Notes: generated from the letters alone by a model not told the origin. Shown: positions 1 through 42,449, numbered from the stretch's first letter. The stretch: 42,449 bases of DNA from an uncultured Spartobacteria bacterium (GCA_903929475.1 CAIYUV010000083.1:1-42449); one strand, 5' to 3'. Translations and numbers: made by a program.

Positions 1-230
1 CGCCGAAGCCGACCCCGGCGGGCTTAAATGAATGTGGCTGCGTTTTCATACCCCGCATCATCCACACCCCAATCCCCCGCGCAAATGAACCGCCCGTTAG
101 CGATGGTTTTGAACAAGTTTTTCATCCCAAACCATCAAATCCCCAGCCCGACATTTTCACCCGTAGCGTCGGTGCTCATCCCAACGGGATGAAATCATTC
201 AGCATGGGGCAATGAGGGGCGACAGCCTTA

Positions 231-373
231 GGAGTGCGGCGGCTTGACGCCGCTTTCCCTTCGCAGGGGGACAGAGGGGGAATGGTCCATGACCTTCGTG
301 CGCAGCACCTCCTGCAACGCTTGCTTCCCTCCCGTCCGCGTGAGCCAAAAGCGGCGTCAAGCCGCCGCACTCC
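231..373. repeat. REP-like inverted repeat pair (BIME-like)
   Basis: Two 26-bp arms at 231-256 and 348-373 are perfect reverse complements separated by 91 bp. Each arm contains its own hairpin, GCGGCG-GCTTGA-CGCCGC, flanked by GGAGT on one side and TTT on the other. A short hairpin unit in two opposed copies is the layout of bacterial REP/BIME elements, which are usually mobilised by RAYT (TnpA-REP) transposases. No RAYT gene is in the window, so a REP origin is inference from structure. Confidence 0.7.
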
Positions 374-425
374 AAAGCCTCGCGGCACACGCACGGCGCT
401 CTATGATGGAAGGGTCTCACGGGCG

Positions 426-494
426 TATCTGGCAAAGCTGGCAGAGTTGGAGGCGAAACAACTCCAGCGCGGGGCTTGGCGGTTTGGGAAGTGA
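426..494 (+). repeat. Duplicated gene tail, copy 1
   Basis: About 60 bp (426-485) match 1149-1212 at most positions. Here the segment reads in frame LAKLAELEAKQLQRGAWRF, then GK and TGA at 492-494. The other copy ends AKQLKRGAWRFIE and TAG. The Ala/Glu/Lys helix followed by RGAWR loosely recalls the C-terminal end of staphylococcal-nuclease-like proteins (EAxxxxRGLW), but the match is too short to assign. It is most likely the remnant 3' end of a degraded gene. Confidence 0.5.
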
Positions 495-530
495 GGTCAG
501 AGAGGCACGAAATTGGATGCGATAGCGCTA

Positions 531-554
531 AGACTTAGTGCTCGTATTAAGTCT
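531..554. promoter_or_regulatory. Inverted repeat upstream of the 590 gene
   Basis: AGACTTA (531-537) and TAAGTCT (548-554) are perfect inverted arms with a 10-bp spacer. They lie 36 bp upstream of the ATG at 590, in AT-richer sequence than the surroundings. This could be an operator or a small hairpin in the leader. No regulator is identified. Confidence 0.3.
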
Positions 555-589
555 AATCCCGCTCAATGTTGCGCGCAAATTCCTCACTC

Positions 590-1123
590 ATGAAAACACT
601 GATCTTCTCATTGGCCGTGCTCCTACTTCAATCTACGCTACTCGGTCAGGCGTCAAACGATCACTGGGATCGAACATTCAATCCGAAGATCGCTGAAGAG
701 AAACAAAAGAAAAGAATACTCGATTGGTATAAGTCTTGGAGTGGTCGGCTATGTTTAGAATCTGATGTAAAGGGCTATTGGCGCCTTACCCTGCTTACTC
801 CTAGACCGGGAACACTAGATCCAAAACTCAGAGAAATTGACCGGCGTAATGCAGAAATTAACAAAGCGATAGACAGTGGTGCATTGGACTACGAAGCTCA
901 GGACTTAGCCGATCAGCTTAATATCTTGTTTCTAAGCTCGAACAAAAGAGATGCCGAGGCAATCGCGCTCCAACAAATTCGCGCCCAAAGGCAGGCGGCC
1001 AGACAGCAAGAAATTCTTAATAAGAGGTTGTTGAGACTAGAACACGAGGCAGCACGCCTAAACGACGAAATCAGATATTTAAACGATACACTTTCGACTA
1101 CAGGTCAGGCGATTTTCCGTTGA
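590..1123 (+). CDS. Predicted exported coiled-coil protein, unknown function
   Basis: A 177-residue protein, not recognised. I place the start at the ATG at 590 rather than the in-frame ATG at 566, because residues 1-20 from 590 (MKTLIFSLAVLLLQSTLLGQ) form a standard signal peptide with probable cleavage after LLGQA. The mature part is charged. Residues 90-170 are rich in Glu, Arg, Gln and Leu with heptad-like spacing (QQIRAQRQAARQQEILNKR), suggesting a periplasmic coiled coil. The gene is clearly AT-richer than the rest of the window and lies between two copies of a duplicated gene tail, so recent acquisition is likely. Confidence 0.6.
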   Translation: MKTLIFSLAVLLLQSTLLGQASNDHWDRTFNPKIAEEKQKKRILDWYKSWSGRLCLESDVKGYWRLTLLTPRPGTLDPKLREIDRRNAEINKAIDSGALDYEAQDLADQLNILFLSSNKRDAEAIALQQIRAQRQAARQQEILNKRLLRLEHEAARLNDEIRYLNDTLSTTGQAIFR

Positions 1124-1148
1124 GCAGAAACGTCACAGGGACTCGCGG

Positions 1149-1221
1149 ATCTGGCAAAACTGGCAGAGTGGAGGCGAAGGCGAAACAACTCAAGCGCGGG
1201 GCTTGGCGGTTTATCGAGTAG
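1149..1221 (+). repeat. Duplicated gene tail, copy 2
   Basis: This is the second copy of the segment at 426-494. Compared with copy 1 it lacks one T (GAGTGGAG against GAGTTGGAG) and has an extra GGCGAA, so the upstream frame is broken. The last part still reads AKAKQLKRGAWRFIE followed by TAG at 1219-1221. Both copies are in the same orientation and bracket the gene at 590-1123. Confidence 0.5.
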
Positions 1222-1355
1222 GAAGCAGGGACGCGCAGAAACCGACATTGACACCCCACTCCCCGAGCCGCTACCCCACCCGCAATATGCGCCTCAAAAA
1301 ATCTCCCAGCCGCACACTCACCAGTTAGGCCACCATCCACCCGCACGTCAAAGAT

Positions 1356-1583
1356 ATGCCAGCCAAACGAAGCCTGCTTGAGAGCAATACCCGAAACTTG
1401 CCATACATTCGAGAGAGCTTCGACGAAGCACTCGCGAAACTGAAGGAACTCGATCACGCAATGTATTTCTTCGCATCCGAGGATCACCCGATGCGAATTG
1501 CGGTAGGCTGCCTGACGCGTGATCTCCAAAAAATCCATTCGGAGTTTCAAGCAAAAGTGAAGAGGAAGGAGCCTTACCTTTGA
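1356..1583 (+). CDS. Small hypothetical protein (75 aa)
   Basis: Not recognised. It is a soluble, charged, mainly helical 75-residue protein (SFDEALAKLKELDHAMYFF in the first half, a basic KVKRKEPYL end), with no signal peptide or membrane segment. It ends 19 bp before the next gene on the same strand, so the two may be co-transcribed. Residues 18-60 could form a two-helix bundle. It has no clear family, and its reality rests on codon use and spacing only. Confidence 0.45.
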   Translation: MPAKRSLLESNTRNLPYIRESFDEALAKLKELDHAMYFFASEDHPMRIAVGCLTRDLQKIHSEFQAKVKRKEPYL

Positions 1584-1602
1584 AAGACGCGTGTTCTGAT
1601 TC

Positions 1603-2160
1603 ATGGGCAAATTCGATCACATGACGAAGCTTCAAATCGAAGCCGAGCTAAGGCGGCTCGAAACGGTCCCACAGAAGTTCTGGGGCGAGGACATCCATCA
1701 ACTTCGCGACCGACACGCGGAACTAATCGCACAAGAGAAACAATCCGAAGCATCCCAAACTGACCGGCGACACCAAGAGCAGCTTGAGCATTCTCAGGCA
1801 CAGCTTCGAGAGCAGGTTCGCCAGCACGAGCAGGCGATGGCTCAGGAGCGGGCACATCATCAGGAGTCCGTTGCTGAGTCTCGGCGTCAGTTTTCGGCGT
1901 CTCTCCGGTCGGCTCGTATTGCGGCGGCGATTGCTGTGCTGGCTGCCCTGGCAGGGGTTGCCTCTGCGTGGTTTTCCCGCGTTCAATCTCTCTCGCCTGC
2001 GCAGCCTCCCAACTCCAATACACCGACAGCAGCGACGCCGACACCGACACCACGCCCGCAGCCATCACCAGCCGCAGCAACCCCCGCGGCGGCAACCCCC
2101 GCGGCGGCAACACCATCACCAGCCACCCCAACGCCGCAGCCGCCAAAAGCAACGCCGTGA
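1603..2160 (+). CDS. Coiled-coil, single-pass membrane protein with Pro/Ala/Thr tail
   Basis: A 185-residue protein of unknown function. Residues 1-100 are hydrophilic and strongly coiled-coil (AQLREQVRQHEQAMAQERAHH). Residues 103-124 form one transmembrane helix (RIAAAIAVLAALAGVASAW). The C-terminal 55 residues are a low-complexity Pro/Ala/Thr tail coded by a tandem 15-bp repeat (PAAAT units). The N-terminal part resembles coiled-coil stalks that carry a cytoplasmic partner, while the tail would be periplasmic and could cross the wall. This topology is inference. It follows the 75-aa gene by 19 bp. Confidence 0.6.
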   Translation: MGKFDHMTKLQIEAELRRLETVPQKFWGEDIHQLRDRHAELIAQEKQSEASQTDRRHQEQLEHSQAQLREQVRQHEQAMAQERAHHQESVAESRRQFSASLRSARIAAAIAVLAALAGVASAWFSRVQSLSPAQPPNSNTPTAATPTPTPRPQPSPAAATPAAATPAAATPSPATPTPQPPKATP

Positions 2161-2315
2161 TGAAGACCGACTCCGAAGTGACCGCAACGGTTCCTGAATA
2201 ACAGGAAGAGGAAGGTGTTAGGCTGGCACGAGTTTCCTGTTGAGGGCTGAGGCTTGTTTTTGGAGGGAAGCAAAGACAGGCACGAACCGCGCAATCACGC
2301 GCCGTGTGTTCGCAG

Positions 2316-2984
2316 CTATGCCTGCGACTCGACCCAGCGGACGGCTTGGTGGACGAGTTCGGTGGCGCTTTTGATGGCGAGTTTTTCTTTGATGTGGCCG
2401 CGATGGACGGCGACGGTTTTGTGGCTGAGGTGAAGCTGGGAGGCGATTTCCTTGGTGGTTTTGCCTTCGCCGAGGAGGCGGAAGACTTCGAACTCGCGGT
2501 CGCTGAGTTTTTCAATCGGTGAATCCGCACCGCGCGGACGCTGGGCGCTGAGGGCGTTCAGCACTTTTGCGGCGATGCGGTCGCTGACGAAGACCTGGCC
2601 GGAGAGCACGCGGCGGATGGCGGCGAGCATGGCCTCTGCGCCGGCTTCCTTCATCAAATAGCCACGGGCACCGGCGCGGAGGGCGCGTTCGGCGTAGAGG
2701 AGTTCATCGTGCATGGAGACGACGAGGATTTGGATCTCCGGATCGAGGGCGATGAGGTCTTTGATCAAATCGAGTCCGCTGCGACCGGGGAGTGTGAGGT
2801 CGGTGATGACGAGCACGGGCTGTGCAGCGCGGATTTTATCGAGGGCTTCCTCCGCCGCGCTCGCGGTGCCGCAGACGGTGATGTCCGGCTGCGCATCCAG
2901 CATGAGTGTGATGCCTGTGAGGACGATGGGGTGATCGTCCACGAGAAATACGCGATGTTTCTGAGGCGGTTTCGTCTTTTTCAT
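2316..2984 (-). CDS. NarL/LuxR-family response regulator
   Basis: A 222-residue two-component response regulator. The receiver domain spans residues 9-125, with acidic residues D16-D17, phospho-acceptor D62 in VITDLTLPG and conserved K112 in GYLMKEAG. The LuxR-type helix-turn-helix covers about 155-215 ([22 protein letters not shown]). The ATG at 2984 is chosen because it overlaps the stop of the kinase gene upstream (ATGA), the usual sign of translational coupling; longer upstream frames only run over the kinase gene. It is the last gene of a three-gene operon with the PAS kinase and the PocR-AraC regulator. The DNA target is not visible. Confidence 0.93.
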
Positions 2985-3997
2985 GGCTGGTAAAATAGTG
3001 TGCAGCAGCAGCGAACTCCGGGCGTGGCGGTGATCTCGAGATTCGCGCCGATGAGGCGTGCGCGGTATTGCATGGTGACGAGGCCGAGGCCGTGCTCGAT
3101 GTCGGCGGGGAGGCCTTTGCCGTCGTCTTCGATGCAAAGTTGCAGACGCGCTCCTGCGCGGGAAAGGCAGATGGTGATGTGGCGCGCACCGGAGTGGCGG
3201 AGGGCGTTGGTGACTGCTTCCTGTGCGATGCGATAAAGCTGGGTTGCTACGTTGAGATCGTCGAGGTGCACGGGCTGCGGGCATCGGAATTCGCACTCAA
3301 TTTTCCCTGCGCTCTGTGTGAAATCGGCGAGTCCCCGCAGGGCCAGCATGAGGCCGTCGGCCTCGAGTGAAACTGGCGACAGACCGTGTGAAAGCTGGCG
3401 TGTGTGGGTGATGGTCTGGCGGATGTGGCGGGAGATTTCCTGCGCCTGGGCGACGAGTCCGGGCGCTTCGCTTTTCAGACGACCGACGAGTGCGTGGGTC
3501 ATCATTTCCAGTGCGGTGAGGTGCTGGCCAAGGCCGTCGTGAAGGTCGCGGCCGATGCGGCGCTGCTCGCGCTCGGTGTGATCAATCAACTGCCGCTCCA
3601 GCCGGGAGCGTTCGCTTTCGGCGCGTTTGCGCGCGGTGATGTCGGTGCGAATGGCGACGAATTGCTCCGGCTTTCCGTCTGCGCCGAGGAAAGGGAAGAT
3701 CGTCGTGTCCACCCAGTAATTCGTGCCGTTCTTTGCGCGGTTGCGAATTTCCCCGCGCCAGATCTTACCACGTCCGATGGTGTTCCAAAGTTCACGAAAG
3801 AAGTCCTTCGAGTGCAGACCGGAATTGATGAGCCGGTGATCCTGTCCGATCAATTCGGCACGCGGGTAGCCGGAGATTTCGCAGAACTTGTCGTTCACAT
3901 ACGTGATGCGACCCCGTGCGTCTGTAATTGCGACGATGGAGTGGGCATCAAGGGCGGCTTTGTATTGTGCAAGCTCGTTGAGCGGCGCGGCGGGCAT
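2981..3997 (-). CDS. PAS-domain sensor histidine kinase (NarX/DegS type)
   Basis: A 338-residue sensor kinase with no membrane segments, so probably cytoplasmic. A PAS domain with PAC motif lies at residues 15-125 ([35 protein letters not shown]). A HisKA_3 dimerisation domain follows, with phospho-acceptor H153 in [15 protein letters not shown]. The ATPase domain carries the N box (N264 in [11 protein letters not shown]), G1 (DDGKG, 291-295) and GLGL. It overlaps the response regulator by 4 bp and so is its cognate partner. The PAS type resembles redox or small-ligand sensors, but no cofactor residue can be named. A 31-bp gap separates it from the PocR-AraC gene upstream. Confidence 0.93.
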
Positions 3998-4028
3998 GGG
4001 CCTTGGCTACACGGGGGAATGCGCGGAG

Positions 4029-4916
4029 TCACGCCGCGAGCGGCAGGGCGATTTGCTCGCGGTAGGCCGTCGGCGCTTCGCCAGTGACGCTGCGGAATGT
4101 GCGGTTGAAATGCGTGAGGGACTGGAAGCCGACCTCGAAGGCGATCTCGCTGATGCGAAGATGGGGCCTGGCGAGAAGTTCCTTCGCTTTTTCCACGCGG
4201 AGGCGGGAGACGTATTCGGTAAAATTCACACCGACGTGGCGCTTGAAGAGTTTGCAGATGTAGTAGGTGCTCGTGCAGGCCGCGCGTGCGAGGTCGCCCA
4301 GCGTGATGTCTTCGCTGAGATGTTCTGCGATGTAGGCCTTGGCGCGAACGACTGCGGCGGGCTCAGAGTTCGCCTGCCTCACTGCGAGTGTGTTGCTCTT
4401 CATCGAGAGGTGCTCCGCAAAAATTCCGAGCAGGCGCGTTGCGGAAACGAGCTGGTTGCGGGGCATGACGCGCGTGGCCATGTAGGCTTTTTTCGCCTCG
4501 GCCTTGTCCACTTTGATGCCGAGTTTTTTCATCGTGCGGTCCGCTTTTTCAAACTGCTCCTCCGTCGGTGCCTGCGTGAAAACCTGCCCGGTGGCGAGGT
4601 AGCCCAACATTTCCGTGCCGAGCTTCACCGGCACGGCAGCCTCGGTCATACCGAAGTGGCATTTCAAAATCGCCGGACCTTGAGAAGCGGCCTGAGTCAC
4701 GCGCTCCTGCATCCGCAGACACGCTGCGCAAGTAGCGCTGCGACCTGCCATCAATGCACAGAAACCATTTTCCTTCGCCTTGCCGCGAAAGGGCGGCTGC
4801 CATGCTTCTGAACCGCGCAGGGTGAGTGGCAAGCCGGTGGCGTCGCTGAAGGAGCGCTCGTAGTCGCGGTAGAGGTCGGATTCCGTGAGTGTGTCGAGGA
4901 GCGTGTTGGTGTTCAT
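4029..4916 (-). CDS. PocR-domain AraC-family transcriptional regulator
   Basis: A 295-residue regulator. Residues 12-165 match the PocR sensory domain, with the characteristic cysteine cluster (FCALMAG, TCAACLRMQE, LKCHFGMTEAAVPV) and a glycine-rich GYLATGQVF strand. Residues 190-290 are a two-helix-turn-helix AraC domain (HLSEDITLGDLARAACTSTYYICKLFKRH; ISEIAFEVGFQSLTHFNRTF). PocR domains are known from the propanediol regulator and are predicted to bind small hydrocarbon derivatives. It is the first gene of the operon with a kinase and response regulator, so AraC-type and phosphorelay control may converge on the same targets. The 94 bp upstream, after the stress-protein gene, probably hold its promoter. 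Confidence 0.9.
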   Translation of the reverse strand: MNTNTLLDTLTESDLYRDYERSFSDATGLPLTLRGSEAWQPPFRGKAKENGFCALMAGRSATCAACLRMQERVTQAASQGPAILKCHFGMTEAAVPVKLGTEMLGYLATGQVFTQAPTEEQFEKADRTMKKLGIKVDKAEAKKAYMATRVMPRNQLVSATRLLGIFAEHLSMKSNTLAVRQANSEPAAVVRAKAYIAEHLSEDITLGDLARAACTSTYYICKLFKRHVGVNFTEYVSRLRVEKAKELLARPHLRISEIAFEVGFQSLTHFNRTFRSVTGEAPTAYREQIALPLAA

Positions 4917-5010
4917 GGCCGCGAGAATGACGCGGCCTGCCCGCCTTGGATATTGGGCGCGGTGCTACACTTCGCCGGGGGTGGCGACTGATGGGGGGTA
5001 GGACTTTTGC

Positions 5011-5568
5011 CTATAGGAAATCCCGCTCGTCCGGACGCACTGTCAGGACGGGACACGGCGCATGACGCACGATTTTCTCCGCAACGCTACCGAGAAGAAC
5101 GTGCTTGAGGCCCGTGTATCCATGCGTGGCGAGGATGATGAGGTCGCACTTTTTCTCCTTCGCGATCTCGGCGACTTCCTGCCACGCGCGACCAAGCCGG
5201 ACGACGTGGCTTGCTTTAATATCTGTGCCTCGTGTGAGGTCGCGCAGTTTCTCGACCACCTGCTCGCGTTTCTCCGCGGCGAAATCGGTTGCTGCAAGCG
5301 GCGGATACATCCAGTCGCCGGGATAAACCATCTGCTCCACAATATGAACGAGCGTGATCTCCGCACCAAACTGCGCAGCAAAGCCGAGTGCATAGCGAAG
5401 CGCCTTTTGCGCGTGGTCGGAAAAATCCACAGGCACGAGGATGCGTTGAATTTTAAACTGGAGAGGAGCAAGGGCGGCGGCAGGCGCGGAGGCTTTCCGA
5501 TGCCCCGCGCTGTCAGCGACGACGAGCTTGGCTGCGCTGGTTCTGCGAGTGGTTTTGAGAGCTTTCAT
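5011..5568 (-). CDS. Universal stress protein (UspA family)
   Basis: A 185-residue protein with one Usp domain at about residues 50-185 (IQRILVPVDFSDHAQKALRYA to CPVLTVRPDE). The nucleotide-binding signature is present as ATHG-x9-GS, with Ala in place of the first glycine of the classical GxxG-x9-GS, so ATP binding is likely but weaker evidence than in standard members. The ATG at 5568 adds a 45-residue basic Ala-rich N-terminus; starts further upstream would run through the divergent promoter. It is divergent from the cyclic-nucleotide-binding gene at 5727, and the two may share control through the dyad at 5636-5655. Confidence 0.9.
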   Translation of the reverse strand: MKALKTTRRTSAAKLVVADSAGHRKASAPAAALAPLQFKIQRILVPVDFSDHAQKALRYALGFAAQFGAEITLVHIVEQMVYPGDWMYPPLAATDFAAEKREQVVEKLRDLTRGTDIKASHVVRLGRAWQEVAEIAKEKKCDLIILATHGYTGLKHVLLGSVAEKIVRHAPCPVLTVRPDERDFL

Positions 5569-5635
5569 AATGCACGGAATGTCACATGAGTTCCGAGTTC
5601 GGGCTATCCGTGGCTTGGCGGGGCGGTGCCTTTTC

Positions 5636-5655
5636 TTGCCATGACCGAATGGCAA
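5636..5655. promoter_or_regulatory. Palindromic operator candidate, usp/CNB divergent promoter
   Basis: TTGCCAT and ATGGCAA form a perfect 7-bp inverted repeat with a 6-bp spacer. It lies between the divergent genes, 68 bp from the usp start and 72 bp from the CNB start. The arm length and N6 spacing resemble sites of the Crp/Fnr superfamily, although the half-site differs from both CRP (TGTGA) and FNR (TTGAT). A third related half-site (ATGCCAA) follows near 5670. Confidence 0.4.
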
Positions 5656-5726
5656 TCGCGGTGCTGAAAATGCCAAGTGTGAGTGAGTATCACTGGCGGG
5701 ATGCGCGTAGCGTGTTAGATATAACC

Positions 5727-6245
5727 ATGAACACGAACACGCCTTCCAGTCACTCCACGGACTCATCCACCATGCACGCCGTGGATGCGGGCGAGCTTGC
5801 GGCGATGGAATTTTTCGCAGGGTTCACTCCTCATCATCTCGCGCAAATCGCGCGCTATTCGAAACGCATCCTATTTTCCGCGGAAGAAATGCTCTTCGAG
5901 CAGGGCGAACTGGCGAATCGTTTCTACGTTATCAAATCGGGACGCGTAGCAATCGAACTCAATGCCGGCGGGCGGCGCGTGACGTTGCAGGAAATCGGCC
6001 CTGGCGAGCCGGTGGGTTTTTCGTGGTTTTTCAACACGGACACGATGCACTTCACGGCCCGCGCTGTGGAACCGCTGGAGGCTGTATTTTTCTACGGCAC
6101 CCTCCTCCGCGAAGAATGTGAACTGGATCGCGACCTCGGATACGAAATGTTGCGCCGCACTTCGCAAACCATGCTGGAGAGATTGGAGGCGATGAACAAA
6201 CTGCTCGCTCACACGCTTGCCGACGCGCTGAAAAAATCAGCCTGA
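5727..6245 (+). CDS. Stand-alone cyclic-nucleotide-binding (Crp-like) domain protein
   Basis: A 172-residue protein with one cNMP-binding domain at about residues 20-140 (FFAGFTPHHLAQIARYSKRILF; EQGELANRFYVIKSGRVAIEL; GPGEPVGFSWFF followed by FTARAVE). The GE and a downstream arginine of the phosphate-binding cassette are kept, although spacing differs from E. coli CRP. The C-terminus is a helix (RTSQTMLERLEAMNKLLAHTLADAL) with no helix-turn-helix, so it is a ligand-binding or regulatory partner rather than a CRP-type activator. The ATG at 5727 is chosen over upstream in-frame ATGs because those would put coding sequence across the 5636-5655 dyad. It is divergent from usp. Confidence 0.85.
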   Translation: MNTNTPSSHSTDSSTMHAVDAGELAAMEFFAGFTPHHLAQIARYSKRILFSAEEMLFEQGELANRFYVIKSGRVAIELNAGGRRVTLQEIGPGEPVGFSWFFNTDTMHFTARAVEPLEAVFFYGTLLREECELDRDLGYEMLRRTSQTMLERLEAMNKLLAHTLADALKKSA

Positions 6246-6258
6246 GTATTTCGCGACT

Positions 6259-6873
6259 CTACTCTTCGAGTTCTGCGAGTTCCTTTTTCAGCATCGTTTT
6301 CAGGCGGTGCCTCACGAGATAGACTTGAGCGATGTTCACCCCGAGAGTCTTGGCCGTCTTGCTCGCGCTCCAGCCTTTGCTCACGGCGCAGTCGAAGATT
6401 TGGAAATGTCTGGCGTCCACTTTGCGCTTGAGGCAGGCGAGCGCGGAGTCGAGGATGTGGCGCTGCCATTCCTCCTCCCACACAGTTTCAAACTCCGCTT
6501 CGCCCGAACCGGGGAGGCGATCCATCGTTGCAGTGAGGCGCGTGTCGTCGTCGCGACGGACGTGGCGGTTCTTCGGGCGCTTGCGCTGTTGGTCTATGAT
6601 GCGCCAGCGGGTCATTTGCAGCAGCCATGCTTTGAAAGGGCCGGCCTTGCTATCATAGCGCGCGATATTTTTTGCGACGGCGATGCACGTCTCCTGCACG
6701 ACTTCCTGCGCTTCGTCGTCCTTCATCCCGGCGCGACATGCGACGCCGTAGATGAGCTGCCAGTAAGTCTCGAAAAATTCCTGCCACTTGCCCTGCTCGT
6801 CCCAATTTCCAAGCCGCGCGATGAGGCTCAGGCGCGTGGCGAGCATCGGGTCGTTTTTCGGGGCGCGGGGCAT
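6259..6873 (-). CDS. ECF-type RNA polymerase sigma factor
   Basis: A 204-residue sigma-70 family factor of the extracytoplasmic-function type. Region 2 spans about residues 27-95 (WQEFFETYWQLIYGVACRAG; DDEAQEVVQETCIAVAKNI; FKAWLLQMTRWRIIDQQRKR) and region 4 about 140-200 (HFQIFDCAVSKGWSASKTAKTLGVNIAQVYLVRHRLK). Regions 1.1 and 3 are absent. The gene starts 21 bp after the M56 protease gene, on the same strand, so blaI, M56 and sigma form an operon. No anti-sigma factor is adjacent, and the M56/BlaI pair may take that role. This type is common in Planctomycetes and Verrucomicrobia. Confidence 0.9.
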   Translation of the reverse strand: MPRAPKNDPMLATRLSLIARLGNWDEQGKWQEFFETYWQLIYGVACRAGMKDDEAQEVVQETCIAVAKNIARYDSKAGPFKAWLLQMTRWRIIDQQRKRPKNRHVRRDDDTRLTATMDRLPGSGEAEFETVWEEEWQRHILDSALACLKRKVDARHFQIFDCAVSKGWSASKTAKTLGVNIAQVYLVRHRLKTMLKKELAELEE

Positions 6874-6894
6874 GACGCGATGGGGGAAACTAAT

Positions 6895-7902
6895 TTACTG
6901 TTCGCCGGGAAATGGATCGGCGGCGAGGCGTGTCTGGATTTCTCCCGCCGTCCAGACCCCAGCCTGCGGGAGCAGGTGTGCGACGGGCTTGCAGGCGACA
7001 CACGCAAGCAGCGCGAGCGCGGCGGCGGCGCAGGCCGTGGTGTCGAATAGGCGCGCGAATTTTCCCGCGCGACCAAGCGGTGTGAGGATGCGGCGGACGC
7101 GCGCTTCGAGTTTGCCAGTGCGCGGCGATGCCATCGTGAGAAACGCCGCCGCGACGGATGGACGATGGCGCGAGGCGGTGGCCATTTCAAAAAGGAGCGT
7201 GGCGTAGTCATCCGGCGCGGCGCCGCGCGAGACGACAAGTTCATCACACGCAAACTCGCGTTCGACGGCGAGCTGGCTCTGGAGGAGCCACGCGAAAGGA
7301 TTGAACCAATGCACCGCGCACGCGAGACGCCCGAGCATGTGCGCCCAAAGGTCGCCGCGACGGAAATGACCCAGTTCGTGAAGCAGCACGAGCCGCCGCT
7401 GCTCGTGTGTCCATTTGCGCGATTCATCCGGCAGCAACACCGTGCGCTGCAGCAGCCCGGCTGCGCTTGGAACAAAACCCGGCCCGGCCAGTCGCAGCCG
7501 CACGTTGCCACGCAGGCCAAGCGTGCGCTGGCACTCGGCGAGAAGCTGCAGCCATGCACGACCTGGCAATGGCTGCGTATTTTTCAAAAGCCTGCGCACT
7601 GCGACTGACTCCACCAAAAGACGCGCCCCGCACACGGCGAAACCGGCAAACCACAGCCATGTTAACCAGAGCGCATCCGGTGCAGTCTCACTCCATTTTG
7701 CCAGTGCTGCCGGTGCCTGCACTTCCACGCGAGGCAGCGGACGCACGAGGCCAATCGCGAGCAGCATCAAAGCCGCAAATGCAACCACCGGCACCGCCTG
7801 CCGCACACGCGAACGCCATCCGCGTGGACAGATCCAGACCGCCGCGCACGCAAGCGCGCCCACGACGAAACTATGCAAAAACCAGCCGGAAAACGCGCTC
7901 AT
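6895..7902 (-). CDS. BlaR1/MecR1-like M56 membrane metalloprotease lacking the sensor domain
   Basis: A 335-residue integral membrane peptidase. Hydrophobic segments lie near residues 8-25, 36-53, 78-97 and 285-303. The zinc motif HELGH is at 175-179 in LVLLHELGHFRRGD, and the third ligand lies in EREFACDE (214-221), both typical of M56. BlaR1 and MecR1 are about 585 residues and end in a beta-lactam-binding domain; this protein stops about 30 residues after its last membrane helix, so that sensor is missing. It overlaps blaI by 4 bp, and the protease probably cleaves or triggers loss of BlaI. The signal it detects is unknown. Confidence 0.9.
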   Translation of the reverse strand: MSAFSGWFLHSFVVGALACAAVWICPRGWRSRVRQAVPVVAFAALMLLAIGLVRPLPRVEVQAPAALAKWSETAPDALWLTWLWFAGFAVCGARLLVESVAVRRLLKNTQPLPGRAWLQLLAECQRTLGLRGNVRLRLAGPGFVPSAAGLLQRTVLLPDESRKWTHEQRRLVLLHELGHFRRGDLWAHMLGRLACAVHWFNPFAWLLQSQLAVEREFACDELVVSRGAAPDDYATLLFEMATASRHRPSVAAAFLTMASPRTGKLEARVRRILTPLGRAGKFARLFDTTACAAAALALLACVACKPVAHLLPQAGVWTAGEIQTRLAADPFPGEQ

Positions 7903-8279
7903 TTCTTCCTTTCGTTGAGCATGGCTTTGATGCGCGCCAACTCCGCGTCATCGGTTTCCTTCGGGTCGAGAAGTGTGGCGACGAGATCGGCGGGGCTGTT
8001 GTTGAAGAACGTAGAGAGTAATCGCCGCAACGCGCTCTTGCCTGCTTTCTCAGGCGAGGCCACGGGCAGGTAGATGTAGCGCTTGCCATCGCGCTCGTGG
8101 CGCAGATGGCCCTTTGTCACAAGCACTGCCAGCAAAGCGCGCACGGCAGAATAGCTCGGTGCATCAGGAAGCTGTTCATGAATTTCGTTCGCTGTCGTGC
8201 GGCCATGACGCCACACGATTTCCATAATCTGCCGCTCGCGGCGGGAGTGAAGATCGTTGTCTGGCTGGTTCGCAGGCAC
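7899..8279 (-). CDS. BlaI/MecI-family transcriptional repressor
   Basis: A 126-residue winged-helix repressor. The DNA-binding part covers residues 12-75 (RRERQIMEIVWRHGRTTANEIHEQL; YSAVRALLAVLVTKGHLRHERDGKRYIY), with a C-terminal dimerisation helix region (residues 80-126). In the known family the repressor sits as a dimer on palindromes in its own promoter and is inactivated by proteolysis started by the M56 partner. The partner is directly downstream (ATGA overlap). Two candidate palindromes lie upstream at 8322-8337 and 8366-8381. Confidence 0.93.
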   Translation of the reverse strand: MPANQPDNDLHSRRERQIMEIVWRHGRTTANEIHEQLPDAPSYSAVRALLAVLVTKGHLRHERDGKRYIYLPVASPEKAGKSALRRLLSTFFNNSPADLVATLLDPKETDDAELARIKAMLNERKK

Positions 8280-8321
8280 GGCTGCTTTCTAGCGCGAAAA
8301 ATGTGCGCGTCAAAAACAAAG

Positions 8322-8337
8322 TGCAGTATTTTTAGCA
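8322..8337. promoter_or_regulatory. Candidate BlaI operator, proximal to blaI
   Basis: Read on the minus strand, this 16-bp site is TGCTAAAAATACTGCA, an imperfect dyad (TGCT/TGCA arms around 8 bp). It matches the second site at 8366-8381 in 13 of 16 positions. It lies 42 bp upstream of the blaI start. Confidence 0.55.
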
Positions 8338-8365
8338 GAAAGTTCTTGCCATCGGCCCGATGTTC

Positions 8366-8381
8366 TGCTGCATTTTTAGCA
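8366..8381. promoter_or_regulatory. Candidate BlaI operator, proximal to the lipoprotein operon
   Basis: Read on the minus strand, this 16-bp site is TGCTAAAAATGCAGCA, a dyad with TGCT and AGCA arms. It begins 44 bp from the start of the other copy, about four helical turns, and ends one base before the ATG at 8383. Binding here would block expression of the lipoprotein gene. Its overlap with the start region suggests a leaderless or very short-leader transcript, or that the true start is slightly downstream. Confidence 0.55.
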
Positions 8382-8382
8382 C

Positions 8383-9117
8383 ATGAAATCGAACTCCCTT
8401 CTTAACATCGTGCTCACTTCCGCAGCAATGGCTCTCTCCGGTTGCTCGTCCTATGTGAACTCTCCCACCGCCCGCGCCGCACGGGCCAAGCAAAGCGAAG
8501 AGTTCTCCCATCCGCTCATCGCACGCGCCTACAACGCAAAACCCACCATCCACTTCCCTGCCACCATCGTCGTCGCCCCGATGGGCGGCAGCGCGCAGCA
8601 GGAACTCCGGGCACTCGATGCATTCGGTAAACTCGATTCACTCAAGTCGCTTCCGCAGGTCAAGGACATCACCACGCTCAGTTCGCTGCTCATGTCGGAC
8701 CACGATGGCGAAATCGAAGGGACGAATGGAAAATCGGCACCGATTTGGAACAAGTCCGACCTCATCCTGCGCGAAGCCGCCGCAAAAATGCACGCGGACG
8801 CCGTGCTGCTGATCCAGTTGGAAACCAACATCACCGACGGCAAAATCTTCACGCCGCTAACAACGCTTTCACTCGGCCTTTTCCCAAACGACCGCGCTGA
8901 AGTCATCGCCACCGCGCTCGCCGCACTTGTGGATACACGCACGGGCTACGTCTATGCGACCGCCGAGCGCAGCGCAGGCAGGACGTGCTACGCGATGACC
9001 TGGGATGACAGCACGCGCGATCGCGCCAGAGAACGCGCCACACGCTCTGCGATGGAAAAATTACTCACCGAGTTTCCTGCCGTCTGGCGCGGAGTCGTGC
9101 AGACTCACCGGAAATGA
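8383..9117 (+). CDS. Predicted lipoprotein, first gene of BlaI-adjacent operon
   Basis: A 244-residue protein with a lipoprotein signal peptide ending in lipobox LSGC (lipidated C21), so anchored to the envelope. The mature part is a mixed alpha/beta domain (TIVVAPMGGSAQQELRAL; ILREAAAKMHADAVLLIQLETNI; ATALAALVDTRTGYVYATAERSAGR). This recalls lipoproteins whose N-terminal half resembles the TolB/CsgG-type nucleotide-like fold (ADAVLL strand, then DTRTGYVYA), but I cannot name a family. It overlaps the next gene by 4 bp and is divergent from blaI across two operator-like dyads, so it is a likely target of BlaI. Confidence 0.8.
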   Translation: MKSNSLLNIVLTSAAMALSGCSSYVNSPTARAARAKQSEEFSHPLIARAYNAKPTIHFPATIVVAPMGGSAQQELRALDAFGKLDSLKSLPQVKDITTLSSLLMSDHDGEIEGTNGKSAPIWNKSDLILREAAAKMHADAVLLIQLETNITDGKIFTPLTTLSLGLFPNDRAEVIATALAALVDTRTGYVYATAERSAGRTCYAMTWDDSTRDRARERATRSAMEKLLTEFPAVWRGVVQTHRK

Positions 9118-9917
9118 AAACAACCATTCTTCCATTCATTCGTTACGCACTGCTCGCGCTGGCTGTTTGTATTTTCGCCGGATGCGCAAGCTCAGGGCCA
9201 AGCCCTGCGCCGGCTCAGGCCAGAGCATTGAGAACGAGCACTGAAAGACCGGGCTTCGGCACGGCATGGGGCGAAACGCGACAGGCGTGGGTGGAGCCGA
9301 CATACTTTGCCCGTGCGTGGGGCAATCAGCCGAGCGTCAAGGACGTGATCTACTACAACGACCGTGAGGGCACCGATGCGATGCTCGACTATCTCGGCGG
9401 CGAGCCTCGCCCGAAAAAGGGAGCGCAAAACATGGCAGGCGGACTCGTGAGCTGCGGACTGCGTTTTGGCGATGGTCGCTGGCTCGATACGTGGGAAATG
9501 CGCGGCAAGCGCATCGCTGCGGGCGAACCCGGTGCGCATTACGAGGTGGTCGTGAAAAACGAAACGCGTCGGCGTGTGGAAATCGTGCTCAGCGTGGACG
9601 GCCTCGATGCGCTCGATGGTGCAGCGGCGAATTTCAAAAAGCGCGGCTACGTCATCGGCCCGCGCGAGGAACTGGCAGTCGAGGGCTTCCGCACGAGCGA
9701 CGGCACGGTTGCGGCGTTTCGCTTTAAGAGCGTTGGTGAAAGCTACGCACAGCGGAAGCATGGCGACACGACGAACGTAGGTGTCATCGGTCTCGCAGTT
9801 TTTCAGGAACGCTGGTGGAGCGGCGAATCGCACAACCCCGCCAATCGCGCGTGGCGACGCACAGAGCCAAAGGAATTTCCATCCAGCCGCCGCTACGCCG
9901 CGCCACCCGAGGCGTGA
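9114..9917 (+). CDS. Predicted lipoprotein, second gene of BlaI-adjacent operon
   Basis: A 267-residue protein, start coupled to the previous stop (ATGA). The signal peptide ends in lipobox FAGC (C24). An N-terminal region with ERPGFGTAWGETRQAWVEPTYF is followed by a domain with LDTWEMRGKRIAAGEPGAHYEVVVKN and DGLDALDGAAANFKKRGYVI, which looks like a beta-sandwich. Its likely role is structural or binding at the outer membrane, and no catalytic motif is visible. The family is not recognised by name. It is co-transcribed with the lipoprotein upstream and probably with the 44-residue lipoprotein downstream. Confidence 0.8.
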   Translation: MKTTILPFIRYALLALAVCIFAGCASSGPSPAPAQARALRTSTERPGFGTAWGETRQAWVEPTYFARAWGNQPSVKDVIYYNDREGTDAMLDYLGGEPRPKKGAQNMAGGLVSCGLRFGDGRWLDTWEMRGKRIAAGEPGAHYEVVVKNETRRRVEIVLSVDGLDALDGAAANFKKRGYVIGPREELAVEGFRTSDGTVAAFRFKSVGESYAQRKHGDTTNVGVIGLAVFQERWWSGESHNPANRAWRRTEPKEFPSSRRYAAPPEA

Positions 9918-9951
9918 AAACTTTCTCCGGAACACAACACACAACAACACC

Positions 9952-10086
9952 ATGAAACACACCATCCGCATCATCACCGCCGCCATCGTGCTCAGCTTCG
10001 TCGCCGCTTGCGCCGACAAGTCGCAGCCACCCGTGAAGCCCGCACACAGCGACGGCAAGACCGTTTACAAGCCACACGGCAAGTAA
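9952..10086 (+). CDS. Small lipoprotein (44 aa)
   Basis: A 44-residue protein with a signal peptide ending in VAAC (lipidated C20), leaving a mature peptide of about 25 residues rich in Lys, Pro and His (DKSQPPVKPAHSDGKTVYKPHGK). It starts 34 bp after the 267-aa lipoprotein gene and ends just before a hairpin that probably closes the operon. Small lipopeptides of this kind (entericidin-like in size) occur in stress-controlled envelope operons, but no homology is claimed. Confidence 0.65.
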   Translation: MKHTIRIITAAIVLSFVAACADKSQPPVKPAHSDGKTVYKPHGK

Positions 10087-10093
10087 CCGAAAA

Positions 10094-10146
10094 CCGCCCG
10101 CCTGCGTGGTCCCATATGAAAGCGCGCAAGCGCACCACGCGGGCGG
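10094..10146. terminator. Hairpin between convergent genes
   Basis: CCGCCC plus GCGTGGT (10094-10110) pairs with ACCACGC plus GGGCGG (10134-10146), with one 4-nt bulge and a smaller GCGC-GCAA-GCGC hairpin in the loop. It lies between the small lipoprotein gene and the convergent M16 gene, so it may stop transcription from both sides. It has no T run, so it is not a classical intrinsic terminator. Confidence 0.5.
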
Positions 10147-10152
10147 CGCGGA

Positions 10153-12858
10153 TTATTTCAGCGTGCCCGCTTTCACCGTGACTGACTTCGCGGGGTCGAG
10201 GTGTTTTTTGAGCGCGACATTCACTTCGTCGAGGGTGAGTGCGGATACTTTTGCAGGGAACTCATCGAGCCACTTCACGTCGAAGCCGCGCTCGACGCAG
10301 CGGAGGAGTTGCTCGGCGAGTCCGTCGGTGGTTTCGAGGCTCACGGCGAATTGCCCGGCGACGGCGCTCTTGCGGTAGGCGAGTTCTTCGGCGGTCACGC
10401 CTTCGCTCCACCAGCGTTCGATTTCACGGCGCGTGGATGCGAGTCCCTTGTCGAGCAACGCCGGTGCGAAGGTCGCCTTCACCAGCCACATGCCGTCGCG
10501 AAATGTGTCGTCTTTCAACCCCGCGCCGATGCCGTAAGTGAGGCCGTCGCGGTCGCGCACATTGCCCAAAAGACGGCTGGTAAATCCCTGGCCGAGCACC
10601 CCGGTGCCCACGCTCAGCGCGAGCCAGTCGGGGTCGGTCGCGCGCAGGCCCGTGGGCTGACCGATGATTACGCTCACACTCGATTTGTCGGGCATCGTCA
10701 CTGTTTTTTCAGCGGCCTTCGCAACCAGCGGCGCGCCCGCGACAGACACAGTTTTGCCGCCGCTCCATCCAGTGAATGATTTCTCAATTTCCCTTTTCAG
10801 CATCGCAGCGTCCACATCTCCGACTGCAATGATTCGCAGCGCGGCAGGGCCGTAGTTTGCAGCGTGAAAAGCGCGCACGTCCTCCAGCTTTGCCTTTTCC
10901 ACTGCGGCGATGAACTCCGGCACGCCAGGCTTGCGCGCGGGGTGTCCGGGCGGAAACGCGACCTGTGAAAATGCAATCGCCGCCTGTGCGTCCGTATTTT
11001 CCAAAGTTTGCTGCGCAGCGCTGGCGAGTTGCTTCTTCAGTTTCGCAAATTCCGCAGGCGAAAACGCGGGTGTGCGCAACTGCTCGGCGAGCAGCGACAC
11101 GACCATCGGCACATCGCGTGTCAGACACTTCGCGCTGAACTCCAGCGTCTCGGTGCCCACTTTGAATTCAATCGCCGCGCCCACTTTTTCGAGCATCGCG
11201 GCGATGGCGAATTGATCGTGCTTCTTCGTCCCGCGCTCCAGCATTCCCGCCGCGAGATGTGCCAGCGCGCTGTTCGCCGAAGCACCTTCACCAGCAGGCA
11301 GACTGCCGCGCAGATGGACGACATTTTTCACCTCAGCGGCGCACACAAGCACATCAATCCCGGCGACTTTTTCGCGCACCACGCGCTTTGCGAAATCCGT
11401 CGTAGCAGGTGGAGCGAGTTCTTTCTCCGGCGGCTTCGGCGGGAGCACTTGCTTGGGCTGAAATTTCTCCTGTGCCGGCTTCGTCGCATCCGCAGTGGAT
11501 GCATCGCCACCGTCATCCACAGGCACGAACCAACCGGTTACGCTGTGCTTCTCGATGAAATACTTTTTGGCGACCCGCTGCACGTCCGCTGGCGTCACCG
11601 CTTTGATTTTGTCGCCGAGCGAAACGAACAGCGTCCAGTCGCCGACCGCGATGCACTCGTTGAGCGCCTGTGCCTGTGCAAAACTCCCGTCCCGCGCGAA
11701 AGCCTGCTCGGTCAGCAAACCCGCCGCCGCCGTCTCCACCTCGACTGCGGTGACACCGTCCTTTTTCACCCGCTCGATCTCGGCGACCAAACGCTTCTCC
11801 ACATCCTCGTGCTTCGCGCCAACCGCCAGCTCCGCGTAGGTGATGTGCAGCGACGGATCGCGCGTGAACGAAGTCTGCGCATTCACTTCGAGGGTCAGAT
11901 TTTTGTCCGTCAAAGCGCGGTAGCAGCGGCTCGTCTTGCCCTGCGTGAGAATCGCGCTCAGCACCTCGACGGCCGGATAATCCGCATGCGTGCCCTGCGG
12001 TATTTTGTGAGCTAACGCCACGACGCCGATTTCGCCAGCCCGTCGCAGCATCACACGGCGCGGCCCGCTCTGCTCCGGCTCCTCTGTGTAGAGTTCCGGG
12101 AACTCGTGCGGCGCCTTTGGAATCGCGCCGTAGTTCTGCTTGATCGCCGCAAGCGCCTCCGCCGGATCAAAATTTCCGATCACCGTCACTGTCGCATTAT
12201 TCGGCCAGTAAAACGTATCGTAAAATGCGCGCAGCTTCGTAATCGGCACCTTCTCGATGTCGCTCCGCCAGCCAATCGTGTCGTGGTGATACGGGTGCGC
12301 CTGAAACGCCGCCGCCCACAGCTCCTTGTCCAACGCACCTATAGGATTGTTTTCCCCACGCTCAAATTCATTCCGCACCACCGTCATCTCCGGCCTGCGA
12401 TCCTCTTCGATGAGCGAAAGATTTCGCATCCGATCCGCCTCGATCTCCACCAGCAGCGGCAGCGCATTCGTTGGCACCGTGGCGAAATAATTCGTCCGAT
12501 CCAGCCACGTCGTCGCATTCGTCTCCGCACCGACCCGCTCCAGCACCTGATCAAAGCCCGTGCCCTTGCTGCGATTGAACCGCTCCGTGCCCTTGAACAT
12601 CAAATGCTCCAGCAAATGCGTCGCGCCCGTCGTGCCCGTCACCTCATTCCGCGAGCCGACGTGATACGTCACCATGAACGTCACCACCGGTGCCGACTTG
12701 TCCGCCTTCAACAAAACCCGCAGTCCGTTCGCATCGAGTTGATACTCCGTCATCCCTCCGAGCGTTTGTTTAAAAGTGAAGCCTTCCACCTTCACCGCAT
12801 CATCAGCGTGCAGAGTGGCGGAAAGAACGAGCGCAGAAAGAATGACCGGCAGTTTCAT
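10153..12858 (-). CDS. Two-unit M16 (pitrilysin-family) zinc protease, exported
   Basis: A 901-residue protein with a signal peptide (MKLPVILSALVLSATLHA), so periplasmic. The first M16 unit carries the inverted zinc motif HLLEH at 81-85 and the downstream acidic helix (LVEIEADRM), so it is catalytic. A Pro/Lys linker (about residues 465-495) leads to the second unit, where the matching position reads ALAHLAAGMLERGTKK and lacks the zinc residues, as usual for the non-catalytic half. The ATG at 12858 is chosen because it directly precedes the signal peptide. The usual role is degradation of short peptides in the envelope. It is divergent from efp. Confidence 0.93.
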   Translation of the reverse strand: MKLPVILSALVLSATLHADDAVKVEGFTFKQTLGGMTEYQLDANGLRVLLKADKSAPVVTFMVTYHVGSRNEVTGTTGATHLLEHLMFKGTERFNRSKGTGFDQVLERVGAETNATTWLDRTNYFATVPTNALPLLVEIEADRMRNLSLIEEDRRPEMTVVRNEFERGENNPIGALDKELWAAAFQAHPYHHDTIGWRSDIEKVPITKLRAFYDTFYWPNNATVTVIGNFDPAEALAAIKQNYGAIPKAPHEFPELYTEEPEQSGPRRVMLRRAGEIGVVALAHKIPQGTHADYPAVEVLSAILTQGKTSRCYRALTDKNLTLEVNAQTSFTRDPSLHITYAELAVGAKHEDVEKRLVAEIERVKKDGVTAVEVETAAAGLLTEQAFARDGSFAQAQALNECIAVGDWTLFVSLGDKIKAVTPADVQRVAKKYFIEKHSVTGWFVPVDDGGDASTADATKPAQEKFQPKQVLPPKPPEKELAPPATTDFAKRVVREKVAGIDVLVCAAEVKNVVHLRGSLPAGEGASANSALAHLAAGMLERGTKKHDQFAIAAMLEKVGAAIEFKVGTETLEFSAKCLTRDVPMVVSLLAEQLRTPAFSPAEFAKLKKQLASAAQQTLENTDAQAAIAFSQVAFPPGHPARKPGVPEFIAAVEKAKLEDVRAFHAANYGPAALRIIAVGDVDAAMLKREIEKSFTGWSGGKTVSVAGAPLVAKAAEKTVTMPDKSSVSVIIGQPTGLRATDPDWLALSVGTGVLGQGFTSRLLGNVRDRDGLTYGIGAGLKDDTFRDGMWLVKATFAPALLDKGLASTRREIERWWSEGVTAEELAYRKSAVAGQFAVSLETTDGLAEQLLRCVERGFDVKWLDEFPAKVSALTLDEVNVALKKHLDPAKSVTVKAGTLK

Positions 12859-13018
12859 GGGCGCGGACGATTCATCATCGCGCCAATAAATACCAGCACG
12901 GCGAACGGTGACACCCCAACTCCGCACTTGCCAGCCATGTTCGTCGGGGCATAGTGCGCGCCCTTTTTCCCGCCAGAGCGGGCAAACAACTTTAACACCA
13001 ACTCTCAACTTACCAGCC

Positions 13019-13576
13019 ATGGCCAACGCCAACGATCTCCGCAAAGGAATGTGCATCCGCTACAACAGCAACCCCGCGATTGTGCTCGAAATCATGCACC
13101 GCACACCGGGCAACCTGCGCGCTTTTGTGCAACTCATCATCCGCTACATCGGCACCGGAAAAAGCGCCGACGTCCGCTACGGCAGCACCGACAAAGTGGA
13201 ACTGGTCGAGGTGGAGCGCAAAAAAATTGATTACTCCTACAAGGACACGTCTGGCTACCACTTCATGGATCCAGAAACTTACGAGACGATCAGCTTTGAT
13301 GAATCATTCGTAGGCGGCGTGCGCGACTATCTCACTGAAAACCAGCGTGTGGAAGTTCTCTACGTCGAGGGCAAAGCAGCGAGTCTCGAACTGCCGAGCA
13401 CCGTCATCCTCACCGTGACCGAGTCACCCGAGGGCGTGCGCGGCGACAGCGCGAACAACGTGCAGAAAGCCGCCGTGCTCGAAACCGGCAAGGGCATCCA
13501 AGTCCCGCTCTTCATCAAGGAAGGCGAGAAAATCAAAGTGAACACAGAGGACGGCAGCTACCTCGGTAGAGCGTAG
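13019..13576 (+). CDS. efp: Translation elongation factor P with Asn at the hairpin tip
   Basis: A 185-residue EF-P, with KOW-like domain 1 (residues 1-64), OB domain 2 (65-125) and C-terminal domain 3 (GDSANNVQKAAVLETGKGIQVPLFI). EF-P binds between P and E sites and relieves stalling at polyproline. The loop that reaches the peptidyl-transferase centre reads TPGNLRAF. Aligned with KPGKGQAF of E. coli (K34) and SGRNAA of Pseudomonas (R32), the tip residue here is N32, so the lysylation and rhamnosylation targets are both absent; R34 sits two residues later. The ATG at 13019 fits the usual N-terminus. Confidence 0.95.
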   Translation: MANANDLRKGMCIRYNSNPAIVLEIMHRTPGNLRAFVQLIIRYIGTGKSADVRYGSTDKVELVEVERKKIDYSYKDTSGYHFMDPETYETISFDESFVGGVRDYLTENQRVEVLYVEGKAASLELPSTVILTVTESPEGVRGDSANNVQKAAVLETGKGIQVPLFIKEGEKIKVNTEDGSYLGRA

Positions 13577-13602
13577 TCCACTGCGGAAGTGTTGCTGGCG
13601 GA

Positions 13603-14340
13603 TCAAATACTTTCCCCGAGGAAAGTGTGGATGCCGCATTCGCTTTTATCGAAGCCGGTCCAGCGGCCAGCGCGTTCATTTTCGCCGCCATTCGTGACTT
13701 TTGTGCAAGGCCAGCAGCCGATACTGCGGTAGCCGCGATCGTGGAGTGCGTTGTAAGGAATGCCGTTGGCTTTGATGTAATCCCATACCGCTTCGCGCGA
13801 CCAGTTGGCCATCGGGTTTGCCTTCAAGATGTAGAGGTCGCGCAGCACATCGAAGTGATACAACTCGACGATCTGTGTGCGCTCGCGGGTATCGCTCTGC
13901 TGGCGGCGCAAGCCGGTGATCCACACCGCGAGCGTGCTCAGTTTTTTTTGCAGCGGCACCACTTTGCGCAACGTGCAGCACACATCGGGCGCTTTTTTCC
14001 AAAGCGCCGGGCCATACTCCGCCGCCTGTTCGTCAACGGTCTGCGTGGGCTGAAGGGATTCGATTTCGATGCCCCAGTGTTTCTCCAGCCGCGACTTTAG
14101 CTCGTAGGTTTCCGGGAAGAGCAAATTCGTATCGAGCGTGAAAATCGGGAACCGGAAGCCGGCTTTGATCGCGTGGTCGATCATCACCAGACCTGCACCC
14201 TGAAAACTCGTCCCGACCGCCGCGCGCGTGCCGAACTTGTTCCAAATCCAGCCGAGCACATCGGTGAGCGACGCGGATTCAAACTCCGCCGCAAACCGCT
14301 TCACCTCATCGGGCGAGATTTCTGAAAGCTGCAATGACAT
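13603..14340 (-). CDS. cysH: Assimilatory adenylyl-sulfate (APS) reductase, Fe-S type
   Basis: A 245-residue reductase of the PAPS/APS family. It carries the cysteine pairs of a 4Fe-4S cluster, C121-C122 (DVCCTLRKV) and C209/C212 (GCWPCTK), plus catalytic C235 in the C-terminal KSECGIH motif. Cluster-containing members use APS, while those without it use PAPS; this one is therefore expected to convert APS to sulfite with thioredoxin. The N-terminal P-loop-like VGTSFQGAGLVMID (42-55) is present. Its product sulfite feeds the CysI encoded at 19083-20792. It converges with efp and diverges from leuD. Confidence 0.93.
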   Translation of the reverse strand: MSLQLSEISPDEVKRFAAEFESASLTDVLGWIWNKFGTRAAVGTSFQGAGLVMIDHAIKAGFRFPIFTLDTNLLFPETYELKSRLEKHWGIEIESLQPTQTVDEQAAEYGPALWKKAPDVCCTLRKVVPLQKKLSTLAVWITGLRRQQSDTRERTQIVELYHFDVLRDLYILKANPMANWSREAVWDYIKANGIPYNALHDRGYRSIGCWPCTKVTNGGENERAGRWTGFDKSECGIHTFLGESI

Positions 14341-14501
14341 GAAAAAAGGGCGGCACGTATCGGGCGAAAACCCCGCGAGTGCAAGAGCAAGTGCCCACGG
14401 CTCTCCACAAAATCACGACCGCATTCAGTGCTGAAAGGCGAGTATTGCGATTTTTCCGTTTCCCTTACCGCCGACCTGCGCTTTCTTGGTGCCCTCGACT
14501 T

Positions 14502-15041
14502 ATGGCCAATACTATCACCAGCCCGATTTTCGTCGTCAGCGACAACATTGACACCGATCAAATCATTCCCGCCTGCTACCTCACGCTCGTGCCGACCAAG
14601 CCGGACGAATACGAAAAGCTCGGCAGCTACGCGCTCATCGGTCTGCCGGACGATCAGTATCCGGTGAAGTTCGTGCCGGAAGGGACGAAGACGCAGTATA
14701 AAATCGTCGTCGCCGGACGGAACTTCGGCTGCGGCAGTTCGCGCGAACACGCGCCTATCGCGATGGGTGCGGCGGGTTGCGAGGCGGTGATCGCCGACAG
14801 CTTTGCGCGCATTTTTTTCCGCAACTGCGTGGCGACCGGCGAACTGTATCCCTATGACGCCACGTCGCGTCTCTGCGACGTAATCAAGACCGGTGACGTG
14901 GGGACGCTCGACCTTGATGCAAACACGCTGACCGTGAACGGCCAGACGCACACGCTGAAACCACTCGGTGAAGCCAAGCCGGTGATTGACGCCGGCGGCG
15001 TGTTTAATTTCGCACGTAAAAGCGGGATGCTTCCCGCGTAG
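14502..15041 (+). CDS. leuD: 3-isopropylmalate dehydratase small subunit
   Basis: A 179-residue aconitase-family swivel domain. The hallmark [15 protein letters not shown] lies at residues 71-85, with [10 protein letters not shown] near the start and [18 protein letters not shown] in the middle. With LeuC it isomerises 2- to 3-isopropylmalate in leucine synthesis. The shorter length is that of the archaeal/bacterial LeuD2 type. leuC is not in the window. The start at 14502 fits the family N-terminus. Its stop lies 5 bp from the stop of the convergent aldo/keto reductase gene. Confidence 0.93.
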
Positions 15042-15046
15042 TCCAA

Positions 15047-16198
15047 TTACGCGGCGTGCGTGCAGGTGAGGTCGCGCGCGGGTTCGATTTTCCAGCGTGT
15101 GGCCACGTCGAGCAGATCGACGTCGAGCGACCAGCGATCTGCAACGGGTTCGCCGGTGTAGGAAGGATTACCGCCTTTCAACTCCATGCAGCCCTTGTTG
15201 TTTCCGATGACGGCAAGTTGCGCGACTTCCTCGGCGCTCAATTTCACATCGGTCAACGCGGCAAGGTCGTCAATTTTCTCTTCGATGGTTTTTACCTTCG
15301 CGCCATTAGTCTGCACAACTTCCTGTATGAGCGTGGGCACGACGCTGCGCACGGTGGATTGGCTGAGATTCCACACGCACGAGAGTTGGAGCATCGTGAG
15401 TCCGTGCTTTTCGGCGATGGCGCGCATCGCGTCGAGCTTCGCGCAGCCCGCATCCACCCAGCCCTGCGGGCGGAATGTGCGGTGGTCGCGAGTGCCGAAT
15501 GTGTGACCGGGCCGCACGTCGCCGTGAAAAAGCCCGCCGTAATCCACCACGCGTGTGACGATGGAGACATCGTGCTTTTGCGCCGCATCCAGCACGAGCT
15601 GGCCGGGCCACGGCTCCAGCGGATTGAGGATGATCATCGTCCAGTCAATCAACGAGGCGAACCGCTCCATGCATAAAATCAGATCGAGCGAGAAACCATT
15701 CGCCGGCCCCGGAGCCACGCCGAGTATCTCCGTCAATTTTTCCTCCTGCACCTTGGCAAGCGCACTCCAGACCGACTCCTGCGAGTAGCCGATGCTGTCC
15801 GGGTTATGGAGCATCACGCAGTCGAAATGATCCGTCTTGCAGCGCGCGAGCGCCTTCTCCGTGGCCATGCGCACGTAGTCTGCGTAGTCGCTCGCCTGAC
15901 GGATGCGCGGGTCGGTGAAACGCGGAAAACCCTTCTGCCCGTCGCGCACACCGCCGTAGAAATCGTGGCCGATCATTTGCACGAGACAGTAGCTGTCGCG
16001 CGGCACGCCGCTGAGTGCGCGACCGAGTGCTTCGTCGGCTTCGCCGTTTCCATAGACATCCGCCGTCATGAAAGTGCGGATGCCTTTTTCATACGCGCGA
16101 CGGATGCACGCTTCAAAGCGCGCATCATCCACCGGTTCGCCAAAGTGCATATAGCGGCCAGCGTTCCAGGTTCCGTAAGCAGTGCGTGTCAGATTCAT
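15047..16198 (-). CDS. Aldo/keto reductase family protein, catalytic Lys not evident
   Basis: A 383-residue protein with the AKR barrel. The motif GIRTFMTADVYGNGEADEALGRAL supplies Asp47 and Tyr49 of the catalytic tetrad, and DHFDCVMLHNPDS supplies the His. The strand that normally carries the catalytic Lys (ATKVG type) here reads SYCLVQMIGHDF, with Gln/Met at that place. NADPH-binding residues in the C-terminal third (LSAEEVAQLAVIGNN) look diverged. A 40-residue extension ends the protein. It may be an AKR with altered chemistry rather than a standard reductase. It is convergent with leuD, and its substrate is unknown. Confidence 0.85.
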   Translation of the reverse strand: MNLTRTAYGTWNAGRYMHFGEPVDDARFEACIRRAYEKGIRTFMTADVYGNGEADEALGRALSGVPRDSYCLVQMIGHDFYGGVRDGQKGFPRFTDPRIRQASDYADYVRMATEKALARCKTDHFDCVMLHNPDSIGYSQESVWSALAKVQEEKLTEILGVAPGPANGFSLDLILCMERFASLIDWTMIILNPLEPWPGQLVLDAAQKHDVSIVTRVVDYGGLFHGDVRPGHTFGTRDHRTFRPQGWVDAGCAKLDAMRAIAEKHGLTMLQLSCVWNLSQSTVRSVVPTLIQEVVQTNGAKVKTIEEKIDDLAALTDVKLSAEEVAQLAVIGNNKGCMELKGGNPSYTGEPVADRWSLDVDLLDVATRWKIEPARDLTCTHAA

Positions 16199-16254
16199 GT
16201 GTGGCTGTATAAAGTGCGCACGTCGTTTTGCAAAAGACAGAATTTGCCGAAAAC

Positions 16255-16267
16255 CAACTGTCAGTTG
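16255..16267. promoter_or_regulatory. Short perfect palindrome upstream of yajQ
   Basis: CAACTG-T-CAGTTG is a 13-bp palindrome lying between the divergent aldo/keto reductase gene (56 bp away) and yajQ (69 bp away). It is a candidate operator for either gene, and no regulator can be named. Confidence 0.25.
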
Positions 16268-16336
16268 TCCGCAGCGCTATCGTGCCCGACGCAAATTGGA
16301 ACTTCTAACCCGGGTATTTCGAGCCATTCTCCTCGT

Positions 16337-16828
16337 ATGCCATCTTTCGACATCACCAGCGAAGTGAACACTCAAGAACTCGACAACGCGATCAACCAAG
16401 CGAACAAGGAACTCGCCACGCGGTTTGATTTCAAAGGGAGCACCGCCTCCATCGAACTCGATCTCAAGGCGTCAAAAATCAAACTCACCGCCGAGGACGC
16501 AAGCCGGCTGCGCAGTCTGCACGACATCGTGATCGGCAAACTCAGCAAGCGCGGAGTGGATTTGCGCAACGTCGATCGCAAAGACCCCGCTATTTCGCCA
16601 CTCGGCCACGCGACGCAGGAATTGCTCATCAAGCAAGGACTCGATGGCGACAAGGCGAAGGAGATTGTTGCATCCATCAAATCACAGGGCCTCAAAGTGC
16701 AGAGCGCTTTGCAGGAACGCCAAATCCGCGTAACCGGAAAAAACCGCGACGACTTGCAGGCGGTGATCGCCTTCTGCCGCTCCAAAGATTTCGGAGTCGG
16801 CCTCGCATTCGGAAATTTCCGCGATTGA
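16337..16828 (+). CDS. yajQ: YajQ family nucleotide-binding protein
   Basis: A 163-residue protein matching YajQ/DUF520 over its whole length (MPSFDITSEVNTQELDNAINQ; ELATRFDFKGS; LSKRGVDLRNVDRKDP; IRVTGKNRDDLQAVIAFCRS). It consists of two ferredoxin-like repeats. Homologues bind nucleotides, tRNA or c-di-GMP; the exact role here cannot be told from sequence. It stops back-to-back with the convergent CNB-HlyD gene (TGA then TCA with no gap). Confidence 0.95.
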   Translation: MPSFDITSEVNTQELDNAINQANKELATRFDFKGSTASIELDLKASKIKLTAEDASRLRSLHDIVIGKLSKRGVDLRNVDRKDPAISPLGHATQELLIKQGLDGDKAKEIVASIKSQGLKVQSALQERQIRVTGKNRDDLQAVIAFCRSKDFGVGLAFGNFRD

Positions 16829-18973
16829 TCAGCGCGCCGCGCCGATTTGGCCGAGCCACTGATCGAGCAATGTTCCCACCGACACAGTGGCCTCGATGCG
16901 CACGGGCATACCATCGCGCCACCAGTCGCGAGCGGCTTGCAGACGAAGCACCACCCGATCTTGGGGATCGTCTGCAGATGCCAAATCCAGAATCTCGGGC
17001 AGCCTGATTGTCGAGCCATCACCACCAGGCACCACCAGTGTAAATGCCTGCCTTGGCTCCAGCCTCGCGGTCTGCGTTGCACGACAGTGGACCTGCCATG
17101 CCTGATGTGTGACAAGGCGGCCGAGAAAAGTATCGGCCTTCACCAAGGTTCCATTTTTCACCGGCGCGGCCTCGACAACGAGGCCACGCTGGGCGGCCTG
17201 AATCTCCCTCGGGGCGTTGTCAGCCCGCATTTGCTTGAGAGTATTTTCCCCTTCCTCAGCGATCTGGCGCATCGCGATGCTTTGTTCGCGGAGTCGTTTT
17301 TCAATGAATGCCAGAGCGTCGTTTACGGATTGAATCTGTTCTGATCCCTGCTGTGTATTTTTTCCCTCCGCTTCAACCGGGACACTCATGCCTGCGATTT
17401 CCTTGCGGATACGGTTCACGACCTCCTGACGCTGGCTCACTCCCCGCTTGAGCAAGGCAAGGGCACGCTGTGCGACCGCATATTCCTCCCTCGCATCGTC
17501 GTTCTTGTCCGCCCGCAACTGCGCGTATGCCTCGGTTTGCACGTGCAGTTCCGACTGTGCATCGCGAAGCGCCTCCTCGGCCTCACGCAAATCTTCGCGG
17601 CGCGCCTCGATGTCGCGTGCTGTGGAAATAACCCGGTCGTTTCGATTGTCCCGCAGTGCCGCGAAATGAGCGGCAACTTGCCTGCGCTCGTCCTCGCCAA
17701 GCCCGGTGACATCCGCACCGCCGCGCTGGATTGCGGTGAAGACACGCAATTCGCTGAGCCGGGCGGCATGGTCGCGTGCGAGGTCGGCAATTTCCTGCGG
17801 GATGGCGTTTGGCTTTACCGGACGGCCGGCAAGGATTCCTTCGCAAAATTTAGCCTGCATCCGCGAACGCTCAATGGTGGCAGCAATCTCCCCTGCCCTC
17901 GCTTGATCGAACAACGGACGGATCACTGCGATCACAGTTCCGCGCTCGATGTGCTGTCCTGCTTGAATGCGCGTCTCAATGAGCGTGCCCTCGAACGCTG
18001 CGTTGATATTGCGGCTTTCGCCGGCAAAAACGAGCGTGCCTTGAATGGCTATGGATTCGGCGACGGGCTGTTTCTTAGCCCATGCGACGACCCCCACAAT
18101 CGCCAGAACGATGACAAACAGCGTGAAAACGCCCGCACGGACAAGACCGCGCGATTTCGCCGCAGGCTCGCCCTGGGCTTTCTGCACGCGGGAATCCGAA
18201 GTCGAATGCGCGGGATCTTTTTTTACCACGCGGCTCGCGGAACTCGATCGGAACAACTTCAAACTTTCTCGCGGAGGACTAATCCGGCTCACCGTCAGCG
18301 CCCTGCCAAATTGCTCCGTGGGCAGGCCGATGAGCCTCGCCCACGACACACCCGCACCGCCCTTCCAGCGCTCGCCACACTTCACTCCCTCGCCTCCGCT
18401 CACAACCCAAAGACGCCCCTTGTCCGCCGCAATCGCGGCCTCATCCTCCGGCCATTCGCGTGCGACGCAAGCATCGTTCAATTTCTCCACGATGTGGCGG
18501 GGGCTGCCCACGCCGAGTTTGCGCCGTTCAATTTCGGCGGCTGTCGCGCGCCAAATCTCATCTTTTTTCGGCTGCTTGAAAAACACCTCTCTTAAAACGG
18601 TGTCGCGGCGCACGGCTTCGAGAAATACGGGCGCGGCAACCAATAAACCAACCACTTCGGTCGTGGCCACCACCCTCAGCCCTGCCGTGGTGGAAAGCGC
18701 TGAAATCCAACCCACACATGCACCCGGGCCGAGCCCCTCAAGAAATACCGGTTCTTTTTCACCGGGCAAATCGGCGTAAACGCAGACATTTCCTTCCAGC
18801 AGGATGCACACATCAGCAGGCGGCTCATTCTCTGAAAAAACTTGTTCGCCCTGCGCAAAACGCGTCGAGCGTGCATGGGAAAGTAGTTGAAAACGCCGCG
18901 TCGAATCCATCTTGCTGAATGGTTCGGTGCGGAAAAGTAATTTTGCGAAATCGGCTGGCGCGGTGACGGCCAT
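16829..18973 (-). CDS. Cyclic-nucleotide-domain / HlyD-like membrane fusion protein
   Basis: A 714-residue fusion. Residues 15-125 are a Crp-like domain (EQVFSENEPPADVCILLEGNVCVY), but the phosphate cassette is degenerate (GPGACVGW in place of GE-L), so nucleotide binding is doubtful. Residues 130-270 are a variable linker with a second beta-rich segment and a low-complexity basic stretch. A single membrane helix follows at 279-299 (GVFTLFVIVLAIVGVVAWA), then an HlyD-type part with barrel strands (GTLVFAGESRNINAAFEGTLIETRIQAGQHIERGTVIAVI), a long coiled coil (about 400-620) and a closing half-motif (APVKNGTLVKADTFLGRLV). Such adaptors span the periplasm for ABC exporters, but none is encoded nearby. 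The ATG at 18973 is chosen because the upstream 27 residues are basic and lack support. Confidence 0.85.
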   Translation of the reverse strand: MAVTAPADFAKLLFRTEPFSKMDSTRRFQLLSHARSTRFAQGEQVFSENEPPADVCILLEGNVCVYADLPGEKEPVFLEGLGPGACVGWISALSTTAGLRVVATTEVVGLLVAAPVFLEAVRRDTVLREVFFKQPKKDEIWRATAAEIERRKLGVGSPRHIVEKLNDACVAREWPEDEAAIAADKGRLWVVSGGEGVKCGERWKGGAGVSWARLIGLPTEQFGRALTVSRISPPRESLKLFRSSSASRVVKKDPAHSTSDSRVQKAQGEPAAKSRGLVRAGVFTLFVIVLAIVGVVAWAKKQPVAESIAIQGTLVFAGESRNINAAFEGTLIETRIQAGQHIERGTVIAVIRPLFDQARAGEIAATIERSRMQAKFCEGILAGRPVKPNAIPQEIADLARDHAARLSELRVFTAIQRGGADVTGLGEDERRQVAAHFAALRDNRNDRVISTARDIEARREDLREAEEALRDAQSELHVQTEAYAQLRADKNDDAREEYAVAQRALALLKRGVSQRQEVVNRIRKEIAGMSVPVEAEGKNTQQGSEQIQSVNDALAFIEKRLREQSIAMRQIAEEGENTLKQMRADNAPREIQAAQRGLVVEAAPVKNGTLVKADTFLGRLVTHQAWQVHCRATQTARLEPRQAFTLVVPGGDGSTIRLPEILDLASADDPQDRVVLRLQAARDWWRDGMPVRIEATVSVGTLLDQWLGQIGAAR

Positions 18974-19033
18974 GCGCTCCCTATAGCGGGCAACGCGCCA
19001 AACAGCCGTATTTTTCGTCAACCGACACTGAAA

Positions 19034-19052
19034 GCAGGCTTTTCTTGCCTGC
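19034..19052 (-). terminator. Hairpin downstream of cysI
   Basis: GCAGGC and GCCTGC form a 6-bp stem around a 7-nt loop, 30 bp after the cysI stop on the minus strand. The downstream T run is only three bases, so it is a weak intrinsic terminator. It would separate cysI from the CNB-HlyD gene. Confidence 0.4.
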
Positions 19053-19082
19053 AAAAAACAAAGTCACGTAATCGTGTAAAAA

Positions 19083-20792
19083 CTACGCCGCAGCGGGGGC
19101 CTCGACGATTTCGGGCCAAACAACGCGGGCGGCCCAGTCGCCGAAACGCTCGGCTCCGATGCGGGTGTTTTTCCAGCGCTCGAAGAGTGCGCCCAGTTCG
19201 GCGTCCATCTCGGCGTCTTTCACGGTCTCTTTGTAAACGCGGTTGAGGCGGGTGCTGGAGACGTTGCCGCCGAGCCAGAGCTGGTAGCGTCCGGGGCCTT
19301 TGCCGACAAAACCAATCTCGGCCATGTAGGGGCGGGCGCAGCCGTTCGGGCAGCCTGTCATGCGGATGACGATTTCTTCGTCGGAAAGTCCGAGCGACCC
19401 GAGCTTCGCCTCGATGCGATCCATGAGGCCGGGCAAATAGCGTTCACTCTCCGCGAGGCCGAGGCCGCAAGTGGGCATCGAAGGACACGCCATGCTGGCG
19501 CGACGAATGATGGTGGCCTGATTCTCAACCGGCACGCCGTGCTCGGCAAGCAAAGCGGTGACGGCGTCGCGCTGAGCGGGCGCGATGTTGCAAAGGAGGA
19601 TGTTTTGCGAAGGCGTGAGGCGCACTTCGGGGCCGAATTTTTCCACGACGGCGCGAAGGCCGGATTTCAGACGGTAGGCGCCGTCGTCCTTGATGCGTCC
19701 GGTGAGCACGAAAAGTCCGAGGAACAAATTCCCGTCGGCCTGCTGGTGCCAGCCGAACGAATCGCTCTGACTCGTGAATTCAAACGGACGCGCCTCCGCG
19801 AGCTTGTAACCGAGACGGCTCTCCAGTTCCGCGCGGAACCACGCTGCACCCTTTTCTTCCAAAATATACTTCAAGCGCGCGTGCTTGCGGTCTGTGCGGT
19901 CGCCGAAATCGCGATGCACGGTGAGCACGCCACGTGAAACCTCGACAAGCTGCTCCGGCGTCACAAAGCCGATCACGTCCGCCATGCGCGGATACGTCAG
20001 CGTATTTCCATGCGAACGACCAAGGCCGCCGCCGACAGTGATGTTGTAGCCGGCGAGTTCGCCATTCGCATCGGCGATACCGATATAGCCGAGGCAGTTC
20101 GTGAAAAGATCCACGTCATTCACCGGCGCGAGCGCGAAGGCGGTTTTGAATTTCCGTGGCAGATACGTCTTCCCGTAAAGCGGATCCTCGAACTCCTTGT
20201 TCTCCGGATCTTCGAGGTTGAGCTGCACGCCCTCGACCCAGATCGAGTGATAAGCCTTCGTCTTCGGCATCAGAGCCTCGCTCACGCGCCGCGCATCGTC
20301 GCGCAAACGCTGACCGAGCGCATCGCGCGCCGGAGCGGATGGAGCCATCACGTTGCGGTTCACGTCGCCGCACGCAGCGAGCGTGTCCATCATCGCCTCG
20401 TTGATTTTTTTCATCAGCGGGCCGAGTCCGCTTTTCACCACACCGTGAAACTGAAAGCTCTGCCGCGAAGTGAGACGCAGCGTGTTGTTGCCGTATTCGG
20501 TCGCGAGGCGGTCATACACGAGGTAGCCCTTCGGCTGGAGCACGCCGCCGGGGATGCGACCGCGAATCATGAACATGAACTTTTTTCCCGTCTTGCGAAG
20601 GTCGCGGTCATCCTGCTGGTAGATGCCGTGGAACTTCATGAACTGCTGATCGTCGTCGGAAAAGCGATCCACCGTCGTGTCCGCCATCGTCGCGGCCAAA
20701 GTCCCGGCAAGTGTCGGGATCGCGAGTTTGATTTCCTCGTTGTGAGTCGGCTTCTTCTCGGTGGTCGGTGCTGCGATGGTTTCAGTGCTCAT
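19083..20792 (-). CDS. cysI: Assimilatory sulfite reductase hemoprotein subunit
   Basis: A 569-residue siroheme/4Fe-4S sulfite reductase that reduces sulfite to sulfide with six electrons. Two ferredoxin-like halves are seen (LRLTSRQSFQFHGV in the first; VRLTPSQNILLCNI in the second), with the siroheme/cluster cysteines in CPSMPTCGLGLAESER and TGCPNGCARPYMAEIG. These match the E. coli CysI pattern closely. No flavoprotein subunit CysJ is adjacent, so electrons may come from ferredoxin or a distant CysJ. It works with the APS reductase at 13603-14340. The start at 20792 precedes the normal N-terminal acidic region. Confidence 0.96.
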   Translation of the reverse strand: MSTETIAAPTTEKKPTHNEEIKLAIPTLAGTLAATMADTTVDRFSDDDQQFMKFHGIYQQDDRDLRKTGKKFMFMIRGRIPGGVLQPKGYLVYDRLATEYGNNTLRLTSRQSFQFHGVVKSGLGPLMKKINEAMMDTLAACGDVNRNVMAPSAPARDALGQRLRDDARRVSEALMPKTKAYHSIWVEGVQLNLEDPENKEFEDPLYGKTYLPRKFKTAFALAPVNDVDLFTNCLGYIGIADANGELAGYNITVGGGLGRSHGNTLTYPRMADVIGFVTPEQLVEVSRGVLTVHRDFGDRTDRKHARLKYILEEKGAAWFRAELESRLGYKLAEARPFEFTSQSDSFGWHQQADGNLFLGLFVLTGRIKDDGAYRLKSGLRAVVEKFGPEVRLTPSQNILLCNIAPAQRDAVTALLAEHGVPVENQATIIRRASMACPSMPTCGLGLAESERYLPGLMDRIEAKLGSLGLSDEEIVIRMTGCPNGCARPYMAEIGFVGKGPGRYQLWLGGNVSSTRLNRVYKETVKDAEMDAELGALFERWKNTRIGAERFGDWAARVVWPEIVEAPAAA

Positions 20793-20945
20793 GGCTGTAT
20801 TTTAATTTGTTCCCTTTCCTATGTGACCCGTGCCGCGTGCCGGCATGAGCGCCTTTCCCGCGAAACAGGGCGCGGACAATGGCGCGAAAATTTCAGAAGG
20901 CAAGGTCGCACGCAAATTCTGTGCAGCGCCGCTGAACGCAAGCAA

Positions 20946-20980
20946 CAAAAAGCCGGCACCCGCTTTGGCAGGCGCCGGCT
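20946..20980 (-). terminator. Intrinsic terminator after the Ala/Lys-rich protein gene
   Basis: On the minus strand AGCCGGC pairs with GCCGGCT (outer 7 bp, with further GC pairs inside around mismatches), followed by TTTTTG. It lies 22 bp beyond the stop of the 195-aa gene at 21002, in the right orientation to end it. Confidence 0.7.
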
Positions 20981-21001
20981 CTTGTGAAAGGGATCGCTGG
21001 G

Positions 21002-21589
21002 CTACTTCGCAGCAGCAGGAGCGGCTGCGGGTGCAGCAGCGGCTGGAGCGGCTTTGTCAGCCTTCTTCGTCGGCTTCTTTTCCTCCTTCTTCTCGTCCTT
21101 CTTTTCAGCAGGAGCGGCGGCTTTCTTCGCAGCTGCGAACTTGGTGATCTTCACCACTTCGTATTCGGAACCGTCGTCATTCTTCTTCACACGGAGACCG
21201 GAAACTTTGTCGCCGACTTTGATGTCCTCAAACTTCGCGGCGGCTTCGCCGTTTTTGATTTCCGTTTTGTCGGTCACCACGTTCTTCACTTTTTTGCCAT
21301 CAGCATTGGCGTGGGTGAAAGATTTTCCGGCGGCGTCAATTTCGTCCGCAGTCGTGCTGAACGACAGAGCCTTTGGAGCCTTCGGCTCGGCGGCGGGTTT
21401 GTCCGCTGCCTTCTCGGCGGGCTTGGCTGCATCGGTGGCGGGTTTCGCATCCGCTGCGGGAGCGGCGGCAGGTTTTGCATCTGCGGCAGGAGCTGCTGCG
21501 GCTTTTTCTTTCTTCTTCGCCTGCGCGAACGCAGCAGGGCTGGACGCGATAGCGACGGTGAGAGCGAGGGTGAATAGGAGTTTTTTCAT
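21002..21589 (-). CDS. Exported Ala/Lys/Pro-rich protein with a small beta domain
   Basis: A 195-residue protein with a clear signal peptide (MKKLLFTLALTVAIASSPAAFAQA). The mature ends are low-complexity Ala/Lys/Pro sequence (PAADAKPAAAPAADAKP at the front, EKKDEKKEEKKPTKKADK at the back). Between them residues 72-148 form a small beta-rich domain (GKSFTHANADGKKVKNVVTDKTEI; AKFEDIKVGDKVSGLRVKK), similar in layout to DUF5666-type OB/SH3-like modules. It is probably a cationic periplasmic or wall-associated protein. It is a single-gene unit with its own terminator. Confidence 0.75.
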   Translation of the reverse strand: MKKLLFTLALTVAIASSPAAFAQAKKKEKAAAAPAADAKPAAAPAADAKPATDAAKPAEKAADKPAAEPKAPKALSFSTTADEIDAAGKSFTHANADGKKVKNVVTDKTEIKNGEAAAKFEDIKVGDKVSGLRVKKNDDGSEYEVVKITKFAAAKKAAAPAEKKDEKKEEKKPTKKADKAAPAAAAPAAAPAAAK

Positions 21590-21740
21590 GTGTTTTTAGT
21601 TTGTTGTTGTGGGGGCAACGGCGGAACCCTTGGGGGAACCGTCCTTGCCTGCGCCGTGGCTAGGGCGCAATGTCGCCGCCGTCAAGTCGCTAGCGCACAG
21701 CGCATGGTAGGTAAAAATGCCACCCCGTGAACCAACGCGA

Positions 21741-21797
21741 TCAAGCAACTCCCGCCAGCATCTTCACTTTCGCCTGCGCAGGCGTGGTGGTATCGGC
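21741..21797 (-). repeat. Second copy of the radical SAM gene 3' end
   Basis: Read on the minus strand this stretch codes ADTTTPAQAKVKMLAGVA and a TGA at 21741-21743. The last residues of the radical SAM protein (22800-24050) are ADHDATAKAKVKTLAGAV. Eleven of 18 residues and the stop are identical. It lies in frame downstream of the nucleotidyltransferase stop at 21834. It could be a remnant of a duplicated radical SAM gene or of an integration event. Confidence 0.5.
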
Positions 21798-21833
21798 GGA
21801 GGCGGTGAGGGGTCGCCGATCTGCGGCGCGCGC

Positions 21834-22423
21834 TCAGGCTGCTTCCACCATGTGCAGGATTTCCTCGATGACGTTTGAACTCTCGACGACGAGCGCCGGG
21901 GCGTAGTCCATCGCGTCGTATCTGCGCTGGAATTCGTCGCGGGCGATGCGTCCGGTTTTCAGCAGCGCGACGATGGTGTTTATGTCTTTCAAGCCGCGAT
22001 CCGGCATTTCGCCACCGAGCCGACGGCTGAGGCGCGAGCGCGCGGTAGCGGCGACTTTCGTCACCGCCATGTCCACGGGGTCTATGCCAAACACATTCTC
22101 ACAACCGGGCACCGGCACAAGCCGCTGCCGCCAGTCTTTTGGGAAAGCTCGGCAAGGCGCAAATCCACGAAGTCGCCGTAGTGGCCGGTGGCGGCGTGGT
22201 AGGCGTTGTCTTCGCCAAATTCCGCTTCGAGCCGCTTGCGCATCTCCGCGTCTTCGGGATCCAGGAAAAAGTCCGCATCGAGCGTGGCGAGGACGCCAAT
22301 TTGTGCGGGATCATCGTTCGGAAAACTTGCAAGCAGCGACGATGATCCAAAGATGATGATTCGATGCGACGGCAGCGTCCGCCGGATTGCGCCGATGAAT
22401 CGCGTCAGTGTCGGGAAGTCCAT
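21834..22423 (-). pseudogene. Nucleotidyltransferase-like gene with a -1 frameshift
   Basis: Two reading frames join into one protein. From 22423 the first frame reads MDFPTLTRFIGAIRR, IIIFGSSSLLASFP, LDADFFLDPEDAEMRK and YGDFVDLRLAE. The second starts FPKDWRQRLVPVPGCENVFGIDPVDMAVTKVAAT and ends LHMVEAA. The join is near 22139, in a TTTCCCAAAA run, where one base is missing. The GSSSL and DADFF elements fit the nucleotidyltransferase superfamily (DUF6036-like). The 19-bp overlap with the upstream 113-aa gene suggests a two-gene module. Whether the shift is real, an assembly error or programmed cannot be told. Confidence 0.65.
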
Positions 22424-22746
22424 GAAAGCTGATCCAGTTCCGCTTTGCTGAGGATGCCGGGAAAAGGCGAGAATCCTTTCCATAGAAGTGCCTCCCACGA
22501 CTGGTCACGCAGCAGCGCGAGGAGGCGGGCCATGCCGTCCATGGATGACTGTGCGTCGAGGATTTTTGCGCGCCATTCTTCGAGGCGGGCGGCGCTGGAG
22601 TGCCCGAGCGCGAGCCAGCGCGCGATGTTGGCGAGCGGGATTTCCAGTAGAGCGGGGTCGGCTTCGATTTTGTCCGCCATCAATCGAAAGCGATCCGCCG
22701 AGACTTCGTCGCCAGTGCGTGCGCGGGAATTCGTTGCGGTGCTCAT
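22405..22746 (-). CDS. Small helical protein paired with the nucleotidyltransferase
   Basis: A 113-residue protein, not identified with a named family. It is helical (ADRFRLMADKIEADPALLEIPLANIARWL; RLEEWRAKILDAQSSMDGMARLLALLRD) and ends in GFSPFPGILSKAELDQLSW. The ATG at 22746 is chosen because further upstream the frame only runs antisense to nothing conserved inside the radical SAM gene. It overlaps the nucleotidyltransferase start by 19 bp. Small-protein/nucleotidyltransferase pairs are common in toxin-antitoxin and defence modules, so it could be the partner of such a pair; that is inference. Confidence 0.6.
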   Translation of the reverse strand: MSTATNSRARTGDEVSADRFRLMADKIEADPALLEIPLANIARWLALGHSSAARLEEWRAKILDAQSSMDGMARLLALLRDQSWEALLWKGFSPFPGILSKAELDQLSWTSRH

Positions 22747-22799
22747 GGCGGCACATTGCCACGGCGGAGGGCTGAAACCAAGCCCGCTTTTCGCCGTGC

Positions 22800-24050
22800 T
22801 CAAACTGCCCCAGCGAGCGTCTTCACCTTTGCCTTTGCAGTCGCGTCGTGGTCGGCTTTTGCGTAGGCTCCGAAGTCGTTGAACCAATACTTTTTTGCCC
22901 AGCGATACATCCAGTGTTGCTCGGGGATTTCCTCGCCGGGGAGCCATTGGGAAAAGCGCGGGGTCATCGCGTCGAGTTCGGCAATCGCAGTGCCGCGCAT
23001 CGTCGTGTCGCGTGCGCCGTGCTTGATTACGATTTCCTTCACGAGGTCGGGTCTTTCCAAAACAACGCAGCCGCGTGTGTGCTGTGCGCTGATGTCGCGG
23101 AAGTCTTTGAGAAAAGCGGAGTCGCGCATCGTGGCGAAGACGCCGCGCGGGTCGCGGATGTTTTCCGTGGCAAACTGGATGATCGGGCACGGCTCGATGT
23201 CGCCGCGCGGATTTACATGGTGCGAGATGCCGTTGCTCATAGGGCAAAGGGCCTGGCCGCGGTGATCGTAATAGGCGTCCACGATGCCGATGGGCATTTT
23301 GGTGCGCATCTCGACGACGAAGCGGCGCACCTGCACGAGTTGCTGCGGCGTGAGCGCGAGGGCGGCGTTCATTTTCGGCCCGACGGGGCGGTAGGTGTGA
23401 AACCACACGTAATGCGCGCCGAATTCGATGAGTTCGCGCAGCCACTGTTCGGTGCAAAGTTCGCCGATATTCGTCTGGCACACGCTGGTGGCGACGCCGG
23501 TGAGCAGCTTTTCTTTTAGACAAGCGCGCAGTCCTCGCAGTGTGCGCTCATAGACTTGTTTATTGCCGCGCCGTTCGTCGCTGGTGACTTCGCGTCCTTC
23601 GATGCTGATGAGCGGGGTGACGTTGCCGATTTCGCGGAGGCGGCGCGCGACTTTCTCGGTGATGAACTGGCCGTTGGTGAAAACTTGGAAGTAGCAATCC
23701 GGGTGTGCCGCGAAGAGATCGAGCAACTCGGGATGCATGAAGGGTTCGCCGCCGAGGATGCCGAAGAACGAGTTTCCGTGCGCCTTGGCATCGGCGATGG
23801 TGCGGTTGAGAGTTTCGAGATCGATCTGCGTGCGCTCCGCTTCGACATCCACCCAGCAGCCCTGACAGCGCAAATTGCAGGAATTTAAAATCGAGAGATA
23901 GAGGAAGGGCGGGAAAAATTCGCCGCGCTTGATGCGTTTTTTGAAAAGCTGAATCGAGCGCAGCCCCTTGCAGCCGAAATTCCAAAGGAACTTCCCGAGA
24001 CAGCGCGTGTCTGTCGTGCGAAGGATGCGGAGAGCGAGCGATGGAAACAT
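22800..24050 (-). CDS. Radical SAM protein with SPASM-like C-terminal cysteines
   Basis: A 416-residue radical S-adenosylmethionine protein. The cluster motif is C58-x3-C62-x2-C65 in NSCNLRCQGCWVDVE, followed by GILGGEPFMHPELL and TPLISIEGREVTSDERRG. Near the C-terminal third there are further cysteines (ALCPMSNGISHHVNPRGDIEPCPII and RGCVVLE), fitting an auxiliary cluster (SPASM/twitch type). The substrate is not known; relatives include peptide-modifying and HpnH-like enzymes. There is no obvious precursor peptide near it. Its last 18 codons are repeated at 21741-21797. It diverges from the PhoD-like gene. Confidence 0.9.
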   Translation of the reverse strand: MFPSLALRILRTTDTRCLGKFLWNFGCKGLRSIQLFKKRIKRGEFFPPFLYLSILNSCNLRCQGCWVDVEAERTQIDLETLNRTIADAKAHGNSFFGILGGEPFMHPELLDLFAAHPDCYFQVFTNGQFITEKVARRLREIGNVTPLISIEGREVTSDERRGNKQVYERTLRGLRACLKEKLLTGVATSVCQTNIGELCTEQWLRELIEFGAHYVWFHTYRPVGPKMNAALALTPQQLVQVRRFVVEMRTKMPIGIVDAYYDHRGQALCPMSNGISHHVNPRGDIEPCPIIQFATENIRDPRGVFATMRDSAFLKDFRDISAQHTRGCVVLERPDLVKEIVIKHGARDTTMRGTAIAELDAMTPRFSQWLPGEEIPEQHWMYRWAKKYWFNDFGAYAKADHDATAKAKVKTLAGAV

Positions 24051-24225
24051 GGGTGGTGGATTCTATAAACGACGCGCCGTGGATTCGGTGCCGGTGTGGA
24101 TGTTTCGTTTGCTCATCTTTCCGCAAGGCTAGCCACCACGCCCCCATCAGGCAACGGCGACGATGAAGCTTCGCTGCCTAAGCATCCGGCTGCATAGTGG
24201 TCAAAGTTTCCTGTTACTCCGATTC

Positions 24226-25545
24226 ATGCAGCCACGTCGTAAATTCATCAAAACCCTCGCCGGTCTCGCCGCCGCCAGCACCGCGCGCTCATTCGCAGCA
24301 CCCGAGCCAGTTCTCCGTCCGCCGGAAAAACCGACCGGATTCCCAACGATGTGGGTCGGCGCTGTCACCGCCACGGGCGGCGTGGTGAAGACGAAAATTC
24401 CACCCGGTCTGCACCCGCGCCTGCTCGTGCGCGAAGCCGGAGGAGAACCCATCATTTTCACCGCAGAGCCACAACGCGATCCCGCCTCGACCGTGGTGAC
24501 GTTCCATCTCGAACATCTTCGTCCACAGACCGACTACCTCTGCACGCTGGAAGTGAACGGAGCACCAGCAGTCTTTCCACCCGCGATGGTGCGCACTTTT
24601 TCGCCGGAGGGGCAGCCCGCGAATTTCACATTCGCATTTGGCTCCTGTGCACGAACGGGATCACAGCACGCGGTTTTCAACACCATCGCCAGCAAGCGGC
24701 CCGCCGTCCTCATTCACCTCGGCGATTTGCACTACGTGAATATTTCCCGCAACGAACCGCGTCATTTCCGCGCAGCGTGGGACACTGTGCTTTCCTCCAC
24801 CACGCAGGGCGCTCTCTATCGCAACGTCCCGCTCGCATACATCTACGACGACCACGACTTCGGCCCGAACGACAGTGACAATCGCAACCCCGGACGACCT
24901 GCATCGCGCACCGTGTATCGCGAATATATGCCGCACTATCCGCTGCCTGCGGGCGATGGCGACGCGGCGATTCACCAAGCATTCACCGTGGCGCGCGTGC
25001 GTTTCATCCTCACCGATCTGCGCAGCGAGCGCGATGCGGGCAAGACGCCCGACGGGCCCGGCAAGAGCATGATGGGTGCGGCGCAAAAAGAATGGTTCAA
25101 GCGTGAGTTGCTCGAAGCCTCGCGCTCGCACGGCCTCGTCGTGTGGGGCAGCAGCGTCCCGTGGATCGGCACCAAGAGCAACGACTCGTGGCAGGACTAC
25201 ATGGATGAGCGCCGCGAGCTGTGCAATTTCATCGCGCAGCACCGCATCAAAAACCTCTGCATCCTCTGCGGCGACGCCCATATGCTCGCAGCCGATGACG
25301 GTTCGCACAGCGACTACAGCGATTCGCAAAAACTGCGCATCCCCGTTCTCCACGGCTCGGCATTTGATCAAGGCGGCAGCACGAAAGGCGGCCCGTTCAG
25401 CGAGGGCACCTATCTTCCGAAAAGCAACGAAGGCCTCTTCGGCTGGGTCGAAGTGGAGGACGACGGGCAGCGCGTCGCAGTGCGCTTTACCGGGCGAAAT
25501 CAGAACGATGAAGTGAAGGTGGATTTGAATTTCGTAGCCGCGTAG
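24226..25545 (+). CDS. Tat-exported PhoD-like phosphatase
   Basis: A 439-residue protein of the PhoD/metallophosphatase family. The start at 24226 gives a twin-arginine signal (QPRRKFIKTLAGLAAAS), so export is in folded form with metal bound. An N-terminal PhoD_N-like beta domain (residues 40-135) precedes the catalytic domain, with motifs FAFGSCARTG, LIHLGDLHYVN, YIYDDHDFGPNDSD, WGSSVPWIG and LCGDAHMLAAD, which supply the metal-binding Asp/His residues. The likely role is phosphomonoester or phosphodiester hydrolysis outside the cytoplasm. No Pho box was recognised upstream. Confidence 0.92.
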   Translation: MQPRRKFIKTLAGLAAASTARSFAAPEPVLRPPEKPTGFPTMWVGAVTATGGVVKTKIPPGLHPRLLVREAGGEPIIFTAEPQRDPASTVVTFHLEHLRPQTDYLCTLEVNGAPAVFPPAMVRTFSPEGQPANFTFAFGSCARTGSQHAVFNTIASKRPAVLIHLGDLHYVNISRNEPRHFRAAWDTVLSSTTQGALYRNVPLAYIYDDHDFGPNDSDNRNPGRPASRTVYREYMPHYPLPAGDGDAAIHQAFTVARVRFILTDLRSERDAGKTPDGPGKSMMGAAQKEWFKRELLEASRSHGLVVWGSSVPWIGTKSNDSWQDYMDERRELCNFIAQHRIKNLCILCGDAHMLAADDGSHSDYSDSQKLRIPVLHGSAFDQGGSTKGGPFSEGTYLPKSNEGLFGWVEVEDDGQRVAVRFTGRNQNDEVKVDLNFVAA

Positions 25546-25554
25546 CTGAAAGAT

Positions 25555-25640
25555 ATGACGAATGAAGAATGACGGATTCCAAATGCGGCAGACGTGTCGC
25601 GCAGATCATTCGTCATTCGGTATTCTTCATCCGTCATTCC
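25555..25640. repeat. Inverted repeat of GAATGACG-type units
   Basis: The stretch 25555-25580 (ATGACGAATGAAGAATGACGG...) is mirrored at 25606-25640 by CATTCGTCATTCGGTATTC and TTCATCCGTCATTCC. The two sides are built from the same short unit, GAATGACG, in opposite orientation, so an imperfect hairpin can form. It sits between the PhoD-like and polysaccharide-deacetylase genes. Similar GAATGACGA-type repeats occur between genes in many genomes. Confidence 0.5.
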
Positions 25641-25687
25641 TTCTTCCTCCTTGCTCTCCACGCCCTCTCCGTTTTCTGTCCCGCATC

Positions 25688-26506
25688 ATGCTCCGCACAT
25701 TCGCGCTTTCATTTTTCGCGCTCTGCCTTGCCACCTGCGCCGCCGAAACTGCTCCGGCCACAACGCCAGCCACCGCCACATCACGCATCACTTTCACCGA
25801 CTGCAATGTCGAAGGCCCCTTCATCGCGATCACCTTCGACGACGGCCCTCATGGCGGAAATACACCGCGCCTTTTGAAAATGCTGCGCGACCGTGGAATC
25901 CACGCCACGTTTTTCTGCTGTGGCGAATGTGTCGCGCAAAATCCCGAGGTCGCGAAACAGATCGTGGATGAAGGCCATGAAATCGCCAACCACTCGTGGA
26001 ACCACCCACAACTCACCAAACTCAGCACCGAGTCCGTGCGCGACCAGCTCGACCGCACGCACAACGTCATCAAGCAAACCACCGGCGTCACGCCCACGCT
26101 CATGCGTCCGCCGTATGGCGCATTCACCGTGCAGCAGCGCGCTTGGGCGCACGCGACGTGGGGTTACAAGTGCATCCTTTGGGACGTGGACAGCCTTGAC
26201 TGGAAGCACCGCAACCCTGCGAAAACAGAATCCATCATCCTTTCGCAAACACACCGCGGTTCCATCATTCTCTGCCACGACATTCACAAGACGACGATTG
26301 ACGCCATGCCTTCCACGCTGGATGCGCTGATCGCGAAGGGATTCAAATTCGCCACCGTCTCCGATTTGATCAAAATGCACGTCGAAAAACCCGCCGCGCC
26401 AAAAGTCAAACCCGCCAATACGTTGACTGCCAAGGACGCCGCCGGCGTGGTTACCAGCCTCGACGATTTGAAAAAGCAGCCAGCGCCAGCGCCAGTAAAA
26501 CCGTAG
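25688..26506 (+). CDS. Exported polysaccharide deacetylase (NodB domain)
   Basis: A 272-residue protein with a signal peptide (MLRTFALSFFALCLATCA). The NodB domain covers about residues 35-225: motif 1 TFDDGPHGGNTPRLL (both catalytic Asp), motif 2 HEIANHSWNH (metal His-x3-His), motif 3 RPPYGAF, and a final LCHDIH. It probably removes acetyl groups from peptidoglycan or another GlcNAc polymer in the envelope. A basic, proline-rich tail (KPAAPKVKPANT; PAPAPVKP) follows. The start at 25688 is chosen because it directly precedes the signal peptide, after the repeat. It follows the PhoD-like gene. Confidence 0.93.
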   Translation: MLRTFALSFFALCLATCAAETAPATTPATATSRITFTDCNVEGPFIAITFDDGPHGGNTPRLLKMLRDRGIHATFFCCGECVAQNPEVAKQIVDEGHEIANHSWNHPQLTKLSTESVRDQLDRTHNVIKQTTGVTPTLMRPPYGAFTVQQRAWAHATWGYKCILWDVDSLDWKHRNPAKTESIILSQTHRGSIILCHDIHKTTIDAMPSTLDALIAKGFKFATVSDLIKMHVEKPAAPKVKPANTLTAKDAAGVVTSLDDLKKQPAPAPVKP

Positions 26507-26583
26507 CCGCGCCCTTCAACAGCGGACGGATTCTTTTTCGAGACTCGCACTCCCCTCACCTCGCTGGTTGAACATCTTCACCA

Positions 26584-27642
26584 GTGACGCCCGAAGAAAC
26601 CAAAGCAGCCATTTTGTCCGAGGCCGAGGCACTCGGATTCGATCTCTGCCGCATCGCCACCGCCTCCGCGCCACCGCACGCAAAGGAATTTCGCGCATGG
26701 CTGGCAGCGGGAAAACACGGCGAAATGGAATGGCTCGCACGCAATGCCGACCGCCGCACCAACCCGCAGCTCGTGCTGCCCGGCGCACGCAACGCGATCA
26801 TTCTGGCGATGAACTACCGCGCGAAACCCGGCACCCGGCATCCCCAGTTGGGGCGGATTGCGAGCTATGCGCTGGGCGATGACTACCACGAAATCATCGA
26901 ACCCAAGCTCTGGCAGCTCGACGCCTTCCTCCAAAAACTCGGCGGCTCTCAGCGCCAATACGTGGACACAGGCCCCGTGCTGGAACGCGACTTCGCCGCA
27001 CTCGCCGGCCTCGGCTGGCACGGCAAGAGCACGATGCTCATTCACCCGAAGCTCGGCACGTTCTTCTTCCTCGCCGCGATTTTCACCACGCTCGATCTCC
27101 CGCCGGATGAGCCGATGCGCGACCATTGCGGAAAATGCACGCGCTGCATCGTCGCGTGTCCCACTGGTGCCATCACCGCGCCGCAGCAGCTTGATGCGCG
27201 ACTGTGCATCAGCTACCTCACCATCGAAAACAAAGGCTCCATTCCCGAATCGCTCCGCCCCTTGCTCGGCGACCGCATCTACGGTTGCGACGACTGTCTC
27301 GACGCCTGCCCGTGGAATCGCTTCGCCACCGCATCGCGCGAATCCCGCTTCGCCGCGCGCAGCTTCGTCAACACACCGCTCCGCGATTTCCTCGCGCTCG
27401 ACGACACCGCATTCCGCACACTCTTCCACCGCTCCCCCATCAAGCGCATCAAGCGCCGCGGCTTCCTGCGCAACGTCTGCGTCGCCCTCGGCAACATCGG
27501 CACCCGCGACGACCTCCCCGCATTAGCCCGCGCCGCGCAAGACCCCGAGCCGCTCATCGCCGAACACGCACAGTGGGCCGTAAAACAAATCAACGAGCGG
27601 AAGACGGGGAACACCAAAGATAGCGGAACAGTATTGTCTTAG
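26584..27642 (+). CDS. queG: Epoxyqueuosine reductase QueG
   Basis: A 352-residue cobalamin- and Fe-S-dependent enzyme that makes queuosine from epoxyqueuosine in tRNA (position 34). Two 4Fe-4S motifs are seen, CGKCTRCIVACPTGA and CDDCLDACPWN, with the family's DTGPVLERDFAALAGLGWHGK. The C-terminus holds a HEAT-like repeat (FLRNVCVALGNIG; ALARAAQDPEPLIAEHA). The start is GTG at 26584. It is convergent with kdpE, 17 bp apart. Confidence 0.95.
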   Translation: MTPEETKAAILSEAEALGFDLCRIATASAPPHAKEFRAWLAAGKHGEMEWLARNADRRTNPQLVLPGARNAIILAMNYRAKPGTRHPQLGRIASYALGDDYHEIIEPKLWQLDAFLQKLGGSQRQYVDTGPVLERDFAALAGLGWHGKSTMLIHPKLGTFFFLAAIFTTLDLPPDEPMRDHCGKCTRCIVACPTGAITAPQQLDARLCISYLTIENKGSIPESLRPLLGDRIYGCDDCLDACPWNRFATASRESRFAARSFVNTPLRDFLALDDTAFRTLFHRSPIKRIKRRGFLRNVCVALGNIGTRDDLPALARAAQDPEPLIAEHAQWAVKQINERKTGNTKDSGTVLS

Positions 27643-27659
27643 TATGCTTCGTTACGGCC

Positions 27660-28349
27660 CTATGGTTCCTGTGTCGCTGTGAAGCGATACCCTATACCCG
27701 GTTCGGTTTTCAAAAGCGGGTGCGCTGTGCCGGGTTGTTCGATTTTTTTCCGCAAGTTTGCGATATGGACACGGAGGTATTGCCGCTGCTCTTCCGCCTT
27801 AGGACCCCACACTTCTCGGAGTATGTGTTTATGGGTAAGAACGCGCCCTGCATGACGGATAAAGAGGCGCAAAAGTAAATACTCAGTGGCGGTGAGATGA
27901 ACTTCCTGCGCGCCGAGGCGGACGGTTCGTGCGATCAAATCCACGACTAATTTCCCTGCGGTGAAAGCGGCGGTCTCGGCTGCTGGTCGCGCGCGACGCT
28001 GGGCGACACGCAGGCGGGCGAGGAGTTCGGCGGTGCTGAAAGGCTTTGTCACGTAGTCGTCCGCACCCGCGTCGAGCGCTGCGACTTTGTCTTCGTCGCT
28101 ATCGCGCACGCTGAGGATGAGCACGGGCACCTCGCTCCATTCGCGCAGGCGGCGGAGGACATCGAGGCCGCTCGTATCCGGCAGGCCGAGGTCGAGCAGC
28201 ACGACGTCCGGTCGGCGGAATGCGACATCGGCAAGGCCCTGCTGGCCGGTCTCGGCGTCGTGGACGGTGTAGCCTGCGGACTCCAGCGCGACGCGGAGCA
28301 GGCGGCGCATTTGAATTTCGTCGTCAATGATCAGCGCGCTCGGGTTCAT
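27660..28349 (-). CDS. kdpE: KdpE response regulator
   Basis: A 229-residue OmpR-type regulator. The receiver has D9-D10, phospho-acceptor D53 (VVLLDLGLPD) and K102 (YVTKPF). The winged-helix DNA-binding part spans about residues 130-225 (LTATEYLLLRLFIRHAGRVLTHKHILREVWG; LRVHIANLRKKIE). It is coupled to kdpD by a 4-bp overlap (ATGA) and is the last gene of the kdp operon. KdpE activates the pump genes at K+ limitation. Its likely site is the direct repeat at 35645-35662. Confidence 0.95.
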   Translation of the reverse strand: MNPSALIIDDEIQMRRLLRVALESAGYTVHDAETGQQGLADVAFRRPDVVLLDLGLPDTSGLDVLRRLREWSEVPVLILSVRDSDEDKVAALDAGADDYVTKPFSTAELLARLRVAQRRARPAAETAAFTAGKLVVDLIARTVRLGAQEVHLTATEYLLLRLFIRHAGRVLTHKHILREVWGPKAEEQRQYLRVHIANLRKKIEQPGTAHPLLKTEPGIGYRFTATQEP

Positions 28350-30964
28350 GGCTCCGGCAGCTTCATCGGTTCGGGGAGTGGGAGGCGAATGGAAAAGCGT
28401 GCGCCGCCGTCCGCGCGGTTGCGGGCGGTGATGGTGCCGCCGTGCGCCTCGACAAGTCGGCGCGCGATACTGAGCCCGAGCCCGAGCCCGCCACCCGGCT
28501 GGCCTGCGCCGCGATAGAATTTTTCAAACACGCGTTCCTCTTCGCCAGCACGCAGGCCGGGGCCGCGATCCAACACTGCGAATGTGATACCCGCATTTTC
28601 CGCCGTAATTGTGAGTTCGATGGGACCAGTGCTGTAGGTCGCGGCGTTCGTGACGATGAGGCTGAGCGCCTGGGAGATTAGTCCTGCATCCACGAGCACT
28701 GGCGGCAAATCGGGCGTGGCTTGCACTGCGACATCGCGATCTTCCAACTCGGCAAGCACGATGGCGTCGCGCGCCACTTCAGCCGGGTCGCACCACTCGC
28801 GGTTCAGTGAGAGGTGTCCTGATTCGAGGCGCGTGGCATCGAGCAGGTGATTTACCGTGCGTGTGAGCCGTCGAGTGGCCTGGCGCAGTTCAGCACGGTC
28901 GGGCACGGGCTGCTCCAGTGCCGCGCTGAGCGCAGCAATGGGGGTCTTCAATTCATGTGAGACGCTGTCGAAAAGTGTCTTTTGCAACCGTTCCGATTGC
29001 GCCGCCACTTCCGCTGCGCGACTACGCTGCACGGCACGCTCCTTTTCAATGAACACTGCGAGCTGCGCGGCGATGGCATCGAGAAGTTCGCGCTGCTCAT
29101 GCGCGAGCACACCCGGCACCTGCACCGCGAGCACGCCTTCCGCATGGTCGCCAGCGAGCAGCGGAAGGTGCAGTGCGGTGGCATCCGGCAGCGTGTCGGC
29201 GCCGTGTCCGGCGGGCTGTTTTTTTTGGAAAGCCCAGTTCGCCACGCTCTCGTCCTTCGCAGTGAGTTCGAGCGTGCCGTCCGGCTGTGGCACTAGTCCC
29301 GAGGGTTCACGCAACAGCACTGCGATGCGCGCATTGAAAAGCGCCGCCAGTTCCCGTGCGACCACGCGCAGTGCGTGCGTAAGATCCGTGCTCGCGGCGA
29401 GTGCGCGTGTCACGCGGTAGAGCGCGGTGGAGCGCTCTTCGCCGCGCCGTTCGGCGTGCTCGCGTTCGCGCAACCGCGTGGTAAAGTGCCCCACGAACAA
29501 CGCAACCACGAAGTAGCTGCCGAACATCACGAAGTCGTGAAACTGGGTGATGTAAAAAGTGAAGCGCGGAGGGATGAAGAGGTAATTCCACAGCAGTGCA
29601 CTGAGCGTGGCGAGGAAGAGCGTGGGCCCGCGACGGAGCCGCGCAGCGGCAAGCAGCACGGCAAGCAGGTAAAACAATGCGACGGACCAGTAGCCTGTGA
29701 ATTCAAACACGAGCAGCCCTGCAACTGTGACCACCCCCGCGATACCGAGCGCTGTCCCGTATTCCATCCACGGCGGTGGCTGCTTCACCCGACCTGTATC
29801 TGCGGCGGATGTGAGTTCGGATTCCGCTTCGGAACGGATCAGATGCAGATCAATCTCACCGCTATGCTCGATGAGCCAGTCCACAGGAGAGAGCCTGCCC
29901 AGCCAGCGCCGCCACGAATGCACGTGCGGTTTGCCGATGACGATTTGCGTAATGTTGTGCTGCCGCGCGATCCGCAACAGCGTCCCTCCGATATCCACAC
30001 CGGCCGTGGAGATGACTTCCGCGCCTAGCCTGCGTGCGAGGGCGAGATGGTGGTTCAGACGCACCTGTTCCGTCTCACAAAGCACGCGTGGCAACTCAAT
30101 GTTGGCCGCCATCCAACTCGCCTCCATCGTCGCCGCGAGCCGTCGTGTGTAGCGAATGAGTTTTTCTGAAAATGGCGATGCGCTCACGCCGACGAGCAGT
30201 CGATCTCCACTTTTCCACGGCCCGGCGATGCGCTGTGTCTGCATCAATTCGCGCAAGTCGCGGTCCACATGTTCTGCCACGAGGCGCAGTGCCATTTCGC
30301 GGAGAGCAGTCAGATTGCTCTCACGAAAAAATGCGTCCGCAGCGGCGGCGGCCCGGTCGCCGAGATAGACTTTCCCGTCCGCGAGTCGCGCACGGAGTTG
30401 CTCGGGTGTGAGATCAATCAGCACGATCTCGTCAGCGACATCGAGGATCGAATCCGGGACCGTTTCGCGCATCGTAGCGCCGGTGATTTGCCGCACGGTA
30501 TCGCTGCGGCTTTCGACGTGCTGCACGTTCAGTGACGTGAAGACATCAATGCCCGCATCGAGCAGCTCCAGCACGTCTTGGTAACGCTTCGGATGTCGTG
30601 AGCCGGGCGTGTTCGTATGCGCGAGTTCGTCCACGACTGCGAGGCGGGGATGCCACAGCAGAATCGCATCGAGGTCCATCTCATCCAACACCGTGTCGCG
30701 ATATTCCATCTTCGCGCGCGGCACAATGGGCAGGCCTTCGAGCAAGGCCATGGTTTCCGCCCGTCCATGCGTCTCGACAATGCCGATGACCACTTCCTTT
30801 CCCGCCGCCTGCTGCTGTCGTGCGGCTTGCAGCATGGCGAACGTCTTGCCCACGCCGGGGCACATCCCGAAGAAAATCTTCAGCCGTCCACGCCGCGCCA
30901 TCTCTCGCTCCTTCGCGATGGAAGCGAGCAGCACATCCGGGTCTGGGCGCGAGTCGTTGTTCAC
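28346..30964 (-). CDS. kdpD: KdpD osmosensitive K+ sensor histidine kinase
   Basis: An 872-residue sensor. The N-terminal KdpD domain has a Walker A motif (GMCPGVGKT, residues 33-41), followed by a Usp-like domain, four membrane helices (about 400-500), a GAF-like domain, and the kinase core with H670 in SHELKTPIAAL, then N, G1 and G2 boxes (IVTNAATYS, DRGPGLRAGEE, GLGLGLSIA). The start is taken as GTG at 30964, just after the kdpC stop, because ATG codons upstream lie inside kdpC. It is the cognate partner of KdpE. Confidence 0.94.
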   Translation of the reverse strand: MNNDSRPDPDVLLASIAKEREMARRGRLKIFFGMCPGVGKTFAMLQAARQQQAAGKEVVIGIVETHGRAETMALLEGLPIVPRAKMEYRDTVLDEMDLDAILLWHPRLAVVDELAHTNTPGSRHPKRYQDVLELLDAGIDVFTSLNVQHVESRSDTVRQITGATMRETVPDSILDVADEIVLIDLTPEQLRARLADGKVYLGDRAAAAADAFFRESNLTALREMALRLVAEHVDRDLRELMQTQRIAGPWKSGDRLLVGVSASPFSEKLIRYTRRLAATMEASWMAANIELPRVLCETEQVRLNHHLALARRLGAEVISTAGVDIGGTLLRIARQHNITQIVIGKPHVHSWRRWLGRLSPVDWLIEHSGEIDLHLIRSEAESELTSAADTGRVKQPPPWMEYGTALGIAGVVTVAGLLVFEFTGYWSVALFYLLAVLLAAARLRRGPTLFLATLSALLWNYLFIPPRFTFYITQFHDFVMFGSYFVVALFVGHFTTRLREREHAERRGEERSTALYRVTRALAASTDLTHALRVVARELAALFNARIAVLLREPSGLVPQPDGTLELTAKDESVANWAFQKKQPAGHGADTLPDATALHLPLLAGDHAEGVLAVQVPGVLAHEQRELLDAIAAQLAVFIEKERAVQRSRAAEVAAQSERLQKTLFDSVSHELKTPIAALSAALEQPVPDRAELRQATRRLTRTVNHLLDATRLESGHLSLNREWCDPAEVARDAIVLAELEDRDVAVQATPDLPPVLVDAGLISQALSLIVTNAATYSTGPIELTITAENAGITFAVLDRGPGLRAGEEERVFEKFYRGAGQPGGGLGLGLSIARRLVEAHGGTITARNRADGGARFSIRLPLPEPMKLPEP

Positions 30965-30968
30965 GCGC

Positions 30969-31508
30969 CTACTGTGCAGCGTCGAGTGCGAGATTGAGAG
31001 ACAAAACATTCACGCGCGTTTCACCGAAGATTCCCCACTGCGGCCCCTCGGTATGTGCCGCAACGAGCGCGGCGATCTTCCCGGCGGGCAGTTTGCGTTC
31101 GGCAGCGACGCGCGCGATCTGTTGCTGTGCGGCGGCTGGTGAGATGTGCGGATCAAGTCCACTGCCGCTGGCGGTGAGCATTTCGGCTGGAGCGTCGGCT
31201 CCGAACTTGGCACGGCGCTCGGCGATTGATTTGACGAGGTCGGCACTGGTCGGGCCTTTGTTGCTCGCTCCGCTGGCGACCGTCGCGTAGTCGGCGGCGG
31301 ATGGTCGCGGCCAGAAATAGCGCGGGCTATCGGTCTTTTGCGCAAGCAGCGTAGAACCGACGGTTTTGCCGTCGGCCATGATCAGCGAGCCATTCGCTTT
31401 GTCGGCAAATGCCGTGCGGCCGATCAAGGTGACGATGAGCGGATAAAGCGCGCCGGTGAGCAGCGTGAAGACGAGCAGCGCGCGGATTGATTGCAGGATT
31501 GTTTTCAT
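30969..31508 (-). CDS. kdpC: KdpC subunit of the K+-transporting ATPase
   Basis: A 179-residue protein with one N-terminal membrane helix (ALLVFTLLTGALYPLIVTLIG) and a periplasmic domain with YFWPRPSAADY, NKGPTSADLVKS, LTASGSGLDPHISPAAA and PQWGIFGETRVNVLSLNLAL, all typical of KdpC. It bridges KdpA and KdpB. It starts 6 bp after the small orf65, which separates it from kdpB. Confidence 0.95.
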   Translation of the reverse strand: MKTILQSIRALLVFTLLTGALYPLIVTLIGRTAFADKANGSLIMADGKTVGSTLLAQKTDSPRYFWPRPSAADYATVASGASNKGPTSADLVKSIAERRAKFGADAPAEMLTASGSGLDPHISPAAAQQQIARVAAERKLPAGKIAALVAAHTEGPQWGIFGETRVNVLSLNLALDAAQ

Positions 31509-31514
31509 AAGGTT

Positions 31515-31712
31515 TCAGTTGGTGCTGTTGCTATCGGTCGAAGTCGGCAGCGGGTTTTCAATAAAGTATGTCCAGAACGGCGGATCGGGCTGCGGTTCCC
31601 CGTCTCCATCGGATTCCGCAGACATTGGCGGCGGCGGATTTCGAAACTCCGCCCAATGCACCAGCACGATGGAGCGGCGCAGTAAAGTTTGGAGTAGCAG
31701 CGAGGCAGTCAT
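31515..31712 (-). CDS. Small gene between kdpB and kdpC (orf65)
   Basis: A 65-residue open frame, on the operon strand, 3 bp after the kdpB stop and 6 bp before the kdpC start; the packing strongly suggests a true gene of the operon. Residues 1-20 are amphipathic (MTASLLLQTLLRRSIVLVHW) and the rest is Pro- and Asp-rich (NPPPPMSAESDGDGEPQPDPP). KdpF, the known small Kdp protein, is about 29 residues, very hydrophobic and lies before kdpA, so this is not a classical KdpF. Its function is unknown. No Shine-Dalgarno sequence is obvious, so translational coupling is likely if it is expressed. Confidence 0.5.
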   Translation of the reverse strand: MTASLLLQTLLRRSIVLVHWAEFRNPPPPMSAESDGDGEPQPDPPFWTYFIENPLPTSTDSNSTN

Positions 31713-31715
31713 GGT

Positions 31716-33791
31716 TCATGCGAGGTGGAGAGCGACCAGGATGAGGTCTATGAGCTTGATGCCGACGAACGGCGCGATGAGGCCGCCGATCCCGTAGATG
31801 AGCACGTTGCGCCGGAGCACGATGGCCGCGCCCTCGGCGCGGTATTTTACGCCGGCCAGGGCAAACGGGATCAGCGCGACGATGATGAGCGCGTTGAAGA
31901 TGACCGCGCTCAGGATGGCGCTTTGCGGACTGTGCAGATGCATCACATTCATCGCGGAGAGCGGGCCGGTGGTGCTGGCGCTGGCTGCATAGAGCGCGAG
32001 GAACATCGCAGGGAGGATGGCGAAGTATTTCGCCACGTCGTTGGCGATGCTGAAGGTGGTGAGCGCGCCGCGGGTCATCAGGAGTTGTTTTCCGATCTCG
32101 ACGATCTCGATGAGCTTCGTCGGGTTGCTGTCGAGGTCCACCATGTTGCCGGCTTCGCGTGCAGCCTGCGTGCCGGTGTTCATCGCGACGCCCACATCAG
32201 CCTGTGCGAGTGCGGGTGCGTCGTTGGTGCCGTCGCCGGTCATGGCGACGAGGCGTCCGGCGGCTTGCTCCTCGCGGATGCGGCGAAGTTTGTCCTCGGG
32301 CGTTGCCTGCGCCATGAAGTCATCCACGCCCGACTCTGCGGCGATGGCGCCGGCGGTGAGCGCGTTGTCGCCGGTGATCATCACGGTGCGAATGCCCATT
32401 TTACGAAGCTGCGCGAAGCGTTCCTTGATGCCGCCTTTGACCACGTCCTTAAGTTCGATGACGCCGAGCGCCTGCGCGTCACCTGCGACGACGAGCGGAG
32501 TCGCACCACGACGGGAGATTTCTTCCACGACTTTCGAGACGGCGGGCGGGTAAGTGCCGCCGAGGGATTTGATGTGTGCCTCCAACGCCTGCGCCGCGCC
32601 TTTGCGGATGCTCGTGGCTTCCTGGCCTTCGCGCGCTGGCACGTCCACGCCGCTCATGCGCGTCTGCGCGGTGAATGGGATGAACGTGGCGTTCAGCTCG
32701 TGCATGTCGCGGGCACGGAGGTTGAATTTTTCCTTCGCCAGCACGACGACGCTGCGGCCCTCGGGCGTTTCGTCGGCAAGAGACGCGAGCTGCGCGGCAC
32801 CGGCGAGGTCATTTTCCTCGACACCCGGCGCAGGGTGAAAGGCGACGGCCATGCGGTTGCCCATCGTGATCGTGCCGGTCTTGTCGAGCAGCAGCACATC
32901 AATATCGCCAGCGGCCTCGACCGAGCGGCCCGAGGTGGCGAGGACGTTGCGGCGCACCAAGCGGTCAATGCCGCTGATGCCGATGGCGCTGAGCAGGCCG
33001 CCGATGGTCGTGGGAATAAGGCACACGATGAGCGCGACGAGCACGGGCAGCGTGACGTTCACCACGCCGCTCTGTCCGGCCTGCGCCTCGGCGAAGTGCG
33101 CGAAGGACGGCAGCGTGAGCACAGCGAGCAGGAAGACCGCGGTGAGGCAGACGAGCAGGATGCCGAGCGCGATCTCGTTCGGGGTCTTCTGACGCGTCGC
33201 GCCTTCGACGAGCGCGATCATGCGATCTATAAAGGTGTGGCCCTGTTCGCTGGTGACGCGAATGACGATTCGGTCGCTCAGCACGCGCGTGCCGCCGGTG
33301 ACAGCGCTGCGGTCGCCGCCGCTTTCGCGGATGACGGGCGCGCTTTCACCGGTGATTGCGGATTCGTCCACGCTGGCGATGCCTTCGATGACTTCGCCAT
33401 CGGCGGGAATCACTTCGCCCACCTCGCAAACAACGGTGTCGCCCTTGCGCAGCTCGCCTGCGGCAATCTTGTCTTCACGACCATCGCGCAGTCGGCGCGC
33501 GGTCGTGGTCGTGCGCATCTTGCGCAGCGCAGCAGCCTGGGCCTTGCCGCGGCCCTCGGCGATGGCCTCGGCGAAATTCGCAAAAAGCACGGTGAACCAC
33601 AGCCAGAGCGCGAGCTGGAAGACGAAGCCGCTCGGCTCTCGGAGCAGCACGATGGTCGTGGCGATGCTACCGAGCCAGACGACGAACATCACCGGGTTGC
33701 GCCATTGCACGCGCGGGTCGAGTTTGCGCAGCGAATCGAGCAGCGCGGGACGGATGAGCGCGGGGTCGAAGACGGATGATTTGGTTTTCAT
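31716..33791 (-). CDS. kdpB: KdpB catalytic P-type ATPase subunit
   Basis: A 691-residue P-type ATPase. Visible are the A-domain TGES (147-150), the phosphorylation motif DKTGT with D303, the nucleotide-binding domain ([19 protein letters not shown]) and the hinge motif [20 protein letters not shown], with membrane helices at both ends. The length is normal. Ser150 within TGES is the residue phosphorylated for inhibition in the family. It hydrolyses ATP to drive K+ through KdpA. It starts 19 bp after kdpA. Confidence 0.97.
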
Positions 33792-33810
33792 GGTAGTATG
33801 GATTGGAGAG

Positions 33811-35589
33811 TTAGAAGCTGCGTCCGCTGAGCATCAGGAAGTGCTCGATGATTGGTCCGAGCGAGAGTGCCGGGAAAAAGTTCAGCCCGCCGACGATGAG
33901 AATCACGGCGATGAGCAGGAAGGTGAACGTCGCGCCGGTCGTCGGGAACGTGCCGGTGGAAGGTGGCGAGACTTTCTTCACAGCCATGCTGCCCGCGATG
34001 GCGAGCGCCGGGATGATGACGGCGAAGCGCCCGAGGAACATCACGATGCTGAGGCCGTAATTGTAGAAGGGGTTGTTCACGCCGATGCCAGCGAAGGCGC
34101 TGCCGTTGTTGGCCGCGGCGCTCGTGAAGGCGTAAAGGATTTCGCTGAAGCCGTGCGGGCCGGTGTTGTTGATCGTGGCGGTGCCCGCAGCGCACGACAC
34201 AGCGATGGCCGTGCCGACGAGAATGCACGCACATGGCGCGAGCAGACCTACGACCGCCCATTTGATTTCACGAGCCTCGATTTTCTTGCCGAGATACTCG
34301 GGCGTGCGCCCGACCATGAGCCCCGCGATGAACACAGTGAGCAGCACGAACAGCAGAATCCCGTAAAGCCCCGCGCCGACGCCGCCGAAGATGACTTCGC
34401 CGAGCATCATGTTCACGATCGTCACGAGTCCGCCGAGCGGGGAGAAGGAGTCGTGCATCGAATTGACCGCGCCACATGAGGCGTCGGTCGTCGCCGTCGC
34501 AAACAGCACGCTATTGAAAACACCGAAGCGCGTTTCCTTTCCCTCCATCGAGGCCGTGAGGCCCGTGACGGGATTCGGTTGAACCTCCGCCCACCACATC
34601 ACCGCGAGGCCCACGAGGAAGAGCGCGGCCATCGCCGCCCAGATGCTCCAGCCCTGGCGCCGGTCGCCGACGAGGCGGCCATACATGTTCACGAGTGAAC
34701 TCGGGATGACGAAAATGGCGAGAATCGTGAGGAAGTTCGCGAGCGGCGTGGGATTTTCAAAAGGGTGCGCCGCATTCACTCCGAAAAAGCCACCGCCATT
34801 CGTGCCGAGCTGCTTGATGGCGATTTGCGAAGCCGCCGGACCTTGCGGGATGATCTGCTCGGTCACTGTCTGCTCCTCCGTCACAGCGTTACCCTGCGCG
34901 TCCTTCACCGGCAGGCCGGCGGCGTCGAGTTTGGCCACTTGGGTTTTGTAAGGCACGAGCAACTCGGCTTTGTCGTATTCGCGAAAATTCTGCACTACGC
35001 CCTGCCCCACGAGCACCACAGCGAAAAGGATCGAAAGGGGCATCAGCACATAGAGCGTCGAACGGGTGATATCGGCCCAGAAGTTGCCGATGGTGCTGCC
35101 GTGCTTGCCAGCGAGGCCGCGTGTGAGCGCCAGCGCGACCGCGATGCCCGTGGCGGCGCTGGTGAAATTATGCACCGCCAGCCCGGCCATTTGCGTAAAG
35201 TAGCTCATCGTGGACTCACCGGAATACGCCTGCCAGTTCGTGTTCGTCATGAACGACACCGCCGTATTCACCGCGAGATCGAGCGGCACATTCGGCAGCG
35301 CTGCGGGATTCAGCGGCAACCAAGCCTGTGTCATTTGAATGAGCACGAGCAGCGCACAGCCGAGGACATTAAAGGCGAGCACAGCGCCCGCGTAGCCGCG
35401 CCATGACATCCCCTTGTCGGCATCCACACCGCTCCCGCGATAGATGAGCCGCTCCAGCCAGCCGAGCGGCTTGGTGAGCAAATGCCGCTCGCCGGTGAAG
35501 ACGCGGGCCATGAAGCTGCCGAGCAGCGAAGTGAGCGCCAAGAGCGCGCCGAGGAAGATGCCGAGTTGTAAAAAGTCGTGCGGTTTCAT
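33811..35589 (-). CDS. kdpA: KdpA K+-binding and translocating subunit
   Basis: A 592-residue membrane protein with about ten membrane helices. The family's filter-like loops are seen ([71 protein letters not shown]). It is the channel-like subunit of KdpFABC. No kdpF of normal type was found before it. It is the first gene of the operon, and the KdpE box is 56-73 bp upstream of its ATG. Confidence 0.96.
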
Positions 35590-35644
35590 TGCCGCACACT
35601 GCCACGGCCGCGCCGCGCTGGGTAATCAAGAGGCGCGGCTGAAG

Positions 35645-35662
35645 CATAAAGAAAACATAAAG
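35645..35662 (-). promoter_or_regulatory. Candidate KdpE-binding direct repeat
   Basis: On the minus strand CTTTATG occurs twice, offset by 11 bp, giving TTTATG-N5-TTTATG. As recalled, the E. coli kdp operator is TTTATA-N5-TTTACA with the same spacing, which suits the two DNA-binding domains of an OmpR-family dimer. It ends 55 bp upstream of the kdpA start. Confidence 0.55.
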
Positions 35663-35724
35663 GAGAAATCTCGTAACACCAAAGGCCGCTCCGCTGATTT
35701 ATTGATGTAGCGTCTACCGAACTC

Positions 35725-37014
35725 TCACACCTCGCGCGCCCATGCTGGCCGCTCGTGCAGGTGGTAGAGCATCTCGCCGGCTTTCGGGACGTAGAGCACG
35801 CCTTCGTCTTCACGGTTGGCGTAGTCCTCGATGCGGATTTCGCGCCAGTCGCGATAGCCGAGGTTGATGGACTCACAAACATCGCGCGGGATGCCGGTGG
35901 CCAATGTCACTCGGACGCGGCAGTGCTCCACTCCGTTTTCAAAAGTCCCGATGCCTCTCACGTGCGTGCTGTGCGCGATGACTCCGCGCGGGATGTGCGC
36001 GAAACACTCCGGCTGCGCAGTGAAATAATCGCGGCAGTGGTAGCCGATCTCGCGGATGTGCTTTCCGTGCGTCACGCTGATCTCGTGGATGTGCGGCGCG
36101 TAGATGATCAGTTCGCCGCCATCGGCGACGACTGGCTCGAGTTTATACATGCACTTCCCGCCGACCCACAGTTCGTCATACATCGGCGGCGCGCACGAGA
36201 GGACGGTGTGAAAAGGACGCTCCTTGTAGGTGACGTGCAGTTCGCGTGAGAGGTCGCTCGCCGCATCCCACGCACTCACAGGATCGCCTGCAAACAATCC
36301 GGCAAGCCCGCCTTTTTCCACGACCATGCAAAGGCAGGTCTTCGGCACTTTGACGAGCGACGCGGCGCGATCCACGATTTTGCGCACGGGCGTCCATTTG
36401 TTACCGATGATGGCCGGGTTCGTCACCAGCGCGCCGAGCCAGTGGAAGAAATTCAGCACCGTCGGCCCGCTCACGCCGGGAAAAAGATATTTGTTTCCAC
36501 CGCTAAAACCAACCACCTCGTGCGGAAACACCGGCCCGCAAATCACGAGATGATCGTAGTCAAAAATACGCGCGTTGATTTCCACCGGCACCTCTTCCGA
36601 TAGCAGACCGCCGCTCAATTCCGCGCTCTCCTCGCGCGTGATGACGCCGATGTTGCGCAGCGCCGCCGGATTGTCCCACTCGTGGTTGAAAAAACGCACG
36701 CCTTCGTATTTGTCACGGCGCTCTTCCAGCGTGATCTCCAGCCGCTCGCAAATCGCCTGCTCGCTCATCGCCACGTGGGTGCCGAGCGCGATCATCACAT
36801 CGAGCGCCATCGTCGCGCCGCCCAACTCCTCAAACACTGCTTTGAAAAGCATCCCGAGCGGGCACGAACGCGTTCCGTCCGGCACGATGAGCAGCACTTT
36901 CTTCCCGACAAAATCCGCCGCAGGCAGCGCGCGTGCGATGAAGATGCGCACTTGCTCCGCATCGAGATGCTGACCCGGCGCTGCGATGAGTGAGAGTGGC
37001 TGCATGGTATTCAT
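35725..37014 (-). CDS. LarA-like nickel-pincer racemase/epimerase
   Basis: A 429-residue LarA-family (DUF2088) protein. Residues matching L. plantarum LarA are kept: the PDGTRSCP motif (D46, R49), H80 in ALGTHVAMSE, H165 in FPHEVVGFSGGNK, K175 as the pincer attachment, and H191 as nickel ligand (spacings H165-K175 = 10 and K175-H191 = 16, as in LarA). It should therefore bind the nickel-pincer cofactor and racemise or epimerise a 2-hydroxy acid. The substrate is not lactate for certain; the SDR 24 bp upstream hints at a sugar acid. larB, larC and larE are not in the window. Confidence 0.88.
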   Translation of the reverse strand: MNTMQPLSLIAAPGQHLDAEQVRIFIARALPAADFVGKKVLLIVPDGTRSCPLGMLFKAVFEELGGATMALDVMIALGTHVAMSEQAICERLEITLEERRDKYEGVRFFNHEWDNPAALRNIGVITREESAELSGGLLSEEVPVEINARIFDYDHLVICGPVFPHEVVGFSGGNKYLFPGVSGPTVLNFFHWLGALVTNPAIIGNKWTPVRKIVDRAASLVKVPKTCLCMVVEKGGLAGLFAGDPVSAWDAASDLSRELHVTYKERPFHTVLSCAPPMYDELWVGGKCMYKLEPVVADGGELIIYAPHIHEISVTHGKHIREIGYHCRDYFTAQPECFAHIPRGVIAHSTHVRGIGTFENGVEHCRVRVTLATGIPRDVCESINLGYRDWREIRIEDYANREDEGVLYVPKAGEMLYHLHERPAWAREV

Positions 37015-37038
37015 GGCCGTGAAGACACCTTCGTTGAC

Positions 37039-37851
37039 TTAGATCGTTTGCGCAAGGTAGCCGCCGTCCACGACGAGATCACTGCCGGTGACGAAGCTGC
37101 TCGCCTTGTGCGCTGCCAGATAGATGCAGGCACCGATGAGTTCCTTGCTTTCGCCAAAGCGTTTCATCGGCGTGTGGCCCATGATTGCCTGCGTGCGCGG
37201 TGTCGGCGATCCGTCGTCATTGAAAAGCAATTTGCGGTTTTGCTCGGCGGGAAAAAAGCCGGGTGTGATCGAGTTCACACGCACGCCGCGATTCGCCCAT
37301 TCGCGAGCGAGGAACATCGTGAGGGAAATCACCGCAGCCTTGCTCGCGCTGTAGGCGACGACGCGGGAGAGCGGAATGCGCGCGCTGACGCTGGCGATGT
37401 TGATGATGCTGCCGCGCCCGCGTTCGCACATGGCGGGGCCGAATTCCTGACATGGCAGCAGCACTCCGCCGACGAGATTGAGATCGAAGTTCGCGCGCCA
37501 GTCGTCGAGCGCTATGGACTCGAAGGGATTCCCGTCAGTCACCGTCACCTTCGCATCATTGCCGCCCGCTGCGTTGATCAAAATAGTCGGCGCACCTAGC
37601 ACTTCGGCCACGGCTTCGTGCGCGTCGTGCAGGCTCGATTTATCCATCGCATCGGTGGCGAAAAATTCCGCCGTGCCGCCGATCTCGCGAATCGAGTTCA
37701 CCCGCATCTGCCCGCGCTGTGCATTGCGCCCAAGAACCGCGACCTTCGCACCCGCCGCAGCGAGGCCATCCGCCAACGCACCACCGAGAGTGCCGGTGGC
37801 ACCGATGACGACGGCAGTTTCACCAGTGAGATCAAAAAGTGATGCGCTCAT
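37039..37851 (-). CDS. SDR oxidoreductase, possibly D-mannonate/sugar-acid type
   Basis: A 270-residue short-chain dehydrogenase. Cofactor motif IGATGTLGGAL lies at 17-26, NAAGG at 93-97, and the active site S154, Y167, K171 (YSASKAAV). The C-terminal VTGSDLVVDGGYL is standard. LINAAGGNDAKVTV and the long loop after SITPGFFPAEQNRKLL resemble the D-mannonate/fructuronate oxidoreductase group. The ATG at 37851 is chosen because it places the Rossmann motif normally. It lies upstream of the LarA-like gene, and the two are probably one transcript. Confidence 0.88.
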   Translation of the reverse strand: MSASLFDLTGETAVVIGATGTLGGALADGLAAAGAKVAVLGRNAQRGQMRVNSIREIGGTAEFFATDAMDKSSLHDAHEAVAEVLGAPTILINAAGGNDAKVTVTDGNPFESIALDDWRANFDLNLVGGVLLPCQEFGPAMCERGRGSIINIASVSARIPLSRVVAYSASKAAVISLTMFLAREWANRGVRVNSITPGFFPAEQNRKLLFNDDGSPTPRTQAIMGHTPMKRFGESKELIGACIYLAAHKASSFVTGSDLVVDGGYLAQTI

Positions 37852-37899
37852 GGGAGCGAAGGACAACGCACGCGCGGCCCGCTTGCAAGGTGTTCGTGC

Positions 37900-37925
37900 T
37901 CGGGATTGAGCATATGATCTCCCGA
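37900..37925. promoter_or_regulatory. Inverted repeat in the SDR/pirin divergent promoter
   Basis: TCGGGA (37900-37905) and TCCCGA (37920-37925) are perfect inverted arms with a 14-bp spacer containing CATATG. It is a candidate operator for the divergent SDR-LarA operon or pirin. No regulator gene is adjacent. Confidence 0.3.
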
Positions 37926-37967
37926 ATTTTGTCTCCGTCTTCCGTTTCCTGCCAGTAAAGTGCACAC

Positions 37968-38666
37968 ATGATTACCATCCGCCGCAGCCACGAACGCGGC
38001 CACGCACAACATGGCTGGCTCGATTCACACCATACGTTTTCCTTCGCGGACTACTACGATCCGGCGCACATGGGCTTTCGTTCATTGCGAGTGATCAATG
38101 AGGACCGCGTGGCGTCGGGCATGGGCTTCCCGACGCATCCGCACCGCGACATGGAGATTTTCAGCTACGTGCTGGAGGGGTCGCTCGCGCACAAGGACAG
38201 TATGGGAAACTCGCGCACACTGCAAGCGGGTGAGGTGCAGTTGATGAGCGCCGGCACGGGCGTGATGCACAGCGAGTTCAATCCCTCGCGCACCGAGACC
38301 GCGCACTTTTTGCAAATCTGGATCGTTCCCGAACGACGCGGACTTCCACCACGCTACACGGAATGGCGTCCCACCACGGAGCAGCAGATGGCGGCGAAAG
38401 TGCTGATCATTTCGCACGAAGGACGCGATGCGTCGGCGACAATCGCGGCTGATGCGGATGTATTTCGCGTGCGTCTGCGTGCGGGTGAAAGTGTGTCCCA
38501 CGAATTACACGAGAGCCGGGCTGTCTGGCTGCAAGTGATGCGTGGATCGCTTTCGTTCAACGGTGTGACGCTGGAAGCCGGCGACGCCGGGAGTTGCGAA
38601 AGCGCGGGGAAACTTTCCATCGCAGCGACGGCGGATGCGGAGGCACTGCTGTTCGATCTGGCGTAG
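37968..38666 (+). CDS. Pirin family protein (YhhW-like)
   Basis: A 232-residue bicupin. Metal ligands H57 and H59 (FPTHPHRDME), H101 and E103 (VMHSEFN) stand at exactly the places known for E. coli YhhW, a quercetin 2,3-dioxygenase-like pirin. The C-terminal cupin (residues 140-232) lacks ligands. The natural role of this group is unclear, and quercetinase activity should not be assumed as physiological. It is divergent from the SDR and convergent with pheA (6 bp gap). Confidence 0.92.
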   Translation: MITIRRSHERGHAQHGWLDSHHTFSFADYYDPAHMGFRSLRVINEDRVASGMGFPTHPHRDMEIFSYVLEGSLAHKDSMGNSRTLQAGEVQLMSAGTGVMHSEFNPSRTETAHFLQIWIVPERRGLPPRYTEWRPTTEQQMAAKVLIISHEGRDASATIAADADVFRVRLRAGESVSHELHESRAVWLQVMRGSLSFNGVTLEAGDAGSCESAGKLSIAATADAEALLFDLA

Positions 38667-38672
38667 TGAGAG

Positions 38673-39743
38673 CTACGTCGTCTTCGGATACGTGCCGAGG
38701 ATTTTGACCAGCGTGCAGTGGTTGCTCAGTTCAGCGACCGCTTCTTTGAGCGGAGATTGTTCCGCGTGGCCATCCACATCCACAAAGAAGAAATACTCCC
38801 ACGCCTTGCGCTTGCTCGGGCGGCTTTCGATTTTACTCATGCTGATGCGGAGCCGGTTGAAAGGTTCGAGCGCTTTGAAAAGCGCGCCGGGCTCGTCGCG
38901 AACGCAGAACATGAGCGAAGTGCGATCATCGCCTGTGGGCGGCGAGGCTTTTAGTCCGAGGACGAGAAAGCGCGTCGTGTTGTTCGGATTGTCCTGCACG
39001 CTCTGCTCGATGATTGGCAGGCCGAATTCCTCGGCAGCCATTCGTGCGACGAGACAGCCACTGTTTGGCTCACTTGCAGCGAGTTCGGCTGCGCGCGGCG
39101 TGCTGCCGACTTCGATCAACTCGACATTTGGCAACGTGCGCTGGAGCCACTGGCGGCACTGACCGAAGACCTGCGGATGCGAGTAGAGGCGGCGAATTTC
39201 CCCATGCGGGCACTTCGATGCGAGGTGGTTTTCGATGCGCATCAAAATCTGCGCGCAGATGCGCAGGTCGCTTTCCATGAAAACATCAAGCGTGTGATTT
39301 ACCGCACCCTCGGTGCTGTTTTCGATGGGCACCACACCATAGTCCGCACGTCCACGTGCAACGGCGTCGAAAACATCGGCGATGGTGACTTGCGGAACAT
39401 AGCTCACGCTCGTGCCGAAACGACTGCGCGCAGCTTGATGCGTATTCGTCGCGTGCGGACCAAAGTAGGCAATGGTGATGTCTTTTTCCAACGCGAGCGC
39501 CGCGCTCATGATCTCGCGGTAAATCGCGCGGATGCTCTGTTCGGGCAGGCGGCTCTTCATCTCCACAGCCTTCGCCGCGAGCGCACGCAGCACCTTCTCC
39601 TCCCGCTCAGGCGCGTAAATAGGCTGGCCGTCGGCTTTCTTGATCACACCCACCGCATGCACGAGATCGGCACGCTCATTCAGCAGGCGGATGATTTGCT
39701 CATCCACGGTGTCAATTTTAGTGCGAATATCGTCGAGGCTCAC
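38673..39743 (-). CDS. pheA: Bifunctional chorismate mutase / prephenate dehydratase
   Basis: A 356-residue P-protein for phenylalanine synthesis. AroQ-type chorismate mutase covers residues 1-85 (IDTVDEQIIRLLNERADLVHAVG). Prephenate dehydratase follows at about 92-270 (YFGPHATNTHQAA; DYGVVPIENSTEGAVNHTLDVF; NNTTRFLVLG). The ACT domain is at 280-356, with the ESRPS feedback motif, so Phe inhibition is expected. The gene is divergent from parE with 247 bp between. Confidence 0.96.
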   Translation of the reverse strand: MSLDDIRTKIDTVDEQIIRLLNERADLVHAVGVIKKADGQPIYAPEREEKVLRALAAKAVEMKSRLPEQSIRAIYREIMSAALALEKDITIAYFGPHATNTHQAARSRFGTSVSYVPQVTIADVFDAVARGRADYGVVPIENSTEGAVNHTLDVFMESDLRICAQILMRIENHLASKCPHGEIRRLYSHPQVFGQCRQWLQRTLPNVELIEVGSTPRAAELAASEPNSGCLVARMAAEEFGLPIIEQSVQDNPNNTTRFLVLGLKASPPTGDDRTSLMFCVRDEPGALFKALEPFNRLRISMSKIESRPSKRKAWEYFFFVDVDGHAEQSPLKEAVAELSNHCTLVKILGTYPKTT

Positions 39744-39904
39744 GGCTGGTTGAAAATACGAAATGTGTCTGTGCTAGAAACCCGTTCGCCATTCCGCTGG
39801 CAAGCCCGTAGCACGTGAAGGTGTCTGACGGGAAGCTTCGAAAACTTACCGAATTCTGCATCAAAAGTCGTCATTGCCACATCGTATAGAATACACAGGG
39901 CGAC

Positions 39905-39920
39905 AGTGATTTTTTTCACA
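39905..39920. promoter_or_regulatory. CRP-like dyad in the pheA/parE intergenic region
   Basis: AGTGA-TTTTTT-TCACA matches the E. coli CRP consensus TGTGA-N6-TCACA at nine of ten arm positions. It lies 70 bp upstream of parE and 161 bp from pheA. The chance rate of such a dyad is not negligible, and the T6 spacer could be a simple AT tract. Confidence 0.3.
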
Positions 39921-39990
39921 GAACGTGCATGCATATTGAGAATTGCTTGTCAGCGCGCCTCGGTTTCCGTCTCTTCCCGCGCACCAATCC

Positions 39991-41832
39991 ATGGCAGCCA
40001 ACTATACTGAAGCCAGCATCAAGACACTCAGCTCGCTGGAGCACATCCGCCTCCGGCCCGGCATGTATATTGGTCGGCTCGGCAACGGGAACCACGCTGA
40101 GGACGGCATCTACGTGCTGATCAAGGAGACGATCGATAACTCGATTGATGAGTTCATGATGGGGCAGGGCAAGAAGATCGAGGTCGAGATCACGGATCGC
40201 AGCGTGAAGGTGCGCGATTACGGACGCGGCATTCCGCTCGGCAAACTCGTGGACTGCGTCTCGATCATCAACACGGGCGCGAAATACGACAGCGAGACTT
40301 TCCAAAAGGCGGTGGGACTCAATGGCGTCGGGCAGAAGGCGGTGAATGCGCTCTCGCTCAACTACCGCGCGCAGGCGATCCGCGAGGGCGAGACGAAAGT
40401 CGTCGATTTTGAAAAAGGGAAACTCAAGACCCAGTCGCGCGTCACGAAGACGACCGAGCGCAATGGCACGCTCGTCGAGTTCACGCCGGACGAGGCGCTC
40501 TTCGGCAAGGACTTCAAATTCCGCACGGAGTTCATCGAGGACATGCTGTGGAAATACGCGTTCCTCAACCGCGGCCTCACGCTCACGCTGAATGGCAAGC
40601 CCTTCAAATCGGCGAACGGCCTGAAAGATCTGCTCGCGAAGGAACTCAGCGGCGAGCCGCTTTATCCCATCATCCATCTCGAGGGTGAAGACATCGAAAT
40701 CGCCGTCACGCACGGCAACCACTACGGCGAGGAATACTGGTCCTTCGTCAACGGCCAGCACACCACGATGGGCGGCACGCATCTCGCGGCATTCCGCGAG
40801 GCGTTCGTCGCGACCTTGCGCAATCATTTCAAAAAGGAATTCGACGCCGCGGACGTGCGCCAGTCCATCGACGCCGCGATCGTCGTGCGCGTGCAGGAAC
40901 CCGTCTTCGAGTCGCAGACGAAGACCAAGCTCGGCTCCACCGAGGTCGGGCCAAAGGGGCCGACCATCAAGGAATTCGTCGGCAAGTTCGTCCAGCAGGC
41001 GCTCGACACCTACCTGCACAAAAACCGCGAGACCGCCGAAATCATCCGCAAGAAGATCGAGGAGAACGAGCATGAGCGGAAGGAACTCGCCGGCATCCGC
41101 AACATCGCCAAGGAGCGCGCGAAGAAAGCCTCGCTTCACAACAAGAAGCTGCGCGATTGCCGCCTGCATCTCGGCGACAAAAACCCGCGCGCCGAGGAGA
41201 GCACGCTCTTCATCGTCGAGGGCGACTCCGCTGCTGGCTCACTCACCGCCACGCGCGACGTGCAGACGCAGGCCGTGTTCGCGCTGAAAGGCAAACCGTT
41301 GAACACCTACGGCCTCACGAAAAAGGTCATCTACGAGAATGAGGAGTTCCACCTTCTCCAGGCCGCGCTCAACATCGAGGACGGCCTCGACGGCCTGCGC
41401 TACAACAAGATCGTCATCGCCACCGACGCCGACGTGGACGGCATGCACATCCGCCTGCTGCTGCTCTCGTTCTTCCTGCAGTTCTTCCCCGACGCCATCC
41501 GCAACAACCACCTCTTCATCCTGCAGACGCCGCTCTTCCGCGTCCGCAACAAAAAGGTCACGAAATATTGCTACAGCGAGCAGGAAAAACAGGCCGCCGT
41601 CGCCGCGCTCGGAGCCAGCCACGAGATCACGCGCTTCAAAGGCCTCGGCGAAATCTCCGCCGGCGAGTTCAAGGACTTCATCGGCGAGAACATCCGCCTC
41701 GATCCGATCAACCTCCACCACCTTTACAGCTCCGACGAGCTCCTCTCGTTCTTCATGGGAAAAAACACGCAGGAACGGCAGGAGTTCATCATCGAGAACC
41801 TGCGCGTGGAGAAGGATCTCGTGGAGGCTTGA
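39991..41832 (+). CDS. parE: Type IIA DNA topoisomerase B subunit (ParE/GyrB type)
   Basis: A 613-residue subunit. The GHKL ATPase domain is first ([35 protein letters not shown]), then the transducer, and the TOPRIM domain ([22 protein letters not shown]). The length and GNGNHAEDG region fit the short topoisomerase IV type seen in Bacteroidetes and Verrucomicrobia rather than E. coli GyrB (804 residues). The A subunit, often the next gene, is not found downstream. The ATG at 39991 is chosen because upstream residues are unconserved. Confidence 0.92.
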
Positions 41833-42178
41833 GGGGCGACTGTAGTCTGGTGCTTCAAAAAGCAGCTTTCCCAAGCGTTGCGATCTGGTCAAAATGGAAG
41901 CATCGTCATCCCAAATTCTCAAATTACGCACTCTGAAAAATTTGGTTGCATCGCATGGTGCCCCTAGTATGATTTCCCTTGATGACGACAGGGTGGTCAA
42001 AGACTTCCCAACTCGAAAGCATGCGGTTAGACCGTGTGTCGGAGGTCGTCTGTGGACGGCTCGGCCTTTCCGGACGCCGTTATGCTTGCCAGTTCACCTT
42101 TTGCGTGATGGGCGGCAACAAATCCAAGTTTCGCATGTAGCTTCCGACGGGAAGTTGCGATTTTTATTGGTCGATTAT
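41833..42178. other. Non-coding region after parE, possible structured RNA
   Basis: No convincing gene is present. An open frame at 41894-42226 (110 codons) has no family features and runs into the terminator stem. Possible RNA structure is visible: a GTCGGA/TCCGAC pair (near 42039 and 42142) encloses about 100 nt with a CGTC-TGTG-GACG hairpin, and the strong terminator at 42179 follows. The stretch is AT-richer than the genes before it. The expected parC partner is absent. Confidence 0.4.
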
Positions 42179-42215
42179 CCCGCCGAAAAACGTTTTCGGC
42201 GGGATTTTCATTTTC
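42179..42215 (+). terminator. Strong intrinsic terminator
   Basis: CCCGCCGAAAA (42179-42189) pairs perfectly with TTTTCGGCGGG (42193-42203) around a 3-nt loop, followed by ATTTTCATTTTC. It is on the plus strand, 346 bp after the parE stop. It probably ends the parE transcript or a small RNA between. Confidence 0.85.
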
Positions 42216-42237
42216 GTTACACCTAACCCAGAACCCT

Positions 42238-42312
42238 ATGGAAGCACTCGAAGAAGCAATTACTCAATTCATCATTCGTTTTATTCAAGATCGGTCTCCC
42301 GCTCCTGTTCTA
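42238..42312 (+). pseudogene. Possible 5' end of a gene cut by an IS630-type element
   Basis: An ATG at 42238 opens a frame reading MEALEEAITQFIIRFIQDRS and on to PAPVL, where a CTAG (42310-42313) occurs. IS630-family elements insert at TA, classically in CTAG. Beyond this the frame ends at once (TGA 42328-42330). It may be a gene truncated by insertion, but it is only about 25 codons, so the call is weak. Confidence 0.25.
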
Positions 42313-42335
42313 GTGCAACGTAACACATGAATCAG

Positions 42336-42449
42336 CTACGGTTTGATTCTTTGTTTGGGATTGGAGTAAGTCCATTTGATTGGGGTTGCCGTTTTATTGT
42401 ATTGGCGGATGTAGCGCATGAGCTTGGAGCGCAGGTCGGCGAGAGAGCG
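42336..42449 (-). mobile_element. IS630-family transposase, C-terminal fragment
   Basis: Partial gene, open at the window edge. The last 37 residues read SLADLRSKLMRYIRQYNKTA, then PIKWTYSNPKQRIKP and TAG at 42336-42338. This is the standard C-terminal end of IS630-type DDE transposases (DLRRKLLRYIRxYNKTAKPFRWTY). The element's end is expected just past the stop, possibly at the CTAG 23 bp away. The rest of the gene and the other terminal repeat lie outside the window. Confidence 0.85.

Follow-up and report, generated by a model that had tools for sequence, protein, structure and literature searches.

A minimal BlaI-M56 pair facing lipoprotein genes in an uncultured Spartobacteria bacterium: a candidate regulator of a conserved envelope lipoprotein family

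RESULTS

Gene content of the locus

The window analyzed here is a 42,449-nucleotide stretch of DNA from an uncultured Spartobacteria bacterium (GCA_903929475.1, CAIYUV010000083.1:1-42449). The locus of interest comprises six genes, i.e., blaI, an M56 protease gene, and an ECF sigma factor gene on the minus strand, facing the three lipoprotein genes lpA, lpB, and lpC on the plus strand (Table 1). This layout had been proposed from the sequence alone, and all of its ORFs were found. The coordinates also agree with the 4-bp blaI/M56 overlap (7899-7902) and the 21-bp gap between the M56 and sigma genes (6874-6894) given in that sequence-only reading; lpA and lpB likewise overlap by 4 bp. The reported absence of a beta-lactamase or penicillin-binding protein (PBP) gene holds for both operons, and the facing genes encode lipoproteins with one lipobox each (LSGC, FAGC, and VAAC in the lpA, lpB, and lpC products, respectively). 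By the criterion of a regulated beta-lactamase or PBP2a gene, the locus is not a bla or mec resistance operon. Related genomes are recorded as Chthoniobacteraceae, Spartobacteria, Verrucomicrobiaceae, or Prosthecobacter MAGs.

Table 1. Genes and predicted regulatory features of the locus (window coordinates)
Feature	Position	Strand	Basis and remarks
ECF sigma factor gene	6259-6873	-	Sigma70_r2 and sigma70-ECF profiles; neighbor, outside the conserved circuit
Minimal M56 membrane metalloprotease gene, 335 aa	6895-7902	-	PF05569 (3e-31), hydropathy, alignment
M56 extracytoplasmic C-terminal tail, residues 317-335, WTAGEIQTRLAADPFPGEQ	6898-6954	-	Motif common to LpB-family C-termini
blaI, winged-helix repressor gene, 126 aa, GTG start	7899-8279	-	PF03965 (2e-29)
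-35-like element TTGACG, putative blaI-M56 promoter	8308-8313	-	Beside O1; TTGAC conserved in genus alignment
Candidate operator O1, TGCAGTATTTTTAGCA	8322-8337		Next to blaI -35-like element, 44 bp from O2; comparative footprint
-35-like element TTGCCA, putative lipoprotein promoter	8346-8351	+	Between O1 and O2; conserved across 9 aligned intergenic regions
Candidate operator O2, TGCTGCATTTTTAGCA	8366-8381		Abuts lpA start codon (8383); dyad, comparative footprint
lpA, lipoprotein gene, 244 aa	8383-9117	+	Lipobox; predicted CsgG/PelC/LptE-type fold
lpB, gene for a 267-aa member of the conserved LpB lipoprotein family	9114-9917	+	Lipobox, homology
lpC, gene for 44-aa lipoprotein	9952-10086	+	Lipobox; present in part of the genus

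The M56 protease ends in a tail motif common to the LpB family

Besides its profile match, the M56 protein has the HELGH motif at residues 175 to 179, the gluzincin motif EFACD, and four predicted transmembrane segments, all typical of an M56 peptidase. The protein extends just 27 residues past its last predicted transmembrane segment and has no C-terminal penicillin-binding sensor domain; its score against the blaR1_generic profile is 72.6 bits, with a cut-off of 400. The ORFs of other M56 proteins in the order are mostly 400 to 1924 aa long, and some contain secretin or carboxypeptidase-regulatory domains. BlaI-M56 pairs lacking a penicillin-binding sensor are frequent among the Verrucomicrobiota genomes examined, and we found no report of what such pairs sense.

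The tail is strongly conserved. Residues R325, A328, P330, F331, and P332 were invariant, like the catalytic residues, in 11 diverse M56 proteins that are 27 to 61% identical to that of the window. The corresponding motif, R..A[DN]PFP, is common to the M56 C-terminus and to the ends of LpB-family proteins, exemplified by PWTDREVKKRLKADPFPGRFATP (G091) and DPWTWMPREVNERLNADPFAKAP (G262). When an HMM built from LpB tails outside the genus was run against 13,036 other ORFs, the top 13 matches were all M56 ORFs of the module (11 genus rows, with one gene counted twice, and two from family f15), 10 of them with E values below 0.002. The motif was found within the last 25 residues of 33 ORFs, namely, 26 M56 and 7 LpB proteins and no others, a count that covers ORFs of at least 80 residues in the gathered loci rather than whole proteomes; because homology to LpB or M56 had guided the choice of most of these loci, the claim of specificity is a limited one. 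The M56 proteins of family f35 have a looser version of the tail. With the tail left out of the tree, the 23 tail-bearing M56 proteins of the genus and f15 grouped together (support, 90/85), and those of f35 stood apart on a long branch of unsure placement.

LpB was detected in 27 of the 286 genomes sampled from the class, including all 19 in which the short M56 is encoded (in one case split across two contigs). Outside the genus, blaI-M56 is divergent from an adjacent lpB in 13 genomes of families f15 and f35, while five f15 genomes have lpB elsewhere and a separate blaI-M56 pair. One genome (G226) has LpB and exclusively large M56 proteins. Families f4 and f8 and Burkholderia have tail-bearing LpB proteins but lack this M56; the tail therefore serves some function independently of the protease. 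The LpB proteins of the genus have lost the ADPFP tail and kept an FAxPP-type end. LpB matched no Pfam, NCBIfam, or PHROG family and had no convincing sequence match in the PDB; its structure model reached a pLDDT of 53, too low for a fold search or for locating a binding groove. As judged from these gene neighborhoods, the core conserved across the class is blaI, the minimal M56 gene, and lpB, with lpA and lpC as local additions. LpB-family lipoproteins with related C-terminal tails, unnamed in Pfam and NCBIfam, were additionally noted in enterobacteria (Klebsiella aerogenes, between speA and speB) and Burkholderia (L141 2656-3384, L140, and L142). A separate observation concerns the PLSDB record NZ_CP134663.1, a 4.9-Mb E. 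coli sequence filed as a plasmid that is apparently a mislabelled chromosome.

The distribution of the tail could also be read as that of a general tag for processing, sorting, quality control, or degradation, recognized by a third envelope protein, with BlaI/M56 regulating LpB without being controlled by it. Such a tag would account for LpB bearing the tail in organisms that lack this M56, and for the genus LpB lacking it although the M56 protein keeps it. However, it should mark more than two protein families, which was not the case in the gathered loci (as distinct from whole proteomes), and the 19/19 co-occurrence of M56 and LpB, including five genomes in which the genes are unlinked, argues against it. 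We regard a general tag as less likely than not.

Conservation within the genus and the ECF sigma gene

The facing arrangement highlighted by the sequence-only reading proved to be conserved: blaI-M56 is divergent from lpA-lpB in 9 of the 10 genomes of the genus, and the remaining genome is only 76% complete. lpC accompanies this arrangement in six of the nine. The outcome for the sigma factor was different from what had been envisaged. Its gene product is an ECF sigma factor by profile scores (PF04542, Sigma70_r2, 3e-13 in Pfam; TIGR02937, sigma70-ECF, 6e-21 in NCBIfam), and orthologues are present in all 10 genus genomes. Those of G004 and G003 (L107 and L109) sit between glmS and a PBP1C-like gene, which hints at a cell-wall role. 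The gene directly follows that of M56 only in the genome of the window, its nearest relative (G007), and a partial genome (G005); in the other seven, the orthologue (63 to 74% identity) is located away from blaI-M56. The sigma gene is therefore a lineage-specific neighbor and not part of the conserved circuit, and the proposed three-way link of BlaI, M56, and ECF sigma did not hold. As for the three lipoproteins assigned to the same system, LpB retains its place class-wide, but lpA and lpC do not, being local additions (lpA occurs elsewhere without operators, and lpC in part of the genus).

That two genomes have the sigma orthologue next to glmS and a PBP1C-like gene would suit a BlaR1-like sensor of beta-lactams or peptidoglycan damage, in which a muropeptide acts directly on BlaI and LpB and LpA serve as envelope repair factors. 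In line with this idea, the BlaI protein of Bacillus licheniformis is released from operator DNA by gamma-D-Glu-m-A2pm in vitro (PMC3305447). The M56 protein, however, lacks the penicillin-binding sensor domain and the operons contain no beta-lactamase or PBP gene, which makes such a sensor unlikely. Even less probable is the original model of a three-part envelope-stress circuit of BlaI, M56, and an ECF sigma factor that extends the response. The 21-bp spacing suggests cotranscription and the gene order is retained in G007 and G005, but the seven genomes with the orthologue elsewhere speak against this model, as do the class-wide blaI-M56-lpB loci, which were recognized without a sigma gene (sigma genes were not a search target there).

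Paired dyads at the blaI and lipoprotein promoters

BlaI has a winged-helix repressor domain scoring above the cut-off of PF03965 (Penicillinase_R) and matches the solved BlaI/MecI structures 1p6r, 1sd6, and 1okr; the 4.5-Mb genome encodes no other BlaI. Within the 103-bp intergenic region, two 16-bp dyads, O1 and O2, bracket the putative lipoprotein promoter. A sigma-70 consensus scan gave no promoter match; before lpB in other families, TTGAC occupies the position equivalent to the -35-like TTGCCA. The lpA transcript is probably leaderless or nearly so. The dyad pattern occurs twice in the window (0.04 occurrences expected), and the pair is conserved in nine genus genomes with a spacing of 43 to 44 bp. 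Across the genus genomes, a close pair was found only at the blaI/lpA locus, with a one-site mismatch needed in G008. A wider genus regulon was considered and rejected: beyond the locus there were only single matches, which in most genomes did not exceed the reversed-pattern control. A lone exact operator dyad lies just upstream of a TTGCAT sequence elsewhere in the genome of the window (G000:C201:5912-5927; L090).

Paired dyads with the same layout precede blaI at other blaI-M56 loci, where the half-sites drift (TGCTAA, TGTTAA, TGCGGA, and TGCTGG). At nine loci with BlaI proteins 44 to 53% identical, the dyad pairs were matched by none of 300 shuffles. The more degenerate pair of locus L032 fell below the strict palindrome threshold, which the genus loci also miss because their dyads are imperfect. 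The drifting half-sites of other BlaI-M56 pairs in the phylum (L027-L034 and L045-L047), compared with the recognition helices, could yield a BlaI recognition code. Operator pairs were found before the unlinked lpB in all five f15 genomes and, with the strict pattern, before 8 of 10 linked lpB genes; three further linked genes were left unscored because no lipobox anchor was found. Among genomes without this M56, none of the nine scored lpB genes had a pair (two more were unscored), which differs from the unlinked set with a Fisher p of ∼0.0005. Repression of the lipoprotein operon by BlaI appears well supported by these dyad pairs, conserved at blaI and lpB promoters and absent where this M56 is lacking. 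The sequence-only proposal that BlaI controls both divergent operons can be kept at the level of very probable, as a single BlaI unit, on the grounds that the paired dyads fill the shared intergenic region and that the synteny is conserved. Paired inverted-repeat operators at own and target promoters are a hallmark of the BlaI/MecI family, recognized here as comparative footprints. That the dyads are instead promoter or UP elements of this phylum is most improbable: O2 overlaps the expected -10 region and the genome has one further, solitary dyad ahead of a TTGC element, but the same paired layout recurs at many blaI promoters while the half-sites change (TGCTAA, TGTTAA, and TGCGGA), and no pair was found at lpB promoters of genomes without this M56 or upstream of the lpA homologues tested.

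The latter came from 23 loci with an lpA ORF outside the genus (a few starts were uncertain), where no upstream operator was found; these homologues were discarded as members of a BlaI regulon. lpA was thus apparently inserted between O2 and lpB in this genus, and lpC seems to have been added behind. The LpA model (pLDDT, 78.6) predicts a beta-alpha fold, possibly of the CsgG/PelC/LptE lipoprotein type, a common envelope fold. Similarity to PelC gave the best Z score (9.5 over 135 residues, 4.0 Å, at 11% identity) and LptE scored 8.8 (134 residues, 3.4 Å), values to be read against the 7 to 8 reached by unrelated folds. Sequence searches of Pfam, NCBIfam, and the PDB gave nothing convincing for LpA, and viral contigs contained no homologues. 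The LpA family (window 8383-9117; L122-L137), characterized by the motif DTRTGYVY, is unnamed and extends to Phycisphaerales, Burkholderiales, Opitutales, and Gammaproteobacteria.

DISCUSSION

Our preferred reading, to which we assign a probability of roughly 0.6, is that the BlaI/M56 module controls the envelope lipoprotein LpB and, in this genus, LpA and LpC as well, and that the M56 tail serves for docking while LpB feeds back on the protease. Comparative footprints suggest that BlaI dimers bound to O1 and O2 would hold both operons down. By analogy with BlaR1/BlaI, for which inactivation of BlaI by the M56 protease upon a signal has precedent (PMC9834060, PMC7593790), a signal outside the inner membrane would activate the cytoplasm-facing zinc protease, BlaI would be cleaved or otherwise inactivated, and both operons would be derepressed. 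We infer envelope stress as the input and proteolysis as the fate of BlaI.

The M56 protein lacks a sensor domain and its tail motif is that of LpB-family C-termini, so these comparisons make it likeliest that the tail is a docking peptide through which LpB and the protease are linked. The tail would dock wherever the LpB tail is usually bound, be it in the LpB core or in a third partner. Since the protease bears the tail of the lipoprotein family, signal sensing may involve the regulated product itself: LpB on the tail would keep M56 quiet, loss or diversion of LpB would free the protease, and newly made LpB would reset the switch. The direction, with LpB acting as a brake, is the least certain step and is a guess by analogy. 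In this genus LpB lacks ADPFP, so simple competition of two tails is not expected and the LpB core or a third protein would have to hold the M56 tail; the loss of ADPFP from LpB fits with M56 supplying the peptide in trans. More tentatively, and at slightly under even odds, such modules may represent class-wide repressor/protease switches with an outsourced sensor, in which M56 reads the state of its own regulated lipoprotein via a copied tail. If true, this would be a self-sensing loop unlike BlaR1, with the regulated lipoprotein taking over the part of the sensor.

What emerges is one class-wide subfamily with a single predicted target, a single operator architecture, and a single short conserved peptide, the latter being the most obvious part of M56 that could sense outside the membrane. 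It also offers an initial clue to a lipoprotein family that has no name as yet and extends to Burkholderia and enterobacteria. In the openly licensed literature we found no paper linking BlaI/M56 to such a lipoprotein or tail.

The BlaR1-BlaI and MecR1-MecI systems of staphylococci and bacilli resemble the module in combining a BlaI-family repressor with an M56 gluzincin membrane protease, inverted-repeat operators, and a divergent target. BlaR1, however, combines protease and sensor domain in one protein, whereas the present M56 has no penicillin-binding sensor and a tail that resembles the C-terminus of the target family. The predicted target is a lipoprotein rather than a beta-lactamase or PBP2a, and the putative operator is a TGCT-N8-AGCA dyad. 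Closer in regulon design are BlaI_0696 and BlaI_1845 of Clostridium thermocellum, with small self-regulated regulons and paired inverted repeats, which are strictly required there for four protomers (PMC8457756); their half-site differs, and we encountered no mention of LpB or a common tail in that report. LpA may resemble CsgG, PelC, LptE, and GNA1162 in its predicted beta-alpha fold, but does not match them in sequence. Finally, the restraint that we propose for LpB is reminiscent of RseB acting on RseA and MucB on MucA, in which an envelope protein restrains the trigger of a proteolytic switch (PMC7593790). This is an analogy that claims no sequence relation, and the partner here would be an M56 protease with its repressor instead of an anti-sigma factor.
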